From the NCBI RefSeq assembly GCF_002834295.1, contig NZ_PISP01000001.1:186001-250000 (forward strand): a stretch of 64,000 bases of DNA, written 5' to 3'. Positions 1-64,000 of this stretch are shown here, piece by piece. The DNA is from Rhodohalobacter barkolensis (GTDB lineage Bacteria; Bacteroidota; Rhodothermia; Balneolales; Balneolaceae). A program made the translations under genes and the position numbers. The notes below the pieces were generated by a model. It had not been told where the DNA came from and did no database searches. It worked only from the letters and a program-made list of their open reading frames with translations. The first letter of the stretch is position 1, and the number at the start of each line of letters is the position of its first letter.

Positions 1-1895
1 GTAAACCCATAGAAACGCTCGACTTTAACTGGTTCAGCGGACTCTACCGGAATGTGGATCTGCTGGTGAATGAGAAGCTGCAGATCTCCGATCCGATTGC
101 AGCCGATCGAGTTTCAGCCGGTGGTGTTCTCGTCAACTACACGGATGTTACTGATGAATCCGCAACCATTAACATTCAAACCGATATCGAAAATTTTGAT
201 TCAACTTCCCGAAATGCGGTACTAAAAACGGTTTTGAGAGATCATTCGGGTATGAAGATTGCAGAACGATCAACGGATGAACAACCGATTTCTGCGGGTG
301 ATCATCATCTGTTTCAACACGAGATCGAGGTGGAAGAACCAAATTTATGGTCACCCGACTCCCCTTATCTCTACGAGTTGACGATAGAGCTGCATGAAAA
401 CGGTGAAGCAATCGATTTCTGGCAAAAGCGAATCGGTATCAGAACGATGTCCTTTACCGAAGATCATCAGTTTGTGTTGAATGGAAAGCCGCTTCAGCTG
501 CGCGGGACGAATCGTCATCAATCCTATCCTTACATCGGGTATGCGCTTTCGGAAAATGCTCAATTCCGGGATGCGTATAAAATCAAAGAGGCCGGGTTCA
601 ATTTTATCAGGATTGCTCACTATCCGCCGGACCCGGCTTTTTTGGAAGCTGCGGATGAACTTGGGCTTCTGTTCATGAACGCGATTCCCGGCTGGCAGTT
701 TTTCGGGGATGAGGAGTTCCAGGAGCTCGCTCTTCGTGATGTGAGGGAGATGATTCGCCGCGACCGCAATCACCCGAGCATCGTGATCTGGGAAGCTTCG
801 CTGAATGAGTCTGATATGCCGGAAAGTTTTATGGAGCGTGCTCACGATATTGTGCACGAAGAGCTGCCGTTTGAGGGTATCTACAGCAGCGGATGGATCG
901 ATCACGCCTACGATATTTTTATTCCGGCGCGGCAGCACGCCTCACCACCGGAGTATTGGGCGAGTTATCCGCAGGAGAAACCACTTTTTATCGCGGAGTA
1001 TGGCGACTGGGAATACTATGCTCACAATGCCGGGTTCAATCAGGACGCATATGAAGATCTGCAGGAAGAGGAGCGTAACTCTCGTCAGTTGCGGGGCGAC
1101 GGACAGGTGCGGATGGCTCAACAGGCTCTCAACTTTCAGGAAGCGCACAACAGCAACCTTCAGGGTTGGGCGTTTGGTGATGCCAATTGGGTGATGTACG
1201 ACTACAACCGCGGATACGATGTGAATCTGGAAGCGTCCGGAATTCGGGATATTTTCAGGCTGCCCAAGTTCACAAACTACTTTTATCAGAGTCAGGGCGG
1301 GCCAAATCCGGATCCCAATGCGGAGTTCAATCGCCCGATGATTTACATCGCCAATTTCTGGTCCGATCCCGATTTTAAAACAGTCAAAATATACAGCAAT
1401 ACAGAAGAGGTGGAACTGTTTTTGAATGGCAAATCTCTCGGACGAAAAAATCCGGACATCGATCGGGTTTCTACACATCTGAATCATCCGCCATTTACTT
1501 TTGATATTGAGGAGTTCGAGCCGGGCATCTTACGGGCAGTGGGTTACATCAATGGTGAAGTTGTTACCGAAGCGGAGCGAACCACGCCGGGAGAGGCGGC
1601 CGCCATAGAATTGGAGTACGATCGAAGCGGCAGAGAACTGGAAGCCGGTCAGAATGATGTCGTGTTTGTGTACGCTTCCATTGTGGATGAAAATGGCACA
1701 ACTATTCCCAACGCAGAACCGGACGTACAATTTGAGGTGGAGGGAGACGGTGAGTTGATCGGTTACAACCCTATTGAAGCTGAAGCCGGTATTGCAACCG
1801 TACTTCTGAAAGTAGGGGAGAGCGATGGGGAGATTACGCTTCGAGCCTTTTCAGACGGGTTGAGATCAGATGAGTATCAAGTCATTGTTAATTAG
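1..1895 (+). CDS. Glycoside hydrolase family 2 protein (beta-galactosidase-like), 5' truncated by window
   Basis: The reading frame is open to the left edge of the window, so the N-terminus is missing. The first visible residues (FNWFSGLYRNV) match the end of the GH2 sugar-binding domain. An immunoglobulin-like domain follows, then the TIM barrel. The acid/base Glu is in WEASLNES (codon 807-809) and the nucleophile Glu in FIAEYG (codon 996-998). After the barrel come C-terminal beta-sandwich domains, the last resembling a bacterial Ig-like fold. GH2 enzymes of this kind remove non-reducing beta-galactosyl or related residues. It is the first visible gene of a galactan operon, 17 nt upstream of a GH53 gene, so a role in trimming beta-galacto-oligosaccharides fits. 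The exact specificity (galactosidase versus glucuronidase or mannosidase) cannot be read from motifs. Confidence 0.88.
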   Translation, partial: KPIETLDFNWFSGLYRNVDLLVNEKLQISDPIAADRVSAGGVLVNYTDVTDESATINIQTDIENFDSTSRNAVLKTVLRDHSGMKIAERSTDEQPISAGDHHLFQHEIEVEEPNLWSPDSPYLYELTIELHENGEAIDFWQKRIGIRTMSFTEDHQFVLNGKPLQLRGTNRHQSYPYIGYALSENAQFRDAYKIKEAGFNFIRIAHYPPDPAFLEAADELGLLFMNAIPGWQFFGDEEFQELALRDVREMIRRDRNHPSIVIWEASLNESDMPESFMERAHDIVHEELPFEGIYSSGWIDHAYDIFIPARQHASPPEYWASYPQEKPLFIAEYGDWEYYAHNAGFNQDAYEDLQEEERNSRQLRGDGQVRMAQQALNFQEAHNSNLQGWAFGDANWVMYDYNRGYDVNLEASGIRDIFRLPKFTNYFYQSQGGPNPDPNAEFNRPMIYIANFWSDPDFKTVKIYSNTEEVELFLNGKSLGRKNPDIDRVSTHLNHPPFTFDIEEFEPGILRAVGYINGEVVTEAERTTPGEAAAIELEYDRSGRELEAGQNDVVFVYASIVDENGTTIPNAEPDVQFEVEGDGELIGYNPIEAEAGIATVLLKVGESDGEITLRAFSDGLRSDEYQVIVN

Positions 1896-1912
1896 AATAA
1901 TTTGGAGGAGTG

Positions 1913-3019
1913 ATGAATGTAATGATTTTAAGAAATAGTCTACTATCAATAATCATATTCTTGCTGATCGGAAAAGTTGGATTATCCCAGGAAACGCCGG
2001 AGATCAAACAGCAAGTGGATATCACCTATGCCATTGGAGCGGATCTCTCGTTTTTGAAGCAGGCCGAGGAACAGGGTGTAGAGTTTATGGATGATGGAGT
2101 GGTAAAACAGGGACTGGAGATCTTTTCCGATCACGGCTACAACTGGATTCGTCTGCGCCTTTTCCATACGCCGGATGAACTTCCAAACGATCTTGACTAC
2201 ACCATCGAGCTGGCTCAGGAAGCGAAAGAGTACGGATTCAAATTTCTTCTCGACTACCACTATGCCGATAGCTGGGCCGATCCCGGTAAACAGCCCATTC
2301 CCGCAGCATGGGAGGGACTTTCTGTGGATGTTTTAGCCGACTCCGTCTATGAGTACACCAAAAATACCATCACCGCCTTTCGGGAAGCCGGAGTGATGCC
2401 GGAGATGGTTCAGATCGGAAATGAAACCCGAAACGGAATGCTGTGGCCAACCGGTAAGCTTCCTGAAAACTGGGACAATTATGCGAAACTGACCAAAGCC
2501 GGAATTGATGGGGTGGATGCCGGACGAGCACAGGAGGCGCGACCGATCATCATGATTCACTACGATCAAGGTGCCGATAAAGTTGGTGCCCGTGAATTCT
2601 ACGAAACGTTTGAGTCGTACAACATTCCTTACGACATGATCGGTCTGTCGTATTACCCATGGTGGCATGGGAATTTGCTCGAATTCAGGGCTAATCTGCT
2701 CTCTCTTGACCGCCACTTTGACAAGGATATCATGCTGGTGGAAACCGCCTATAACTGGAGACCCAGCGAATACGAAAATGCTCGTCCGCCTTATCCTGAA
2801 ACACCGGAAGGTCAGGTGGAATTTCTGGAGTCTGTAAATGAAACGATGCTCAGTATCAACAGTGAGAAGATCAAAGGGATTATGTGGTGGGAGCCGGCCG
2901 TAATGGGCGGATTGCGTTCCCGCGGATTTTTTGATGATGACGGCAATGCGCTGCCGGTAATCAACGTGTTTGATAAATACCGGCTGGGAAGATTGGATAA
3001 CGAAGGGATGCCCGACTAA
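1913..3019 (+). CDS. Endo-beta-1,4-galactanase, GH53
   Basis: Secreted GH53 enzyme that cleaves beta-1,4-galactan side chains of pectin and arabinogalactan I. An N-terminal hydrophobic signal peptide (about residues 1-24, ending near GLSQ) precedes a single TIM barrel. Family hallmarks are GADLSFL near the start of the mature protein, the acid/base Glu171 in QIGNE, the SYYPWWHG block, and the nucleophile Glu277 in LVETAY. The ATG at 1913 was chosen because GGAGGAG ends just upstream; a GTG at 1910 and an ATG at 1922 are alternatives. At about 368 residues it is typical for the family. It lies between GH2 and an epimerase-like gene, in one operon with a symporter and Leloir enzymes. Confidence 0.93.
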   Translation: MNVMILRNSLLSIIIFLLIGKVGLSQETPEIKQQVDITYAIGADLSFLKQAEEQGVEFMDDGVVKQGLEIFSDHGYNWIRLRLFHTPDELPNDLDYTIELAQEAKEYGFKFLLDYHYADSWADPGKQPIPAAWEGLSVDVLADSVYEYTKNTITAFREAGVMPEMVQIGNETRNGMLWPTGKLPENWDNYAKLTKAGIDGVDAGRAQEARPIIMIHYDQGADKVGAREFYETFESYNIPYDMIGLSYYPWWHGNLLEFRANLLSLDRHFDKDIMLVETAYNWRPSEYENARPPYPETPEGQVEFLESVNETMLSINSEKIKGIMWWEPAVMGGLRSRGFFDDDGNALPVINVFDKYRLGRLDNEGMPD

Positions 3020-3036
3020 ACTGAGATGTCAAATTC

Positions 3037-4035
3037 ATGAATGATGACCTGTCCATAGAAAAAGAAGTTGAATCGGTTCCGCTAAACCGTGAAATGGTGC
3101 TGGTGAATAGCCGACTTATTGTGACTGTACTTCCTGAGATGGGAGGTAAGATCTCCGGAATTGTACGAAGAAAGTCCGGTACGCAATTTCTTCATCAGAC
3201 AGATGAGAACTACCAAAATGTTGAACTCCCTGCGTATGGGCAGGAATTTCAGCCACCCTATGCTGCCGGTTTTGACGACTGTTTCCCGACTGTTTCATCG
3301 TGTTCGATTTTGCTAAATGGAGAGACTATCGATCTGCCGGATCACGGCGAGCTTTGGACGTCTCAGTGGGAGGTGGAACAGTTAGGCCCCGGAGTAAAGC
3401 TGACCACTTATGGAAAAAAGCAGAACTACCGCTTTACAAAGTGGATCCATCTGGATGGCGAAACACTTACGATACGCTACCGGGTGGAGAATTTCAGCAA
3501 CTCCACCATACCCTTTATCTGGTCATCCCACCCGCTGTTGAATGTAGATCCTGAAGATGAACTGATATTACCACCCGAGATCAATGAAGTTTTGGTGGAT
3601 GGAATGACTGAAAAGGAGATTGGAAAGTTTGGAGATCGATTGTCGTGGCAGGGGTTGAAATCTGAAATACTTCCGTATGATCTGTCCATAGTTCAACCAA
3701 AAGAAGCCGGGTTTGCGGGTAAATTTTTTTCAAACAGACTTCAAAACGGACTGGCGGGTATCTATCGGAAGCAGACAGATGAGTCACTGCTTTTCCGGTT
3801 TGATACAGCTGAAATCCCCTACCTGGGAATCTGGCTCTGTTACGGTGGATGGCCGGAAGATTTAGATGAAAAAGATCTGACAGTTGCCCTGGAACCGTGT
3901 ATCGGTCGGCCGGATAGTTTGAAGAAGGCAATGGAGTGGGGCGAAAATCAGGACATTGAGCCATCAAAACAGCGAGAGTGGTCGCTGGAAATATCCATCG
4001 AAGACGGAAAATTAAATTTAAAACCAACAAATTGA
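3037..4035 (+). CDS. Aldose 1-epimerase (galactose mutarotase)-like protein
   Basis: About 332 residues of beta-sandwich type with no signal peptide, so probably cytoplasmic. The N-terminal segment (LIVTVLPEMGGKISGI) and the later FIWSSHPLLNVDP and CYGGWPEDLDEK segments resemble the galactose-mutarotase-like superfamily, which interconverts alpha and beta anomers of hexoses. The canonical GalM catalytic His/Glu pattern is not obvious by eye, so it may be a divergent epimerase or a sugar-binding relative. It sits 17 nt after the GH53 gene and 4 nt before the symporter gene, which supports feeding imported galactose in the right anomer to GalK. No strong ribosome-binding site is seen. Confidence 0.75.
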   Translation: MNDDLSIEKEVESVPLNREMVLVNSRLIVTVLPEMGGKISGIVRRKSGTQFLHQTDENYQNVELPAYGQEFQPPYAAGFDDCFPTVSSCSILLNGETIDLPDHGELWTSQWEVEQLGPGVKLTTYGKKQNYRFTKWIHLDGETLTIRYRVENFSNSTIPFIWSSHPLLNVDPEDELILPPEINEVLVDGMTEKEIGKFGDRLSWQGLKSEILPYDLSIVQPKEAGFAGKFFSNRLQNGLAGIYRKQTDESLLFRFDTAEIPYLGIWLCYGGWPEDLDEKDLTVALEPCIGRPDSLKKAMEWGENQDIEPSKQREWSLEISIEDGKLNLKPTN

Positions 4036-4039
4036 GCAT

Positions 4040-5677
4040 ATGGAATTTTCTCTAATAGATACGATTGTTTTTGTGGCATATGCACTGGCCATTGTGGGAT
4101 TGGGGTTATGGGTATCCCGCGAAAAAGAGGGGCATCAGAAAAATGCTGAAGATTACTTCCTGGCCAGTAAGGCGCTGCCGTGGTGGGCGATTGGGGCATC
4201 GCTGATCGCAGCCAACATTTCGGCGGAGCAGATTATCGGGATGTCCGGTTCAGGTTTTGCGGTGGGACTTGCCATTGCATCCTACGAGTGGATGGCAGCT
4301 GTAACATTGATCATTGTAGGTAAATACTTTTTACCGATTTTTATTGAAAAAGAGCTGTTTACAATTCCGGAATTTATTGAGTACCGCTTCAATACCACAC
4401 TGAAAACAATCCTTGCCGTTTTCTGGATTGCTCTCTTTGTTTTTGTAAACCTGACGACGGTGATGTACCTCGGAGCCCGCGCACTGGACACAATTATGGG
4501 AACCGGTGACGGTAGCCTGTTGATCTATGCATTAATCGGATTGGCATTTATTGCGGCGGCGTATTCACTTTATGGCGGACTTTCCGCTGTGGCGTGGACC
4601 GATGTGCTACAGGTTGCCCTGTTGATTGTTGGCGGTACGGTTACTACTGTAGTGGCACTGAACCATGTGACTCCGGATGGAGGAATTTTAAATGGGATGG
4701 CTCACCTTTATGATGTTGCAGGGGATAAGTTTAATATGATTCTGGACAAGTCGAATCCCGAATATAATAATCTGCCGGGAATCGGAGTTCTGATTGGCGG
4801 ATTATGGGTGGCCAATCTCTACTATTGGGGGTTCAATCAGTATATCATTCAGCGAACACTGGCGGCCAAATCTCTTGAGGAATCACAAAAAGGAATTATA
4901 TTTGCCGGCTTCTTAAAGCTGATCATTCCACTCATCGTTGTCATTCCCGGAATAATCGTTTACGTGCTTTACGTACAACCTGAAGGAACAACCATTATAC
5001 CAGGAGTGGTGGATGTATTCACAAACCCCGACGGCAGTATTGTGTACGATAATGCATATCCATGGCTCATTAAAGTATTTCTTGCTCCGGGTTTTAAAGG
5101 ATTGGTTGTGGCTGCACTTGCTGCGGCAATTGTATCTTCACTGGCATCCATGCTCAACTCAGTTGCTACGATTTTTACCATGGATATCTACCGGCCATAC
5201 TTCAACCCGAATGCTACCGATAAGCAGACTGTGAACACGGGACGAATTACGGCTGCAGTTGCATTGGTAATCGCAGTATTGATGGCCCCGCAACTGGCAA
5301 ATGTACCACAGGTTTTCCAGTACATTCAGGAGTATACCGGCCTGGTAAGCCCGGGAATTTTGGCGGTCTTTATCATGGGGCTTTTTTGGAAAAAAACAAC
5401 GACTCAGGGAGCCATTTACGGAGTGTTGGCATCCATCGTGATTGCCCTGTTGCTCAAAGCTCCGGCGCTCAATCTTCCGTTTCTGGATCAGATGTTCTAC
5501 ACGCTCATCATCACCATTGTGATTATTGCCGGTGTGAGCCTGACGACCAATCCGTATGATGAAGATCCGAAAGCAATTCATACAACAGCGGATATGTTCA
5601 AAACGAGTCCGGCTTTCAATATCGGGGCATATATCATCCTGATTATTGTATCTGTGCTGTACGCTGCCTTTTGGTAA
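4040..5677 (+). CDS. Sodium/solute symporter (SSS family), probable galactose or oligosaccharide importer
   Basis: Inner-membrane transporter of 545 residues with about 13-14 hydrophobic helices. The N-terminal DYFLASKALPWWAIGASLIAA block and the ISAEQIIGMSG motif are characteristic of SGLT-like SSS transporters, which couple sugar uptake to sodium entry. It starts 4 nt after the preceding stop codon, so translational coupling is likely. Its place between a mutarotase-like gene and galK makes galactose the most likely substrate, as inferred from context. No SusC/SusD pair is attached to this operon in the window, so outer-membrane entry is unassigned; it could be encoded upstream. Confidence 0.92.
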   Translation: MEFSLIDTIVFVAYALAIVGLGLWVSREKEGHQKNAEDYFLASKALPWWAIGASLIAANISAEQIIGMSGSGFAVGLAIASYEWMAAVTLIIVGKYFLPIFIEKELFTIPEFIEYRFNTTLKTILAVFWIALFVFVNLTTVMYLGARALDTIMGTGDGSLLIYALIGLAFIAAAYSLYGGLSAVAWTDVLQVALLIVGGTVTTVVALNHVTPDGGILNGMAHLYDVAGDKFNMILDKSNPEYNNLPGIGVLIGGLWVANLYYWGFNQYIIQRTLAAKSLEESQKGIIFAGFLKLIIPLIVVIPGIIVYVLYVQPEGTTIIPGVVDVFTNPDGSIVYDNAYPWLIKVFLAPGFKGLVVAALAAAIVSSLASMLNSVATIFTMDIYRPYFNPNATDKQTVNTGRITAAVALVIAVLMAPQLANVPQVFQYIQEYTGLVSPGILAVFIMGLFWKKTTTQGAIYGVLASIVIALLLKAPALNLPFLDQMFYTLIITIVIIAGVSLTTNPYDEDPKAIHTTADMFKTSPAFNIGAYIILIIVSVLYAAFW

Positions 5678-5699
5678 AAATTGAAGGTTTAGGAAGATT

Positions 5700-6887
5700 A
5701 TGGAAGAGTTCATCAAAAAAATTAAGCGAGAATTTAAAACCCGTTTTCAGTCTGATTTTGTAGTGATCAAAGCTCCCGGACGTGTTAATCTGATCGGTGA
5801 GCATACCGATTACAATGACGGTTTTGTACTGCCGGCCGCTATTGATAAAGCGATCTGGCTGGTCATGAATTTGAATGATACAGGACGAATTCGACTCTTT
5901 TCAGTAGATATGAATGAGGAGTATAGCGTTGAGCTATCACCCAATCTCGAAAAATCAGGTATGGGCTGGCCCGATTACATTCTGGGCGTTGTGGATCAGC
6001 TGAGAAAACATGGAATGAACAGCGTTGGGTTCGACTGTGTGTTTGGTGGCAATGTGCCGATCGGCGCAGGACTTTCGTCCTCGGCTGCTCTCGAAGGCGG
6101 GGTACTGTATGGACTTGCTGAATTGAACGGATGGGAAATATCCCTTATGGAAATGGCTCAAATTGCCCAAAAAGCTGAAAACGAGTTTGTCGGGGTTCAG
6201 TGCGGGATTATGGATCAGTTTGCCAGCCTGAATGGAAAAGAGGCTCATGCACTGAAGCTGGACTGCAGAACCCTGGAGTTTGAAAAAGTACCCTTCCGCG
6301 ACCCGAAGCTTAAAATTGTGCTGTGCGATACAGGAGTGAGAAGAGAGCTGGCCGGGTCGGAATATAATATCCGTCGTGCACAGTGCGAGCGGGGAGTATC
6401 GATTATTCAGAAATCGTACCCGCAGGTGAGAAAACTAAGGGATGTGACAATGGATATGCTTTATGAAAATCGGAGTGAGATGGATGAAGTCGTTTTCAGG
6501 AGATGTAAATTTGTTATCGAAGAAAATCAAAGGGTGCTCGATTCTTGTGATGATCTTGAAAGGGACGACATTCAGGCGTTCGGCCAAAGGATGTTCAAAT
6601 CACATGACGGATTGCAGCACGACTATGAGGTGAGCTGCAAAGAGTTGGATATCCTGGTTGATATCGCCAAAGATGTGGACGGGACAATCGGCTCCAGGAT
6701 GATGGGCGGTGGATTTGGAGGCTGCACCATTAACCTGGTTCGAACGGATTCTGTGGAATTGTTTGCAGACATTGTAAAAGAAAAATACCGCCAGCAAACC
6801 GGTAAAGTGGCTTCAGTTTATGTAACAACCATTTCAGAAGGAACACACCTGTTGAAACATGATGTACATACACCAAATGGCTTATAG
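5700..6887 (+). CDS. galK: Galactokinase
   Basis: Cytoplasmic GHMP kinase that phosphorylates galactose to galactose-1-phosphate with ATP. The galactokinase signature APGRVNLIGEHTDYNDG is near residue 22, the ATP-binding glycine/serine loop GAGLSSSAALE near residue 121, and the C-terminal GHMP motif MGGGFGGCTINLV near residue 330. Its 395 residues are normal for the family. The ATG has a good AGGA sequence 6 nt upstream. It follows the symporter gene by 22 nt and precedes galT, which completes the first two Leloir steps. Confidence 0.97.
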   Translation: MEEFIKKIKREFKTRFQSDFVVIKAPGRVNLIGEHTDYNDGFVLPAAIDKAIWLVMNLNDTGRIRLFSVDMNEEYSVELSPNLEKSGMGWPDYILGVVDQLRKHGMNSVGFDCVFGGNVPIGAGLSSSAALEGGVLYGLAELNGWEISLMEMAQIAQKAENEFVGVQCGIMDQFASLNGKEAHALKLDCRTLEFEKVPFRDPKLKIVLCDTGVRRELAGSEYNIRRAQCERGVSIIQKSYPQVRKLRDVTMDMLYENRSEMDEVVFRRCKFVIEENQRVLDSCDDLERDDIQAFGQRMFKSHDGLQHDYEVSCKELDILVDIAKDVDGTIGSRMMGGGFGGCTINLVRTDSVELFADIVKEKYRQQTGKVASVYVTTISEGTHLLKHDVHTPNGL

Positions 6888-6929
6888 AATTTATGAATTT
6901 GAAACTAGGCAGTAGATTTTCCTGAACAA

Positions 6930-6954
6930 TTCCCTCCTTATGTAAGGAGGGGAA
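6930..6954. repeat. Intergenic hairpin, dispersed-repeat style
   Basis: Left arm TTCCCTCCTTA pairs with TAAGGAGGGGAA across a 2-nt loop, with one bulged G. There is no uridine run, so it is not a classical terminator. It lies between galK and galT and resembles the G/C-arm hairpin family common in intergenic DNA of this phylum; a similar style recurs near 22880-22984. Confidence 0.6.
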
Positions 6955-7061
6955 ATAGGGGTGGTTGAGAGTAGTACTTGATTGATTTTTTTGTGCCAAA
7001 TTATGTATAAATCGATCAACTATCCCATAATATGATCATCAATTCAAAAAATTAGAGAACC

Positions 7062-8105
7062 ATGGCTTTAGATCTTTCAAACCATCCGCACAGAAGATAC
7101 AATCCGCTGACCGGTGAATGGGTTCAGGTTTCGCCGCACCGGACCCAACGTCCCTGGCAGGGAAAGCAGGAGCGTATCCCGGGAGAAGAGAAGCCGGAGT
7201 ACGATCCGAAATGCTATCTCTGTCCCGGAAACTCAAGGGCTGGTGATGCTAAGAATGAGGAGTACGAATCAACGTTTGTATTTGATAACGATTTCAGTGC
7301 CCTGCTCCCTGACACCCCGAATGAAGAGTTTAACAAAAATGACCTGTTGATTGCCAAAGGGGAGAAGGGAATTTGCCGCGTGATATGCTTCACACCACGT
7401 CACGACCTGACGCTACCGGAAATGGAGCATTCTCAAATTCGAAATGTGGTGGATGTTTGGGTTAAGGAATATGAAGAGCTGGGTTCGCGCGACTACATCA
7501 ACTATGTGCAGATTTTTGAAAACAAGGGGGAGATTATGGGGTGCAGCAATCCGCATCCGCACGGACAGATATGGGCGCAGCAGACCATCCCGGAAGAACC
7601 GAAAAAAGAGTTGATTCAGCAGAAAGAATATTACTCAAAACATGGAAGAACGCTTTTGAGCGACTATTTAAAACTGGAAATCCAGGAGGATGAACGAATT
7701 GTGGCTCAGAATGACCATTTTGTGGTTTTGGTGCCTTTCTGGGCATTCTGGCCTTTTGAGACGATGGTGATTAGTCGGCGACCGTTTGCCCGATTTACCG
7801 ATATGACAGACGAAGAGAGAGATGCTCTGGCAGACATTATCAAACAGATTACGGTGAAGTACGACAACATTTTTGAGATATCCTTTCCATACTCTGCCGG
7901 ATTCCACCCGGCGCCCACCGATGGGAAGGATCATCCCGAGTGGCATTTTCACATGCACTTCTATCCGCCTCTATTACGATCGGCAACAGTCAAGAAATTC
8001 CGGGTTGGATACGAAATGCTCGGGAATCAGCAGCGGGATATCACAGCGAAAGCAAGTGCTGATTTGATGAAGTTGCTTTCGGATGTGCACTACAAGTTGA
8101 GGTGA
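7062..8105 (+). CDS. galT: Galactose-1-phosphate uridylyltransferase
   Basis: Exchanges UMP between UDP-glucose and galactose-1-phosphate, giving UDP-galactose and glucose-1-phosphate. The N-terminal [19 protein letters not shown] motif, the zinc-binding CYLCPGN pair, and the active-site block [10 protein letters not shown] with the nucleophilic His of HPH identify class I GalT. Its 347 residues are full length. The ATG sits in an NcoI-like CCATGG with no strong ribosome-binding site. It lies 174 nt after galK across a hairpin-bearing gap, so it may be transcribed with galK or from its own promoter. No galE is seen in the window. Confidence 0.97.
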
Positions 8106-8442
8106 CGATGTAGTCATCCTGAACGAAAGTGAAGGATCTCCGAGGTGAGGAGGTAATATCGGGGAGATTCTTTTCCCGAATTCTCGGGATCAGAATGACG
8201 ATTGGGTCATCCTGAACAAAAGTGAAGGATCCATACTCTAAATAGTCTAAACAATGAGATTCATCCCTACCGCTCAGAATAATTTTTAAAGAGAGAATTG
8301 AAATCCCCCGTTGGTTTTGTAAGGAAAACCCTTACGCATATGAAAGGTTTAATATTATATGTTGTAAAAATAGTTTTAGTTAGTATTAATAAGTAAAGTG
8401 TATTTTTGGTGAAAAGAGATTATTATTTAACCACTTCTGATA
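8106..8442. repeat. Intergenic gap holding two copies of a ~27-bp dispersed repeat
   Basis: Two direct copies of a GTCATCCTGAAC-type sequence occur at 8113-8140 and 8206-8232 with one difference in the first 20 bases. Between them is a small palindrome, CCCGA-ATTC-TCGGG, near 8176-8189. Repeats of this form are widespread between genes in Bacteroidota-like genomes. The rest of the gap is AT-rich. It must contain the promoter of the histidine kinase gene, but no convincing promoter box was identified. Confidence 0.6.
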
Positions 8443-9837
8443 ATGAATATAGCCCTCGGTCATGATCAGTACCATATTCTGGAGAACATTCTTCATGGAG
8501 TTATCATTACAGATGTTCGGGGCCATATTACGTTTTGGAATCCCACCAATGAAAAGCTGTTTAAGTACTCACAAAAAGAGATTATCGGTAAGCCGATCAG
8601 TATCCTTTATGGGGATAATGAAAAAATGCCGTTTAAAAAACTTTTAGAAACGTGCATTAAAGAGGGTAGTGTTCATGGGCAGTGGTTTGGCGTACAGAAA
8701 AATGGTTTACGTATCTGGCTGGACGTGAGGGCAAAAATTCTGAAAGACAACAACGGGGTTACAGATACATGTGTCATTACGGTATGTAATATCGGGAAAC
8801 TGAAGTATACTGAGAGAAGGCTGAAGAAGAGAGAAATTATGGCTGATGCCGTTTTTGAAAACAGCAGTGACGCCATTTTGACACTGAACCGAGAGGGTAA
8901 GATTTTAAATTGTAATCCGGCTGCAATTAAACTTTTTGGATACAATAAAGAAGAGCTGATTGGAAAAGCGTTAAATGTATTAATGCCATTTCCCTACAGC
9001 GAAAGTCAGCAGGGTATGTTTCAGGCGAATATGGTTCCCGGGGAAAGAAAGATCATAGGAATGGATAAAGATATTCAGGGTTTGAAAAAGGACGGTTCCG
9101 TTTTCCCCATTGAGTTGTCGCTGACGATGATAGAGCTTGAAAACAGAATAATATTCACAGGGATTATTCGGGATCTATCCTTTCGAAGAAATCTTGAACG
9201 GCAGGTTATGGAAATCGGAAATGAGGAGCGTCGCAGAATAGGCCGGGAGCTGCATGATGGATTGGGACAGATGCTTACGGGTATTCGAATGTTGTCGGAG
9301 AATCTGGCCAAAAAATTACTGGCAAAGGGAGTTGAGGAGTCTGAGGATGTTGAAGAGATCGCCTCAATGGTGAGGGAAGCAGACGAATATGCAAGAACTT
9401 TATCAAGGGGTTTGGTTCAGGTAGATTTGGAGAAAAAGGGCCTGAGTGTTGCACTTCAAAATTTATGCAAACAGATCGCCAAGGTGAGTAAAATCCACTG
9501 CGAATATAAAGAAAGTGGTGAAGTGGAGATTGAAGATCATACAATGTCTCTGCATATTTTCCGAATTGTGCAGGAAGCAGTCAATAATGCAGTAAAACAC
9601 TCCGGCGCGGAAAATATATATGTCCGGCTTTCAAGCAACATTCACCATACTTCAGTTACCATTAATGATGATGGCATGGGTTTTGAACTGAGAGATGAGA
9701 ATCAGATGGGTTCAGGTATTCAGATTATGAAACATAGAGCGGGAATGATGGGAGGCGTTATCGAAATTGTTCGGACAGACGAAGAATTCACTCAGGTACG
9801 ATGCATTATTCCCAACGATCTTCAGAAGTTTAATTAA
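8443..9837 (+). CDS. PAS-PAS sensor histidine kinase, NarL/DegS (HisKA_3) type
   Basis: Signal-sensing kinase of 464 residues with no transmembrane segment, so probably cytoplasmic. There are two PAS domains, at about residues 7-115 (ILHGVIITDVRGHITFWNP) and 130-245 (ILTLNREGKILNCNPAA). The HisKA_3 dimerisation region carries phospho-acceptor His271 in GRELHDGLGQ, and the HATPase_c domain has EAVNNAVKHS, DDGMGF and GSGIQIMKHRAGMMGG. The response regulator follows after 38 nt, forming a two-component pair. The stimulus is unknown; PAS domains suggest redox, light or ligand sensing. Confidence 0.93.
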   Translation: MNIALGHDQYHILENILHGVIITDVRGHITFWNPTNEKLFKYSQKEIIGKPISILYGDNEKMPFKKLLETCIKEGSVHGQWFGVQKNGLRIWLDVRAKILKDNNGVTDTCVITVCNIGKLKYTERRLKKREIMADAVFENSSDAILTLNREGKILNCNPAAIKLFGYNKEELIGKALNVLMPFPYSESQQGMFQANMVPGERKIIGMDKDIQGLKKDGSVFPIELSLTMIELENRIIFTGIIRDLSFRRNLERQVMEIGNEERRRIGRELHDGLGQMLTGIRMLSENLAKKLLAKGVEESEDVEEIASMVREADEYARTLSRGLVQVDLEKKGLSVALQNLCKQIAKVSKIHCEYKESGEVEIEDHTMSLHIFRIVQEAVNNAVKHSGAENIYVRLSSNIHHTSVTINDDGMGFELRDENQMGSGIQIMKHRAGMMGGVIEIVRTDEEFTQVRCIIPNDLQKFN

Positions 9838-9875
9838 ACTATTCAGCATAAGACAAATCGAAAAAAATAAGAGAC

Positions 9876-10541
9876 ATGGGGAATTCAATTACTAAGCAGA
9901 TTTTAATAGTAGACGATCATCCAATGATGAGGAGAGGATTAACTGATACACTTGAATCTGAACCGGGTTTTGAAGTGGTGTTGCAGTTAGAGCGCGCAGA
10001 GCAGGTACTGGATGTGATGGATGATTATGAACTCGATTTGATGATTATCGATGTATCACTGCCGGGAATGAATGGTATTGAATTGGTTAAGAATGTGATT
10101 TTTCAAAAACCGGATCAAAAAATTCTGGTGATTTCCCGTCATGAGGAATCTCTTTACGCAGAGCGGGCCTTACGAGCCGGAGCAAAGGGGTATATAATGA
10201 AATTTGAACCGAGTGATGTGCTTCTCAAAGCTGTTAAAAAAGTAATCGGCGGCGGTATCTATGTGAGCGAGGAGCTCAATGAAAAACTGCTGATGAATGC
10301 CATGCACGGAAAAAAAGATCCGGAGGCTTCCACGGTTGATTTATTAAGTGACAGGGAGCTTGAAGTTTTTGAGCTCATTGGGCATGGAAAAAGCAGTACC
10401 GAAATTGCCGAGCAGCTTCATCTGGCTGCCAAAACCGTCGAGACTTATCGCTCCAGAATTAAAGAAAAGATGGATTTTAAGAACTCAACAGAGATGATTT
10501 TTCATGCCGTGAAGTGGGTGGAAAATGAGAAAATGAGTTGA
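9876..10541 (+). CDS. LuxR/NarL-family response regulator
   Basis: DNA-binding transcription factor of 221 residues. The receiver domain (about 5-125) has the acidic pair in VDDHP, phospho-acceptor Asp59 in MIIDVSLPG and the conserved Lys in GYIMKF. The C-terminal GerE-type helix-turn-helix (about 148-210) reads LSDRELEVFELIGHGKSSTEIAEQL followed by KTVETYRSRI. It is the likely partner of the upstream HisKA_3 kinase. The Hsp20 gene lies 159 nt downstream and could be one target, but that is only inferred from adjacency. Confidence 0.95.
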   Translation: MGNSITKQILIVDDHPMMRRGLTDTLESEPGFEVVLQLERAEQVLDVMDDYELDLMIIDVSLPGMNGIELVKNVIFQKPDQKILVISRHEESLYAERALRAGAKGYIMKFEPSDVLLKAVKKVIGGGIYVSEELNEKLLMNAMHGKKDPEASTVDLLSDRELEVFELIGHGKSSTEIAEQLHLAAKTVETYRSRIKEKMDFKNSTEMIFHAVKWVENEKMS

Positions 10542-10700
10542 TTACGCCGATGTAAGGTATTTTTGTATCCAACAGGTATCCGTTGTACTACAAATTCTTC
10601 CGAAGAGTACTCCAAGAGAGTATATCATTTCTTTGTTTCTTACTTGTACAGAACCACACAAGCAGTGGTAAAAAATTTCAGAAAGACAAGTGAGGAAAAA

Positions 10701-11153
10701 ATGAAAGCGTTAAAGAAAAGAGTGAACGAACCCAGCCCGATTGATATGTTAAGAAGAGAGATGGACCTGTTTTTTGATGACATGGTTCCATTTTCGTGGT
10801 CTCGAGGAAATGGTGGAAAAGAATTAGATACATGGACACCAACCGCAGATATATCTGAAGATGAAAATGAATATGTGATTCGAATGGATATTCCAGGTAT
10901 GGAGAAAAAAGACATCAAGGTCAATTTCCAGGATGGACGAATTACGATAACCGGCGAACGTAAAATGGAAGAGAAAGAGGATGAGAAAGATTTCATTCGA
11001 AGAGAGCGATATCGGGGAAGTTTTTACCGATCCTTTACGTTGCCTGAAACCATCAAAGAAGATCAGATTCAAGCCTCTTTCAAAGAGGGTGTTTTGAAAC
11101 TGATAGTTCCAAAGGGTGAAGTCGTTAAACCAAAGTCCATTAAAATAAACTGA
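10701..11153 (+). CDS. Hsp20/alpha-crystallin family small heat-shock protein
   Basis: ATP-independent holdase chaperone that keeps denatured proteins soluble. The ATG at 10701 has a GAGGA sequence about 6 nt upstream and gives a 150-residue protein. A longer frame beginning at 10563 adds 46 residues unlike any Hsp20 N-terminus. The alpha-crystallin domain runs from about residue 45, with WTPTADISEDENEYVIRMD, the RMDIPGMEKKDIKV strand and the terminal SFKEGVLKLIVPK block. A strong terminator follows, so the gene is probably monocistronic. Confidence 0.95.
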   Translation: MKALKKRVNEPSPIDMLRREMDLFFDDMVPFSWSRGNGGKELDTWTPTADISEDENEYVIRMDIPGMEKKDIKVNFQDGRITITGERKMEEKEDEKDFIRRERYRGSFYRSFTLPETIKEDQIQASFKEGVLKLIVPKGEVVKPKSIKIN

Positions 11154-11170
11154 TAGCTTAGTTAATCCAG

Positions 11171-11207
11171 GTGCCGGGAGATGACCCTCCCGGCACTTCT
11201 TATTTTT
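11171..11207 (+). terminator. Intrinsic terminator after hsp20
   Basis: Perfect 10-bp stem (GTGCCGGGAG with CTCCCGGCAC) around a 6-nt loop, followed by a T-rich tail TTCTTATTTTT. It begins 17 nt after the hsp20 stop codon. The rest of the gap up to 11476 is AT-rich and shows no other gene. Confidence 0.93.
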
Positions 11208-11476
11208 GTGAGGCAGTAAAGAAAAACCACTTCTAGTCAAGTAATCTATTCAAGCATCAGAAAAAACCACTCAGGACTCCCGCTAAATTTTATTAAATCC
11301 TGCTCCATTCTTCTCAGTATTGAGTCAACAGTAACCCCTCAAAAAAAAAAGACCATTCGGGCTTAAATGATTGATGCTTAATAGTTTATAATTATCCCAA
11401 AAAATATGGGAATCATCCTCTTTTTGTGTAATATTCCAATAGAGAGTTGTTTAAATGTGAACAAAAAGTCTTGAAT

Positions 11477-11908
11477 ATGAATAGCAGTATTCTTTCCACA
11501 GAACCTCAAAAAACAACCCTTCTTATTCGGTTTATGGTTGGTTTCTATTTTTTGGCCGGGGGTGTTCTTAAGTTTTCCTATCCTGAACTTCAGGAGACCG
11601 GTTTTTTTCAAAATCTGGGGTTTATTTCAGCTAACGCAACAGTCACTGTTATCTCTGTCCTCGAAGTGCTGTGCGGATTGATGATTATAGTCGGTTTCTT
11701 TACCAGAATTGCAGTCATTCCTTTAATTCTTATAGTCAGCTTTACGGTTTTGATTGGTAAATTTCCAATCCTCTTTGAAGAAGGTTTTTGGCTAATGGCT
11801 CACATTTCCAGAATCGATTTCGCGATGTTTCTCGGGTGCGTTTTTCTTTTCATTACAGGGTCTGGGTATTGGTCAGTTGACTGGAAAATGCTGCCTAAGG
11901 AAATTTGA
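11477..11908 (+). CDS. DoxX-like integral membrane protein
   Basis: About 143 residues with four predicted membrane helices: LIRFMVGFYFLAGGVLKF, TVTVISVLEVLCGLMIIVGFF, IAVIPLILIVSFTVLIG, and DFAMFLGCVFLFITGSG. The helix order and the FLAGGVLKF motif fit the DoxX family, whose members are linked to quinone or thiol-stress chemistry, although many have no defined role. The ATG at 11477 is preferred over the TTG at 11447, which adds ten unusual residues. It stands alone between AT-rich DNA and the repeat array. Confidence 0.8.
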   Translation: MNSSILSTEPQKTTLLIRFMVGFYFLAGGVLKFSYPELQETGFFQNLGFISANATVTVISVLEVLCGLMIIVGFFTRIAVIPLILIVSFTVLIGKFPILFEEGFWLMAHISRIDFAMFLGCVFLFITGSGYWSVDWKMLPKEI

Positions 11909-11909
11909 A

Positions 11910-13395
11910 GAACACACCCCTGATCACTTCTTTGGACACTACGTGATTTGTCCCCTCTCGAGACTGTGTCCGCCTCAGGCGTGAGGGTATGATGTGAACC
12001 CCAAAGGGGTGGCACAAAAATAGCCCCGTGCGTCAGCGCGGGGGAATGATATATTATCTGATATAGTCGCCGAATAGAGAGAATGGTTTAAAGCTCAAAA
12101 TAGAATAGAGGCGATAGTGCATCGGAATTAAATTCATATCCCAATCAATTGGTCAGACGACCCGTTTCACATAACGATTGAACTGCGAATGATCGATTGA
12201 CGAACGACGAACTGTGAATTTTGTATCATTTGACTACGTCGTAATTCAAGATAAAAAGCAACTTCAGTAGTAGATTTAGAAAACCCCGAAGGGGTGAAAC
12301 AACAATAGCCCCGGGTGGAGTGAAACAGAACCCGGGGTCAAGGATTTCTCAAAAAATTGTCGCCGATCAGAGGAACCGGTTTGGAGCTATAAATAGCATA
12401 GAGGCGAAGGTACACCGGAATTATTTTCACGTCCAACTCAAAGAGTCAGGCGACTCGTTGTACAGAGTGACTGAATTGAGAATGATCGATTGACGAACGA
12501 CGAACTGTGAATTTTGTATCATTTGACTACGTCGTAATTCAAGATAAAAAGCAACTTCAGTAGTAGATTTAGAAAACCCCAAAGGGGTGAAACAACAATA
12601 GCCCCGGGTGGAGTGAAACAGAACCCGGGGTCAAGGATTTCTCAAAAAATTGTCGCCGATCAGAGGAACCGGTTTGGAGCTATAAATAGCATAGAGGCGA
12701 AGGTACACCGGAATTATTTTCACATCCAATTCAACGGGTCAGGCGACTCGTTGCACAGAGTGACTGAACTGCGAATGACCGATTGACGAACGACGAACTG
12801 TGAATTTTGTATCATTTGACTACGTCATAATTCAGGACAAAAAAATTAAATTCAGTAGTAGATTTAGAAAACCCCGAAGGGGTGGAACAACAATAGCCCC
12901 GGGTGGAGTGAAACAGAACCCGGGGTTAAGGGTTTTCTTAAATTTTCTCGCCGAAGAGAGAGAATGGTTTGAAGCTCAAAATAGAATAGAGGCGATGCTA
13001 CGCTACGCCTGAATATTTTATATCCAATTCAAAAGATCAGGCGACCTGCTGCACAGAGTGAATGAACTGTGAATGACCGATGGACGAATGACGAACTGTG
13101 AATTTTGTATCATTTGACTACGTCGTAATTCAAGATAAAAAGCAACTTCAGTAGTAGATTTAGAAAACCCCAAAGGGGTGAAATAACAATAGCCCCGGGT
13201 GGAGTGAAACAGAACCCGGGGTCAAGGATTTCTCAAAAAATTGTCGCCGATCAGAGGAACCGGTTTGGAGCTATAAATAGCATAGAGGCGAAGGTACACC
13301 GGAATTATTTTCACGTTCAAATCAACGAGTCAGGCGACTCGTTGCACAGAGTGATTGAATTGAAAATGATCGATGGTCGAACAAAGAATAAGGTC
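11910..13395. repeat. Tandem array of five ~295-bp structured intergenic repeat units
   Basis: Five units begin with the hairpin AACCCC(G/A)AAGGGGT at 11997, 12282, 12575, 12870 and 13166 (periods 285, 293, 295, 296 bp). A non-repeated left leader fills 11910-11996. Each unit carries the same elements in order: the CCCC/GGGG hairpin, a longer GC hairpin, a TCGCC...GGCGA-bounded block, a GAGTC-AGGC-GACTC hairpin, and a linker that is AT-rich. Units 2 and 3 are almost identical; unit 1 and part of unit 4 are diverged variants. Short open frames inside the array differ between units and are not credible genes. The array holds no transposase. It resembles REP/BIME-type DNA. Confidence 0.85.
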
Positions 13396-13416
13396 AACTT
13401 CCGATCTACAGAGTAA

Positions 13417-15069
13417 TTACTTTAGGTAGCTTTCAATAATTTCAGCCAGTTGATTTGATTTTAGTTCAGCCTGATCATGGTTCAAAACATTTCGATCGGG
13501 GCCTAAAAGAATGTAGTAGGGTACACCGGATACACCCATTTCTGTGACTTTAGCACTGCTTCTTGACTCAATTCCATGAACCCACGGCATATCCCATTCA
13601 TTACGAAATGATTGAACAAATTCAGCTTCATCATCCAGGGAAATACTTACAATCGTAAAGCTGCTATCTGAATACTGTTCCTGAAGTTCATGGAGTTTTG
13701 GCATAGATGCAATACATGGGCCGCACCATGTTGCCCAGAAATCAAGCAGCAGATAATCTTCCTCCAGCTCATGTAGATTAAATGTACCGGAACCATCCAA
13801 TCGATCAAACTCATCGAAGGGTAATGATTGACCTTCTGAAATAGGTTGCTCCGGAGCATAGTTTTCATAAGCATAGCTCACGGTGTAGTGATCCGGATAC
13901 TTAGATACCAATTCAAAAAATGCCGCATGCCACTTCTCCTCATTTTCTCTATCATGATATTCTTGTACAAGCTGATATAGTGCTTCTCCCTTGAGCAGTT
14001 CAAAAGGACTTTTTTCAGCAATTGAACTCAGATATGACTCTGTCTCTTCAAATGAATATTTGTTGCTCATATCTGATACAGCCTCGTAGCTTAGCATCCA
14101 AAGGGGAGAGTCGGCTTCAAGTTTTTCAAACAGATTTATATTTCCGATTTCTGAGGAACCCAATTCTCTACTGAATCGATATTTTACGAGCTCTGCAGCA
14201 AGAGATATGGTAGGGGTACTATACAGCTGTTCAATATCCTGAATATCACTTAGATAATCTGAATAATCGTGCTCCAATGGTGGTCTATTTCCGGCAGCCA
14301 ATTGTAGTTGATTCTCTTTCAATCGATTTAAAAATTCATCAATGCTTCGCGAATACAATCTGGCAATGCCTTCCAATTCTTCATTACCGGAAATGGAAAG
14401 AGAGTATTCACCCAGTTCAGCTTTGTAAACCGATGGATCAAAAGTTACAGTAACACTCTCCTTTCCATCCGGTTTAATGATTTCGGTGAGGAAATTTTGA
14501 TCAAATCCCCGGGCAGATTCGTTGATCACAATCTCTCCATCCGTGCCGGGTACTTTTTCCAGCAGATGGACACCACTGATTATGTATCGAACCGTATCGA
14601 GATCTGTATCGATGGTTGCTTCCCACAAACCATCTGAGTTCTGCTCCATTGCAATTGCCGATCGACCATCAAAGTTGTTGAAATTTCCCCGAACCGCAGG
14701 ATTCAGATCCGGAGTAGGAGCTGAGGGACTTAACTCAACATTAATTTCTGCAGACTCAAATCCGGCATTTAGAAACGTATAAACCGGGCGATGACCCGGT
14801 GCGGCGAATTTAAGAATGTGTGGCTCCATATTGGAAATTTCAACTTCGACAGGACTTCCATTTTTGGCAGTTACAGATTGTTCAGGTGCTGCCAGCCACT
14901 CATCATTAACGTCAATAACCTGAACCCCGGTTATGGGAAGAGGTGAATTTTCTGCACCGGTTATCGAAACAGAAACGTTAGTTGAAGTTCCATTTTCCGA
15001 GTTTGAACAGCCGGCAATGAGCTGAATAATCAGAATCAGAGGTAGCAGTGAAATTTTATATGATCTCAT
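13417..15069 (-). CDS. Lipoprotein with C-terminal thioredoxin-like (TlpA/ResA-type) domain
   Basis: Exported lipoprotein of about 550 residues. The start at 15069 gives a signal peptide ending in the lipobox LIAGC; an upstream start at 15117 would add 16 residues. The long central region (about 30-400) is not a family I recognise, though it may begin with a carbohydrate- or Ig-like beta domain. The C-terminal 140 residues form a thioredoxin fold with the redox motif FWATWCGPC and the cis-proline segment GVSGVPYYILLG. Such proteins reduce or exchange disulfides in the periplasm. The gene is bracketed by the tandem array just beyond its stop and by a dispersed copy upstream. Confidence 0.88.
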   Translation of the reverse strand: MRSYKISLLPLILIIQLIAGCSNSENGTSTNVSVSITGAENSPLPITGVQVIDVNDEWLAAPEQSVTAKNGSPVEVEISNMEPHILKFAAPGHRPVYTFLNAGFESAEINVELSPSAPTPDLNPAVRGNFNNFDGRSAIAMEQNSDGLWEATIDTDLDTVRYIISGVHLLEKVPGTDGEIVINESARGFDQNFLTEIIKPDGKESVTVTFDPSVYKAELGEYSLSISGNEELEGIARLYSRSIDEFLNRLKENQLQLAAGNRPPLEHDYSDYLSDIQDIEQLYSTPTISLAAELVKYRFSRELGSSEIGNINLFEKLEADSPLWMLSYEAVSDMSNKYSFEETESYLSSIAEKSPFELLKGEALYQLVQEYHDRENEEKWHAAFFELVSKYPDHYTVSYAYENYAPEQPISEGQSLPFDEFDRLDGSGTFNLHELEEDYLLLDFWATWCGPCIASMPKLHELQEQYSDSSFTIVSISLDDEAEFVQSFRNEWDMPWVHGIESRSSAKVTEMGVSGVPYYILLGPDRNVLNHDQAELKSNQLAEIIESYLK

Positions 15070-15253
15070 ACAGAAGAATTTTGCATCGGTTTGATTTCTT
15101 AAATAACAAAAAATCAACTAGATCGAAATGATTTTTTATAAACCCACCCCGGCTCCTTCCTTAACTTTGTACTGCCTGACATTTTATAGGGCGAATTTCA
15201 GAAACAGTTTTTTGGGTAATTGAATCAAATAGAAGAATAACATGAATTTCATG

Positions 15254-15567
15254 GAACACACCCCTGATCACTTCTTTGGACACTACGTGATTTGTCCCCT
15301 CTCGAGACTGTGTCCGCCTCAGGCGTGAGGGTATTATGTGAACCCCAAAGGGGTGGCACAAAAATAGCCCCGTGCGTCAGCGCGGGGGAATGATATATTA
15401 TCTGATATAGTCGCCGAATAGAGAGAATGGTTTAAAGCTCAAAATAGAATAGAGGCGATGCTACGCTACGCCTGAATATTTTATATCCAATTCAAAAGAT
15501 CAGGCGACCTGCTGCACAGAGTGAATGAACTGTGAATGACCGATGGACGAACGTCGAACAGTGAATT
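15254..15567. repeat. Dispersed mosaic copy of the ~295-bp repeat
   Basis: Positions 15254-15459 match the left end of the array (11910-12115) over 206 bp with a single mismatch. The sequence then continues as array unit 4 does, matching roughly 12972-13087 without difference, before diverging near 15550. It is in the same orientation as the array, so the thioredoxin lipoprotein gene lies between direct repeats. The remaining DNA on either side (15070-15253 and 15568-15693) is AT-rich and shows no gene. Confidence 0.88.
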
Positions 15568-15693
15568 TGGCATGGATTCATAAATACATCACTTTTATTC
15601 AAAATCCATATAATATAAACGTGCATTTAATTTCAGGTTATAGTTAATTGATGTACATAGGCCAACGTTAATATCAACTCCATCAAAAATACC

Positions 15694-16662
15694 ATGACTC
15701 AAAAAAACAACTATTTAGATTATTCAGGATCCGAGGATCAATTCACGGGCGGCATCAACATGATTCCAATTTCAACTCCAAAAGGGGAATTCAACGTTTG
15801 GACCAAACGAGTGGGAAATAATCCCAGAATCAGGGTTCTGCTTCTTCATGGTGGTCCCGGAGCTACGCATGAACTCTATGAGTGCTTTGATGGATATTTT
15901 CCTTATGAGGGAATTGAATATATCTACTACGATCAGCTTGGATCTTATTATAGTGATCAACCAAGCGGTAACGAACTGTGGACGATAGAGCGTTTTGTAG
16001 ACGAGGTGGAGCAGGTCCGGAAAACATTGGGTCTGAATCGTGATAATTTCTTTCTGATGGGACAGTCATGGGGTGGTATTCTGGCCATGGAGTATGCGTT
16101 TGCGCATCAGGAGAATTTAAAAGGGTTGATCATATCCAATATGATGTCTGATGTGAAAGCCTATAACAAATATGCGAAAGAGGTTTTGGGTCCGCAGATG
16201 CCGAAAGAGGTGCTTGACGAGGTGTTGGAGATGGAGGAGAATGAGGATTTCGAAAATCCACGATATGAAGAGCTGCTGATGAAACATCACTATACGGAAC
16301 ATGTACTCCGAATGCCGCTGGAAAAATGGCCAAACTCCATCACACGAACATTTGATCATCTGAATCCGGAAGTGTACGTCTACATGCAGGGACCGAGTGA
16401 GTTTGGAATCATCGAAAAAGCCACGCTTAACGACTGGGACCGCTCTGGGGATCTGGATAAGATCAAGGTCCCGACGCTGACGATTGGTGGCGCCTACGAT
16501 ACGATGGATCCCAAACACATGGAGTGGATGGCGGGTGAAATGCAAAAAGGCAGATATTTGCATTGCCCGAACGGAAGTCATCTTTCCCAGTATGATGATC
16601 AGAAAACATATATCGAGGGAGTTGTGAAATTTTTGAAAGATGTGGATGAAGGGCAGTTTTGA
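15694..16662 (+). CDS. Alpha/beta hydrolase, proline iminopeptidase-like (peptidase S33)
   Basis: 322 residues without a signal peptide. The oxyanion-hole motif LLLHGGPGATHE, the nucleophile elbow GQSWGG, an acid residue in IGGAYDTMDP and the terminal His in CPNGSHLSQYD make up the expected S33 catalytic set. Family members release N-terminal proline or cleave other small amides and esters, so the true substrate is uncertain. It starts just beyond the dispersed repeat and is followed after 90 nt by a lipoate ligase gene, with no evident functional link. Confidence 0.88.
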   Translation: MTQKNNYLDYSGSEDQFTGGINMIPISTPKGEFNVWTKRVGNNPRIRVLLLHGGPGATHELYECFDGYFPYEGIEYIYYDQLGSYYSDQPSGNELWTIERFVDEVEQVRKTLGLNRDNFFLMGQSWGGILAMEYAFAHQENLKGLIISNMMSDVKAYNKYAKEVLGPQMPKEVLDEVLEMEENEDFENPRYEELLMKHHYTEHVLRMPLEKWPNSITRTFDHLNPEVYVYMQGPSEFGIIEKATLNDWDRSGDLDKIKVPTLTIGGAYDTMDPKHMEWMAGEMQKGRYLHCPNGSHLSQYDDQKTYIEGVVKFLKDVDEGQF

Positions 16663-16752
16663 TGTGAAATTTTGAATGTTGATTTCTTCATATTCGTTAA
16701 ACATCACAGCGGTATTATTCACAAAATTTTCAAGCTAAGCTTAATCGTCTAT

Positions 16753-17754
16753 ATGATTTTTATCGAGAATGAAGGGATCACCGATCCCCGTATCAACCTT
16801 GCTCTTGAAGAGTATGCTCTTCGAAATTTTGGTGAGAGTGAGGACTATCTGCTATTCTACATCAACGGGCCTTCTATCATCATCGGGCGGAATCAGAACA
16901 CCCTGGAGGAGATCAACGATGAGTATGTGAGGAAAAATGGAATCCATGTGGTTCGCCGGATGTCGGGTGGCGGAGCGGTTTACCACGATCACGGGAACCT
17001 GAATTTTAGTTTTATCACCAACTACAAGAAAGAGAATCTCCATAACTTTAAAAAGTTTACAAAACCGGTGATCCATGTTCTGAAGGAGATGGGTGTGGAT
17101 GCTGAAATGAGCGGCCGGAATGACATTCTTGCCGAAGGACGAAAAATCTCCGGTAATGCTCAGTTTTCGACCGGAAAGAGAATGTTCAGTCATGGCACAC
17201 TTTTGTTTAACAGTGACCTGGAGGAGGTGACCCGTGCTCTGGATGTGAAAATGAGCAAGATCGAATCGAAAGGACACAAGTCGGTTCGCAGCCGTGTGGC
17301 CAATATCAGTGAGTTTTTGAATGAAGAGCTGAGTGTCTCCGAATTCAGGCAGAGTCTGCTGGACGGACTCTATAGAGAACGAGACCATTTTGAAACGTAT
17401 CACCTTACAGACGATGAGTGGAAAGCCGTTCAAGACCTAAGGGATGAGAAGTACGGAAACTGGGACTGGAATTTTGGCCGATCACCGGAGTTCAATATCC
17501 AGCGAACTAAACGTTTCACGGTGGGTGAGATAGACCTTCGCCTGGATGTCGAAAAGGGGCATATCAAAAATCTGAAAATCTACGGCGACTTCTTCGGAAA
17601 AGAGCCGGTTGATGAGATTGAGAAAATTCTCAAAGATGTACGGTATGAACCGTCAGATATAGAGATTGCACTCAATGGAATTGATGTGACAGAATATTTT
17701 GGTGATGTTGAGAAAGCGGAATTTCTGGAGCTTGTCTATGGTGATGATGAATAG
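16753..17754 (+). CDS. lplA: Lipoate-protein ligase A
   Basis: Attaches lipoate to E2 and GcvH proteins using ATP. The start at 16753 (MIFIENEGITDPRINLALEEY) matches the family N-terminus; an upstream TTG would add 27 unrelated residues. The ligand-binding motif RRMSGGGAVYHDHGNLNFSFI (split here by eye into RRxSGGGxVYHD and GNLNFSF) and the catalytic-lysine region GRNDILAEGRKISGNAQ are intact. The C-terminal accessory domain is present, so it is a full 333-residue enzyme of the LplA type that can activate free lipoate. Confidence 0.93.
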   Translation: MIFIENEGITDPRINLALEEYALRNFGESEDYLLFYINGPSIIIGRNQNTLEEINDEYVRKNGIHVVRRMSGGGAVYHDHGNLNFSFITNYKKENLHNFKKFTKPVIHVLKEMGVDAEMSGRNDILAEGRKISGNAQFSTGKRMFSHGTLLFNSDLEEVTRALDVKMSKIESKGHKSVRSRVANISEFLNEELSVSEFRQSLLDGLYRERDHFETYHLTDDEWKAVQDLRDEKYGNWDWNFGRSPEFNIQRTKRFTVGEIDLRLDVEKGHIKNLKIYGDFFGKEPVDEIEKILKDVRYEPSDIEIALNGIDVTEYFGDVEKAEFLELVYGDDE

Positions 17755-17788
17755 CGGGTTGTAATTTTGACTCCAGATTCAGGAACAG

Positions 17789-19645
17789 TTACTTAAGCGC
17801 ACTTGCTTTCTTTTTGATGGATTGAAGACTTTTCTGCCAGGCCGGTTTAGGTACAGGGACAACAGGTGGAAGCTCATTCAGTGGATTACTATTTGAGACA
17901 TTTCTGCCTCCTTTTTTTGCCAGTCTTTCAAGAGATTTTCTGGGTGCATGATAGTTGTAGTTGAAAAACTCAACTGCATGATCAGATAAATCTACCTGGT
18001 ACTGATAGACAAGTGTTTCTGCCAGACGGATCGCTGCCGTGCTCAGTCCGTTATCCACCTCTTTAGCCATCTTCTCTCCGAGCTCCTGTTTTTGCAGGGC
18101 ACTCATATCCGGTGAGATTCCACCCAGGTAGATCGCTTTTGTGGCATTGATGTTTCTCTGAATTTCCGGTTTCGACAAACTGATATGAGGTTCCAATGCA
18201 ACGGCAATCTCAATTGCAAGTCGCCTGGCCGCCATTGCACCCCGATTATTAAAAGAAGAGAATAGGGAGTAGCTCCTGTTCTTTAAATCCTCTTTTTTAA
18301 AATACCAGGATAGATGACGGCAAACTTCCAGTACCGCTTCTTCACTTAGAGAAATGACATTTTCATTAATGCGAATACCTTTTCTTCCCGATTCAATTTT
18401 TATACCGGTAGTTGTTTTTTCTATTTTTGTCTTTAGTTTACTCCACTCTTCGGATGCTTTTAGCAACTCTTTGTGTTGTTTTAAGGAGTCTCTGGATCCA
18501 TCGTGTGCCATTTTGTAGAGCTCAATACAGGTATCCATAATGGCTGCCGTTCTCTCAATCTCACCGGGCGACATCTTATTTATTTTCACTTTTCGAGCAG
18601 TTTGTAACGAGATGTGATCTAAAATTTTTGAAATTTTTTCAATCAACGGGTTGATTTCGATCCCATCAGGAAGTTCATCGGCTTCTGCGAATCCGGTCTC
18701 TACCAGGTAGGCTGAAAGTGCTCTCATCCGGTTTCCAACCCTGGCCTGTGTCACCCGAAATTTACTTCGCCTCTTTTCCAGTTGATCCAGAGCTTTGGCA
18801 TATTTCCATTTTCCGGAATAACTGAAAGTGAGTGTTGGAATCTCCCGACCGTTAATCAGTTCAAAAGCGAGAATCATCATCTCTTCCACGTCACGAAAAG
18901 TCATCAGATACGGATTGTTGTTCTCGATGGCTGCCATTACTCGTTGCAGGAACTGTTTTTCCCTGGGCACACCATATTTTAATTTCCCGGCTGTATTTCC
19001 TGTAAACCACCGCTTTAATTCACCGGCAGCATAAGGCGATGAAATTTCCAGTTTCTCGATAGTTTCGTATATGAGTTCTTTATGATCGCTGTACAGGTCT
19101 CTTACGCGGGTTTGCAGGCCAATTCTTCGGTAGGCATGGATCTGGCCCATCACTTCCCCAATTTTCCGGTTCCCGGTTAAGTCAGTAAATGCAACACTTA
19201 CGCCATATGGAGTTAGGTCCACTCTGCGTAGAAGCTGAAGAGCCGCCTCCCGTTTTCTGGCATCCTCTTCATACGTCTCAACAATTTTATCGCGGGCAAT
19301 CAAAATGAGATCACCGAGTTTGTCAGTCACGCTCAGGATGTCGCGCTTGCTTCTCTCTTCGAGGTGACCGCGTGTACCGTCTTTCACCACCTTCGCAACT
19401 AATCCAACCAAACCGGAAAAAACGGTGAACATCACAAAGTAGATCAGCAGTTCGGTTGATGGCATGGTACCATATCCGATGTAATACCCGCCAATTAACC
19501 CGATCGTTGTTACAGGCCCGGCCGTCCAGAAAATCTGCATGAGTGCGCTCGACCACTTAACTTTATTCAAGCTTCGTTTCAGTCGACGAGTGTGCTCGTT
19601 TGATTCGCGGTTTAGGGTAATTTTTTTCTCTTCAGATGCAGGCAA
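17789..19645 (-). CDS. Uncharacterised 618-residue membrane-anchored protein
   Basis: I do not recognise the family. Two hydrophobic helices near the N-terminus (about residues 33-55 and 65-88) anchor a long, charged, mostly alpha-helical region that probably faces the cytoplasm. The body is rich in Lys, Glu and Arg and lacks nucleotide-binding or catalytic motifs visible by eye. The C-terminal tail is proline- then lysine-rich. The apparent start is a TTG with no ribosome-binding site and no ATG upstream in frame, so the start is uncertain. It is convergent with lplA (34 nt between the stops). Confidence 0.7.
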   Translation of the reverse strand: MPASEEKKITLNRESNEHTRRLKRSLNKVKWSSALMQIFWTAGPVTTIGLIGGYYIGYGTMPSTELLIYFVMFTVFSGLVGLVAKVVKDGTRGHLEERSKRDILSVTDKLGDLILIARDKIVETYEEDARKREAALQLLRRVDLTPYGVSVAFTDLTGNRKIGEVMGQIHAYRRIGLQTRVRDLYSDHKELIYETIEKLEISSPYAAGELKRWFTGNTAGKLKYGVPREKQFLQRVMAAIENNNPYLMTFRDVEEMMILAFELINGREIPTLTFSYSGKWKYAKALDQLEKRRSKFRVTQARVGNRMRALSAYLVETGFAEADELPDGIEINPLIEKISKILDHISLQTARKVKINKMSPGEIERTAAIMDTCIELYKMAHDGSRDSLKQHKELLKASEEWSKLKTKIEKTTTGIKIESGRKGIRINENVISLSEEAVLEVCRHLSWYFKKEDLKNRSYSLFSSFNNRGAMAARRLAIEIAVALEPHISLSKPEIQRNINATKAIYLGGISPDMSALQKQELGEKMAKEVDNGLSTAAIRLAETLVYQYQVDLSDHAVEFFNYNYHAPRKSLERLAKKGGRNVSNSNPLNELPPVVPVPKPAWQKSLQSIKKKASALK

Positions 19646-19817
19646 TGGAAGTAGGTCAATTTTTAATGGTAAAATGTATTGAAAGATACGAGATTATAAA
19701 TCATCGTTCTCCAAATCGGCTGATAGTGTAATAAAATTAAAATGTTTCGCTGATCGAAATGTAATTGATAAAAGAACGGAATGAATTTTCAACGTTAATG
19801 AAATGGGGAGTTTTGAA

Positions 19818-20960
19818 ATGAAATCAGGAAAAATTATATCGTTGTTGGTTATTACTGTTTTACTTTTGCAGGCTTGTGGCAGCGTAAGTAATCCCGATAC
19901 TGCGGTTAATCGCTTAGAAGAACAGTCACTGTTTTCAACTGAACAAACGGATTCCATTGCGTCAGTATTGAGTAAATTTCCAGATGGAACTCAGTTTTCG
20001 ATAGCGGTTGTACAGGATACATCGGCAAGCTTTTATGGGGCACAAAGAGATAGTGATCAGCTTGTCAATGTAGATAACAGTGAACAAGTGTTCGAAATAG
20101 GATCCATTTCAAAAGTGTTTACATCAACGCTACTGGCACACGCCATTATGGATGGACTGGTTGAGCCTGATCGCCCGGTTACCGACTATCTTGACTTTTC
20201 AATCCATGAGAATCCGCAATTTACCTGGATGCAGCTATCCAATCATACATCAGGTTTACCGAGACTTCCCGGCGGATATTTCTTCAACTTTTTGATGAAT
20301 ATGAATAATCCGTACAAGAATTTTGACGAAGAAGAAATTCTTGATTTTCTTCAGAATCGACTGGAAATGAATACAGAGCCGGGTGAAGAGCATCTTTACT
20401 CTAATTTAGGTGCAGGAGTACTGGGGCTGTTTTTGGGTTTGATTGAGGAGAAGAGCTATGAAGAACTGCTTCAGGAAAAAGTGTTTGGTCCGCTTGAGAT
20501 GGGGAGTTCAACTACGATACGAAGTAAGATTGAAGAACAACTGGTTCAGGGGCGAACAAAGCGTGGAGGCATCGCAAAAAATTGGGACCTTGCAGCGTTG
20601 GCCGGAGCCGGAGGGATACTATCAACTACAAGCGATCTATCCCGTTTTATGATGAAAAATTTTGATACTGAAGATGAGGTACTGGCGTATCAAAAAGAAC
20701 CTACATACCGTGTTAGCGAATCAACGGAGATGGCAATGGGATGGTTTATCCTAACCCGGGATTCAGGACAAAAATGGTATTGGCACAACGGAGGTACCGG
20801 AGGCTATCGAACGTCTATGGTTTTCAGTCCTGAGCACAACGTCGGAGTCATTCTTTTGTCTAATATTTCGGCCGGGCATCAACACGCCGAAGAGATTGAC
20901 AGATTGAGTTTTCTGTTGATGAATCACTATGCGTCTGTAGAAATTTTGGAAGAAAGTTGA
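19818..20960 (+). CDS. Serine hydrolase lipoprotein, class C beta-lactamase/PBP-like
   Basis: Exported lipoprotein of about 380 residues; the signal peptide ends in LLLQAC. The ATG at 19818 has GGGGAG 7 nt upstream, so the ATG at 19803 is less likely. The serine beta-lactamase-like fold is shown by SxxK in GSISKVF, the YxN motif in LYSNLGAG and the third motif HNGGTGGY in place of KTG. Proteins of this group act as esterases, D-aminopeptidases or peptidoglycan-related enzymes, so resistance to beta-lactams should not be assumed. Confidence 0.88.
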   Translation: MKSGKIISLLVITVLLLQACGSVSNPDTAVNRLEEQSLFSTEQTDSIASVLSKFPDGTQFSIAVVQDTSASFYGAQRDSDQLVNVDNSEQVFEIGSISKVFTSTLLAHAIMDGLVEPDRPVTDYLDFSIHENPQFTWMQLSNHTSGLPRLPGGYFFNFLMNMNNPYKNFDEEEILDFLQNRLEMNTEPGEEHLYSNLGAGVLGLFLGLIEEKSYEELLQEKVFGPLEMGSSTTIRSKIEEQLVQGRTKRGGIAKNWDLAALAGAGGILSTTSDLSRFMMKNFDTEDEVLAYQKEPTYRVSESTEMAMGWFILTRDSGQKWYWHNGGTGGYRTSMVFSPEHNVGVILLSNISAGHQHAEEIDRLSFLLMNHYASVEILEES

Positions 20961-21115
20961 ACACGGTATTTTATGCGAAATTATTTACAGCTATACTCGA
21001 TAAAATTCTATTTTGTAATGAATTACGTATAGGTAAATCAGAAATTCCCCTATTCCATTAAATTTTGTAAACGTGTATCGTGAAAGATACATCTAACAAC
21101 TCAATCGGGGGAAAA

Positions 21116-21529
21116 ATGAAAAACAGTTTTTCAATACTCTTTATATTAGCGGCTCTCATCTTTTCAGGTTGTACAAGTACCGGGGCATTTCTTTCAGCGA
21201 ATCAAACCATAGTCAATTTAGAGGAAGGAAACTATACCATTGCGGCTACAAATGTGATGGGTGAATCTGAAGCCGGCTATGTTCTCGGACTAAGTTATTC
21301 CACGGGATTGACTGCTGCGACATTGGCAATTGCAAGAGTTGAGGGAACAGGTATGCTGTATGCTGAAGCACTTGAAAACCTTTGGACCAACTTTGAACTG
21401 TCAGGAGAGGATGTAGAAGGTCAAACATTAGCTCTGACAAACGTCAGATATGATTCTGATATCCTGAATCTGATTGTTTACACAAAGGTGAAAGTAACCG
21501 TAAGAGCGGATGTAGTGAGATTTGATTGA
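21116..21529 (+). CDS. Small lipoprotein, DUF6567-like
   Basis: 137 residues with a signal peptide and lipobox IFSGC. The ATG at 21116 is chosen because GGGGGA lies just upstream and because the signal peptide starts there. The mature part contains NYTIAATNVMGESEAGYVLGL and a C-terminal TKVKVTVRADVVRF strand, which recalls a family of small Bacteroidota lipoproteins of unknown function (DUF6567 is my best guess). It precedes a ferric-reductase-like gene by 23 nt and may be cotranscribed. Confidence 0.72.
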   Translation: MKNSFSILFILAALIFSGCTSTGAFLSANQTIVNLEEGNYTIAATNVMGESEAGYVLGLSYSTGLTAATLAIARVEGTGMLYAEALENLWTNFELSGEDVEGQTLALTNVRYDSDILNLIVYTKVKVTVRADVVRFD

Positions 21530-21552
21530 AGAAATATAAAAACTGAAAAATA

Positions 21553-22845
21553 ATGAAAAGAGAGATGGGACCCTGGCTATTCTGGGGCACCGCGCTACTT
21601 GTAATCCCTCTTTGGATGATCTCCTTTCCCGAGTCTACCATACGGCAAAACCTCAAGCCTTTCTTTGTGTACGGAAGCCAGGTTACGGCATGGACCGGAT
21701 TTGCACTTTTCGCTCTCACATTTGTGCTGTCAGCTCGATTGAAATGGCTGGAAGACTATTTCGGAGGGCTTGATAAGATGTATCATCTCCATCACTCCAT
21801 GGGTAAAATCGCAGTTCTGCTGTTGTTGATACATCCCATCATGCTGGCTTTTCGCTGGGTGCCGGAGGATACCGGTCGGTTAATTTGGTATCTGTTCCCC
21901 GTTCACAATCGTTTTGAGATTAACATTGGAAGCTGGGCATTGTGGGGTCTGATCCTACTGATGATTTTTACACTTCTGATTAAGCTGCCCTATGACAAAT
22001 GGAAAATTTCACACAAGTTCATGGGACTCTTTTTTATTCTGGGTGTGATTCATATCTATTTCCTGGGTCTATCCTTGAGTACCAACCCCGCTTTGGTGAT
22101 CTATCTCTCCGTTCTTTCTGTGATGGGGATAACAGCCTGGGTCTACAAGTCAGTTGTTTTTGATTTCGTTGTGAAGAAATCTCGTTTCCGGGTGGCGAAA
22201 GTTGAGCGCCTGAATGACAAAGTTATTGAGATCGTGTTAAAACCGATAGATGAAGTACTGAGCTATACACCGGGCCAGTTCTATTTTTTTAGTTTTCATG
22301 CTGAAGGCATTTCCCACGAGTCGCACCCATATACGGTGTGTGATATGACAAAAGAGGGTGAAATAACCATTTTGGTGAAAGCACTGGGTGATTATACAAA
22401 ACAGCTTCACAGGGAATTAAAAACCGGAGCAACGGCTTTGCTTGAAGGCCCATACGGACGATTTGATTATCAGAATGGAAAACCCAATCAGGTTTGGATT
22501 GGCGGAGGGGTGGGGATTGCCCCGTTTATTAGCTGGGCCAACGATCTGAAACGACAGAATAAATCTGATTTAAATGTCGATCTGTATTACTGTGTGAACA
22601 CCGAAAAAGAGGCGACCCATCTTCCGCTATTCAGGGAGCTGGAAAATCAGATGGAAACGTTCAGGGTGCACCTGCTCAGAGCCGATATAGAAGGATTTTT
22701 TAAACCCGAAGTAATTCAAAGCATAAGTGAAAAGGATTTTTTTATATGCGGCCCAGGGGATATGATAAAAGCTTTACTTCCGAAATTAATAAAGCTGGGA
22801 GTTCCAAAGAGATCCATTCACTTTGAGGACTTCGATTTTTCCTGA
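21553..22845 (+). CDS. Ferric reductase-like transmembrane flavocytochrome
   Basis: Inner-membrane electron-transfer protein of 430 residues. The N-terminal part has about six helices with paired histidines suited to heme ligation (MYHLHHSMG, LLLIHPIM, KISHKFMG, GVIHIYFLG). The C-terminal half is a ferredoxin-NADP reductase module: FAD binding in YTPGQFYFFSF and SHPYTV, NAD(P) binding in IGGGVGIAPFIS, and the terminal FICGPGDMIKAL. It would pass electrons from NAD(P)H through FAD to heme and an external acceptor. The acceptor is unknown; iron reduction is the usual suggestion. Confidence 0.9.
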   Translation: MKREMGPWLFWGTALLVIPLWMISFPESTIRQNLKPFFVYGSQVTAWTGFALFALTFVLSARLKWLEDYFGGLDKMYHLHHSMGKIAVLLLLIHPIMLAFRWVPEDTGRLIWYLFPVHNRFEINIGSWALWGLILLMIFTLLIKLPYDKWKISHKFMGLFFILGVIHIYFLGLSLSTNPALVIYLSVLSVMGITAWVYKSVVFDFVVKKSRFRVAKVERLNDKVIEIVLKPIDEVLSYTPGQFYFFSFHAEGISHESHPYTVCDMTKEGEITILVKALGDYTKQLHRELKTGATALLEGPYGRFDYQNGKPNQVWIGGGVGIAPFISWANDLKRQNKSDLNVDLYYCVNTEKEATHLPLFRELENQMETFRVHLLRADIEGFFKPEVIQSISEKDFFICGPGDMIKALLPKLIKLGVPKRSIHFEDFDFS

Positions 22846-22879
22846 TAAACGGGGTTTGAATGACGAATAAAAAATGAAA

Positions 22880-22984
22880 AACTTCCCCTTTAAAAAAGGG
22901 AATTGAGAGGAATGATTCTCTAAATGTGAAAAAAAGTTGTTAAACACCCCTCTGTATCTCCCTTTGGTAGGGGAGCCTTTTTAG
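22880..22984 (+). terminator. Hairpin pair ending in a probable intrinsic terminator
   Basis: Two hairpins lie downstream of the flavocytochrome gene. The first (about 22883-22902) pairs TTCCC-TTT with AAA-GGGAA. The second (22958-22975) pairs CTCCC with GGGAG and is followed by CCTTTTTAG, so it can act as a terminator. The sequence style matches an intergenic repeat common in this phylum, so the terminator role is inferred. Confidence 0.55.
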
Positions 22985-23052
22985 TAGGAATTTTAAATCG
23001 ATGATTAACAGAACGAAAGTTGGTAACTATTTACATGTAAACATAACCAGTC

Positions 23053-23487
23053 ATGAATAATCAAAAATCTTACAGTTTATACATTCTTATGGTGCTGATC
23101 CTTTTCCAGGGAATCAGCGGACTTTTTGGTGGCACCGCATTAGTGATTGACCCGACCGGTGAACTGCTTCAGATGCCGCTTTCCATGCTTGAGGGGTCAC
23201 CGTTCAGAGATTTTAGAATACCCGGAATCATTCTACTCACAATCCTGGGGATCATTCCAACCATTGTTTTTTACGGATTGTGGAAACGCTCGAGCTGGGC
23301 ATGGATGGGAGCGTTGACGGTAAGTGCTGCACTCATCATCTGGATTGGTGTTGAAATATGGATGGTTGGGTATCATTCTGAGCCGCCACTTCAGCTTGTT
23401 TACGGACTGCTTGGTTTGATTCTGCTTTTGCTGACACTGCTTCCATCCGTCCGGCACAATTTTCAAGAACCATCAAAACGGGAATAG
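23053..23487 (+). CDS. Small multi-pass membrane protein of unknown function
   Basis: 144 residues with four hydrophobic helices: LYILMVLILFQGISGLFGG, IPGIILLTILGIIPTIVFYGLW, WAWMGALTVSAALIIWIGVEI and LVYGLLGLILLLLTLLPSV. No catalytic motif is visible and I do not recognise the family. It ends 2 nt before the next gene, so the two are almost certainly cotranscribed and translationally coupled. Confidence 0.75.
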   Translation: MNNQKSYSLYILMVLILFQGISGLFGGTALVIDPTGELLQMPLSMLEGSPFRDFRIPGIILLTILGIIPTIVFYGLWKRSSWAWMGALTVSAALIIWIGVEIWMVGYHSEPPLQLVYGLLGLILLLLTLLPSVRHNFQEPSKRE

Positions 23488-23489
23488 CC

Positions 23490-24596
23490 ATGCTCAAAAT
23501 TCTTTTCTACTTCATTGTTGTCGTGCACGGACTGATCCACCTGTTAGGTTTCTTCAAGGCGTTTGATATTGGAAATATAACCCAGTTAACCACTTCAATA
23601 TCCAAGCCAATAGGTATTCTATGGCTGGTTGCATCTGTATTGATTCTACTCACAGTGTTGATGAACCTTATGAATTATCGGTACTGGTCGGTTATCGCTA
23701 TCATTGCTTTGGTACTGTCCCAGATCGTGATTTTCACGGCATGGGGAGACGCAAAATTCGGTACCATCGCCAACCTGATCATACTGTTGGTGGCTTTGCC
23801 GGCTTTGGGGGATAGGATGTTCAGTGACAGGGTGATGAAAGAACAACGAAATCTCTTGGAGCACGTTTCAAACCCTTCTGACAGAGTGATGCAGGTAGAG
23901 GATTTTCAGCATTTACCTGAGGTCGTTCAAACATGGTTGAAGAATTCCGGAGTAGCGGGTAAACCTGATGTGACGTTTGTACGGCTCAAACAATCCGGTG
24001 AAATGAAAACTGAACCGGAAGGCAGTTGGATGGATTTTTCTGCCATTCAATATTTTGATGTAAAGAACACCTCCTTTAACTGGAAAGTAGATGTGAAGAT
24101 GATGCCGCTGGTCACTTTAACCGGTCGCGATAAGCTGCAAAACGGACAGGGAAAAATGCTGATAAAGCTTTTATCCCTGGTGAATGTGGTAAATGAAAAA
24201 GGCAGTGAGCAGATCAACACGGGCAGTCTGACCCGATTTTTGGGTGAAATCTGCTGGTTTCCATCAGCTGCACTCAATGAAAATATTACATGGGAGGAGA
24301 TCGACGAAACCTCGGCTAAAGCCACGCTGACTACAGAGGATCAACAAGTTTCAGGGATCTTCAGGTTTGGAAAAAATGGCGAAATGAAGTTGTTTGAAGC
24401 CGATCGCTACTATGGGGGAGCAGAGGATGCAGAAATGCAAAAGTGGGTGGTTGAAGCTGAAGAGTATAAAACATTCAGCGGCTATCGAATACCCAACAGG
24501 CTATCCGTAACCTGGAAACTGCCGGATGGAGATTTTACCTGGCTGAAACTTGAGATTACGGATCTGGACGTGAACGGGCTTGCTTTGTATAACTGA
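23490..24596 (+). CDS. Membrane protein with C-terminal DUF6544-like domain
   Basis: 368 residues. Three to four N-terminal helices (VVHGLIHLLGFFKAF first) are followed by a soluble region of about 250 residues. That region contains SWMDFSAIQYFDVKNTSFNW, GQGKMLIKLLSLVNVV, GSLTRFLGEICWFPSAAL and ADRYYGG. This pattern recalls the uncharacterised DUF6544 family; the assignment is from memory of the motif style. The function is unknown. It is in an operon with the upstream four-helix protein. Confidence 0.75.
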   Translation: MLKILFYFIVVVHGLIHLLGFFKAFDIGNITQLTTSISKPIGILWLVASVLILLTVLMNLMNYRYWSVIAIIALVLSQIVIFTAWGDAKFGTIANLIILLVALPALGDRMFSDRVMKEQRNLLEHVSNPSDRVMQVEDFQHLPEVVQTWLKNSGVAGKPDVTFVRLKQSGEMKTEPEGSWMDFSAIQYFDVKNTSFNWKVDVKMMPLVTLTGRDKLQNGQGKMLIKLLSLVNVVNEKGSEQINTGSLTRFLGEICWFPSAALNENITWEEIDETSAKATLTTEDQQVSGIFRFGKNGEMKLFEADRYYGGAEDAEMQKWVVEAEEYKTFSGYRIPNRLSVTWKLPDGDFTWLKLEITDLDVNGLALYN

Positions 24597-24609
24597 TCCG
24601 TTTACAGGC

Positions 24610-25161
24610 TTAATTCACTTCATTAGAAGGAAAAGAAGAATGCGCCATGATCCGATCGATCTGCTTTTGGTGATGAGCAACGTGATCTTCCATAAATTCA
24701 ATAGCCTGTTTGATATTAAGCATGCCGGCTCTGGGATGTTTATAGAGTGCCTTGGAGAGCATCTTGCCGTCACTGTTCAAAATCATCTCCTGATACTCAT
24801 TTCTTATATCATCCCACTCGAGAATCATCTGCTTTAAATCGGGATACTCTTCCTTGACTTCCGCAATTTTTGGAGCTTTAAATTTAATTGGCAGCAGAAG
24901 GGCAATCTTTAAAATAAATGAGCGAAATCGGGAACCAGTCCCGGCTTTCGGTGTATTTTCAGGATTGTTGATTTTGCGCTGAATATTAATCAGAGACTGT
25001 TTTTCTGCGATAACCAGGTGACGCATAACTTGCAGTAAATTCCATGACTCTTCATCTGGGTTGAATCGTAGTTGTTCAACAGATAACGACCGATAGAGTG
25101 AAAATAAATTCAACCGCTGCTTTTCAAGTCTTTCAAATGCCTTTTCGGTTTTTCTTTTCAT
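24610..25161 (-). CDS. DinB-family protein
   Basis: 183 residues of four-helix-bundle type. An N-terminal SWNLLQVMRHLVIAEKQ segment and a C-terminal MEDHVAHHQKQIDRI segment supply the spaced histidines that bind a divalent metal in DinB/YfiT-like proteins. Such proteins often serve as thiol-dependent transferases or stress-induced proteins of unclear role. It is convergent with the DUF6544-like gene, with 13 nt between the stop codons. Confidence 0.83.
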   Translation of the reverse strand: MKRKTEKAFERLEKQRLNLFSLYRSLSVEQLRFNPDEESWNLLQVMRHLVIAEKQSLINIQRKINNPENTPKAGTGSRFRSFILKIALLLPIKFKAPKIAEVKEEYPDLKQMILEWDDIRNEYQEMILNSDGKMLSKALYKHPRAGMLNIKQAIEFMEDHVAHHQKQIDRIMAHSSFPSNEVN

Positions 25162-25219
25162 AATGATTTGTTCATGGAGATTTCAGAGAGCTCTTTACAA
25201 GTTTGCCAGACATTCTCAG

Positions 25220-25315
25220 TTACTTGTTTGTCCAATACATAAGCGGGAAATACTGATGCTCCACTGCCTGCTTAAGATCTGTTATAATACCATTATTTAC
25301 CTTTGCCGGCACCAT
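25220..25315 (-). CDS. Candidate 31-residue small ORF
   Basis: Within an otherwise gene-free 344-nt gap, an ATG preceded by GGAAAGAAGTA opens a short frame (MVPAKVNNGIITDLKQAVEH at its start, ending YWTNK). It might be a small protein upstream of the DinB gene, a decayed gene fragment, or chance. The rest of the gap (25316-25505) shows nothing else. Confidence 0.2.
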   Translation of the reverse strand: MVPAKVNNGIITDLKQAVEHQYFPLMYWTNK

Positions 25316-25505
25316 TACTTCTTTCCGATGATTAAAGTGTAAGTCGGTTTAGGAAAAGTTCTTTTCAACCCGAATTTAAACATATTCGAGACCTTTTCTC
25401 ATGTTTTGAAACTCATAATAAGAATGCTTCTCATGGGTAAACATTCAGACTGCAGCTTAAACAGTACATCCTACTTTAAATGATGTTTCGGTCAGCAGAG
25501 AAACT

Positions 25506-26024
25506 TTACATCACTTGACTTATAACACTCTTTAACTGATCCCAATCCGTATAGACATGATCTTTAGAGGTATCGGTGTCGCCTCCGGCCTTTTTTGAAA
25601 TCATTCGCATAATAAACTTCTTCAGATAATCATACTTGGTATAAAGCAGAGCCCCGGCTGTGTATTCAACATGTTTAGGATTCCACCCGGTGCCTAATAG
25701 AAAATCTTCGGTCTGCTGCTTCAGTTCTTTCCACGATTCAGGTTCATCAGCTGCAGCTGTAAGGCTTACGGATACAAAAACAGAATTCATCTGATTCAGT
25801 GTTTTATGATGCTCCTGAACAAAATGTTGTATGGAAGTCTGATATTTACCGCCATGAATGGATCCCGCAATGATGACTGCATCAAACTCTGCAGGAGACG
25901 GCGGTTTAACTGTGGCGTCGAACAAACCTACGGTAACTCCCTTATTTTCTGCTTCTTTCTCAAGAAATTCAGCAATAGACCGGGTATGGCCTTCGGTTGT
26001 AGCGTAAACAATCATCAGCTTCAT
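25506..26024 (-). CDS. Flavodoxin-fold protein, HemG-like
   Basis: 172 residues. The N-terminal FMN-binding loop MIVYATTEGHTRSIAEF and the later VIIAGSIHGGKYQ and VSVSLTAAADEPE segments match HemG-type flavodoxins, which in gamma-proteobacteria oxidise protoporphyrinogen IX using menaquinone. Here the gene is not near heme genes, and it could equally be a general flavodoxin-like redox protein. The start has a strong GGGGGA ribosome-binding site. It is divergent from the P-type ATPase gene; the 307-nt intergenic region between them is AT-rich and must hold both promoters, but no clear operator was found. Confidence 0.85.
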   Translation of the reverse strand: MKLMIVYATTEGHTRSIAEFLEKEAENKGVTVGLFDATVKPPSPAEFDAVIIAGSIHGGKYQTSIQHFVQEHHKTLNQMNSVFVSVSLTAAADEPESWKELKQQTEDFLLGTGWNPKHVEYTAGALLYTKYDYLKKFIMRMISKKAGGDTDTSKDHVYTDWDQLKSVISQVM

Positions 26025-26331
26025 AAATCCCCCTTTATAATTTTGATTAATACCTCAATCTATGTAGAAATAGATCAATGCTGGATCAGTCTGACCATGG
26101 TTCATTTTTAGTAAAACCCCTATCAAAAATGTAATGATTTACCTGATTTTCAGGAATAGTGGTAAAACTTAGAATAGATCAGCGACATTACAGGTTTTGA
26201 TATAAGGATTAACATTACATTGAGTTAGGATAAATACTGATTACAGTTCACTATTATTTTGGATAAGTTTAATAAAGTGAGGGTATTCTGCAGATTGAAG
26301 AGAAGATAACTATTGCTAAATCAGGAGTCTT

Positions 26332-29055
26332 ATGTCGGATCAGCAACAACCGTTGACAGGTTCTATTCAAACCGATAAGTCGTGGTTCAATTTATCAAAG
26401 GATGAACTGTATAGGACGGTCGAAACATCATCACAAAAAGGGTTGACACAGGAAGAGTCTGTAAAACGTCTGCAGATTTTTGGTCCAAATGAAATTGAAA
26501 CTCAGCAGGGCATGACCCGTTTGCAGATTTTGATGCATCAGTTTAAAGACCCACTTATCTACATATTGATAGCCGCCGCGTTTGTCACACTCATTCTTCA
26601 GGATTACACAGATTCTGCTGTGATCACCATTGTTGTACTTCTCAACGCGGTGATTGGTTACTTTCAAGAATCAAAAGCCCAAAGTGCAATTCATGCACTT
26701 TCAAAATTGGCGGCACCTAAAGCGCATGTCATAAGAGACGGACGTGAAATGGAAATTCCGGGCAAAGATCTGGTTCCGGGTGATGTTGTACTGCTTACTT
26801 CGGGCGGACGAGTAGCAGCGGATATGAGAATTATTCATTCCAATGGGCTGGAGGTGAATGAATCTGCTCTGACGGGAGAATCGATGATTACCCGTAAACA
26901 CAGTGATGTGATTGACGTAGAAAATGCGGTTCCCGGAGATCAGAAGAATATGGCATTTGCAGGTACAATTGTTGCACAGGGACGTGCCAGGGCAGTAGTG
27001 GTCCGAACGGGAAAGTCGACCGAACTGGGGAAGATTGCTGAATCAGTCAAAGACATTGGAATTACCAAAACTCCATTGCAGATAAAGGTGGACAAACTGG
27101 GTCATATGATTGGTTATGTGATTGTTGGTTTTGCCATTTTGATTGCTATGATCGGGATATGGCATCAAATGAGTCCGACAGACATATTCATTACTGTCGT
27201 GGCTATGGCCGTTTCAGCTATTCCCGAGGGTTTGCCGGTCGTTTTAACAGTTACCCTGGCAATCGGTGTAAGAAGGATGGCAAATCGGCAGGCTATTATT
27301 CGTTCATTGCCGGCAGTAGAAACACTCGGAAGTACAACGGTTATCGGTTCGGATAAAACCGGTACGCTCACTAAAAACCAGATGACTGTCCGAAAAATAT
27401 GGTCTGACCAGAAATTCTATTCTACATCGGAAGCAGGGTATAAATTGGAAGGTGGTGTTTATGATGGGGATATTAAATGGGAAACAGATGAACAATCCGG
27501 TCTTTACCAGACACTTCTTGCCGGGACTTTATCCAACGAAGCTAACGTGGCTTCACTTAAATTGGGTGAGCCACAAGGTGACCCAACTGAAATTGCTCTT
27601 CATGTTTCAGCTTTCAAAGGAGGAATAGAATTAAGCTCAATCAGAGACCAGATTACTGAACTGGACCTTTTCCCATTTGAACCGGAACGACAGTTCATGG
27701 CGACCTTGAATCAGAAAGGGGCAAAAAGGCAGATTAATATGAAGGGTTCGCCTGAAGCGATTTTATCCAGATGTACACATCAACTTGTAGATGGTGAAAT
27801 TCTGGATCTGGATCATGAAAGTGTTCGGGATGCTGCAGCAAAAATGGCCGGTGAGGGACTTCGGGTTTTGGCAATGGCATATAAAGACACAAATATTGAT
27901 CGGTTTGATGGATTGTCGGAACTGGAGACCGGGTTGATTTTTACGGGCCTGCAGGGGATGGAGGATCCGATTCGCCCCGAAGCTTTGGAATCGATCCGGA
28001 TTTCTCAAAAAGCCGGCATCCGGGTTATTATGATTACCGGAGACCATATCCAAACCGCAATAGCCATTGGTCGTCAGCTGGGTTTGGATCCTGAGGAACA
28101 TGGCGCTCTGGAAGGGAAAATGCTCGACCAAATGTCGGATGAAGAGCTTGATTTTAAATTGAGGGATATTAACATATTTGCAAGAGTAACACCCCAGCAT
28201 AAATTTCGCATTGTAGAACGGCTTAAGAGTTTTGGTCATATAGTAGCTGTTACGGGAGATGGAGTAAATGATGCCCCGGCACTTCGTGCGGCACATCTGG
28301 GTGTTGCAATGGGAAAAAGTGGAACTGATGTGGCCAGGGAAGCGTCTGATATGGTACTTTCTGATGACAACTTTTCGACGATTACCGCAGCCATCGAGGA
28401 AGGGAGAATTGTTTTCTCAAACATCAGAAAAGTCACGTTCTTTTTACTGTCTACAGCAGTGGGAGAAGTGATTGTGATTTTGACAGCTGTTATCATGAAT
28501 TGGCCTCTGCCTTTTGTAGCGGTTCAGATTTTATGGATTAACCTTGTTACCAATGGCTTGCAGGATGTTGCACTTGCTTTTGAACCCGGAGAACCGGGAA
28601 TTTTAAAAAGGAAACCGCGACCGGTTAAAGAGGGCATATTAAGTGGTCGGCTAATTGAAAGGCTGGGTGGCGTGGGGATTGTTCTTGCAGTGGGTACACT
28701 TGGAATATTTTGGTGGGCAATGGAGAATACAGGCGGTGACGTTGATATGGCTCGTACTGTGGCTATGACTCAAATGGTGATTTTTCAGTTTTTCCATGTC
28801 ATTAACTGCCGTTCACTCGACAGAAGTATTTTCAAAGTCAATTTCTTCTCGAATAAGTTTCTGTTTGTGAGTATGGCAGCCGCTATGCTGGCCCATCTTG
28901 CCGTTCTTCATATTGGCTTCTTACAATCGGTATTCAGAACAGTACCCCTGAATGTTGAACAGTGGATAATGATTGTTTCTATAGGTTCATTAGTCATTAT
29001 TGGAGGTGAAATCGATAAAATTGTAAATCGATGGAGAAAGAGTTTTATTGGCTGA
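26332..29055 (+). CDS. P-type cation-transporting ATPase (P2-type)
   Basis: Inner-membrane ion pump of 907 residues. In order: N-terminal cation ATPase domain, two helices, actuator domain with LTGES, helix M4 with VSAIPEGLPVVL (Pro298), phosphorylated Asp341 in SDKTGTLT, nucleotide-binding domain, hinge TGDGVNDAPAL, then C-terminal helices. PEGLP is typical of Ca2+ or related P2 pumps. M6 reads WINLVTNGLQDVALAFE, with Asn at position 741 where many Ca2+ pumps have the Asp of NLVTDG. The start has a good AGGAG site. A Ca/Na antiporter gene follows by 54 nt, which favours calcium or another divalent ion as substrate. Confidence 0.93.
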   Translation: MSDQQQPLTGSIQTDKSWFNLSKDELYRTVETSSQKGLTQEESVKRLQIFGPNEIETQQGMTRLQILMHQFKDPLIYILIAAAFVTLILQDYTDSAVITIVVLLNAVIGYFQESKAQSAIHALSKLAAPKAHVIRDGREMEIPGKDLVPGDVVLLTSGGRVAADMRIIHSNGLEVNESALTGESMITRKHSDVIDVENAVPGDQKNMAFAGTIVAQGRARAVVVRTGKSTELGKIAESVKDIGITKTPLQIKVDKLGHMIGYVIVGFAILIAMIGIWHQMSPTDIFITVVAMAVSAIPEGLPVVLTVTLAIGVRRMANRQAIIRSLPAVETLGSTTVIGSDKTGTLTKNQMTVRKIWSDQKFYSTSEAGYKLEGGVYDGDIKWETDEQSGLYQTLLAGTLSNEANVASLKLGEPQGDPTEIALHVSAFKGGIELSSIRDQITELDLFPFEPERQFMATLNQKGAKRQINMKGSPEAILSRCTHQLVDGEILDLDHESVRDAAAKMAGEGLRVLAMAYKDTNIDRFDGLSELETGLIFTGLQGMEDPIRPEALESIRISQKAGIRVIMITGDHIQTAIAIGRQLGLDPEEHGALEGKMLDQMSDEELDFKLRDINIFARVTPQHKFRIVERLKSFGHIVAVTGDGVNDAPALRAAHLGVAMGKSGTDVAREASDMVLSDDNFSTITAAIEEGRIVFSNIRKVTFFLLSTAVGEVIVILTAVIMNWPLPFVAVQILWINLVTNGLQDVALAFEPGEPGILKRKPRPVKEGILSGRLIERLGGVGIVLAVGTLGIFWWAMENTGGDVDMARTVAMTQMVIFQFFHVINCRSLDRSIFKVNFFSNKFLFVSMAAAMLAHLAVLHIGFLQSVFRTVPLNVEQWIMIVSIGSLVIIGGEIDKIVNRWRKSFIG

Positions 29056-29109
29056 TGAAATAGTCTGATAATTTAAATCAGACCTCACCACAAAAAATGA
29101 ATAATACGT

Positions 29110-30051
29110 TTGGAACTACTTCTTTTTATTCTGGGCTTGGTTTTTTTGATTTTCGGAGCTGAAATTCTTGTTAATGGAGCTTCAAAAATTGCCGCCACAG
29201 TTGGACTTTCTCCACTTATTATTGGTTTAACGGTTGTAGCTTTTGGCACCAGCTCACCCGAATTGTCCGTCAGCCTCAAATCTCTCTTATCGGGGCAGGT
29301 TGATGTAGCTGCAGGAAATGTTATTGGCAGTAATATTTTTAATGTGCTGTTTATTTTGGGATTATCAGCTTTGATCACTCCACTTATTATTACTCAAAAG
29401 CTGATACGATTTGATGTTCCGATCATGGTAATTCTATCGGTTGCAGTTTGGCTGTTCTCACTAAACGGATCTATTTCTCAACTTGAAGGAGGAATCCTTT
29501 TTATAGCTCTTTTGATCTATATTTTTATTCTGATTTACAAAGGGAAAAAAGATCAAACTGAAGATACATCAGACTACTCAGAGGGTGGTTCACGTTTCAA
29601 ACTGTTGTTGAAAAATGGAATCTTTGTAATTCTTGGGCTGGTACTATTGGTGTATGGTTCAAGATGGTTTGTGGACGGAGCTGTTACTTTAGCACGACAC
29701 TTTGGAGTGAGTGAGCTGGTTATTGGGTTGACTATCGTTGCCATGGGTACCTCACTTCCGGAAGTATTTACATCAGCGGTTGCTGCATTTCGCGGGGAAC
29801 GGGATATTGCCGTTGGGAATGTGGTGGGCAGCAATATCTTTAATTTATTGGGTGTATTGGGAATGACCGGTTTGCTGTCTAAAACGGGAATGATTGTGAA
29901 TTCTTCTGCAATTTCATTTGATATACCGGTGATGATTTTTGCAGCCCTGCTCTGTTTGCCCATTTTCTTTTCAGGAAAAATCATTTCACGTAAAGAGGGC
30001 GGAGTCATGTTGGGTTTATATGTTCTGTATATTGTCTATCTGATCTACTGA
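29110..30051 (+). CDS. Calcium/sodium (CaCA family) antiporter
   Basis: 313-residue membrane protein made of two homologous halves, each with the alpha-repeat motif: GLTVVAFGTSSPELSVSL with GNVIGSNIFN, and GLTIVAMGTSLPEVFTSA with GNVVGSNIFN. This is the YrbG-type bacterial Ca2+/Na+ exchanger pattern. The start is a TTG with no strong ribosome-binding site; a stop codon lies 12 nt upstream in frame, so no longer protein is possible. It follows the P-type ATPase gene closely and likely shares its transcript, giving two calcium-handling proteins in a row. Confidence 0.92.
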   Translation: MELLLFILGLVFLIFGAEILVNGASKIAATVGLSPLIIGLTVVAFGTSSPELSVSLKSLLSGQVDVAAGNVIGSNIFNVLFILGLSALITPLIITQKLIRFDVPIMVILSVAVWLFSLNGSISQLEGGILFIALLIYIFILIYKGKKDQTEDTSDYSEGGSRFKLLLKNGIFVILGLVLLVYGSRWFVDGAVTLARHFGVSELVIGLTIVAMGTSLPEVFTSAVAAFRGERDIAVGNVVGSNIFNLLGVLGMTGLLSKTGMIVNSSAISFDIPVMIFAALLCLPIFFSGKIISRKEGGVMLGLYVLYIVYLIY

Positions 30052-30086
30052 AAAGGCTGCATATTTTAATTAGAATAGGTAGACAT

Positions 30087-30124
30087 AAAAAAAGCCTGTT
30101 AACCATGGGTATGATTAACAGGCT
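30087..30124 (-). terminator. Intrinsic terminator downstream of the TPP riboswitch
   Basis: On the minus strand AGCCTGTTAA pairs with TTAACAGGCT (10 bp, 12-nt loop) and is followed directly by a run of seven T. The + strand version lacks a T run, so it works only for minus-strand transcripts. It begins 22 nt after the riboswitch P1 helix closes. Confidence 0.92.
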
Positions 30125-30146
30125 ACTCTCTCTTAATTGGATCGAA

Positions 30147-30240
30147 GTCAACAATTTCCTTACGGCCCGTATGATCGGGTTTCAAGTTCGAAGGGTACTT
30201 TCTCAGTCCTGATGGTCTCAGGGCACCCCTAACTGTTGAC
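30147..30240 (-). promoter_or_regulatory. TPP riboswitch aptamer (orphan)
   Basis: Read on the minus strand, the sequence shows the full thiamine pyrophosphate aptamer. P1 is GTCAACA with TGTTGAC. P2 is AGGGGT with ACCCTT. P3 is CCTGA with TCAGG. The pyrimidine-sensing CTGAGA is at 30206-30201. The pyrophosphate arm has P5 CCCG with CGGG around an ATCATA loop. The usual P4 pairing CCU/AGG appears here as CTT/AAG, a compensated change. A terminator follows at once. No thiamine biosynthesis or transport gene lies downstream: the next DNA in that direction is the antisense of the antiporter gene. Confidence 0.88.
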
Positions 30241-30325
30241 CTCGAGTTTCTTACCGAACCTCTCTTTTCTCTCTGGCTGATCTTGGTTCTCTCGTTTGCT
30301 CAACATTAACAACAAATTCAGACCG

Positions 30326-30429
30326 GGGCACAATCAAACATTTCTTTTGATCAAGATGCATTGATTAATCAGCGGACTATTTTCTGATAGATTCAACCTG
30401 CCACCGTAGTGACTGATTAAATTGTGCCC
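30326..30429. other. Nested inverted repeats in the leader region upstream of the riboswitch
   Basis: GGGCACAAT (30326-30334) pairs with ATTGTGCCC (30421-30429). Inside it, TTAATCAG (30365-30372) pairs with CTGATTAA (30413-30420); the right arms are contiguous, so a 17-bp interrupted helix can form. It lies between the small ORF at 30561-30812 and the riboswitch on the minus strand and could be a leader structure or a weak processing or termination element. Confidence 0.5.
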
Positions 30430-30560
30430 TAAATCTGTTTACTCTCATTAGCTCAAAGAACTCACTTATAGTATAAACACTTAGGTTATATTGCCATGTA
30501 AGAAATGGGAACAACAGAGTGTAATATTATCTCCATTCGCACTTGTCAAGTTATTTGAAA

Positions 30561-30812
30561 TCATTCAATGTCAACTTTTTGAACATTAACGATATAAATT
30601 ACTTCCTCATCTTTAATTTCAATTTCCCCATCAATTACCTGGAAAGCTTCACCGGCTCTGAATGGGAGATTTGCTTCTTCTAAAATGTCTGTTGATCGAT
30701 CTACCGCAATTGCCCCGCCTTCATTCTCCCATTTTTGCTGAAGTTTGTAGTAGGCTGCGGTCTGTTTTGGCACGTCCAATATGATTCTTAGTTGCTTTTC
30801 GTAAGGTCCCAT
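30561..30812 (-). CDS. Small conserved-looking protein of unknown function
   Basis: 83 residues, acidic toward the C-terminus, with a regular alpha/beta alternation (RIILDVPKQTAAYYKLQQKW at the N-terminal part, EEVIYIVNVQKVDIE at the end). No family is recognised. It has an ATG but no clear ribosome-binding site. It is the only minus-strand gene near the orphan TPP riboswitch, and it lies upstream of it in transcription direction, so it is not its target. Confidence 0.6.
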   Translation of the reverse strand: MGPYEKQLRIILDVPKQTAAYYKLQQKWENEGGAIAVDRSTDILEEANLPFRAGEAFQVIDGEIEIKDEEVIYIVNVQKVDIE

Positions 30813-31129
30813 AGCTGTGATTTTTTAATGATTCATTCTAAATCAATACTTCACACTTAACACTGATTTTTTTCTAGTTAGAATGATAATAAAAGTTATT
30901 GTTCTGATATGTGCATCACAACTGATCTGATCATCAGGATTAACCAACTGTGAGTGTAGGTAATTTGCTGAGTAGGCATTGTTACTAACCCTTTCCGGGA
31001 AAAAACACTACACATGAATTCTCTTCTCTATTACAAATATGAGTGGTTTAGATGGTATGAAGTGTCTATAAAAGTACTCAACTTGAAAATGTGATATAAA
31101 CTTAGTGAACATAATCAATGGAGAATAAA
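30813..31129. other. Gene-free intergenic region
   Basis: 317 nt of mostly AT-rich DNA between two divergent genes. A partial palindrome (CTGATCTGATCATCAG) near 30929-30944 could be an operator. Otherwise nothing is identified. Confidence 0.4.
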
Positions 31130-31597
31130 ATGATCAAAATAGTAAGCAAATCGGCCGCACTGATTTTGGTGCTGTTGATCTCTTCTATGCCGCTTGCCGC
31201 TCAGCAAACCGGACAGCAAATGCAGCAACAACAGATGAGACAACATCAGGAGATGCAGGATATGATGCAGCGAATGAACCAAATTATGGAAAGAACCCAG
31301 GCGATGACACAGGACATGAATCGCCGGATGGAGCAGGCTCAAAATGAGCAGATGCGAAATCAGTTCCAGATGATGCATCGTTTTGGCGAGCAGATGAGTA
31401 TGACCCTTGGCAATATGAAAAATGCTGCTGAGAGATGCGATCTGATGCTGCAAAACAGAGAAATGATGCAGAACCGTGATATGAGGCAAGACATGGAGAA
31501 CATGCAGAAGCATCTTTCTGAAATGACAGAACGAATGGAAGAAGCAGTTCAAACCATGGAACGGATGACAACCAGATTACGCGAACACCAACAATAA
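31130..31597 (+). CDS. Secreted methionine/glutamine-rich helical protein
   Basis: 155 residues; GGAG 6 nt upstream supports ATG 31130 over ATG 31118. A signal peptide (cleavage near PLAAQQ) is followed by about 130 mature residues with about 26 methionines and many glutamines, spaced every three to four residues in a pattern suited to a long amphipathic helix or coiled coil. One cysteine is present. Met-rich periplasmic segments can bind Cu(I) or Ag(I), but no defined metal-site family is recognised. A barrel-like gene follows after 16 nt, suggesting a functional pair. Confidence 0.8.
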   Translation: MIKIVSKSAALILVLLISSMPLAAQQTGQQMQQQQMRQHQEMQDMMQRMNQIMERTQAMTQDMNRRMEQAQNEQMRNQFQMMHRFGEQMSMTLGNMKNAAERCDLMLQNREMMQNRDMRQDMENMQKHLSEMTERMEEAVQTMERMTTRLREHQQ

Positions 31598-31613
31598 AAA
31601 TCAGGGTGTCGGG

Positions 31614-32489
31614 ATGATGAGAGGAATCGGATTGAGTGGCATCTACATACTGACAGCCATTCTGATAGGCGCAGGGAGTTGCATGTCGGCTTATGCTCAA
31701 AAAGTGAGTTATTCGGGCGGTGTGCAACTCTCTTCCGGTTCCTACTATTTTGAGGAAAGTACCCAAAGTTTCTATCTGTTTAACGGTATGTCTATACAGT
31801 CGAACCATTTTACGCTTTCATTTCAGGTACCGTTTGTAGTTCAAAGTTCACCCTGGGTTTCATATAGCACGATTGGTGGATTGCCAACCGGTGGTACCGA
31901 GCACGGAGTGGTTGAAAGAAGTGGAAAAGGCGGTGGCTCAGGCCCAGGGCAGGGCATCCATCGGGAGCCTATCATACTGGCAGATACCACACAGTACACA
32001 AGAGCAAGTTTCAGTGACCCATCAATTAGCAGCGGTTATCGGTTCTATCGCAGTTCAAACGGCAGATCTACACTCTATTTGAATGGACAGGTTAAAGTAC
32101 CTATTGCAGATCCCGCCGGTGGTTATGGCACGGGATCATGGGATACTGGACTCGGACTGTCGGCTTCCAGGGGGTTAGAGTCTATGTGGATCATATCTGC
32201 CGATTTGATGCATTGGTGGCTGGGAGATTTGGACGACATGAAGTTGAACAATGCACTTGCTTACAGTGTAAGTGCAGGAAAAATGCTGAACAACAGGAAA
32301 TGGGTCTTAAGTAGTTCAGTTAATGGGTTAACAAGGTTAATAGATGACTTTGATCCTCCCGTTAACATGAATTTTGGTGTGGGTTTGATGCCAAAAGATG
32401 ATCTGCTATTCAATACATCCCTATCCATTGGGCTGACTAAATCTTCGCCCGATATCGCATTTGGATTGGGTTGGTTGATAAATTTTTAG
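31614..32489 (+). CDS. Exported outer-membrane beta-barrel-like protein
   Basis: 291 residues with a signal peptide ending near SAYAQ. The mature part is rich in short alternating hydrophobic beta-strands with aromatic girdle residues (for example SGSYYFEESTQSFYLFNG) and ends with a C-terminal aromatic residue (GLGWLINF), as outer-membrane barrels do. A Gly/Ser-rich loop lies near residue 102. The family is unassigned; it resembles small transporter-like or channel-type barrels. It is cotranscribed with the Met-rich protein gene. Confidence 0.78.
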   Translation: MMRGIGLSGIYILTAILIGAGSCMSAYAQKVSYSGGVQLSSGSYYFEESTQSFYLFNGMSIQSNHFTLSFQVPFVVQSSPWVSYSTIGGLPTGGTEHGVVERSGKGGGSGPGQGIHREPIILADTTQYTRASFSDPSISSGYRFYRSSNGRSTLYLNGQVKVPIADPAGGYGTGSWDTGLGLSASRGLESMWIISADLMHWWLGDLDDMKLNNALAYSVSAGKMLNNRKWVLSSSVNGLTRLIDDFDPPVNMNFGVGLMPKDDLLFNTSLSIGLTKSSPDIAFGLGWLINF

Positions 32490-32520
32490 AGATTAAAATT
32501 TAATTGAAAGTGAGGGTAAA

Positions 32521-32973
32521 ATGAGCATTCAGGTTAATTTTGAAAAGCACTGTAAAGAGGCAGATGAATGGATGGTGGAAATAGCGGAGCAGATGGGATA
32601 TCCTGATCGATCTGACTGGGCATATGGTACATTGAAGACTGTATTGCATGTACTCAGAGACCGAACAACCGTTGAAGAGGTATTTCAGTTATCCGCACAG
32701 CTGCCGGTTTTGATACGTGGTATCTATTTTGAAGGATATAAACTATCCGGTAAACCTGATAAAATGAATGCCAAAGAGTTCATGTCCAGAATTAAGAAGG
32801 ATCTGGGAAATAGCAATCCGATCACAGCAGAGGAGGCGTTCAGGGTTGTTCTGGAATTACTGTATGAAAAGACATCAACGGGTGAGATGGATGACATTCG
32901 CGGACAGATGCCAAAAGCTATTCAGCAAATTTGGAATAAGTATCGTCCCTTGGAAATGAGTGATGATTTTTGA
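32521..32973 (+). CDS. DUF2267 domain protein
   Basis: 150 residues, soluble. It carries two DUF2267-like halves: WAYGTLKTVLHVLRDRTTVEEV followed by AQLPVLIRGIYFEGY, and EEAFRVVLELLYEKTSTGEMDD followed by QMPKAIQQIW. The function is unknown, but the family recurs in stress-response gene sets. It lies 31 nt after the barrel gene and before dodecin. Confidence 0.88.
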   Translation: MSIQVNFEKHCKEADEWMVEIAEQMGYPDRSDWAYGTLKTVLHVLRDRTTVEEVFQLSAQLPVLIRGIYFEGYKLSGKPDKMNAKEFMSRIKKDLGNSNPITAEEAFRVVLELLYEKTSTGEMDDIRGQMPKAIQQIWNKYRPLEMSDDF

Positions 32974-33096
32974 ACATAGTTTAAAACTCTTGAGAAAACC
33001 TTACACATGGATCATTGATTTGCCTTAAACACATGGTATAGGAGATTCATTAATTACAAAGTACATTCAAACAATAATAAAAAACAGGGAGATGTC

Positions 33097-33303
33097 ATGT
33101 CACTAGCTAAAGTAATCGAAGTGATCGCCGAAGGGAATACAATGGAAGAAGCCGTGAAAAATGCTGTTAAACATGCTTCGGCAACGGTAAAGAATATAAA
33201 AAGCGTGTACTGCGAAAATATGCAGGGAATTGTTGAAAATAATAAGGTTGTGAAGTTCAGGGTCAATGCAAAAATCACTTTTGTTGTAGGCGACAAAGAT
33301 TAA
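33097..33303 (+). CDS. Dodecin-family flavin-binding protein
   Basis: 68 residues, the usual dodecin length. The pattern KVIEVIAEGNTMEEAVKNAV, ATVKNIKSVY and VVKFRVNAKITFVV fits the dodecin fold, which forms hollow dodecamers that store or buffer flavins. The usual flavin-stacking Trp (as in SWEEA) is replaced here by TMEEA, so flavin affinity may differ. A GGGAG site precedes the ATG. Confidence 0.87.
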   Translation: MSLAKVIEVIAEGNTMEEAVKNAVKHASATVKNIKSVYCENMQGIVENNKVVKFRVNAKITFVVGDKD

Positions 33304-33378
33304 AAAGTAAAGCTGCACAAACGAGATAGTAAAATTAGGTATTAATAAGCATTCAAAAGAGAAATCTGTGAGGTTTTT

Positions 33379-33816
33379 ATGAGAACAGGAAAGATTGAAA
33401 TGGTGGCCGGAGGTGTAATTTTAGCAACATTAGCCGGTGCTACAATAGCAGGCCTTCAATATCGGAATCGGATGAAAATCTACAACAGAAAGTTCGATCC
33501 CGATGCGGTAGAAGAGTTTAAAGGCCGAATAGAAGAGATGTTGTACAGCGGTGGCGAAAATGGAGAAGACAAAGGAGTGGAGCTCATCTTGAGATCCGGT
33601 GATGAGCTACTATCTGTGCACATGGGTCCCGCCTGGTACATCAAACATCAACCGGAACACTTTAAAGTGGGAGATAAGGTAGTGGTTCGTGGTTCTAAAA
33701 TTATGCACAACCATGATCAGATCATTATTGCTGAATGGGTTAAAAAGGGTGATTTAACCTTTCGCTTACGGCAAGAGAATGGCCATCCTGCATGGAGTGC
33801 TTGGAGTAAAAACTAG
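33379..33816 (+). CDS. Single-pass membrane protein with OB-fold-like (MamS-like) domain
   Basis: 145 residues. One N-terminal helix (MVAGGVILATLAGATIAGLQY) anchors a soluble domain. That domain has a pattern of GVELILRSGDELLSVHMGPAWYIKHQ, FKVGDKVVVRGS, IIIAEWVKKGDLTFRLR and NGHPAWSAW. It recalls small OB-fold-like periplasmic or membrane proteins of unknown function, including the magnetosome protein MamS. No direct evidence for magnetosomes exists here. It sits in a row of small stress-linked genes. Confidence 0.7.
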   Translation: MRTGKIEMVAGGVILATLAGATIAGLQYRNRMKIYNRKFDPDAVEEFKGRIEEMLYSGGENGEDKGVELILRSGDELLSVHMGPAWYIKHQPEHFKVGDKVVVRGSKIMHNHDQIIIAEWVKKGDLTFRLRQENGHPAWSAWSKN

Positions 33817-33870
33817 GATCAGCGATTTATATGCTTAAATAAAACAGCAAACTTAAATAAGGGGGCCAAT

Positions 33871-34203
33871 ATGGAACTGATGACTGGAACATTAATCTAT
33901 TTCTTTATCTCAATCGGGTTGATTGTTGGTGCAATTAATGGATTTGTAATTGGCCGGGAGGGTGTCTCTTTAAAAGCAAACGTTTTCTGGGGGGTGGTTG
34001 GCGCAGTTATTATGGGATATATCGGTGTGATCTTTGGAATAGGAGACGGAGTTTTCTTCTCATTCATAGCAACGTGGCCGTTTCTGTTTCTGATCAATGT
34101 ATTTCACCGCCACCATGTGGAAGAAGTTCTGGGTGAGACACATGATGCCGAAATTGTTTACGATCATTATTCAGATAAAAAAAGACCTAAACCGGTTTTG
34201 TAA
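33871..34203 (+). CDS. Small membrane protein, YeaQ/transglycosylase-associated-like
   Basis: 110 residues with about three helices (IYFFISIGLIVGAINGFVIG, VFWGVVGAVIMGYIGVIFGIG, FSFIATWPFLFLINVF) and a hydrophilic C-terminal tail. The IGLIVGAINGF start resembles the YeaQ/GlsB family of stress-induced membrane proteins, but the match is partial. It has an AGGGGG site upstream and precedes the large glucan synthase gene by 153 nt. Confidence 0.65.
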   Translation: MELMTGTLIYFFISIGLIVGAINGFVIGREGVSLKANVFWGVVGAVIMGYIGVIFGIGDGVFFSFIATWPFLFLINVFHRHHVEEVLGETHDAEIVYDHYSDKKRPKPVL

Positions 34204-34356
34204 TTTATTTGTTGGATAACGGTTGCGGACGAAAAAGAATCCTGCATCCGTAATTTCCCCTCAAATATCATCGAGAATTCCTTATTAAGATGAGGGGTAA
34301 TAAGCGGATATTGAATAAAGAAAAATTCTATTCTTTAAAAGGATTGCGGGAGTGTA

Positions 34357-37300
34357 ATGAGTCAGGAGTCAAAGATTTCCTATAACATTAACTATTTGAA
34401 AGAGAGTGCCGCAAATCTTGCTCAGATTCATGCGGCATCAAAATCTTCGAAGCACATACGGCCTGTTAAACCTATTCTTGAAGACTCGAAAAAAGTATTA
34501 ATTGATGCCTATCGGATACTTTCAGGGCTTGCTAAGAAAAATCAGGATCTGTCGCCGGCTGCCGAGTGGCTAATCGACAATTTCTACATTGTGCAGGAAC
34601 AGGTAGTTCAGGTGGGTGTAGATTTTCCCCGCGAATTTCAGCGAAACCTTCCTCCCCTGTCAGGTGGCGAACATGAGGGATTGCCCCGTGTTTATGAGTT
34701 GGTCATGAACTTCCTAACTCATACGGATAACTTGGTAGATGAAGACGTACTGATCAACTATGTTCAGCACTATCAGCAGTTTGAAACATTGAAATTGGGT
34801 GAGATTTGGGCTATTCCGATTATGATTCGGTTGATTCTGATTCAGAAGCTATCAGAGAAAGCTTCCCGGATTTTACAAAGGAAGAAGATCTGGAGAGATG
34901 TCCACGAATTAACATCAAAAATTGATGAGAAGGATATTCGGGAACCGGGTATGCTGATCAATAAACTTTCTGAATGGCTCAAAAAATATGAGAGCGGCGG
35001 AGAGAAAGTTCTCGTTTTGATTGAGCTCTATAACCAGCTGCAACAGACAGGATTTCTTCAGGATGAGCAGAAAAGATGGTTCATCTACAGGTTTAAGCAG
35101 CACGATATTACGATTGATGAAGCCTTGCGATCGGAAGCTCAGCGACAATCGAGGCTGCAGGTCAGCATTCAAAATGCGGTGATTACACTTCGGGAGTCAA
35201 CTGAAACCGATTGGTCCGACTTTGTTGAAGAGTGCTCAATAGTGGATCAAATTCTTCGACTCGATCCATACGGCGTTTATTCTCAAATGGATTTTGAAAC
35301 GCGTGATCGCTATCGGCGAACTGTAGAACGAATAAGCCGTCACTCCAAACATTCAGAAACCGATGTGGCAGAAAAAGTACTGATACTTGCAGAAGATCAG
35401 GGGCGAATAAATGAAGAGAGCGATGATGATTCTGATCCACTTTTCAATCAATCCATAGTAAAAAAGCACATTGGATATTTTTTAGTAGGTAACGGTTACA
35501 GAGAATTGATTTCAGAGCTGGGATACCGAATGCCACTCCGGGAGCGCCTGCAAAAAAAGCTTGAGCAAAACCCATTTTTGTACATCCTCAGTATAATACT
35601 CCATACTGTACTCTTAATGGTTGTATTGTGGTATGTAACGGACGCCTTCAGTGAATCGATTTTTATTGCAACCAGTGTTTTGTTGATTTCTCTTTTTCCA
35701 GCATTAGATCTTTCAGTTGCGGCAATGAATCGATTTTTTGTTTTTTTACTGCCGCCCAGAAAGTTAAATAGAATGGATTTCGAAGATCGAATTCCTGATC
35801 AATCCAGAACCATGGTTGTGGTGCCTACTCTCTTCTCCTCGCCGGATGATGTTAGAGATCAGCTGAGTCGCCTTGAAATCCGGTCGCTTGCGAACCCTCA
35901 TCCGGGACTACAGTTCGCCCTTCTTTCCGATTTTAATGATTCACCCAATGAAACGGAGCCGGGTGACCGGGAAATCCTGGATACCGCAAAGAGAATTGTT
36001 GCGGAAATGAATGAAAAGTATTCTTCGGCTTACGGCGATAAGTTTTTTGTACTGCACAGAGATCGCTTGTGGAATGATTCAGAAGAGGCCTGGATGGGGT
36101 GGGAGCGTAAGCGGGGCAAACTGGAAGAGTTTAATATGCTCTTGAATGATCCTGAGACCGAAACATCCTTCTCACTGGTAACAGGGAACCTTATTGACTC
36201 CATCCGTAGCGAAGAAGTAAAGTATATCATTACCTTAGATTCGGATACAAAACTCCCGCCCGACAGTGCAATCAAATTGATTCGTACTATTTCGCATCCG
36301 CTTAATCAAGCTTACTTCAACCCGGATGAAAAGAGAATTACCTCAGGCTATGCAATCATTCAGCCCAGGATTTCAATTCCTCCCTCATCCGCCAGACAAA
36401 CCTGGTTTTCAAGGATTTTTTCCGGCAATGTAGGTTTGGATCCTTACTCAACGGCTGTTTCTGATATCTATCAGGATTTGGCCGGTGAAGCTGTATTTAC
36501 GGGAAAGGGAATCTACAACGTCAGGGCATTTCATGAAGTTTTAAGTGATCGATTTCCAGAGAACCGAATACTTTCACACGATTTGCTTGAAAGCACTTAT
36601 TTGAGGACCGGACTTGCCTCAGATATTGAGTTATATGATGATTATCCTCAGACTTATGCAAGTTTCAGCAAGAGGGCTCATCGCTGGACACGCGGAGATT
36701 GGCAAATTGCGTCCTGGCTTTTTAAGCAGGTACCCGGCCGGGAAGGGGTAGAGAGAAACCGCATGAATATTTTGTCGAAATGGAAGATTTTTGACAATCT
36801 TCGAAGATCGTTAAATCCATTTTTTCTTACCCTTTTCTTTATTGCAGGGTGGTTTTTTCTACCCGGATCGGCCTGGCTTTGGACACTCTTTGCATTAGGT
36901 ATTCTTGCTTTTCCCATTTATGTAAGCCTCTCCACAGATATCATTAATCGTCCCGCAAGAGTTCGCTGGATGCTCTACTGGGAAAAGGTCAGAGCTAATT
37001 TAAAGATTAACACGGTACAGGCTCTCTTTACGGTTGTCATACTGCCGCATCATGCTTTAGTACAATTGGATGCTGTTTTCAGGACACTGTATAGGCTTAA
37101 TTTTTCAAGGAAAAATTTACTGGAGTGGGTATCGGCATTTCAAACTGAATCCAGCAGCCCGAATTCCCTGGGTGCTTATCTGAAGATGATGATCCTACCC
37201 ATGATTTTGGGAGTCTCAATATTGATTGGGGCTATTATTGTAAATCCCGGTTATCTTTGGGCGATAGCTCCATTTTTTGTGATTTGGGCCGGCAGCCCTT

Positions 37301-40300
37301 TTTACGTTTGGTATATAAGCCAACCGATTAGGGTTTCGGCAGCCAAGTACGATTTATCGGACGAGTTGAAATTAAGAGAGTATGCCCGCAGAACCTGGTT
37401 CTATTTTGAGCGAATGGTTACTGAAGAACACTCCTGGCTGCCACCCGATAATTTTCAGGTGGATCCTCCACTGCCACCCACCGACAGAACATCACCCACT
37501 AATATCGGTTTGGCGTTGGTCGCTAATTTGGTAGCGTACAACAGAGGGTATGTTACATATAGTGAGTTTTTGGAGCGAACTGAAAATATGCTGCTGTCTC
37601 TTGAAAAGATGGAGCGATATAAGGGACATTTTTTCAATTGGTATCAAACCAAACTGGGTGAAGTACTGAATCCGAGGTACATATCAACGGTCGATTCCGG
37701 AAATCTGGCCGCCGGTTTGATTGTGATTAAAGAAGGGGTAAAAGCTGCAGAGAAAGAGCAGGCGCTAAACGAAAAGTTTTGGGAAGGTTTAAAAGACACG
37801 GTCCGAACGGTAGAGAATATTTTCAGCCAACTTGAGAAAGAGTGCCCTGAAGTTGATCCCTGTTTTTCGGAAGTAAAAGAGAATACCAAAGCAATTCTGG
37901 AAAAAATTGAGTCAAGTCATAAAACCGGACTTGAGCTATTGAAGGAGATTAAAGAGAATGCGGCACGGTTAAGTGCGGTTGACCTATTGCCGCTGGGAAG
38001 TCATTTTGATGATCAATACATGCAGGATTTACTCTTCTGGCTTGAAAGTCCACTCAAACAGTTGGAAAAATCGATTGCAGAATGGAAATGCCTGACGGTG
38101 GATCCAACGATGGACCTGACTGCACACTCGCCTGAAATGCTGAATGATTTAATGCAAAAAAGAGATGGAAATTCTCAATGTGTGCTATTATTGAATAGAT
38201 GGAGAGTTCAAACCGAGAATATAGTATCGATTAGTGAAAAACTGATTGATGATATGGATTTTACATTTCTCTACCTGAAAAAAAGAGGATTGTTCAGCAT
38301 AGGTTTTAATGTGGAGAAAGCACATCTCGACAAGAGTACATACGACCTTCTGGCCAGTGAGGCACGCATTGCATCCTATATAGCGATTGCTAAAGGGGAT
38401 ATTCCTGTGGAGCACTGGTTCAGGTTGAGCCGAAGATTGACGAGCCTCAGCAGTAATGAAATACTGCTCTCCTGGGGTGGTACCATGTTTGAATACCTGA
38501 TGCCGCTTTTGTTCATGAAGAGTATCGATGAAACTCTCATGGATCAAACCTATAAAAATGTAGTGAGATGGCAGCAGGAGTATGGAAAAAAACAAGGTAA
38601 ACCATGGGGTTTCTCAGAAAGTGCCTACTATAATTTAAATATCGATATGCACTATCAGTACCGGGCTTTTGGGGCCCCGGGATTAGGGCTGAAACGAGGA
38701 CTTGCCGAAGAGTATGTTGTTGCACCCTATGCCTCACTTTTATCACTTGCAGTAGATCCGGTTACGTCTATTAAAAATCTGAAGAGAATAGAGAAGAAAG
38801 GCGGTTCGGGACTATACGGATTTTTTGACGCAATTGATTTTACACCCTCCAGGATGAATAGCGGAGAGTCGCATAAAGTGGTGAAATCTTACATGGTTCA
38901 TCACCACGGGATGGGATTGATTGCATTGGAGAATCTTCTGAATGACAACTCAATTCAACACTATTTCCATTCTGATCTTAGAATTCAGGGAAGCGAACTC
39001 ATTCTGGAAGAGCGTGTTCCAAGGGGTGTGCCGATTAAAGAGCCTCATCCGATTGAAGTTGAGCTGGAACCGGGTGAACAAGAAGCAATCCAATATATTG
39101 TAGAGCATGCCGGTATGAACGATCTGGATATTAGCCCGCCTCGTCTTCGAATCCTATCAAACGGTAAGTATTCAACGATGGTAACTCATGCCGGAACCGG
39201 AAGTTCACAGTTTCATAACATTGCTATGAACGGATGGGAGCCTGACCCGACAACAGATCCGCTGGGTGTTTATGTATACATTAAAGATACTAACAGCGGT
39301 GAATTTTGGTCGGCGGGGCATCAACCTGTTAAACGAAAACCGGATCGGTATGACAGCTGGTTTCACAACGGGAAAATTGTAAACTCCAGAGTTGATGAAT
39401 GGATTGAGACCACAACGGAAGTTTGTGTTTCGCCGGACTATCCTTTAGAACTTCGAAAAATTACACTAACCAACTATTCCGACAAAGAGAGACATCTTGA
39501 GGTAACGAGCTATGCAGAAGTTGTTCTGAATGGAAGGAAAGATCATAATTCACATCCCGCATTTTCTAAACTATTTATTCAAACAGATTACCTGGCTGAG
39601 CATCACGCACTACTGGCAAAAAGACGACCCAGAAGTGATAAGGAGTCTCCGATGTGGATGGTTCACACATTTGCAGGAGATGACAGCGAGAACCTCACAA
39701 ATCCACTTCAGTACGAAACCGAACGTTCAAAATTTATTGGCCGAGGGAGAACACTGAGTCATCCAAAAGCTATGGATTCCAGTTCCAGACTGGAGTGTTC
39801 GCTGGGGAATGTTTCCGATCCGATCATGAGTCTTCGAAAAAATATAAGTATTGGTTCTGGGGAGAAAGTTGTTCTCTCATTTGGGACTGGATATGCCTCT
39901 TCAGAACAGGAAGCTATACAGATGGCTGATATGTATGATAATATACTTGCGGTGTTCAGGGCGTTTGATCTGGCCGAAGTTTACAGTTCTGTTGAGCTGA
40001 ATCATATTGGAATAAAGTCGAAGGACGCTCACTACTTCCAGGAACTGGCATCATACGTAATATATTCTAATCCGAGATATCGGGCAGAATCGGCTCTGTT
40101 GCGTGAGAATAGAAAAAAACAGCATGATCTTTGGGCATATGGAATTTCAGGTGATTTGCCACTTGTGATTTTCAAGATCAGTCAGACAGATCAAATTAAG
40201 AATCTGAAAAAGATACTGAAAGCTCACGCATACTGGAGATTGAAAGGGCTGGAAACAGAACTTCTCATTTTAAATGATCACGCACCGAGCTACGCAGATG

Positions 40301-43062
40301 CAGTGCAGGAAGCAATCATTCAGCTGATAGAGTCATCATCTGAGAGAGGATTGATGAATAAATATGGCGGAATTTTTCTTCATCGAACCGATAAAATGCC
40401 GCCTGAAGATCTAACCCTGGTTTACAGTGTGGCGCACGCACAGTTCGATCATAAACTGCCCACAAAAGAGGATTTAGTCCGTCATGCGACGGATACAAAG
40501 TCATGGCTTTTGAATGATACAGAACCGGAAATCCAGCCGGCTGAAGTGGAATATCGTGATGACAATGAATCTCAACGACCAGTGGAGGACTTACAATTTT
40601 ACAATGGATTTGGCGGCTTCAGCAGCGATGGAAAAGAGTATCGCATTCAACTGAACATTGACCCGGATACAAACCGACACATCTTTCCTCCGGCTCCATG
40701 GGTCAATATCCTTTCAAACCCGGATTTTGGTTCGTTGATATCCGAAAGGGGAGCGGGATACATGTGGAGTGAAAACAGCCGGGAGAATAAAATCACAACC
40801 TGGTCGAACGATCCGGTTATGGATCCACACTCTGAGGCTTTCTACATACGTCATAATGATAGAAGAATATATTGGTCTCCATCTCCGGGACCAGTTCCCG
40901 GAAATGGGAATTACGAGGTGGTACACGGTTTTGGCTATACCACATTTCTCCACACGAGTGAGGATTTAAACCAAGAACTAACTCATTTCGTACCACTGGA
41001 AAATTCAGTAAAAGTTAGCCGTCTGGTTGTTGAAAATTTGGATAACAAACCAATCTCCCTTTCAATATTCAGATATTTAGACAGGGTATTGGGAGTGAAC
41101 CGAAACAGCTCGTCAAGGTTTGTTACTTCGAACTATTTACAGGAAATGAACACCTTAATTTCCAAAAATTATTACAATAACGAATTTTCCGGCAGGGTTG
41201 CATACTCAGGAGTATTTATGCCGGAAAGTGAGAGTGAAATTTTCTATACGACCGACAGAGAGAGTTTTATCGGCCGGAATCGTTCCCTTGAAAATCCAAA
41301 TGCACTGTTCAGTTATCAGAATCTCGATAACTCCGAAAGCATGGGATCAGATCCTTGCGCTGCTCTTCAAATGAATCTGGATTTGGACAAAGGTGAGCGT
41401 AGAACGATCTACTTCCTGGACGGTGAAGCTAAAACTGAAGAAGAGGTTAAGAATACCCTATCAAAATATCGGGATCCTGAAAATGCAGAATCAGAGTTAC
41501 AAGCTGTCAAAAAATTCTGGGCCGATAAAGTGGATAAGGTACAGGTTACCACACCGGATCAATCAATAGATCTGATGGTGAATGGCTGGCTGACCTATCA
41601 AAATTTATCCAGCAGAATGTGGGGCCGAACGGCATATTACCAGGCAGGCGGTGCTTTTGGTTTCCGGGATCAGCTGCAGGATTCCATGGCTTTGTTGTAT
41701 GTTGATCCGGCTCTGACCAGAAAACAGATTTTACTGCATGCATCCAAGCAGTTCGAAGAGGGAGATGTTTTGCACTGGTGGCATCCGCCGACCGGAAGAG
41801 GGATTCGATCAAAAATTACGGATGATCGGCTCTGGCTCCCTTATGTAACAGAAAACTATGTCCGAGTAACCGGCGACAGAGATATTCTGTCAGAAGAGAT
41901 CAACTACATCACTTCCCGGGCGCTGGAGGATCACGAACATGAAGTATATCTCACTCCTCAGGTGTCTGGAAAAACCGGTTCACTCTACGACCACTGCTGC
42001 AGGGCGATTGATATTTCTTTGCAGTTCGGGCAACACGGACTTCCTTTAATGGGAGCCGGAGACTGGAATGACGGGATGAATCGTGTTGGTGAGGAGGGAA
42101 GAGGTGAAAGCGTTTGGCTGGGCTTCTTTATCTACAGCACACTGCGCCGCTTTATTCCGATATGCAAAAAAATGGGTGATAGCGACCGGGCTGAAAGGTA
42201 TAAGCAAACAGCATCCGAACTCAAAAAGCGATTGAATGATGAAGGCTGGGATGGAGAGTGGTACTTGCGTGCTTTTTATGATGATGGAACTCCACTCGGA
42301 TCGGTAGAAAATGAAGAGTGTAAAATTGATGCTATATCACAAGCATGGGCCGTTATTTCCGGTGTGGCAACGGGAGAACGGGCTCAACAGTCACTGCTTT
42401 CGGCAGAAACACATCTCATTTCTGAATCGGATGGAATAATCCGACTGCTTAAACCTCCGTTTGACAAAACAGATAAAAATCCGGGTTATATCAAGGGTTA
42501 TATTCCGGGTGTTCGGGAGAATGGAGGTCAATATACTCACGGTGCACTTTGGCTTATAAAAGCAATGGCAGAACTCGGAATGGGTGAAAAGGCTGTCAGC
42601 TATTTAAATATGGTAAACCCCATCAATCATTCATCATCCAAAGAGAGAAGTCTTCAGTATAAAGTTGAACCTTATGTGGTTGCTGCCGATGTATATGGTG
42701 AGCCGCCACTGACGGGAATGGGCGGTTGGACATGGTACACCGGGTCCGGCGGATGGATGTACCGTGTGATGTTAGAATCTGTTCTGGGTTTCAGTGTGGA
42801 GGGGAAATACATACTTCTCAGTCCGGCTATTTCGAAATCATGGAAATCGTACACCATTCGTTATAAGCCGGATGATATCGGAACAGAATACATTATAGAT
42901 ATTCATAATCAAGATCGTGTAGAGTCGGGCAGATTGACAGGGTTAATGGATGAAAAAGAGATATCCGTTAATGGAAAAGTGACCAGGATTAAAGTGGTAA
43001 AAGACGGAAAAACACACCGGGTAGAGTTGCAAATCAGTAAAGGAAAAGAAGCTAAAGTATAA
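34357..43062 (+). CDS. Cyclic beta-1,2-glucan synthase (NdvB/Cgs type, GT84 plus GH94)
   Basis: Very large inner-membrane enzyme of 2901 residues, close to the about 2870 of Brucella Cgs. It initiates, elongates and cyclises beta-1,2-glucan with UDP-glucose. The glycosyltransferase domain has LDSDTKLP (near residue 628) and RAHRWTRGDWQ (near 773). Membrane helices lie at about 406-460, 820-860 and 945-990. A glycoamylase-like domain contains HHHGMGLIALENLL (near 1513). The C-terminal GH94 phosphorylase domain, thought to set ring size, contains WWHPPTGRGIRSK (near 2473) and GAGDWNDGMN with the catalytic Asp (near 2568). A GGGAG site precedes the ATG. Such glucans serve in osmotic adaptation. 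Confidence 0.95.
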   Translation: MSQESKISYNINYLKESAANLAQIHAASKSSKHIRPVKPILEDSKKVLIDAYRILSGLAKKNQDLSPAAEWLIDNFYIVQEQVVQVGVDFPREFQRNLPPLSGGEHEGLPRVYELVMNFLTHTDNLVDEDVLINYVQHYQQFETLKLGEIWAIPIMIRLILIQKLSEKASRILQRKKIWRDVHELTSKIDEKDIREPGMLINKLSEWLKKYESGGEKVLVLIELYNQLQQTGFLQDEQKRWFIYRFKQHDITIDEALRSEAQRQSRLQVSIQNAVITLRESTETDWSDFVEECSIVDQILRLDPYGVYSQMDFETRDRYRRTVERISRHSKHSETDVAEKVLILAEDQGRINEESDDDSDPLFNQSIVKKHIGYFLVGNGYRELISELGYRMPLRERLQKKLEQNPFLYILSIILHTVLLMVVLWYVTDAFSESIFIATSVLLISLFPALDLSVAAMNRFFVFLLPPRKLNRMDFEDRIPDQSRTMVVVPTLFSSPDDVRDQLSRLEIRSLANPHPGLQFALLSDFNDSPNETEPGDREILDTAKRIVAEMNEKYSSAYGDKFFVLHRDRLWNDSEEAWMGWERKRGKLEEFNMLLNDPETETSFSLVTGNLIDSIRSEEVKYIITLDSDTKLPPDSAIKLIRTISHPLNQAYFNPDEKRITSGYAIIQPRISIPPSSARQTWFSRIFSGNVGLDPYSTAVSDIYQDLAGEAVFTGKGIYNVRAFHEVLSDRFPENRILSHDLLESTYLRTGLASDIELYDDYPQTYASFSKRAHRWTRGDWQIASWLFKQVPGREGVERNRMNILSKWKIFDNLRRSLNPFFLTLFFIAGWFFLPGSAWLWTLFALGILAFPIYVSLSTDIINRPARVRWMLYWEKVRANLKINTVQALFTVVILPHHALVQLDAVFRTLYRLNFSRKNLLEWVSAFQTESSSPNSLGAYLKMMILPMILGVSILIGAIIVNPGYLWAIAPFFVIWAGSPFYVWYISQPIRVSAAKYDLSDELKLREYARRTWFYFERMVTEEHSWLPPDNFQVDPPLPPTDRTSPTNIGLALVANLVAYNRGYVTYSEFLERTENMLLSLEKMERYKGHFFNWYQTKLGEVLNPRYISTVDSGNLAAGLIVIKEGVKAAEKEQALNEKFWEGLKDTVRTVENIFSQLEKECPEVDPCFSEVKENTKAILEKIESSHKTGLELLKEIKENAARLSAVDLLPLGSHFDDQYMQDLLFWLESPLKQLEKSIAEWKCLTVDPTMDLTAHSPEMLNDLMQKRDGNSQCVLLLNRWRVQTENIVSISEKLIDDMDFTFLYLKKRGLFSIGFNVEKAHLDKSTYDLLASEARIASYIAIAKGDIPVEHWFRLSRRLTSLSSNEILLSWGGTMFEYLMPLLFMKSIDETLMDQTYKNVVRWQQEYGKKQGKPWGFSESAYYNLNIDMHYQYRAFGAPGLGLKRGLAEEYVVAPYASLLSLAVDPVTSIKNLKRIEKKGGSGLYGFFDAIDFTPSRMNSGESHKVVKSYMVHHHGMGLIALENLLNDNSIQHYFHSDLRIQGSELILEERVPRGVPIKEPHPIEVELEPGEQEAIQYIVEHAGMNDLDISPPRLRILSNGKYSTMVTHAGTGSSQFHNIAMNGWEPDPTTDPLGVYVYIKDTNSGEFWSAGHQPVKRKPDRYDSWFHNGKIVNSRVDEWIETTTEVCVSPDYPLELRKITLTNYSDKERHLEVTSYAEVVLNGRKDHNSHPAFSKLFIQTDYLAEHHALLAKRRPRSDKESPMWMVHTFAGDDSENLTNPLQYETERSKFIGRGRTLSHPKAMDSSSRLECSLGNVSDPIMSLRKNISIGSGEKVVLSFGTGYASSEQEAIQMADMYDNILAVFRAFDLAEVYSSVELNHIGIKSKDAHYFQELASYVIYSNPRYRAESALLRENRKKQHDLWAYGISGDLPLVIFKISQTDQIKNLKKILKAHAYWRLKGLETELLILNDHAPSYADAVQEAIIQLIESSSERGLMNKYGGIFLHRTDKMPPEDLTLVYSVAHAQFDHKLPTKEDLVRHATDTKSWLLNDTEPEIQPAEVEYRDDNESQRPVEDLQFYNGFGGFSSDGKEYRIQLNIDPDTNRHIFPPAPWVNILSNPDFGSLISERGAGYMWSENSRENKITTWSNDPVMDPHSEAFYIRHNDRRIYWSPSPGPVPGNGNYEVVHGFGYTTFLHTSEDLNQELTHFVPLENSVKVSRLVVENLDNKPISLSIFRYLDRVLGVNRNSSSRFVTSNYLQEMNTLISKNYYNNEFSGRVAYSGVFMPESESEIFYTTDRESFIGRNRSLENPNALFSYQNLDNSESMGSDPCAALQMNLDLDKGERRTIYFLDGEAKTEEEVKNTLSKYRDPENAESELQAVKKFWADKVDKVQVTTPDQSIDLMVNGWLTYQNLSSRMWGRTAYYQAGGAFGFRDQLQDSMALLYVDPALTRKQILLHASKQFEEGDVLHWWHPPTGRGIRSKITDDRLWLPYVTENYVRVTGDRDILSEEINYITSRALEDHEHEVYLTPQVSGKTGSLYDHCCRAIDISLQFGQHGLPLMGAGDWNDGMNRVGEEGRGESVWLGFFIYSTLRRFIPICKKMGDSDRAERYKQTASELKKRLNDEGWDGEWYLRAFYDDGTPLGSVENEECKIDAISQAWAVISGVATGERAQQSLLSAETHLISESDGIIRLLKPPFDKTDKNPGYIKGYIPGVRENGGQYTHGALWLIKAMAELGMGEKAVSYLNMVNPINHSSSKERSLQYKVEPYVVAADVYGEPPLTGMGGWTWYTGSGGWMYRVMLESVLGFSVEGKYILLSPAISKSWKSYTIRYKPDDIGTEYIIDIHNQDRVESGRLTGLMDEKEISVNGKVTRIKVVKDGKTHRVELQISKGKEAKV

Positions 43063-43329
43063 TTTTAAAAAGTCTGGTTGATTACAAACATACCTGTGAA
43101 AACACTACAACTGAATTTTAAGCCTGATGAATAGATAAGCTCCAATCTTTGATAGATTGTAAAACGTATTTTAATTGAAATGAAGTTTTGAAATACTGAT
43201 TCGAAAGCTCGCTCTTAGCTCACCGATGAATCAAAATGAATGAACTGACTTAAGTCGGAGATTATTCATTATTGCTCAAGTTTAGGCATCAGATTTCAGA
43301 GACTTTATAAATCTTTAAATGGAAAAAAT
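43063..43329. promoter_or_regulatory. Intergenic region with a palindromic element upstream of the CheB-like gene
   Basis: A perfect palindrome GACTTAAGTC (43247-43256) lies inside an outer inverted repeat AATGAAT (43235-43241) / ATTCATT (43264-43270), about 60 nt before the CheB-like start codon. It may be an operator or a cruciform. No gene is seen here. Confidence 0.45.
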
Positions 43330-44490
43330 ATGTCTGGAGAGAAAAAAAGATCATTAAAAGTATTGGTTGTAGACTCACATGTTTTGATTCGTCAAATTTT
43401 GGTATCTCTTTTCAGGGAGATGGATGAAATTCAATCCACAATTTCTCTTCATTATAAAAATTCAAACTACATTGAATCTGAAATTAAGCGCATCCAACCG
43501 GATATCCTCTTTTTAGGTTTGGATGCCAACCGAAGTGATGAAATTGAGCTGGTGAAGTCGATTCGAAATCACCGGCCGGACATGCCCATCATTATCATGT
43601 CGCCATTGAGTGAGAAAGGAGCTTCTACAGCATTACAGGCTTTAAAGTTAGGCGCGGTAGAATTTATTACCAAGCCAGACAGGCATATGGGTATCATGCT
43701 TTCCATGCGCCATTTTCGTAAAAGAATAGTTCCTGTGACCAAGATTTTAGGCAAACTGAACCGAGAACTTCTGGCTTCCACCAAAACGTCTGAAGATTCT
43801 ATACCGGAAGTGAGTAAAGTATCGGATCAAAAATCGCAGCAATTTCTGTCAAATATTGAGTTAGTTGTGATTGCGGGATGTACGGGAGGAGTAAAAGCAC
43901 TGTATCAGCTTATTTCTGAACTACCTGCTGAGTTGCCGGTTCCAATTGTAATCGTGCAACATCTCCCTAAAATATATACGAGGGCATTTGCATCAGAGCT
44001 GGATAAAATTACAGAAATGAATGTAAGAGAGGCGCAAAATGAAAACCCTCTTATTCCCGGTCAAATTTATCTGGCTCCCGGAGGCTATCACACGGTCGTC
44101 AAAAATATTGGAAACAGGAAAATTCTTGGCATTCACCGAGGACCAAGAGAGAACAAAAATCGCCCCTCTATTGATGTTTTACTTCGCTCAGCATCTCAAG
44201 CTTACAACAGTAAACTGCTCACGATCTTCCTTTCCGGAGGAGGAGTGGATGGATTAGCCGGCGCTAAAAATGTGGTTGAGGCAGGGGGTCAAATTATATT
44301 ACAAAACCGTGAAAGTGCGCTTTTGTGGAATTTGAATCAGAAAATATTTGATCGGATATCTTCTCTCGATCAACATCCGACTGAAAAAATCAGTCAGGAG
44401 ATCATCAAACATCTCTATGGGAAAAGAGCATCGAGAAGCCATCGCTATTCAGCTGAAGGTTCAGGTCAATGGGGGTTTAAATCTGTTTAA
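43330..44490 (+). CDS. Orphan CheB-like methylesterase with altered catalytic residue
   Basis: 386 residues: a receiver-like domain (1-130), a linker, and a CheB methylesterase-like domain (175-370). In the effector domain, the motif GASTGG of CheB reads AGCTGG, placing Cys184 where the catalytic Ser belongs. His211 in VQHLP and Asp307 in GGGVDG are kept. In the receiver, the phospho-acceptor position holds Gly63 (LFLGLD) and the acidic pair is reduced to VVDSH, so normal phosphorylation is unlikely. No chemotaxis genes are nearby; a universal stress protein follows. Either the enzyme uses a Cys nucleophile on a different substrate, or it is non-catalytic. Confidence 0.85.
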   Translation: MSGEKKRSLKVLVVDSHVLIRQILVSLFREMDEIQSTISLHYKNSNYIESEIKRIQPDILFLGLDANRSDEIELVKSIRNHRPDMPIIIMSPLSEKGASTALQALKLGAVEFITKPDRHMGIMLSMRHFRKRIVPVTKILGKLNRELLASTKTSEDSIPEVSKVSDQKSQQFLSNIELVVIAGCTGGVKALYQLISELPAELPVPIVIVQHLPKIYTRAFASELDKITEMNVREAQNENPLIPGQIYLAPGGYHTVVKNIGNRKILGIHRGPRENKNRPSIDVLLRSASQAYNSKLLTIFLSGGGVDGLAGAKNVVEAGGQIILQNRESALLWNLNQKIFDRISSLDQHPTEKISQEIIKHLYGKRASRSHRYSAEGSGQWGFKSV

Positions 44491-44531
44491 CAAATTAGAT
44501 AATAAATGAAAACTTATTGGGAGAGACTAAA

Positions 44532-45386
44532 ATGATTAAGAGGATTTTGGTGGCTTTAGATCCGGATGGCGATACTCCTGTGGCAACACGCTACGCAATT
44601 CGCCTTGCAAAAAAGTTCGATGCCGAATTGACGGGTTTAGCAGTAGTAGATGTTGGGAATTTGAACACCATGATTGGTGTAGGAGGGTACGGAACCGAGT
44701 ATGCAGCCAGAGAAGTATGGGTAGAAATGACTGAAGAGACTCAAAAAGTTGCACAGAATTTATTGAATGTATTTAAAAAATCTGTTGAAAAAGAGGGAAT
44801 AAGACACCGCGATTTAAAGCAACAAGGGGCTTCAGCAGAGTTAATCATTGAAGAGATGAAATACCACGATCTGCTGGTTTTGGGAAGAGATTCTAAATTT
44901 TTTTACAGTGAACCTGATAAAGATACACGCACCTTAGCCAAGGTGGTAAAGGGTGGAGTTTCTCCGACGTTAGTTGTCACAGATGAATACAGAGAGATTG
45001 AAAATATTATGATTGCATTTGACGGTAGCTCTGCTGCTGCACGATCCTTGAAAGCTTTTGTTCATTTGCTGCCCTATGGGAAAGATATTGAGATTGATCT
45101 GGTGAATGTAGCTGATGGTGAATCGAGTGAGGCTATGGAAAAATCAGCAAGCATATTGAAAATGGCTGAAAATTATTTAAAGGCTCACAATTTTAACTAT
45201 ATCATCAAAACTGTATTGGAGAAAGGGGAACCCGGCTTGAGAATTCTGGATCGTCAACTGATGAAGAATCCGGATCTTCTGCTTTTGGGGGCACACTCAG
45301 TGTCTGCAGTAAAACGGACAGCATTTGGGTCAACAACGCACTACCTGATTACAAGCACAATGGGTCCGTTGTTTTTAAGTCCATAA
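44532..45386 (+). CDS. Universal stress protein, tandem UspA domains
   Basis: 284 residues made of two Usp domains. The first begins KRILVALDPDGDTPVATRYA and ends near residue 140. The second begins NIMIAFDGSSAAARSLKAF and ends with the nucleotide-binding style motif LLLGAHSVSAVKRTAFGSTTHYL. Usp proteins act in survival under stress, often binding ATP. The ATG at 44532 has GGGAGA upstream and is preferred over the TTG at 44517. It is the last gene of the stress-related cluster and is followed by a shared terminator. Confidence 0.93.
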   Translation: MIKRILVALDPDGDTPVATRYAIRLAKKFDAELTGLAVVDVGNLNTMIGVGGYGTEYAAREVWVEMTEETQKVAQNLLNVFKKSVEKEGIRHRDLKQQGASAELIIEEMKYHDLLVLGRDSKFFYSEPDKDTRTLAKVVKGGVSPTLVVTDEYREIENIMIAFDGSSAAARSLKAFVHLLPYGKDIEIDLVNVADGESSEAMEKSASILKMAENYLKAHNFNYIIKTVLEKGEPGLRILDRQLMKNPDLLLLGAHSVSAVKRTAFGSTTHYLITSTMGPLFLSP

Positions 45387-45435
45387 ATTGCGGTTACTGT
45401 CGGAACTGTTTCACTAATGTTTGTACCAAAACAAA

Positions 45436-45477
45436 AAAGCCTTGCAAGTTATTGACCTGCAAGGCTTTAATTTTTTA
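45436..45477. terminator. Bidirectional intrinsic terminator (usp and tRNA-Leu)
   Basis: AAAGCCTTGCA (45436-45446) pairs with TGCAAGGCTTT (45458-45468), an 11-bp stem. T-rich runs follow on both strands, so it can end the usp transcript and the minus-strand tRNA transcript. Confidence 0.9.
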
Positions 45478-45481
45478 ACTG

Positions 45482-45565
45482 TACCCGAGAGAGGACTTGA
45501 ACCTCCACGCCCGTAAGGGCATACGCACCTGAAGCGCACGCGTCTACCAATTCCGCCACTCGGGC
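45482..45565 (-). tRNA. tRNA-Leu (anticodon CAG)
   Basis: 84-nt class II tRNA on the minus strand. Acceptor GCCCGAG pairs with CTCGGGT, with a G-U closing pair. The D arm is GGCGGAATTGGTAGACGC. The anticodon arm is TGCGC-TTCAGGT-GCGTA with anticodon CAG. A long variable arm (GCCC/GGGC) and a T arm containing GTTCAAGTC complete it. The CCA end is not encoded. The 317-nt gap upstream (45566-45882) holds its promoter and the start region of the sugar porter gene; nothing else is seen. Confidence 0.96.
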
Positions 45566-45882
45566 ATTTCGAATTGATTTTAGATCCCAAATATAGGAAG
45601 CTTTTTACTCTCTTTGCAATAAGAAATTAATTCCCGTAAAAATTATTTCTGATGGGATTTCAGAATTGATTTTCTGTTGTGCTCTATCTCTCAATGGCGG
45701 ATTGCACATACTGAAATCAATAAAAGTAGAGAGCCGGATTTCAATAAAAATTTTTTAGTTTACAAGCGAAATTTCAGATTAGAATGGGGGCTTTAATTTT
45801 TTATCCTGTCTCTATCATGATTTATTCACTCAATGTATTGGATCTATAAACGACGGCTCTACTTTAAAACAAATTTATAAGC

Positions 45883-47316
45883 ATGGATAATAAAAACGTT
45901 ACGGAAGAGGTAGGAATTGATAATATGGGAAGGGTTATCTTTCTATCAACTATTGCAGCTATTGGAGGTTTTCTTTTCGGATTTGATAGTGGTGTGATCA
46001 ACGGTACAGTTGGGGCACTGCAAGAGGCATTTAACTCAGATGCTGTCGGGACGGGTTTTAATGTAGCCTCGATGTTACTTGGTTGTGCTCTGGGTGCTTT
46101 TTTTGGTGGTAGCCTTGCCGATAAATTTGGCCGGAAACCAATTCTGCTAATTACAGCTGTGGCCTTTATTTTCAGTGCATGGGGATCCGGTGCAGCCGGA
46201 AGTTCGACGTTCTTTGTATTTGCCAGAATTCTGGGTGGATTTGCTGTGGGGGCTGCAAGTGTGCTGGTTCCGGCGTACATCAGTGAAATTGCTCCTCCAA
46301 AGGTGCGTGGTGCCTTAACCACATTGATGCAGCTGATGATTGTAATCGGTCTGTTTATCGCATTTGTAAGTAACTACAATATTGCCGGAAGTGCCGGTGG
46401 TGCAACGGAACCGTTTTGGGGTGGTTTTGATGCGTGGCAATGGATGTTCTGGGTTGAGATGATTCCCGCCGGAATATTCTTTTTAGGCCTGTTGTTTATA
46501 CCCGAATCACCAAGATATCTGGTTGCAGCCGGTAAACTGGATGAAGCAAGAGCAGTTTTATCCAGCTTGGCTACCGGAGATACTGCTGATGATAAGATCA
46601 AGGATATTCAGTCTACTTTAGAGGAAAATCGGAAGCCAAGACTTTCAGATATTATTTCAAAACATACCGGAAAAATTCAGCCGATTATCTGGGTAGGCTT
46701 GGGTTTAACAACTCTTCAGCAGTTTACAGGCATCAATGTGGTTTTCTACTATGGAGCAACACTTTGGCAAGCAGCAGGCTTTACAGAAGAAAATGCTTTA
46801 CTTCAGAATGTGATCAGCGGATCGGTTAACGTGCTATTTACATTTGTGGCTATTGCGCTGGTCGACAAAGTAGGACGTAAGCCACTATTGATGATTGGAG
46901 CTTTGGGTCAGGCTGTAATGCTTGGAATATTAGCCTTAATATTTGGTACTGCAGCCGCTACCGATGGTGGTGCACTACAGCTTGAGGGTAATATGGGACT
47001 GTATGCCCTGCTATCTGCCAATGGTTATATTGCATTTTTTGCTTTCACATGGGGACCGATTATGTGGGTTATGCTGGGTGAAATGTTCCCTAACCAGTTC
47101 CGGGGCGCGGCACTTGCCGTCTGTGGATTAATTCACTGGTTATCAAATTTCACTATTACCATGACATTCCCCGTACTACTGGCGTCTATAGGTCTTGGAT
47201 TATCATATGGCATTTATGCAGGATTTGGCGTCATCGCATTCTTTTTTGTGAAACGCTATGTGGTTGAAACAAAAGGGCGTACACTGGAAGATATGTCCCG
47301 CGATATCCAGAAATAA
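45883..47316 (+). CDS. Sugar porter, major facilitator superfamily
   Basis: 477-residue, 12-helix importer of the GLUT/XylE type. Signatures include GGFLFGFDSGVINGT in helix 1, DKFGRKP in loop 2-3, VPAYISEIAPPKVRGAL, PESPRYLV, QQFTGINVVFYY in helix 7 and VDKVGRKPLLM, with the end motif VVETKGRTLEDM. It probably carries a hexose by proton symport or facilitated diffusion. As the first gene upstream of an amino-sugar deaminase it may carry the monosaccharide released by the downstream locus; the substrate is inferred only from place. Confidence 0.95.
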   Translation: MDNKNVTEEVGIDNMGRVIFLSTIAAIGGFLFGFDSGVINGTVGALQEAFNSDAVGTGFNVASMLLGCALGAFFGGSLADKFGRKPILLITAVAFIFSAWGSGAAGSSTFFVFARILGGFAVGAASVLVPAYISEIAPPKVRGALTTLMQLMIVIGLFIAFVSNYNIAGSAGGATEPFWGGFDAWQWMFWVEMIPAGIFFLGLLFIPESPRYLVAAGKLDEARAVLSSLATGDTADDKIKDIQSTLEENRKPRLSDIISKHTGKIQPIIWVGLGLTTLQQFTGINVVFYYGATLWQAAGFTEENALLQNVISGSVNVLFTFVAIALVDKVGRKPLLMIGALGQAVMLGILALIFGTAAATDGGALQLEGNMGLYALLSANGYIAFFAFTWGPIMWVMLGEMFPNQFRGAALAVCGLIHWLSNFTITMTFPVLLASIGLGLSYGIYAGFGVIAFFFVKRYVVETKGRTLEDMSRDIQK

Positions 47317-47325
47317 TCGATTTAC

Positions 47326-47355
47326 AACTGCAGCTATTTTGGAGCTGCAGTTTTC
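47326..47355 (+). terminator. Hairpin terminator after the sugar porter gene
   Basis: AACTGCAGCT pairs perfectly with AGCTGCAGTT over a 7-nt loop, followed by TTCTGTGTTT, 10 nt after the stop codon. Confidence 0.8.
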
Positions 47356-47387
47356 TGTGTTTATGTCATCAGATGAATTTCTTTTAT

Positions 47388-47427
47388 AAGCCATTACCGT
47401 TCTTAAAGATGTGGTAATGGTTTATTA
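47388..47427 (+). terminator. Second hairpin in the porter-nagB gap
   Basis: CCATTACC (47391-47398) pairs with GGTAATGG (47413-47420); flanking AAG and TTT extend it to 11 bp with one G-U pair. TTTATTAT follows. It may be a backup terminator or a leader structure for nagB. Confidence 0.55.
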
Positions 47428-47509
47428 TCATCTGTTTTCAGATCTATAATTTCTTTTGGGCATAAATTTACCAACCACCTTACTATTAATTGTATAAGTA
47501 CTATATAAC

Positions 47510-49414
47510 ATGGATTTGACCGATCATCTTGGGCAGAAAATTTTTGAAAAAATTGATACAACTATCTTTTCTGATGCTAGAGAAGCTTCGAAAGTTGTAG
47601 CGAACGAGATAGCCGGTCTTATTCGAGCCCGAAATCAGATTGGACAAAATACAGTTCTGGGCCTGGCCACCGGTTCAACTCCGATCCAGGTATATGGTGA
47701 ACTGGTTCGGTTACACCGTGAGGAGGGATTAAGTTTTGAAAGGGTAGTAACATTTAATCTGGATGAGTACTACCCAATCCGGCCGGAGGAACTGCAGAGC
47801 TACGTGAGGTTCATGAATGAGTATCTTTTTGACCACATTGATATCAAAAAAGAGAATGTTCACATTCCGGATGGTACACTCGAGAGGGAAGATGTTTATA
47901 AGTACTGCAAAGAGTACGAGCAGAAAATTGAGCAAGTTGGCGGACTGGATGTCCAGATATTAGGAATCGGCCGAACCGGCCATATTGGTTTTAACGAACC
48001 GGGATCGCTCGAAAAAACAAGAACCCGGTTGGTAACACTGGATGAGTTGACCCGGGCAGATGCGGCCGCATCATTTTTTGGTGAAGAGCATGTACCGCGA
48101 AGAGCCATTACAATGGGTGTTGGCACCATTCTGAAAGCCAAAAAGATCTATTTAATGGCTTGGGGGGAATCAAAAGCCTCAATTATTCAAAGGTCTGTAG
48201 AAGGTGAAATATCGGCCCAGGTTCCTGCTACTTTCCTTCAAAAGCACGAAAACACAAAAGTAATTCTGGATGAAGCGGCTGCTTCCGAATTGACCAGGAG
48301 GAAGACTCCGTGGCTGGTTGGTCCTTGTAAATGGGACGATCGAAGAATACGAAAAGCGGTTACCTGGCTAAGTCTAAAAATCAGTAAGCCCATTCTTAAA
48401 CTTACGGATGAGGATTATAATCAACATGGGATGAGTGATGTAGTTACTGATTACGGTCCTGCATACAATGTTAATATTCGTGTTTTTAATCAGGTTCAGC
48501 ACACTATAACCGGTTGGCCCGGTGGTAAACCCAATGCGGATGATTCTAACAGACCGGAACGGGCAGAACCATTTCCGAAAAGAGTTTTAATTTTTTCACC
48601 CCACCCGGATGATGACGTAATTTCAATGGGAGGTACCTTAATGCGTTTGACGGATCACGGTCATGAAGTTCACATAGCCTACCAGACATCGGGTAATATT
48701 TCTGTATACGACAATGAGGCCCTTCGATATGCTGATTTTATTTCCCAGTACAGTTCGAATAAAGCTGAGAAGAACCTATTTGAGAATTTGCTGAATTCAG
48801 TGGAAGAAAAAACTCCCGGTGATACAGATTCTGAAGTCATGCTGGAGATTAAAACGAAAATACGTCAGGCCGAAGCGCGTGCCGCATGTCGATATTCGGG
48901 CTTGCCTGAAGAGAATATTCACTTTTTAAATATGCCTTTTTATGAAACGGGAAGGGCTAAAAAGAATCATCTCTCTGATAATGATATCCGTTTAATACAA
49001 GATGTAATGGAAAAGGTGAAGCCTCATCAGATATATGCTGCCGGGGATTTATCTGATCCGCACGGGACTCACAGAATTTGCTGGGATGCCATTCGTACCG
49101 CACTCGAAAATCTTAAAAACGAAGCGTGGATGAAAGACTGTTTTGTCTGGCTGTATAAAGGTGTTTGGCAGGATTGGGATATCAGTGATATTGATATGGC
49201 TGTGCCGTTGAGTCCGGATGAGAGGTTGAAAAAACGCCGTGCGATTTTTAAACACGCTTCGCAGAAAGATCAGCCAAAATATCCCGGAGCCGAAAGCCGT
49301 GAATTCTGGATGATTGCTGATGAACGAACGATGAAAACAGCTAAACTTTATGATCAGCTGGGACTTGCAGAGTACGACTCTATTGAAGGTTTTACACGCT
49401 ATATGTTAGACTGA
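47510..49414 (+). CDS. nagB: Glucosamine-6-phosphate deaminase fused to a PIG-L/LmbE deacetylase domain
   Basis: 634-residue cytoplasmic fusion. The N-terminal NagB-like domain (1-300) has GLATGSTPIQVY, the catalytic region FNLDEYYPI (Asp near 84), and GRTGHIGFNEPGS, where the residue matching E. coli Asp141 is Thr. The C-terminal domain (about 355-630) has the zinc-binding SPHPDDDVISMGG motif and DPHGTHR, as in PIG-L deacetylases. NagB converts glucosamine-6-phosphate to fructose-6-phosphate and ammonia. The fused deacetylase suggests that the N-acetyl group is removed by the same protein. Such fusions are known in Bacteroidota; the combined activity is inferred. Confidence 0.93.
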   Translation: MDLTDHLGQKIFEKIDTTIFSDAREASKVVANEIAGLIRARNQIGQNTVLGLATGSTPIQVYGELVRLHREEGLSFERVVTFNLDEYYPIRPEELQSYVRFMNEYLFDHIDIKKENVHIPDGTLEREDVYKYCKEYEQKIEQVGGLDVQILGIGRTGHIGFNEPGSLEKTRTRLVTLDELTRADAAASFFGEEHVPRRAITMGVGTILKAKKIYLMAWGESKASIIQRSVEGEISAQVPATFLQKHENTKVILDEAAASELTRRKTPWLVGPCKWDDRRIRKAVTWLSLKISKPILKLTDEDYNQHGMSDVVTDYGPAYNVNIRVFNQVQHTITGWPGGKPNADDSNRPERAEPFPKRVLIFSPHPDDDVISMGGTLMRLTDHGHEVHIAYQTSGNISVYDNEALRYADFISQYSSNKAEKNLFENLLNSVEEKTPGDTDSEVMLEIKTKIRQAEARAACRYSGLPEENIHFLNMPFYETGRAKKNHLSDNDIRLIQDVMEKVKPHQIYAAGDLSDPHGTHRICWDAIRTALENLKNEAWMKDCFVWLYKGVWQDWDISDIDMAVPLSPDERLKKRRAIFKHASQKDQPKYPGAESREFWMIADERTMKTAKLYDQLGLAEYDSIEGFTRYMLD

Positions 49415-49610
49415 TATTTTAAATCTGAATTAAGGTATTGTATCTCAGAAGTAAAAAATCTATTTATAAGACTATTGTGGTTTGGATAATGGTATGTTGT
49501 GAATGAAAATTACGGGAATAGCACAACTTATCTCCAATTTTGCTCATTACGATTGTTGAACTATCTAAGAAACTCCTTGTCTACTATTAATTTAACTGGA
49601 GCTTACTGAA

Positions 49611-50156
49611 ATGGATGGTGGAGATAAAGCTCATCATAAACTTGTGGAACAAATACGTTCAGGAGATCAGTGTGCTTTTGAAAAACTGTTCCACCTCCAT
49701 TATGCAAGGCTCTGCGTTTTCTCGAACAGTTACTTAAAATCACTGGACGTGGCCCGGGACGTGGTTCAGGAAGTATTTATTAAAATTTGGGATAACAGAG
49801 AAGAGTTTGAAATCCGGCACTCTTTAAAAGCCTATCTATACCAGGCTGTACGGAATCAGTCGCTCAATCATCTTGAAAAAAATAAGCAGAAAATTAGACT
49901 GAAAGAGAGCTTAAAAGAGCAGAGGGATCTGCTTCAGGAAGAAGTTCCCACAGATTTTAGTACCGAAGAGCTTACCCAAAAAGTGTGGAAAATTGTTGAT
50001 GAGCTACCCGAAAGGCGTAAGATGATCTTTATTCTCTACCGTAAACACGGTTTATCTTATAAAGAGATTGCCGAAGTGATGGACATTACTCGGAAAACGG
50101 TAGAAAACCAGATGGGGAAATCACTGCAATACCTGAGAGAACGACTCGACTTATAG
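49611..50156 (+). CDS. ECF sigma-70 factor (FecI-like)
   Basis: 181 residues. Region 2 reads DVARDVVQEVFIKIWDNRE and region 4 contains LPERRKMIFILYRKHGLSYKEIAEVMDI followed by KTVENQ. Such factors in this phylum are held by a FecR protein and released when the partnered SusC receptor is loaded. The FecR and SusC genes follow directly, so the likely target is the SusC/SusD locus here. Confidence 0.96.
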   Translation: MDGGDKAHHKLVEQIRSGDQCAFEKLFHLHYARLCVFSNSYLKSLDVARDVVQEVFIKIWDNREEFEIRHSLKAYLYQAVRNQSLNHLEKNKQKIRLKESLKEQRDLLQEEVPTDFSTEELTQKVWKIVDELPERRKMIFILYRKHGLSYKEIAEVMDITRKTVENQMGKSLQYLRERLDL

Positions 50157-50237
50157 TTTAATTTTTTCAAGAAAAATTTAAATACAGTGGGGGGATCACC
50201 ATCTGTCCTTGTCTAAAAAGTAACAAAATTGATATGT

Positions 50238-51293
50238 ATGGTAAATAAAGATGAAATATGGCCGGTAATTGTCAGGTATTTAGATAATACGATGGACAAT
50301 TACGATTCTAAGAGGCTGGAAGATTGGCTTTCGGAGAGCAATGAAAATAGTAAAATCCTCCACTCGGTTAGTCAGATCTGGAAAGCTTCTGAAGATAAAT
50401 CTCAGGATATAATAATCCAGGAATTGAATCTCGAAGAGGATTGGAAAAGCATTTCTGATCATATTAACACCTCGGATGAGGAGCAAAAAAAGGCAAGGAT
50501 ACTGAAATTTAAGCGGCTGCGTAAGCGCCAGCAATTTGTATCCCGGTTTATGAAGGTAGCTATTCTGGTACTCGTAGCCGTAGCGTCCGGATTGTTAACA
50601 CTTCAATACGCTCCGGCACCACAGGAAAAAGATTACGATCCTGTATTTAATGAAATTAGAACAAGTGCAGGGGAGCGTGCCAGAGTTGATCTGGGTGACG
50701 GTTCTAAGGTTACACTTAATTCGGCAAGTAAGTTGATTATGCCGGAGACATTCAGTCAAAAAACCCGGGAAGTTGAACTGCAGGGGCAGGCATTTTTTGA
50801 TATAGAATCCGACAGAAACCGTCCATTTTTGATTCACACTCAGACTGGAGTGATCGAAGTAGTGGGCACATCATTCGACGTTCGCTCATACAGTGAAGAT
50901 GATCTGATTGAAGTGGTGGTTCGGGAAGGTACTGTAGAAATTAGCCAACAGGATGAGCCGGACCAGAAGCTGATTGTTAATGAAGGATATAAAGGTTCAA
51001 TCGTAGTTTCTGAAAATCGTCTCAACCTAAAATGGGTTGATGATCTGGATAGCTATTTTGGCTGGATGGAAGGCCGCATAGTTTTTCGTGAAGACCCTTT
51101 ATATAGTGTATTCCGCCAGATCGAAAGAATCTACGATGTTGAAATAAGTTACATGGGGACGGATGATTCTATTTTAGAAAAAGAATTTTCGGCTGATCTG
51201 AAAACAAGGTCAGTCCGTGAAGTGATGGACGTTTTGAAAATGACCATGGACATCGAGTTTGAAATAGAAGATGACCGTGTGATCATTTTATAA
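50238..51293 (+). CDS. FecR-family anti-sigma factor
   Basis: 351 residues. A cytoplasmic N-terminal sigma-binding region (1-90) is followed by one membrane helix (MKVAILVLVAVASGLLTLQYA), a periplasmic FecR domain (about 125-225, with RTSAGERARVDLGDGSKVTLNSAS) and a C-terminal DUF4974-like domain (about 265-350). The ATG at 50238 is preferred over the TTG at 50229. It should relay the SusC signal to the upstream sigma factor. Confidence 0.95.
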   Translation: MVNKDEIWPVIVRYLDNTMDNYDSKRLEDWLSESNENSKILHSVSQIWKASEDKSQDIIIQELNLEEDWKSISDHINTSDEEQKKARILKFKRLRKRQQFVSRFMKVAILVLVAVASGLLTLQYAPAPQEKDYDPVFNEIRTSAGERARVDLGDGSKVTLNSASKLIMPETFSQKTREVELQGQAFFDIESDRNRPFLIHTQTGVIEVVGTSFDVRSYSEDDLIEVVVREGTVEISQQDEPDQKLIVNEGYKGSIVVSENRLNLKWVDDLDSYFGWMEGRIVFREDPLYSVFRQIERIYDVEISYMGTDDSILEKEFSADLKTRSVREVMDVLKMTMDIEFEIEDDRVIIL

Positions 51294-51358
51294 AGTTTTG
51301 TGTCTCGACAGACATAAAAAGAACAGTAACAGTAACAAATAATCAAAAACCCACGCGT

Positions 51359-54300
51359 ATGAAAACCGTTACGTTGATAAAAGGATTTACTTTCCTGCTA
51401 TTGATGGTGATGATCTCATCATTGATGCCGGCAAAAGCATCCGTTCAAAATCAGTCTTCGGAGTCTGAGTTACCGCAGTTGGTAACCTATTATTCCGTTA
51501 AGAACTACAGTAGTCAAATACCGGAGTTACAATCTTCTATATCTGTTGATTTTCAAAATATCTCAGTTGTGGAAGCGCTTTTCCAAGTTGCCGAAAAAGC
51601 AGACCTGGAAATCGCATTCGATTCCGGAATTTTTGACGATGATGATCTGGTAACATTACAGAATAATAAAATCAGTGTAGGTGAATCACTTGAACAGATT
51701 TTAAAAAACACCGGATACGAAGCGGTTATAACATCACGCCGCCAAATCATACTTCGCGAAAGAGTTGTGGAAGAGATTGAGGAAGAGGAGTTGATGGTAG
51801 ATGTTCAGGGACAAGTTGTGGATGCCGAAACCGGTGAGCCGCTGTTTGGTGTTACCGTTTTTGTTGTTGGAACACAAACCGGTACAACTACCGATGCTGA
51901 AGGAAGATTTACCTTAACAGTTCCGGATGGTGGCGAAGTTTTGGCTTTTTCATACGTTGGATATGTAAGACAAGAAGTTCCAATTGAAGATGAAACGGAG
52001 TTTTTCATTGAAATGAGATCCGATGTGGCCATGCTTGAAGATGTAGTCGTTGTCGGGTATGGTGTTCAGCAAAGAACAGAGGTAACCGGTTCCGTCTCTT
52101 CTATAAATGCTGAAACTATTCAGAATAATCCAACTTCAAGTTTTGAAAATGCCCTTCAGGGTCGACTTGCAGGTGTAAACGTAGCAGAATCGACCGGTGA
52201 ACCCGGAGCTGCTCCTCAGGTGGTTATCCGTGGTACAGGTTCTATTTCTGCGGGTAACGATCCTCTCTATGTAATTGATGGAGTTCCTCTGTCTCAAAAC
52301 TACAATCAGCAGGGATCTATCGGATCACAGCGGGCGTCTTTTCAACCCCCAAGAGCGAATCCGTTATCAACACTGAACCCGAATGACATTGAGTCGATTG
52401 AGGTACTGAAAGATGCTTCTGCAGCAGCTATTTACGGTTCAAGAGGTTCAAACGGTGTAGTTTTGATTACTACCAGACAAGGTAGAAAAGATACTGCACC
52501 TCAGGTCAATTTCAGGACTTACTTGGGAGTTCAGACTCCATTTAACGTACCGGAACTGATGAATGCAGAGGAGATTATTGACTACACAAAAGATGCGAGA
52601 AATAATACCTATCTGAGAGAGCAGGATCCGACCAATCCTTCCAGCCCATTCTATAACCCGCAGTATGATCCTGATACGAATGCAGGCCGAGAGGCTTCCG
52701 GCGCAACGGGTAACCATATCATTCCGGATGCATATGTAAATTGGGACGGAACAGATACAGACTGGCTTGACCTGGTACTGGATCAATCCGTACTTCAAAA
52801 TTATGATATGTCGGTTAGTGGCGGTTCGTCAAACGTAACCTACTTTTTAGGAGGTGGTTACATGGATCAAACTGGTATAGTAGAGGGTTCCGCATTTAAC
52901 CGATACTCAATCAATGCGAATCTAAATGCAGACCTTTCAGAAAAAGTTCAGCTTGGACTTACTGTAAATGGAGCCTTTACCGAACATGATAGAAAACCGG
53001 CCGGCGCTCCCTACTTCGGAACACCTCCGGGTATTATCTATTCTGCTATGACGCAATCTCCGGTTGTAGATCCATACAACGAAGATGGCACTTATCGTCA
53101 GCTGGAGGGAAGTCATAATGACCTTGGTGGTGCGATGACAACAACCAACCACCCGCTTGCTGTAAGAGATTACATTGATGAGCGCATTGCGAATAACAGA
53201 ATTTACGGTAATCTGAATACCAGATATCAAATACTGGAAAACTTGCAGTTTAAGACAATGGTAGGATATGACCTTGATAACTATCAAAGATCCTATTACC
53301 AGGGAACGCAACTCTATTACAGAGGTGGCGATCCAAGACCATTCGGACAATCCTCATCAGCTCAGAGTTTTAACTGGCTGTGGGAAAATACACTGAACTA
53401 CCAGGCATCTGTCGGTGAAGATCATCGTATTGATGCGGTTGCAGGTTACACTGTTCAAAAGCAGCGTGATGAAAGAAACTCTGTAGAAGCACAGAATTTC
53501 CCGGATGATCAGATAAAAACTGTAAACGGTGGCCAAGTAACCAATGGATCACAATTTATAGAAGAGTGGTCGTTGATCTCTTATTTGGCTCGTGTCAATT
53601 ACGTGTTTAAAGATCGCTATCTCCTTACCGGTACCATCCGTTCTGACAGATCGTCAAGGTTTGGTGCGAATAATCAGACAGGTGTATTCCCATCCGTTTC
53701 TTTGGGTTGGAGAATGACACGTGAGCCTTTTATGGCTGATCAGAACTTGTTCAGTGAGTTGAAGCCAAGAATTAGTTACGGTGTTACGGGTAACTTCCTG
53801 ATTCCTAACTACGGTTCAATCGGTCTGTTGTCGGGTTCAAACTATGTGTTTGATGATCAAATTGTTTCAGGAGCAACTCCTTCAACTTTAGGTAACTCAG
53901 AACTTACATGGGAAACCACCAAGCAGTTGAATGTTGGTCTTGACTATGCACTTATGGAGGATCGTATTTACGGTTCGTTTGATTATTACGTGAGTAACAC
54001 AGAAGATTTACTTCTTGAGGTGAACATTCCTGCAGTTACAGGCTTTACTCGTGCACTAACCAATATCGGTGAAGTTGAAAACAAAGGTTTTGAAGTTCAG
54101 CTTACCTCACGAAATATGGTCGGAGCTTTCCAATGGTCAACAGATTTTAACTTCTCTACAAACACAAATGAGGTTAAAAAACTGGGTAACGAAGGAGATC
54201 CGATTCTCGTACCGGGTGCTGCCGGAGTTCGACACATCACCCGAGTAGGTGATGCTATCGGTAGCTACTATGGCTATGAAGTTGTGGGCATTTTCCAAAC

Positions 54301-54934
54301 TCAGGATGAGATTGACAATGCACCTGAAGACCTTGAAGGAAACCCAACTCCGGGTGACTTCCAGTTCAGAGATGTGAATGGTGATGGATTTATTGATGCG
54401 GATGACCGAACAATCATTGGCAGCTACCATCCTGATTATACATGGGGTTTAACCAACCGCTTTAACTGGAGAAATATCGACTTTAGCTTCTTCCTGCAAG
54501 GTGTGGAAGGAAGAGAAGTCATGAACCTTACTGCTCGCCACCTGAAAAACGGTGAGGCCAATTTTGGAAGCTACGCGGTATTGAACGACCGATGGAGGTC
54601 GCCTCAAGATCCTGGAAATGGTGAGCATCCAAAAGCTGAGAGAGCTTCAGGCGGTAACAATAACCGTGCTTCATCTTATCAGGTAGAGGATGGTTCATAC
54701 ATCAAACTGAAGAATATCACCTTAGGTTATAATCTTCCTCAGTCGCTCATATCAGACTTTGCACAGAATGTAAGACTGTACGGTTCTGTGACAAATGTTG
54801 CGATCTGGACTGATTACAATGGATTTAACCCTGAAGTGAATTTGCAACCCGGTAATGGATTGACTCCGGGCGAAGATTATGGAGCATATCCATTGTCGAG
54901 AGCATTTCAGTTTGGTATCGACATCTCCTTTTAA
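51359..54934 (+). CDS. SusC-like TonB-dependent outer-membrane transporter with STN domain
   Basis: 1191 residues. In order: signal peptide (1-28), an STN signalling domain (about 60-130, SVDFQNISVVEALFQVAEKA), a carboxypeptidase-regulatory-like domain (about 143-225), the plug (with VVVGYGVQQRTEVTGSVSS, GNDPLYVIDGVPL and LKDASAAAIYGSRGSNGVVLI), and a long barrel ending in an aromatic residue (FGIDISF). The STN domain fits transmembrane signalling through the FecR/ECF pair upstream. It imports glycans or their fragments with the SusD-like lipoprotein encoded next. Confidence 0.96.
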   Translation: MKTVTLIKGFTFLLLMVMISSLMPAKASVQNQSSESELPQLVTYYSVKNYSSQIPELQSSISVDFQNISVVEALFQVAEKADLEIAFDSGIFDDDDLVTLQNNKISVGESLEQILKNTGYEAVITSRRQIILRERVVEEIEEEELMVDVQGQVVDAETGEPLFGVTVFVVGTQTGTTTDAEGRFTLTVPDGGEVLAFSYVGYVRQEVPIEDETEFFIEMRSDVAMLEDVVVVGYGVQQRTEVTGSVSSINAETIQNNPTSSFENALQGRLAGVNVAESTGEPGAAPQVVIRGTGSISAGNDPLYVIDGVPLSQNYNQQGSIGSQRASFQPPRANPLSTLNPNDIESIEVLKDASAAAIYGSRGSNGVVLITTRQGRKDTAPQVNFRTYLGVQTPFNVPELMNAEEIIDYTKDARNNTYLREQDPTNPSSPFYNPQYDPDTNAGREASGATGNHIIPDAYVNWDGTDTDWLDLVLDQSVLQNYDMSVSGGSSNVTYFLGGGYMDQTGIVEGSAFNRYSINANLNADLSEKVQLGLTVNGAFTEHDRKPAGAPYFGTPPGIIYSAMTQSPVVDPYNEDGTYRQLEGSHNDLGGAMTTTNHPLAVRDYIDERIANNRIYGNLNTRYQILENLQFKTMVGYDLDNYQRSYYQGTQLYYRGGDPRPFGQSSSAQSFNWLWENTLNYQASVGEDHRIDAVAGYTVQKQRDERNSVEAQNFPDDQIKTVNGGQVTNGSQFIEEWSLISYLARVNYVFKDRYLLTGTIRSDRSSRFGANNQTGVFPSVSLGWRMTREPFMADQNLFSELKPRISYGVTGNFLIPNYGSIGLLSGSNYVFDDQIVSGATPSTLGNSELTWETTKQLNVGLDYALMEDRIYGSFDYYVSNTEDLLLEVNIPAVTGFTRALTNIGEVENKGFEVQLTSRNMVGAFQWSTDFNFSTNTNEVKKLGNEGDPILVPGAAGVRHITRVGDAIGSYYGYEVVGIFQTQDEIDNAPEDLEGNPTPGDFQFRDVNGDGFIDADDRTIIGSYHPDYTWGLTNRFNWRNIDFSFFLQGVEGREVMNLTARHLKNGEANFGSYAVLNDRWRSPQDPGNGEHPKAERASGGNNNRASSYQVEDGSYIKLKNITLGYNLPQSLISDFAQNVRLYGSVTNVAIWTDYNGFNPEVNLQPGNGLTPGEDYGAYPLSRAFQFGIDISF

Positions 54935-54948
54935 TTACAAAAGAAACT

Positions 54949-56364
54949 ATGGTGAATAAAATGAATAAATTAAAAACACTGTTGCTGGTACTGCCGGCAC
55001 TGATTCTGGTAGTTTCGTGCGGAGATGATTTCACAATTCTTGCTCCGCAATCGGAACGTAACGTTGAGAATTTCTATCAATCAGATACCGATTTTAGAGT
55101 GGCCATTAACGGCGCTTATGCAGGTATTGCTGATAACAACCTTTATGGTCGGAATCTTATGCTTCTGCATGAGATGAGATCGGATAACACCTTTAATGGT
55201 GGTGGAGCCACAGGTTTGGCAGAATCGTTACAACGAATTACTCGTTTCGATGAGTTGCCCGGATCCACTGAACTGGAAGATACCTGGGCCGGTGGCTATA
55301 AAGTGATTGCAAGTGTCAACACAATTCTCAGCAGAATTGATAATGTTGACTTTGACAATCCTGACCTGGCCGATCGAATTGAAGGGGAAGCACTCTTTAT
55401 CCGTTCACTGGTTTATTACAACCTGGCTGTAACTTATGGAAATATTCCTCTTCAGCTGGAAGAAGTAACCACTCCAAATGTTGAGATCAATCAGGTTTCT
55501 GCGGATGTGATTTATGATCAAATCATTACCGATCTGGGAACAGCTGAAGGTCTGCTGCCTGCCTCTTATTCCGGAAGTGATGTAGGTCGTGCCACAAGTG
55601 GTGCGGCTTCAACTCTGCTGGGATTGGTTCACCTGACGAATGGTAATTCCGGACTTGCAGAAGATGCACTGCGCCGAGTGGTAGACTCTCAGGAGTATGA
55701 ACTGGTGCCGGCCTATGCTGATATCTGGGGACCATCCAACGAAAACAATATTGAGTCCATATTTGAGATTCAGTATAAGTCGGGTGGCCAGGGTACAGGA
55801 AGTGGCTTCACAGAGTACTACTCTACAGATTTATCAATTTCTGGTGGAGTAGGTGGAGGTAACGTACCTCAGGGAATAAACGATAACCTCTTGGATGCGT
55901 ATGACGAAACTGATGATGACCGTTTTGAAACGATCGGAACTGACGAAGATGACTTGCCATATTTGAATAAATACGACGCCAGTCAATCCATCGCTTTTGA
56001 TTCGGATGTCAACTTTATCGTATTCCGATATGCGGATGTACTTCTCATGTTGGCCGAAGCAATCGGTGAGAGTCCGGAAGCATACGACCTGATAGATGAA
56101 GTTCGGGAACGTTCCGGGCTGACCACGCCTTCTGCAACCCTTACAGGAAGTTTTGAGGAGATCTTACTCCTTGAACGTCGCCGTGAATTTGTGGGCGAAA
56201 ATAAGAGATGGCCTGATTTACTCCGTTTTGGAGTAGCTCCGCAGGTGATGGCAGATTTTCTGTCTGATGAAGGATTAACCCCTTCAGATATTCGGTTGCT
56301 CTACCCAATTCCTCAGCGCGAACTGGACGCAGCACCCGGACAGCTAACACAGAATCCGCTTTAA
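54949..56364 (+). CDS. SusD-like (RagB/SusD) nutrient-binding lipoprotein
   Basis: 471 residues with a signal peptide and lipobox region LVVSCGDD, so surface-exposed and lipidated. The N-terminal TPR-like region contains NINGAY-type elements (VAINGAYAGIADNNLYG), with the typical EGEALFIRSLVYYNLAVTYG helix and the C-terminal LLLERRREFVGENKRWPDLLRFG block. It forms a lid on the preceding SusC transporter. ATG 54949 and ATG 54961 are both possible starts. Confidence 0.95.
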   Translation: MVNKMNKLKTLLLVLPALILVVSCGDDFTILAPQSERNVENFYQSDTDFRVAINGAYAGIADNNLYGRNLMLLHEMRSDNTFNGGGATGLAESLQRITRFDELPGSTELEDTWAGGYKVIASVNTILSRIDNVDFDNPDLADRIEGEALFIRSLVYYNLAVTYGNIPLQLEEVTTPNVEINQVSADVIYDQIITDLGTAEGLLPASYSGSDVGRATSGAASTLLGLVHLTNGNSGLAEDALRRVVDSQEYELVPAYADIWGPSNENNIESIFEIQYKSGGQGTGSGFTEYYSTDLSISGGVGGGNVPQGINDNLLDAYDETDDDRFETIGTDEDDLPYLNKYDASQSIAFDSDVNFIVFRYADVLLMLAEAIGESPEAYDLIDEVRERSGLTTPSATLTGSFEEILLLERRREFVGENKRWPDLLRFGVAPQVMADFLSDEGLTPSDIRLLYPIPQRELDAAPGQLTQNPL

Positions 56365-56373
56365 TATTTCGAT

Positions 56374-56416
56374 TCAATTCCGGGGTGAAAAATTTGTCAT
56401 CCCGGAAATTGATTCC
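56374..56416. other. Hairpin between susD and the deacetylase gene
   Basis: TTCCGGGGTGA pairs with TCATCCCGGAA with one G-U pair and an 8-nt loop. There is no T run, so it may slow or stabilise the mRNA rather than end it. Confidence 0.45.
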
Positions 56417-56446
56417 TGGCTTTATAATTTTGAAAACTGAAATATC

Positions 56447-57346
56447 ATGATGAAACAAATTCTAATAACCACACTACTGCTTTTTATTGCTGCATCAACA
56501 GTAAAAGCACAGATCAATACATCTGACGATACTCCACTGAGAGTGATTGCAATTTTTGCCCATCCCGATGATGCTGACTCTAAAATGGGAGCAACAGCTG
56601 CTATGATGGCTGAAATGGGTCATGAAGTTAAATTCCTTTCACTGACGAATGGAGATGCAGGACACCAAGAAAAAGGCGGTGGAGCACTTGCCAGAATTCG
56701 CCGGGCTGAAGCCGAAGAAGCCGGTGAGCGACTTGGTATCGAAGAATATGAAGTATTTGACAATCACGATGCAGAGCTGCTTCCCGATCTTCATATCCGA
56801 ATGGACGTGATACGTGCGATTCGCGAATGGAATGCGGACGTTGTACTGGGTTTGCGACCTAATGATTACCACCCGGATCACAGAAATGCAGGGAAACTGG
56901 TAATTGATGCTTCCTATATGGTGATTGTGCCAAACGTAGCACCCGACACCCCACCACTGCCAAATAACCCTGTTTTCTTCTATATGCAGGACAGATTTAG
57001 CAAACCGAATCCATTCAGCCACGATGTTGTGGTAGGAATTGATTCTCACATAGAAACTAAACTTGCCGGACTGGACGCCCATACTTCTCAAATGTATGAA
57101 TGGTTGCCATGGACCAATCAAAGTCTCGATGAGGTTCCTGAAGATCCTGATGAAAGAGTTGAGTGGTTACGTCAACGTTGGATTGGCCGTGAAATGTCGG
57201 ACGAGCAGAGAGCAGGCCTTGAAAAGTGGTATGGCTCCGAAAGAGCTTCAGAATTTAAGTATGCCGAATCATTTGAAATTGCTGAGTATGGAAGATATCC
57301 ATCTGAGGAAGAGCTTAAAATGATATTCCCAATGCTGGGTAACTGA
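56447..57346 (+). CDS. Secreted PIG-L/LmbE-family deacetylase
   Basis: 299 residues with a signal peptide (MMKQILITTLLLFIAASTVK, cut near AQ). The zinc site is AIFAHPDDADSKMG and the second motif PNDYHPDHRNAG. PIG-L enzymes remove N-acetyl groups from GlcNAc-containing or related molecules. Outside the cytoplasm it would deacetylate a glycan or a released sugar before import. It follows SusD and precedes a ROK kinase, in one locus with the NagB-PIG-L fusion. Confidence 0.9.
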   Translation: MMKQILITTLLLFIAASTVKAQINTSDDTPLRVIAIFAHPDDADSKMGATAAMMAEMGHEVKFLSLTNGDAGHQEKGGGALARIRRAEAEEAGERLGIEEYEVFDNHDAELLPDLHIRMDVIRAIREWNADVVLGLRPNDYHPDHRNAGKLVIDASYMVIVPNVAPDTPPLPNNPVFFYMQDRFSKPNPFSHDVVVGIDSHIETKLAGLDAHTSQMYEWLPWTNQSLDEVPEDPDERVEWLRQRWIGREMSDEQRAGLEKWYGSERASEFKYAESFEIAEYGRYPSEEELKMIFPMLGN

Positions 57347-57373
57347 TTTATTACATCTTCATAACGTACCTAA

Positions 57374-57407
57374 GCCGTGCCGGTTTGGTAGCCGGCCGGC
57401 TTTTTTT
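57374..57407 (+). terminator. Intrinsic terminator after the deacetylase gene
   Basis: GCCG(T)GCCGG pairs with CCGGCCGGC, with one bulged T, followed by seven T. It separates the SusCD-deacetylase transcript from the ROK kinase gene. Confidence 0.88.
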
Positions 57408-57439
57408 ATACAATCACTATTCAAAACATCAGTGTTTTT

Positions 57440-58306
57440 ATGATCAATCAGACGGCTATAGGAATAGATCTTGGAGCCACCAACATCAGGGTTGGTTTAG
57501 TTCAAGGTGGTGAACTTGTTCAGGTAGAAAACTGTCAATTACCCGAAGATAAATCTGTGATGTCCATCCTGAATAAAATGGGTGAGATGATTGAAACAGT
57601 AGATGACGGGGCAGAACATATTGGCATTGGCGTGCCCAGTGTAGTCGACTCTGCCGAGGGAATCGTTTACGATGTTCAGAATATACCCGGTTGGGAAAAA
57701 GTGCACCTCAAAGACCTTCTTGAAGAGAAGACCGGAAAACAGGTTTACCTGAATAACGATGCAAATTGTTTTGCACTTGGTGAATGGATGTTTGGGAATG
57801 GAAAGGGGAAAAAGAATATGATCGGTATCATTATCGGTACCGGGTTTGCAGGTGGTATTATTATTGATGGCAAACTTTACGAAGGCAGAAATTGCGGAGC
57901 CGGAGAATTCGGCATGATTCCTTACAAACAGTCTATATTGGAACACTACTGCAGCGGTCAGTTTTTTACCCGGCTGGTTGGTGTTCGCGGAGAAGAGATC
58001 TACGAAAAAGCGATGAATAACGACAGCCCATCAAAGAAGCTTTTTCAGGAGTTTGGTAAACATGTAGCCGAAGCAATTAAAATTGTGCTCTATACCTATG
58101 ATCCGGAATCAATAATTTTAGGCGGATCTGTCAGTCAAACATTTCCACTATTTCAAAAAGGATTCGAGCAGGAACTGAAAAGTTTTGGTTTCACCAACTC
58201 ACTGAAAAATGTTGAAATCACAATTTCCAAAACTAAACATATTGCAATATTAGGTGCCGCAGCACTTTGCGCCAACCATATTAATGTTAATCACACGGAA
58301 AAATGA
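57440..58306 (+). CDS. ROK-family sugar kinase
   Basis: 288 residues. The phosphate-binding start AIGIDLGATNIRVGL, the catalytic Asp in YLNNDANCFALGE, and IIIGTGFAGGIIIDGKLYEG are ROK signatures. The usual zinc-binding CxCGxxGC motif is replaced by IPYKQSILEHYCSGQ, so it lacks the metal site. ROK kinases phosphorylate glucose, GlcNAc or ManNAc at O-6; beside NagB, an amino-sugar substrate is plausible. Its stop overlaps the next start by 4 nt. Confidence 0.92.
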   Translation: MINQTAIGIDLGATNIRVGLVQGGELVQVENCQLPEDKSVMSILNKMGEMIETVDDGAEHIGIGVPSVVDSAEGIVYDVQNIPGWEKVHLKDLLEEKTGKQVYLNNDANCFALGEWMFGNGKGKKNMIGIIIGTGFAGGIIIDGKLYEGRNCGAGEFGMIPYKQSILEHYCSGQFFTRLVGVRGEEIYEKAMNNDSPSKKLFQEFGKHVAEAIKIVLYTYDPESIILGGSVSQTFPLFQKGFEQELKSFGFTNSLKNVEITISKTKHIAILGAAALCANHINVNHTEK

Positions 58307-60972
58307 TCAGGAAACTTCTCACATTAACTTTATTTATTGTATTTGTTCATTCACAGGTGGCTTTTACCTGGACTAATCCGTCCAATTCCGTAACTGTACG
58401 AGTTCAGCAGGCCGAAGATGGGGCTCCCGTAAAATTTGGGATCCCTTTTAAAAAAGGTGAACTAAAATCACCGGATCATGTGCGTGTTTTGAATGAAAGC
58501 GGAGAGGAAATTGCGATTCAGACAACGGAAGTAACCAACTGGCTGCCGGCTGATGACAGTGTGAAATGGCTTTGGATATTTTTCTTTGCTGACCAATCGG
58601 ATGAGTATACTGTTGAGTATGGTGATGAAGTGCGGCAAAGCGTATTTACCGATTCCCCAATCATGTTTAAAAACAATCAAAGGGTAAATGGTTTTGCTGA
58701 GATTGAGACCGGTCCGCTCAAATTTCGAATTGATAAAGACGGTTCAGGATTTATCGACCGTGTGTACTATAATCCGGAAGAAGATGGTTATAGTGATGAA
58801 CATATTGTTGCTACCGAACTGGAGCAAAGAGGGACCTTTTTTGATTTGATGGATGATGCCGGCATCGACACTTCAAGAGCTGTAATTCATCAGCATTTTA
58901 TAGAAAAAGGTTCAGGTCCGATGCACGCTATTCTTCGCGTTGAAGGCGAATATGTATATGACAGGGATGATCACGAAAATTCCCCGTTTGTAACCTATTA
59001 TCATGCTTATGCCGGAAAATCGTATGTTAAAGTACTGCATACTATCACCTACACCGGAAAACCGGATCAGAGTGAGTCTTTGAATGGTAAACAGCACGAA
59101 GATATTGCTACTCAAACTGAACTTCTTGTGGATGAAGAGGCTCGATCAGAAGATGAAGGTCTAACACAACCTAAAGACAGAATTGCGTCGGCGGGATTTG
59201 GTCTCCAGTATCAGCTGAAAAACGATTTACACATAAAATCGGCACTTGAAACCGGTAAATGGTACGAAGATGGGGATACCGACTTCATAGATCACCGAGT
59301 GGGACGTGAAAGAACCATATCCGTTTTTCAAACCGGTCCCGAAGCGGCCAGGCTTTCTCCCGCACCCGTGTCTGATAAAGATAACAGGATTGATGGGTTT
59401 GTTGCTGAAATTCGGGGAGATGGAATTTTAAAATCCGGAGAAAAATCTGAAGGTTGGATGTCTTTATCTGATGGCCGTACTGGCATAACGGTTGCTCTTA
59501 AGAATATGGTAGAAGAGTATCCAAACGAGCTGAATGTAAACACAGAATCCGGAACGCTTCACGCCTATACTTGGTCGCCAAACGAAGAACCAATGAGCTT
59601 CGCAAGATTTAATACGGAACCTGATGGCGGGATGGTGGGTAACTTCGCCCAGGGCTTGACCAAAACGACGGAGGTGGTTTTCAATTTCCATTCCGGAGAT
59701 CTGAATGCTGAATCGGTCAGATCTGAAATTTTAAGCTTGGTTAATCCACCCGTCGCTCATGCCGGAGCAGAATGGTATAGCCGCTCGGGAGTATACGGCC
59801 AGTTTGCCGGAACAGGAACACAGTTTGATGAATTAGAGCAGAGTTTGGATTACAAATATGAATGGATGCTCTTCAATCAAAAATGGGAGCCATGGTATGG
59901 TATGTTTGACTATGGGGATGTTCGAAATTACTACTTTAACAACAACTGGTTTCAGTGGGCAAATAATGAGCCGGCGATGGATTTTCAGTACTGGATGCAG
60001 TTTATGAGAACAGCTGACATTGATATGTATGAAATGGCAAAAGCGATGAGCCGCCATACGATGGATGTGGATAATACTCACTGGCCAAGACCTAACTGGT
60101 ATCGTGGCGATACGAACCGTTCGTTGGACTGGAATGAGTCAGAAATGCAGGACGAAATTAACGAGTATGTAGGGATGGGAAGGCGTCATGCAAATCAGCA
60201 GTGGGTTTCTATGCTGTCGGCACATGTTTGGGTTCCGGGTTGGATCGCGTCTTATTACCTGGATGGATATCACCGTGGTTTGGATGTTGCCCGATTAACA
60301 GGCGATTATTATGTGCGACGCATTTTTGGAGGACATGGTTTAACCGGCCGCAGATTATATCTTTCGATCTGGAATTTAGCTGAACTTTATGACGCTACGA
60401 AAGATGAAGTTTACCTGGAAGAACTGGACGATCGTATTGACAGAATGCTCAGGCTGCAGAAAACACAGGGTGGCAGGATAGTTATTGACCGGTACGGTTA
60501 TTCCCAAAATTATATCTCTCACGGGTTGAGTAAGGTTTTACAAATGTTTGACCGCCCAGACCTGGAGAATGCTCTTGTGACTAATGCCAGAAGCCTATAT
60601 AACAATCCTCCGTACGATCACGATATGGAATCCTACCTGTCTAGCATTCATGCACTGATTGTTGGATACGATCTGACCGGTGAGGAGAAGTATATCGAAG
60701 AAGCTTGCTATCGGTCACGCTATCTGCCGGTTGATGAGATGGACCAACCTGTTTTATCGTATGATAATCAGGGAGAGCTTGCAGTCGATCTGGAGGATAT
60801 TAGCCGTTTACCGTCTGCAGGTGAGGGTCCGTCTTTCCGCGGACGACTACCGATCTGGGCTTATTCGAACGGACTTCGAATTTTTGGCTGGACACACGCT
60901 TTCAACGTGCCCTATACAATTGACCGCTTGACGAAGCTCAATAACCTGAACTCCATGCAGTGTGTGGACTGA
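58303..60972 (+). CDS. Secreted large protein resembling exo-rhamnogalacturonan lyase (PcRGLX/YetA-like)
   Basis: 889 residues with a signal peptide ending near QVAFT. The N-terminal part (VTVRVQQAEDGAPVKFGIPF, then NWLPADDSVKWLWIFFF) matches the first domain of PcRGLX/YetA-like proteins, and the centre (NPPVAHAGAEWYSRSGVYG) and helical C-terminal half fit the later domains. Family members include PL26 exo-lyases that cleave rhamnogalacturonan from the chain end. The true substrate here is unknown: the amino-sugar context may point to another acidic glycan. It overlaps the ROK kinase stop by ATGA, so translation is coupled. Confidence 0.68.
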   Translation: MIRKLLTLTLFIVFVHSQVAFTWTNPSNSVTVRVQQAEDGAPVKFGIPFKKGELKSPDHVRVLNESGEEIAIQTTEVTNWLPADDSVKWLWIFFFADQSDEYTVEYGDEVRQSVFTDSPIMFKNNQRVNGFAEIETGPLKFRIDKDGSGFIDRVYYNPEEDGYSDEHIVATELEQRGTFFDLMDDAGIDTSRAVIHQHFIEKGSGPMHAILRVEGEYVYDRDDHENSPFVTYYHAYAGKSYVKVLHTITYTGKPDQSESLNGKQHEDIATQTELLVDEEARSEDEGLTQPKDRIASAGFGLQYQLKNDLHIKSALETGKWYEDGDTDFIDHRVGRERTISVFQTGPEAARLSPAPVSDKDNRIDGFVAEIRGDGILKSGEKSEGWMSLSDGRTGITVALKNMVEEYPNELNVNTESGTLHAYTWSPNEEPMSFARFNTEPDGGMVGNFAQGLTKTTEVVFNFHSGDLNAESVRSEILSLVNPPVAHAGAEWYSRSGVYGQFAGTGTQFDELEQSLDYKYEWMLFNQKWEPWYGMFDYGDVRNYYFNNNWFQWANNEPAMDFQYWMQFMRTADIDMYEMAKAMSRHTMDVDNTHWPRPNWYRGDTNRSLDWNESEMQDEINEYVGMGRRHANQQWVSMLSAHVWVPGWIASYYLDGYHRGLDVARLTGDYYVRRIFGGHGLTGRRLYLSIWNLAELYDATKDEVYLEELDDRIDRMLRLQKTQGGRIVIDRYGYSQNYISHGLSKVLQMFDRPDLENALVTNARSLYNNPPYDHDMESYLSSIHALIVGYDLTGEEKYIEEACYRSRYLPVDEMDQPVLSYDNQGELAVDLEDISRLPSAGEGPSFRGRLPIWAYSNGLRIFGWTHAFNVPYTIDRLTKLNNLNSMQCVD

Positions 60973-61022
60973 TCGGTTGCCGATATAAATCCAGAGGAAT
61001 AAACTGGATTTTAATCTGATGA

Positions 61023-63221
61023 CTAGTAAAAAGTGTAGGTATACTTAATCAGTACTGTTCGATTTTCAAACCGTGGAAGGGTGGGAGTAATCCTGTTCAG
61101 TTCGCGGTTTGATACCTCACTGTATACAACCCAAAAATCGTGTCCCTCACTGAAGTTATATCTAAACCTTGCATTTGTTCCTACCTGCCTGGCAAGATGA
61201 TTGTATTGAGAAAGAACCTGCAGAGAAAGATGTGTATTTAAAGCTGCAATCGATCGTACTCTGAACAGATGAAGATATTCGGTTTGATCTCTGTCCGGGA
61301 AACTTAAATAGTTCAACTCTGCATCAGCACTTATTTCAAAGTGTTTTGAAGCATTCCATGCCGGAGAAAAAGTAAAGGAGTATTGATAGCCATCATAAAA
61401 TGTTCGAGCCTGCCCGGAAATGGATGTTCTGACCTGACGGGAATTGGACATTTGGTATGATGCCTCGGCTCCATAAAATGTATAGCTTCCGGTCTCAACC
61501 GTTGCATTATCGCTGAAAATCAGTGGCAGTCTTAGATCCTCATACCATAAACCTCCGGCAAGCTCAAATTCTGTATCGTTCTTAAGTTCGATTTCCCAAG
61601 ACTGCTCGATGTTTATAGATTCGATCGATTGATCTTCATTTCTTAAAAATGCAGAACCTTCGAGAGATGGATTTACAATTCGTATGGAGGATTCAGGATC
61701 ATTAAAATATCCGTAGGCCAGTTCCAGATTGAGCTGGGTGTAATCGAAACGAGAATTAAAGCCAATTTCAGGTAGATATTGATCGCCGGACCGAATGAAT
61801 GAAAAATCATAGTAAAAACCGGTGGATGATCTCTTTAATAAATTTACTCTGAAGATGGATTGATCAAACAGGTTCGATCCGGTTCTGTTATCAAAAGTAG
61901 TGGCTGTTTTGAAATCCAGAAAGTGATTTCTGGTATAATTATAGAGCAGGTCAAAACCGGTACCGATGTTGTAGCTCCCATCAAATCCAAGTCGGTTTGT
62001 TACCATTCCTCCCGCATGAGAATTCTGATTGATAATATTTTGTTTCATCCGGTAAACCCCGAAGTTTTCAGCAGGTTGATCAATTGAGTTTAAACGGTCG
62101 GTTTGCATATTTAAAACACCGACATCCCATTTTCCTGTTCTGCCGGCCAGTCGTAGCCCTCCCAGAATTCGAACCTGTTGACCCTGTTCAAGACCAATTC
62201 GTCTGCTGTAAAAAAGTGCATTATTGCCTCCAAGATTGAAATCAAAAATGTCTGACCGCTCCTGGAAGAATTGTCTTTTTTCGGGGAAGAAAAGCGGCGT
62301 TCTGTTAAGATTTATTTGAGCTTCATCAGCTTCAACCTGGGCAAAATCGGTGTTCAGCGTCAAATCCAGGTTCATATTTCCGGTTATTGGATATTTGATA
62401 TCCAGACCGGCTTCAGTTACATAATCAGTGCCGGTTTGATATGCATCGCCGGATGTATTCAACAAGTTTGACTGTTCAAATCCACCCAATAGGTAAGGGG
62501 TAATGTAGACCGGTTTTTCATATTCAATTCCTGTAAAACGCACCTTTTGGGCTTGCGATGGTTTTGTAAACCCCCGTGACCATTCTGGGGCGATATCAGG
62601 GAAGATGTGTCGCTCGGCTCGACGAGCATCCCACCGGTACGTGATGAGTCCCATGATCACTTCATTGTTAACTTCTCGAAATCCCAGGCTTGAAAATGGA
62701 ATTCGAATTTCCGCAAACCAACCATCCTCTGTTATCTCAGCTGCAGCATCCCAATGTGTATTCCAGTCTCGATTAAAAGAGTTGCCGCCTTCAGAGTCGT
62801 TGGATATCTGCTGATCTACCCGAACTCCTGTGGGTGTGACAAAGAACCATTTAGCGGTTTCATTATCGTTAAAAGAGTCAAGTATGATGGCAAATGTCTC
62901 ATCTCCGCTGTACCGGTTTCGATAGAGCGTGTTGGCAACAATATTTTCCGGTTCGGAATCGTACAGTTCGCCGGCTATGTATAGATATTTGTCATCATAA
63001 GTAACCTTTATCACGGTTCTGTTCGACATTTCACCACCATAAACAGGTTGATATACTTGCATGGGGAAAGGTTTAATCTCCTGCCAGGCGGGCTCATCAG
63101 GTATCCCATCAATCGTAACCGGAGAGCTTAGTCTTTGAATGTTGATCGGACTCTTTTTATCAACGGTTTGAGGTGCAACCTGGAAGAGTAAAGCGAACGT
63201 AAAAGCTAAGAGTATATTCAT
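61023..63221 (-). CDS. DUF5916 protein with N-terminal carbohydrate-binding-like domain
   Basis: 732 residues with a signal peptide. An N-terminal CBM9-like domain (about 30-240) contains VTIDGIPDEPAWQEI, YDDKYLYIAGELYDSEP and WFAEIRIPFSSLGF. A C-terminal DUF5916 beta-barrel-like region follows (TDFAQVEADEAQINLNRTPLF is inside it), ending in an aromatic residue. It is an outer-membrane protein of unknown role, often found with secreted enzymes. It is convergent with the lyase-like gene and lies 6 nt after the transporter gene. Confidence 0.9.
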   Translation of the reverse strand: MNILLAFTFALLFQVAPQTVDKKSPINIQRLSSPVTIDGIPDEPAWQEIKPFPMQVYQPVYGGEMSNRTVIKVTYDDKYLYIAGELYDSEPENIVANTLYRNRYSGDETFAIILDSFNDNETAKWFFVTPTGVRVDQQISNDSEGGNSFNRDWNTHWDAAAEITEDGWFAEIRIPFSSLGFREVNNEVIMGLITYRWDARRAERHIFPDIAPEWSRGFTKPSQAQKVRFTGIEYEKPVYITPYLLGGFEQSNLLNTSGDAYQTGTDYVTEAGLDIKYPITGNMNLDLTLNTDFAQVEADEAQINLNRTPLFFPEKRQFFQERSDIFDFNLGGNNALFYSRRIGLEQGQQVRILGGLRLAGRTGKWDVGVLNMQTDRLNSIDQPAENFGVYRMKQNIINQNSHAGGMVTNRLGFDGSYNIGTGFDLLYNYTRNHFLDFKTATTFDNRTGSNLFDQSIFRVNLLKRSSTGFYYDFSFIRSGDQYLPEIGFNSRFDYTQLNLELAYGYFNDPESSIRIVNPSLEGSAFLRNEDQSIESINIEQSWEIELKNDTEFELAGGLWYEDLRLPLIFSDNATVETGSYTFYGAEASYQMSNSRQVRTSISGQARTFYDGYQYSFTFSPAWNASKHFEISADAELNYLSFPDRDQTEYLHLFRVRSIAALNTHLSLQVLSQYNHLARQVGTNARFRYNFSEGHDFWVVYSEVSNRELNRITPTLPRFENRTVLIKYTYTFY

Positions 63222-63227
63222 GCCAAT

Positions 63228-64000
63228 TTACTGAGCCCAATCGGGGATGATGCCAATTTCTATGCCAAATACATATGAGAATAAAGTGTAGCAGGCAATA
63301 CTTAGAATGACAGATACAATGATGTTAAGCCAGATCCCTGCTTTCGCCATTTGAGGAATGGATACTTTTCCGCTCCCATATATAATGGCATTTGGGGGTG
63401 TGGCTACCGGCAACATAAATGCACAACTGGCAGCTATGGCTGCAGGAATTACGAAGAGCATTGGATTCTGTCCTATTCCAATTGCAGAAGATGCTAGAAT
63501 TGGAAGAAAAGCAGCTGCGGTAGCTGTATTACTGGTAATCTCTGTGAGGAATACCACAATCATAATTACAACAAAGAGAAGGAAGATAATAGAAAGTGCA
63601 TCCAGCCCGCTTACGCCCTGACCAATCCATGCCGCTAAGCCGGTTGAACTGATAGCAGAGGCTAAACTCAAGCCCCCTCCAAAGAGAATGAGAATACCCC
63701 ACGGCAAATCCCGTAAATTACTCCATTGCAGTAAATTTCCACCCGAATTTTTACCATTAGGAATCAAAAACAGTACAACCCCTGCAGTAACTGCAATGCC
63801 GGCATCCGACAGTCCCGGAATTAATTCTGAAATGAGTGGACGGAATATCCATAGAAAGGCAGTAGTCGTAAAAATAATGGCTACCCGAAATTCAGGTTTG
63901 GAAATGTTCCCAAGTGCTTCAAGCTGATTCAGAATGATCGACTTACCGCCCGGCAGTTCTTTCATTTTAATAGGGAAGATGAACCGACTTAACAGGATAT
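63228..64000 (-). CDS. DASS/SLC13-type anion transporter, C-terminal part only
   Basis: The frame is open to the right edge of the window, so the N-terminal half is missing; an internal Met at 63965 is not the true start, because the residues before it (ILSRFIFPIK) fit the family. Several helices are seen, with VFLTEITSNTATAAAFLPI and SCAFMLPVATPPNAIIYGSG, which are the typical sodium- and substrate-binding motifs of DASS carriers of dicarboxylates or sulfate. It is transcribed with the DUF5916 gene, 6 nt apart. Confidence 0.92.
   Translation of the reverse strand, partial: ILLSRFIFPIKMKELPGGKSIILNQLEALGNISKPEFRVAIIFTTTAFLWIFRPLISELIPGLSDAGIAVTAGVVLFLIPNGKNSGGNLLQWSNLRDLPWGILILFGGGLSLASAISSTGLAAWIGQGVSGLDALSIIFLLFVVIMIVVFLTEITSNTATAAAFLPILASSAIGIGQNPMLFVIPAAIAASCAFMLPVATPPNAIIYGSGKVSIPQMAKAGIWLNIIVSVILSIACYTLFSYVFGIEIGIIPDWAQ

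Follow-up and report, generated by a model that had tools for sequence, protein, structure and literature searches.

A TPP aptamer joined to a pseudoknotted RNA domain suggests that Balneolaceae cells sense the vitamin B1 coenzyme through a gene-free RNA

A TPP aptamer and a terminator without a downstream gene

TPP riboswitches normally sit before thiamine uptake or biosynthesis genes, where they act as switches. An earlier note on a 64-kb stretch of the Rhodohalobacter barkolensis genome (the window) had described a TPP aptamer on the minus strand, followed by a strong intrinsic terminator and by no gene. A default Rfam scan of the 64-kb window reported tRNA only and missed the aptamer. With a permissive scan of 571 bp (30030-30600), we found a match to the full RF00059 model (1-105 of 105) at 30240-30140 on the minus strand, with 51.0 bits and an E-value of 4.3e-9 (6.4e-9 against the whole genome). 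The default scan passed over it because the gathering score, 54.3, is higher. The CTGAGA motif and the compensated CTT/AAG pairing of P4 are both present, and the terminator consists of 14 pairs and a T-run. Folded together, aptamer and terminator reach a z-score of -4.9 relative to shuffles. Both elements were read correctly in the earlier note.

The gene order was also as described. The minus-strand DNA 3' of the terminator is the antisense of a Na/Ca exchanger gene (29110-30051, plus strand, PF01699), no same-strand gene lies downstream, and the nearest minus-strand ORF, of 83 amino acids (30812-30561), lies upstream. An assembly artefact, raised in the same note as a concern, is unlikely, because a genome of the same genus has an 84% identical copy that adjoins a homologue of the same divergent gene as in the window (31118-31597). 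This match, from a DNA search of relatives, spans from approximately 260 nt upstream of the aptamer to the terminator. Elsewhere in the window genome there is one further TPP riboswitch, with 68.8 bits. It lies 25 nt upstream of an 842-aa ORF, which we take, from the look of its sequence, to be a TonB-dependent receptor.

The element had been called an orphan riboswitch. This holds in that no gene follows it, but it is not isolated: conserved RNA starts roughly 195 nt 5' of the aptamer, and a domain at 30435-30320 that had gone unnoticed, here termed X, makes up the 5' half of the predicted RNA, the TPP aptamer being the 3' half. The features, all on the minus strand, are:

30470 to 30502, minus: promoter-like region (CTTACA 30502-30497, ATGGCA 30497-30492, TATACT 30475-30470), with a predicted start near 30463
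about 30463 to 30087, minus: predicted whole RNA of about 375 nt, in the order X, linker, TPP aptamer, terminator
30320 to 30435, minus: domain X, about 116 nt, 104.7 bits with the R1 covariance model
30241 to 30319, minus: linker from X to the aptamer; its sequence and length vary with the genome (37 to 86 nt among the first 11 copies)
30140 to 30244, minus: TPP aptamer with a long P1 (10-12 pairs), CTGAGA and P4 formed by ACTTGA/AAGG; RF00059, 51.0 bits
30126 to 30136, minus: purine-rich TTAAGAGAGAG between aptamer and terminator, which recurs in relatives by reading of their sequences
30087 to 30124, minus: intrinsic terminator, a 14-pair stem (30124-30093) and then a T-run

The promoter-like region of the window matches the consensus at 9 of 12 positions, which is weak and no better than chance in the window alone.

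Structure and distribution of domain X

In the window, the P1 stem of X pairs GGGCACA (30429-30423) with TGTGCCC (30332-30326). X also has three hairpins, and CCG (30375-30373) forms a pseudoknot with CGG (30325-30323). A consensus of the 5' block built from 11 copies has 29 pairs, 18 of which show compensatory changes. In 47 X sequences, two-sided changes were found in 27 of 32 pairs, and 90.9% of cells were paired compared to 71.2% in shuffles and 34-43% in slid controls; as the alignment was fitted to the covariance model, these counts lean towards the structure. The pseudoknot is outside that model. It pairs the P3 loop CCG with a CGG after P1 in all 47 sequences, with two-sided changes in four.

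Queries with X sequences from the window and its relatives had no plausible match to an Rfam family, even at permissive thresholds. With the first X model, 128 genomes of the order were searched and 32 had the domain, each of them from one family. A refined model was run on 244 genomes of the class and detected it in 49, which represent 13 genera and are all Balneolaceae. No X was found outside Balneolaceae in a phylum sample of 394 genomes, and a GTDB-wide pattern scan returned mostly Balneolaceae. A lone match of that scan in another phylum (L133) was discarded, having only 15 bits and reading like coding sequence. Viral contigs contained no exact match to the X pattern. The E-values from the X models are rough, and the counts of X are lower bounds because many genomes are incomplete and the filters were tighter whenever more than 40 genomes were searched. 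Judged by its covariation, X is a pseudoknotted RNA domain outside Rfam that, in the genomes searched, is found in Balneolaceae only.

X and the TPP aptamer are conserved as a unit

We kept 79 copies of X. A TPP-like aptamer comes after 29 of them, five of which we included by eye once a regular-expression test had been run. The 29 X+TPP copies come from 23 genomes of at least six genera, all in one family (Balneolaceae), and have the same order as the window: the conserved 5' block, a linker, an ACTTGA/AAGG aptamer with a long P1 and mostly a terminator. Further low-scoring aptamers appeared in RF00059 searches of relatives, and in four relatives the X-linked aptamer exceeds the gathering score (61.1 to 67.1 bits). 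After the aptamer, a script found a strong hairpin terminator in 16 copies and P1 running directly into U5-7 in eight; two more hairpins were recognised by eye, and three copies had neither.

We then compared the genes that surround these copies, with ORFs called by length alone. In 17 of the 29, the closest ORF downstream is convergent; in nine it lies on the same strand and in three it is out of reach. The convergent genes differ by genome and include an exchanger, PPDK, Hsp20, beta-lactamase-like and sulfotransferase-like proteins, and others. The nine same-strand ORFs start 66 to 1412 nt away, belong to differing families and mostly lie behind a terminator. No thiamine gene was recognised downstream of any of the 29 copies, where ten proteins, some of them not downstream neighbours, were searched against Pfam and the rest were judged by eye. 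Each of the ten either had no match or proved to have no relation to thiamine. The 83-aa ORF upstream of the window copy (30561-30812, minus) has no Pfam match; at least four other genomes have homologues of it close to an X+TPP or X copy.

The upstream regions share two elements, CYTACA and TATA[ACT]T, each in 22 of 28 copies (7% and 15% in shuffles, respectively). X+TPP loci also share a genomic setting. Proteins of a stress-related island lie within 4 kb of 21 of 25 X+TPP loci (window excluded) versus 10 of the 41 loci with other X copies. They are related to proteins that surround the window copy or other copies and comprise flavodoxin-like, P-type ATPase, Hsp20, universal-stress-like, DUF2267, DksA-like, MMPL-like and glucan-synthase-like proteins, with only part of these names taken from a Pfam search. 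By its shared upstream elements, its terminators and its varying neighbours, X+TPP has the sequence signs of a stand-alone small RNA. One X copy in such an island (L089, 4800-4915, minus) has TTAAGAGAGAG and a terminator, with other sequence in the place of the TPP aptamer.

X-linked aptamers form a group of their own

A tree that comprises 26 X-linked aptamers and 35 gene-linked ones from relatives has a single branch, with 99/99 support, that parts the two sets; the alignment has few columns, and the inner forks are weak. This separation indicates that the X-linked aptamers are old rather than recent strays. They carry ACTTGA/AAGG in place of ACCTGA/AGGG, while the gene-linked sequences that were inspected have ACCTGA with AGG. 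The pairs of P1 are kept, with two-sided changes, and in P2-P5 94.5% of cells are paired and 11 of 18 pairs show two-sided changes.

Motifs that contact TPP, which we assign from established thiM structures, are CTGAGA on the pyrimidine side and CTTGA with the CG before AAGG on the pyrophosphate side. The window copy has both, as do 22 of the 26 aligned copies. Counted separately, CTGAGA occurs in all 26 aligned copies and ACTTGA plus CG[AT]AAG in 22. The pyrophosphate-side bases are lost or degraded in G030b, G033b, G071, G076 and G097, three copies of one genus having lost them and two others being degenerate. Since about six X copies in the islands also have no aptamer, TPP sensing appears to be dispensable in some lineages. 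At L149 (3178-3277), L159 (3176-3272) and L160 (3249-3348), CTTAC or CTTAA and AAATAAGG replace the pyrophosphate-side bases and P5 looks nearly continuous. These three aptamers have perhaps changed their ligand or bind none.

X copies without an aptamer and DnaA boxes

About 50 of the 79 X copies lack an aptamer and mostly run straight into a T-tract. Around 40 of these have DnaA-box-like sequence upstream. The exact box TTWTNCACA occurs at least once in 39 of 48 aptamer-free copies, with a mean of 1.56 per 110 nt versus 0.02 in shuffles, and it is absent upstream of all 28 X+TPP copies. Behind the DnaA boxes, a simple pattern identified a TTGAC-like box and a TAATTA-like box in 31 of 50 aptamer-free copies, which would place the transcription start near the 5' end of X. 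Six more X copies have upstream elements of the X+TPP type and no aptamer.

X copies with DnaA boxes and promoter-like sequence number up to five per genome and are sometimes in tandem. Aptamer-free loci include L103 (4983-5097, 6132-6246 and 6789-6903), L104 (5173-5292), L136 (3009-3127 and 4821-4939), L141 and others. In the window genome, a single paired DnaA-box site lies directly upstream of an ORF that is presumably dnaA, by the look of its sequence. X alone forms a separate candidate family of small RNAs, perhaps tied to DnaA. At L087 (4135-4252) and L088 (7576-7695), X stands straight before an ORF, at distances of 58 nt and about 20 nt, respectively, without a T-tract, and a use of X in cis is possible at these two loci. 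At L105 (4029-4145, minus), an aptamer-free X is followed on the same strand, about 150 nt downstream, by a cobalamin riboswitch (RF00174, 113 bits). We considered this riboswitch as a swapped aptamer at L080/L105 and rejected it: X has its own U-tract and a DnaA-type upstream region there, and what follows the riboswitch is a separate ORF on the same strand.

A stand-alone RNA that may sense TPP

In the predicted fold of the window RNA, P1 of the aptamer and the terminator both form with a probability of about 1 and coexist. Forbidding the terminator costs 21 kcal/mol and brings about no new pairing. A short match seen by eye in the window (CUGUU/AACAG), through which a P1 strand could compete with the terminator arm, is unused in the predicted fold, and by eye the closest relative does not have it. 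Neither a switching expression platform, with pairing that competes with P1 or the terminator, nor a sign of ligand-controlled RNA length through termination was found in this fold. Because P1 and the terminator coexist, we read termination as independent of TPP, which would act on the finished RNA.

We suggest that X+TPP is a stand-alone RNA gene, constitutively terminated and located in a stress-gene island, that takes TPP as its signal and acts in trans; on balance we hold this reading to be probable. An own promoter would give rise to the RNA, in which the pseudoknotted X would fold before the TPP aptamer, and transcription would end at the terminator whether or not TPP is bound. Binding of TPP to the 3' domain would then alter the stability or partner binding of the RNA, and X or the purine-rich tail would act in trans, tracking the TPP level. 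Taking TTAAGAGAGAG as a seed, we located its complement at a single further site in the genome, antisense to a 570-aa ORF, and found no target. More tentatively, a single RNA module may serve both replication-linked and stress-linked regulons, with a Balneolaceae-wide class of trans-acting TPP sensors and X also in use as a DnaA-box small RNA.

The earlier note had offered three explanations, a relic left after gene loss, a trans-acting short RNA and a TPP-controlled antisense transcript. The short RNA is now the best supported of these, considering the 29 copies in 23 genomes with no thiamine gene recognised downstream, the shared promoter-like upstream elements and the terminators in about 26 of them. 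A relic, or a cis riboswitch of an unrecognised downstream gene, is the least credible of all the possibilities that we weighed. Standard TPP riboswitches are cis-acting and nine copies do have a same-strand ORF downstream, but these ORFs are of different families, mostly behind a terminator, and a loss would have to be common to 23 genomes in which the fold is kept by compensatory changes, most copies retain the TPP-contact motifs and a conserved 5' domain is joined to the aptamer. Nor do we give much more credence to a read-through governed by TPP that would produce RNA antisense to the exchanger/ATPase operon, by the mechanism of AspocR (discussed below). A convergent neighbour lies downstream in the window and in 17 of 26 copies, as this would require, yet the identity of that gene is not conserved, and the terminator and P1 do not compete in the predicted fold.

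Two further alternatives concern the division of labour between the domains. The aptamer fold could serve the X RNA as a stable 3' cap and as its terminator, with TPP sensing incidental or lost and X alone doing the work. The eight copies in which P1 itself leads into the U-tract, the three copies of one genus in which the fold persists without the pyrophosphate-side bases, and the many aptamer-free X copies are consistent with such a cap. Conversely, both contact motifs are kept in 22 of 26 copies while the stems change, and CTGAGA and the J4/5 bases would be superfluous for a mere cap, which makes this explanation unlikely in our view. Rather less likely still is that X, too, is an aptamer, which would make X+TPP a two-input sensor RNA. 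X is compact, has a pseudoknot and keeps conserved bases in its loops (RAAA..CCG); in aptamer-free copies P1 and the pseudoknot mostly lead straight into a U-tract, like a terminator-embedded aptamer; against this, the gene context offers no guess at a ligand.

Comparison with known systems

Likeness to TPP riboswitches (RF00059) extends over the full model, CTGAGA, P2-P5 and the conserved contact motifs. The differences are the lack of a recognised thiamine gene downstream, the ACTTGA/AAGG P4, the P1 of 10-12 pairs, the junction to X and the separate branch in the aptamer tree. Our literature search found nothing that joins riboswitches and Balneolaceae and, among the papers listed, no stand-alone TPP aptamer family, in a coverage mostly outside subscription journals. 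If the proposed reading is correct, a coenzyme sensor has been recruited for action in trans, with gene-free TPP aptamers and X placed among stress genes. The precedents for trans-acting aptamer RNAs that we can cite are cobalamin and SAM riboswitches of Listeria, and two concrete candidate RNAs, X alone and X+TPP, emerge here.

In Rli55/EutX, the non-coding RNA by which EutV is sequestered contains a cobalamin riboswitch (PMC8079631). As in X+TPP, a metabolite aptamer resides in a non-coding RNA that has a second functional domain; however, the ligand differs, and the aptamer of Rli55/EutX precedes the effector part and governs termination ahead of it, whereas the aptamer of X+TPP is 3' of X and its terminator does not compete with it. 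AspocR is an antisense RNA controlled by a cobalamin riboswitch (PMC8079631). It resembles X+TPP in having an aptamer and terminator that face a convergent gene, but in X+TPP that gene is not conserved and there is no sign of terminator switching. The SAM riboswitch SreA acts in trans on prfA (PMC8079631), and like X+TPP it is a terminated riboswitch transcript with a proposed trans action. SreA is also the cis riboswitch of a transporter operon, while no cis gene was recognised for X+TPP. Lastly, the HMP-PP riboswitch, as cited in PMC7266159, is reported to have an aptamer embedded in its terminator, similar to the eight relatives in which the closing stem of the aptamer leads directly into a U-tract; it differs from X+TPP in aptamer and gene context, and the window copy has a separate terminator.

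At L047, two divergent TPP riboswitches stand back to back (3981-4079, minus, and 4204-4296, plus), each before a long ORF that, by its look, we take to encode an outer-membrane receptor.
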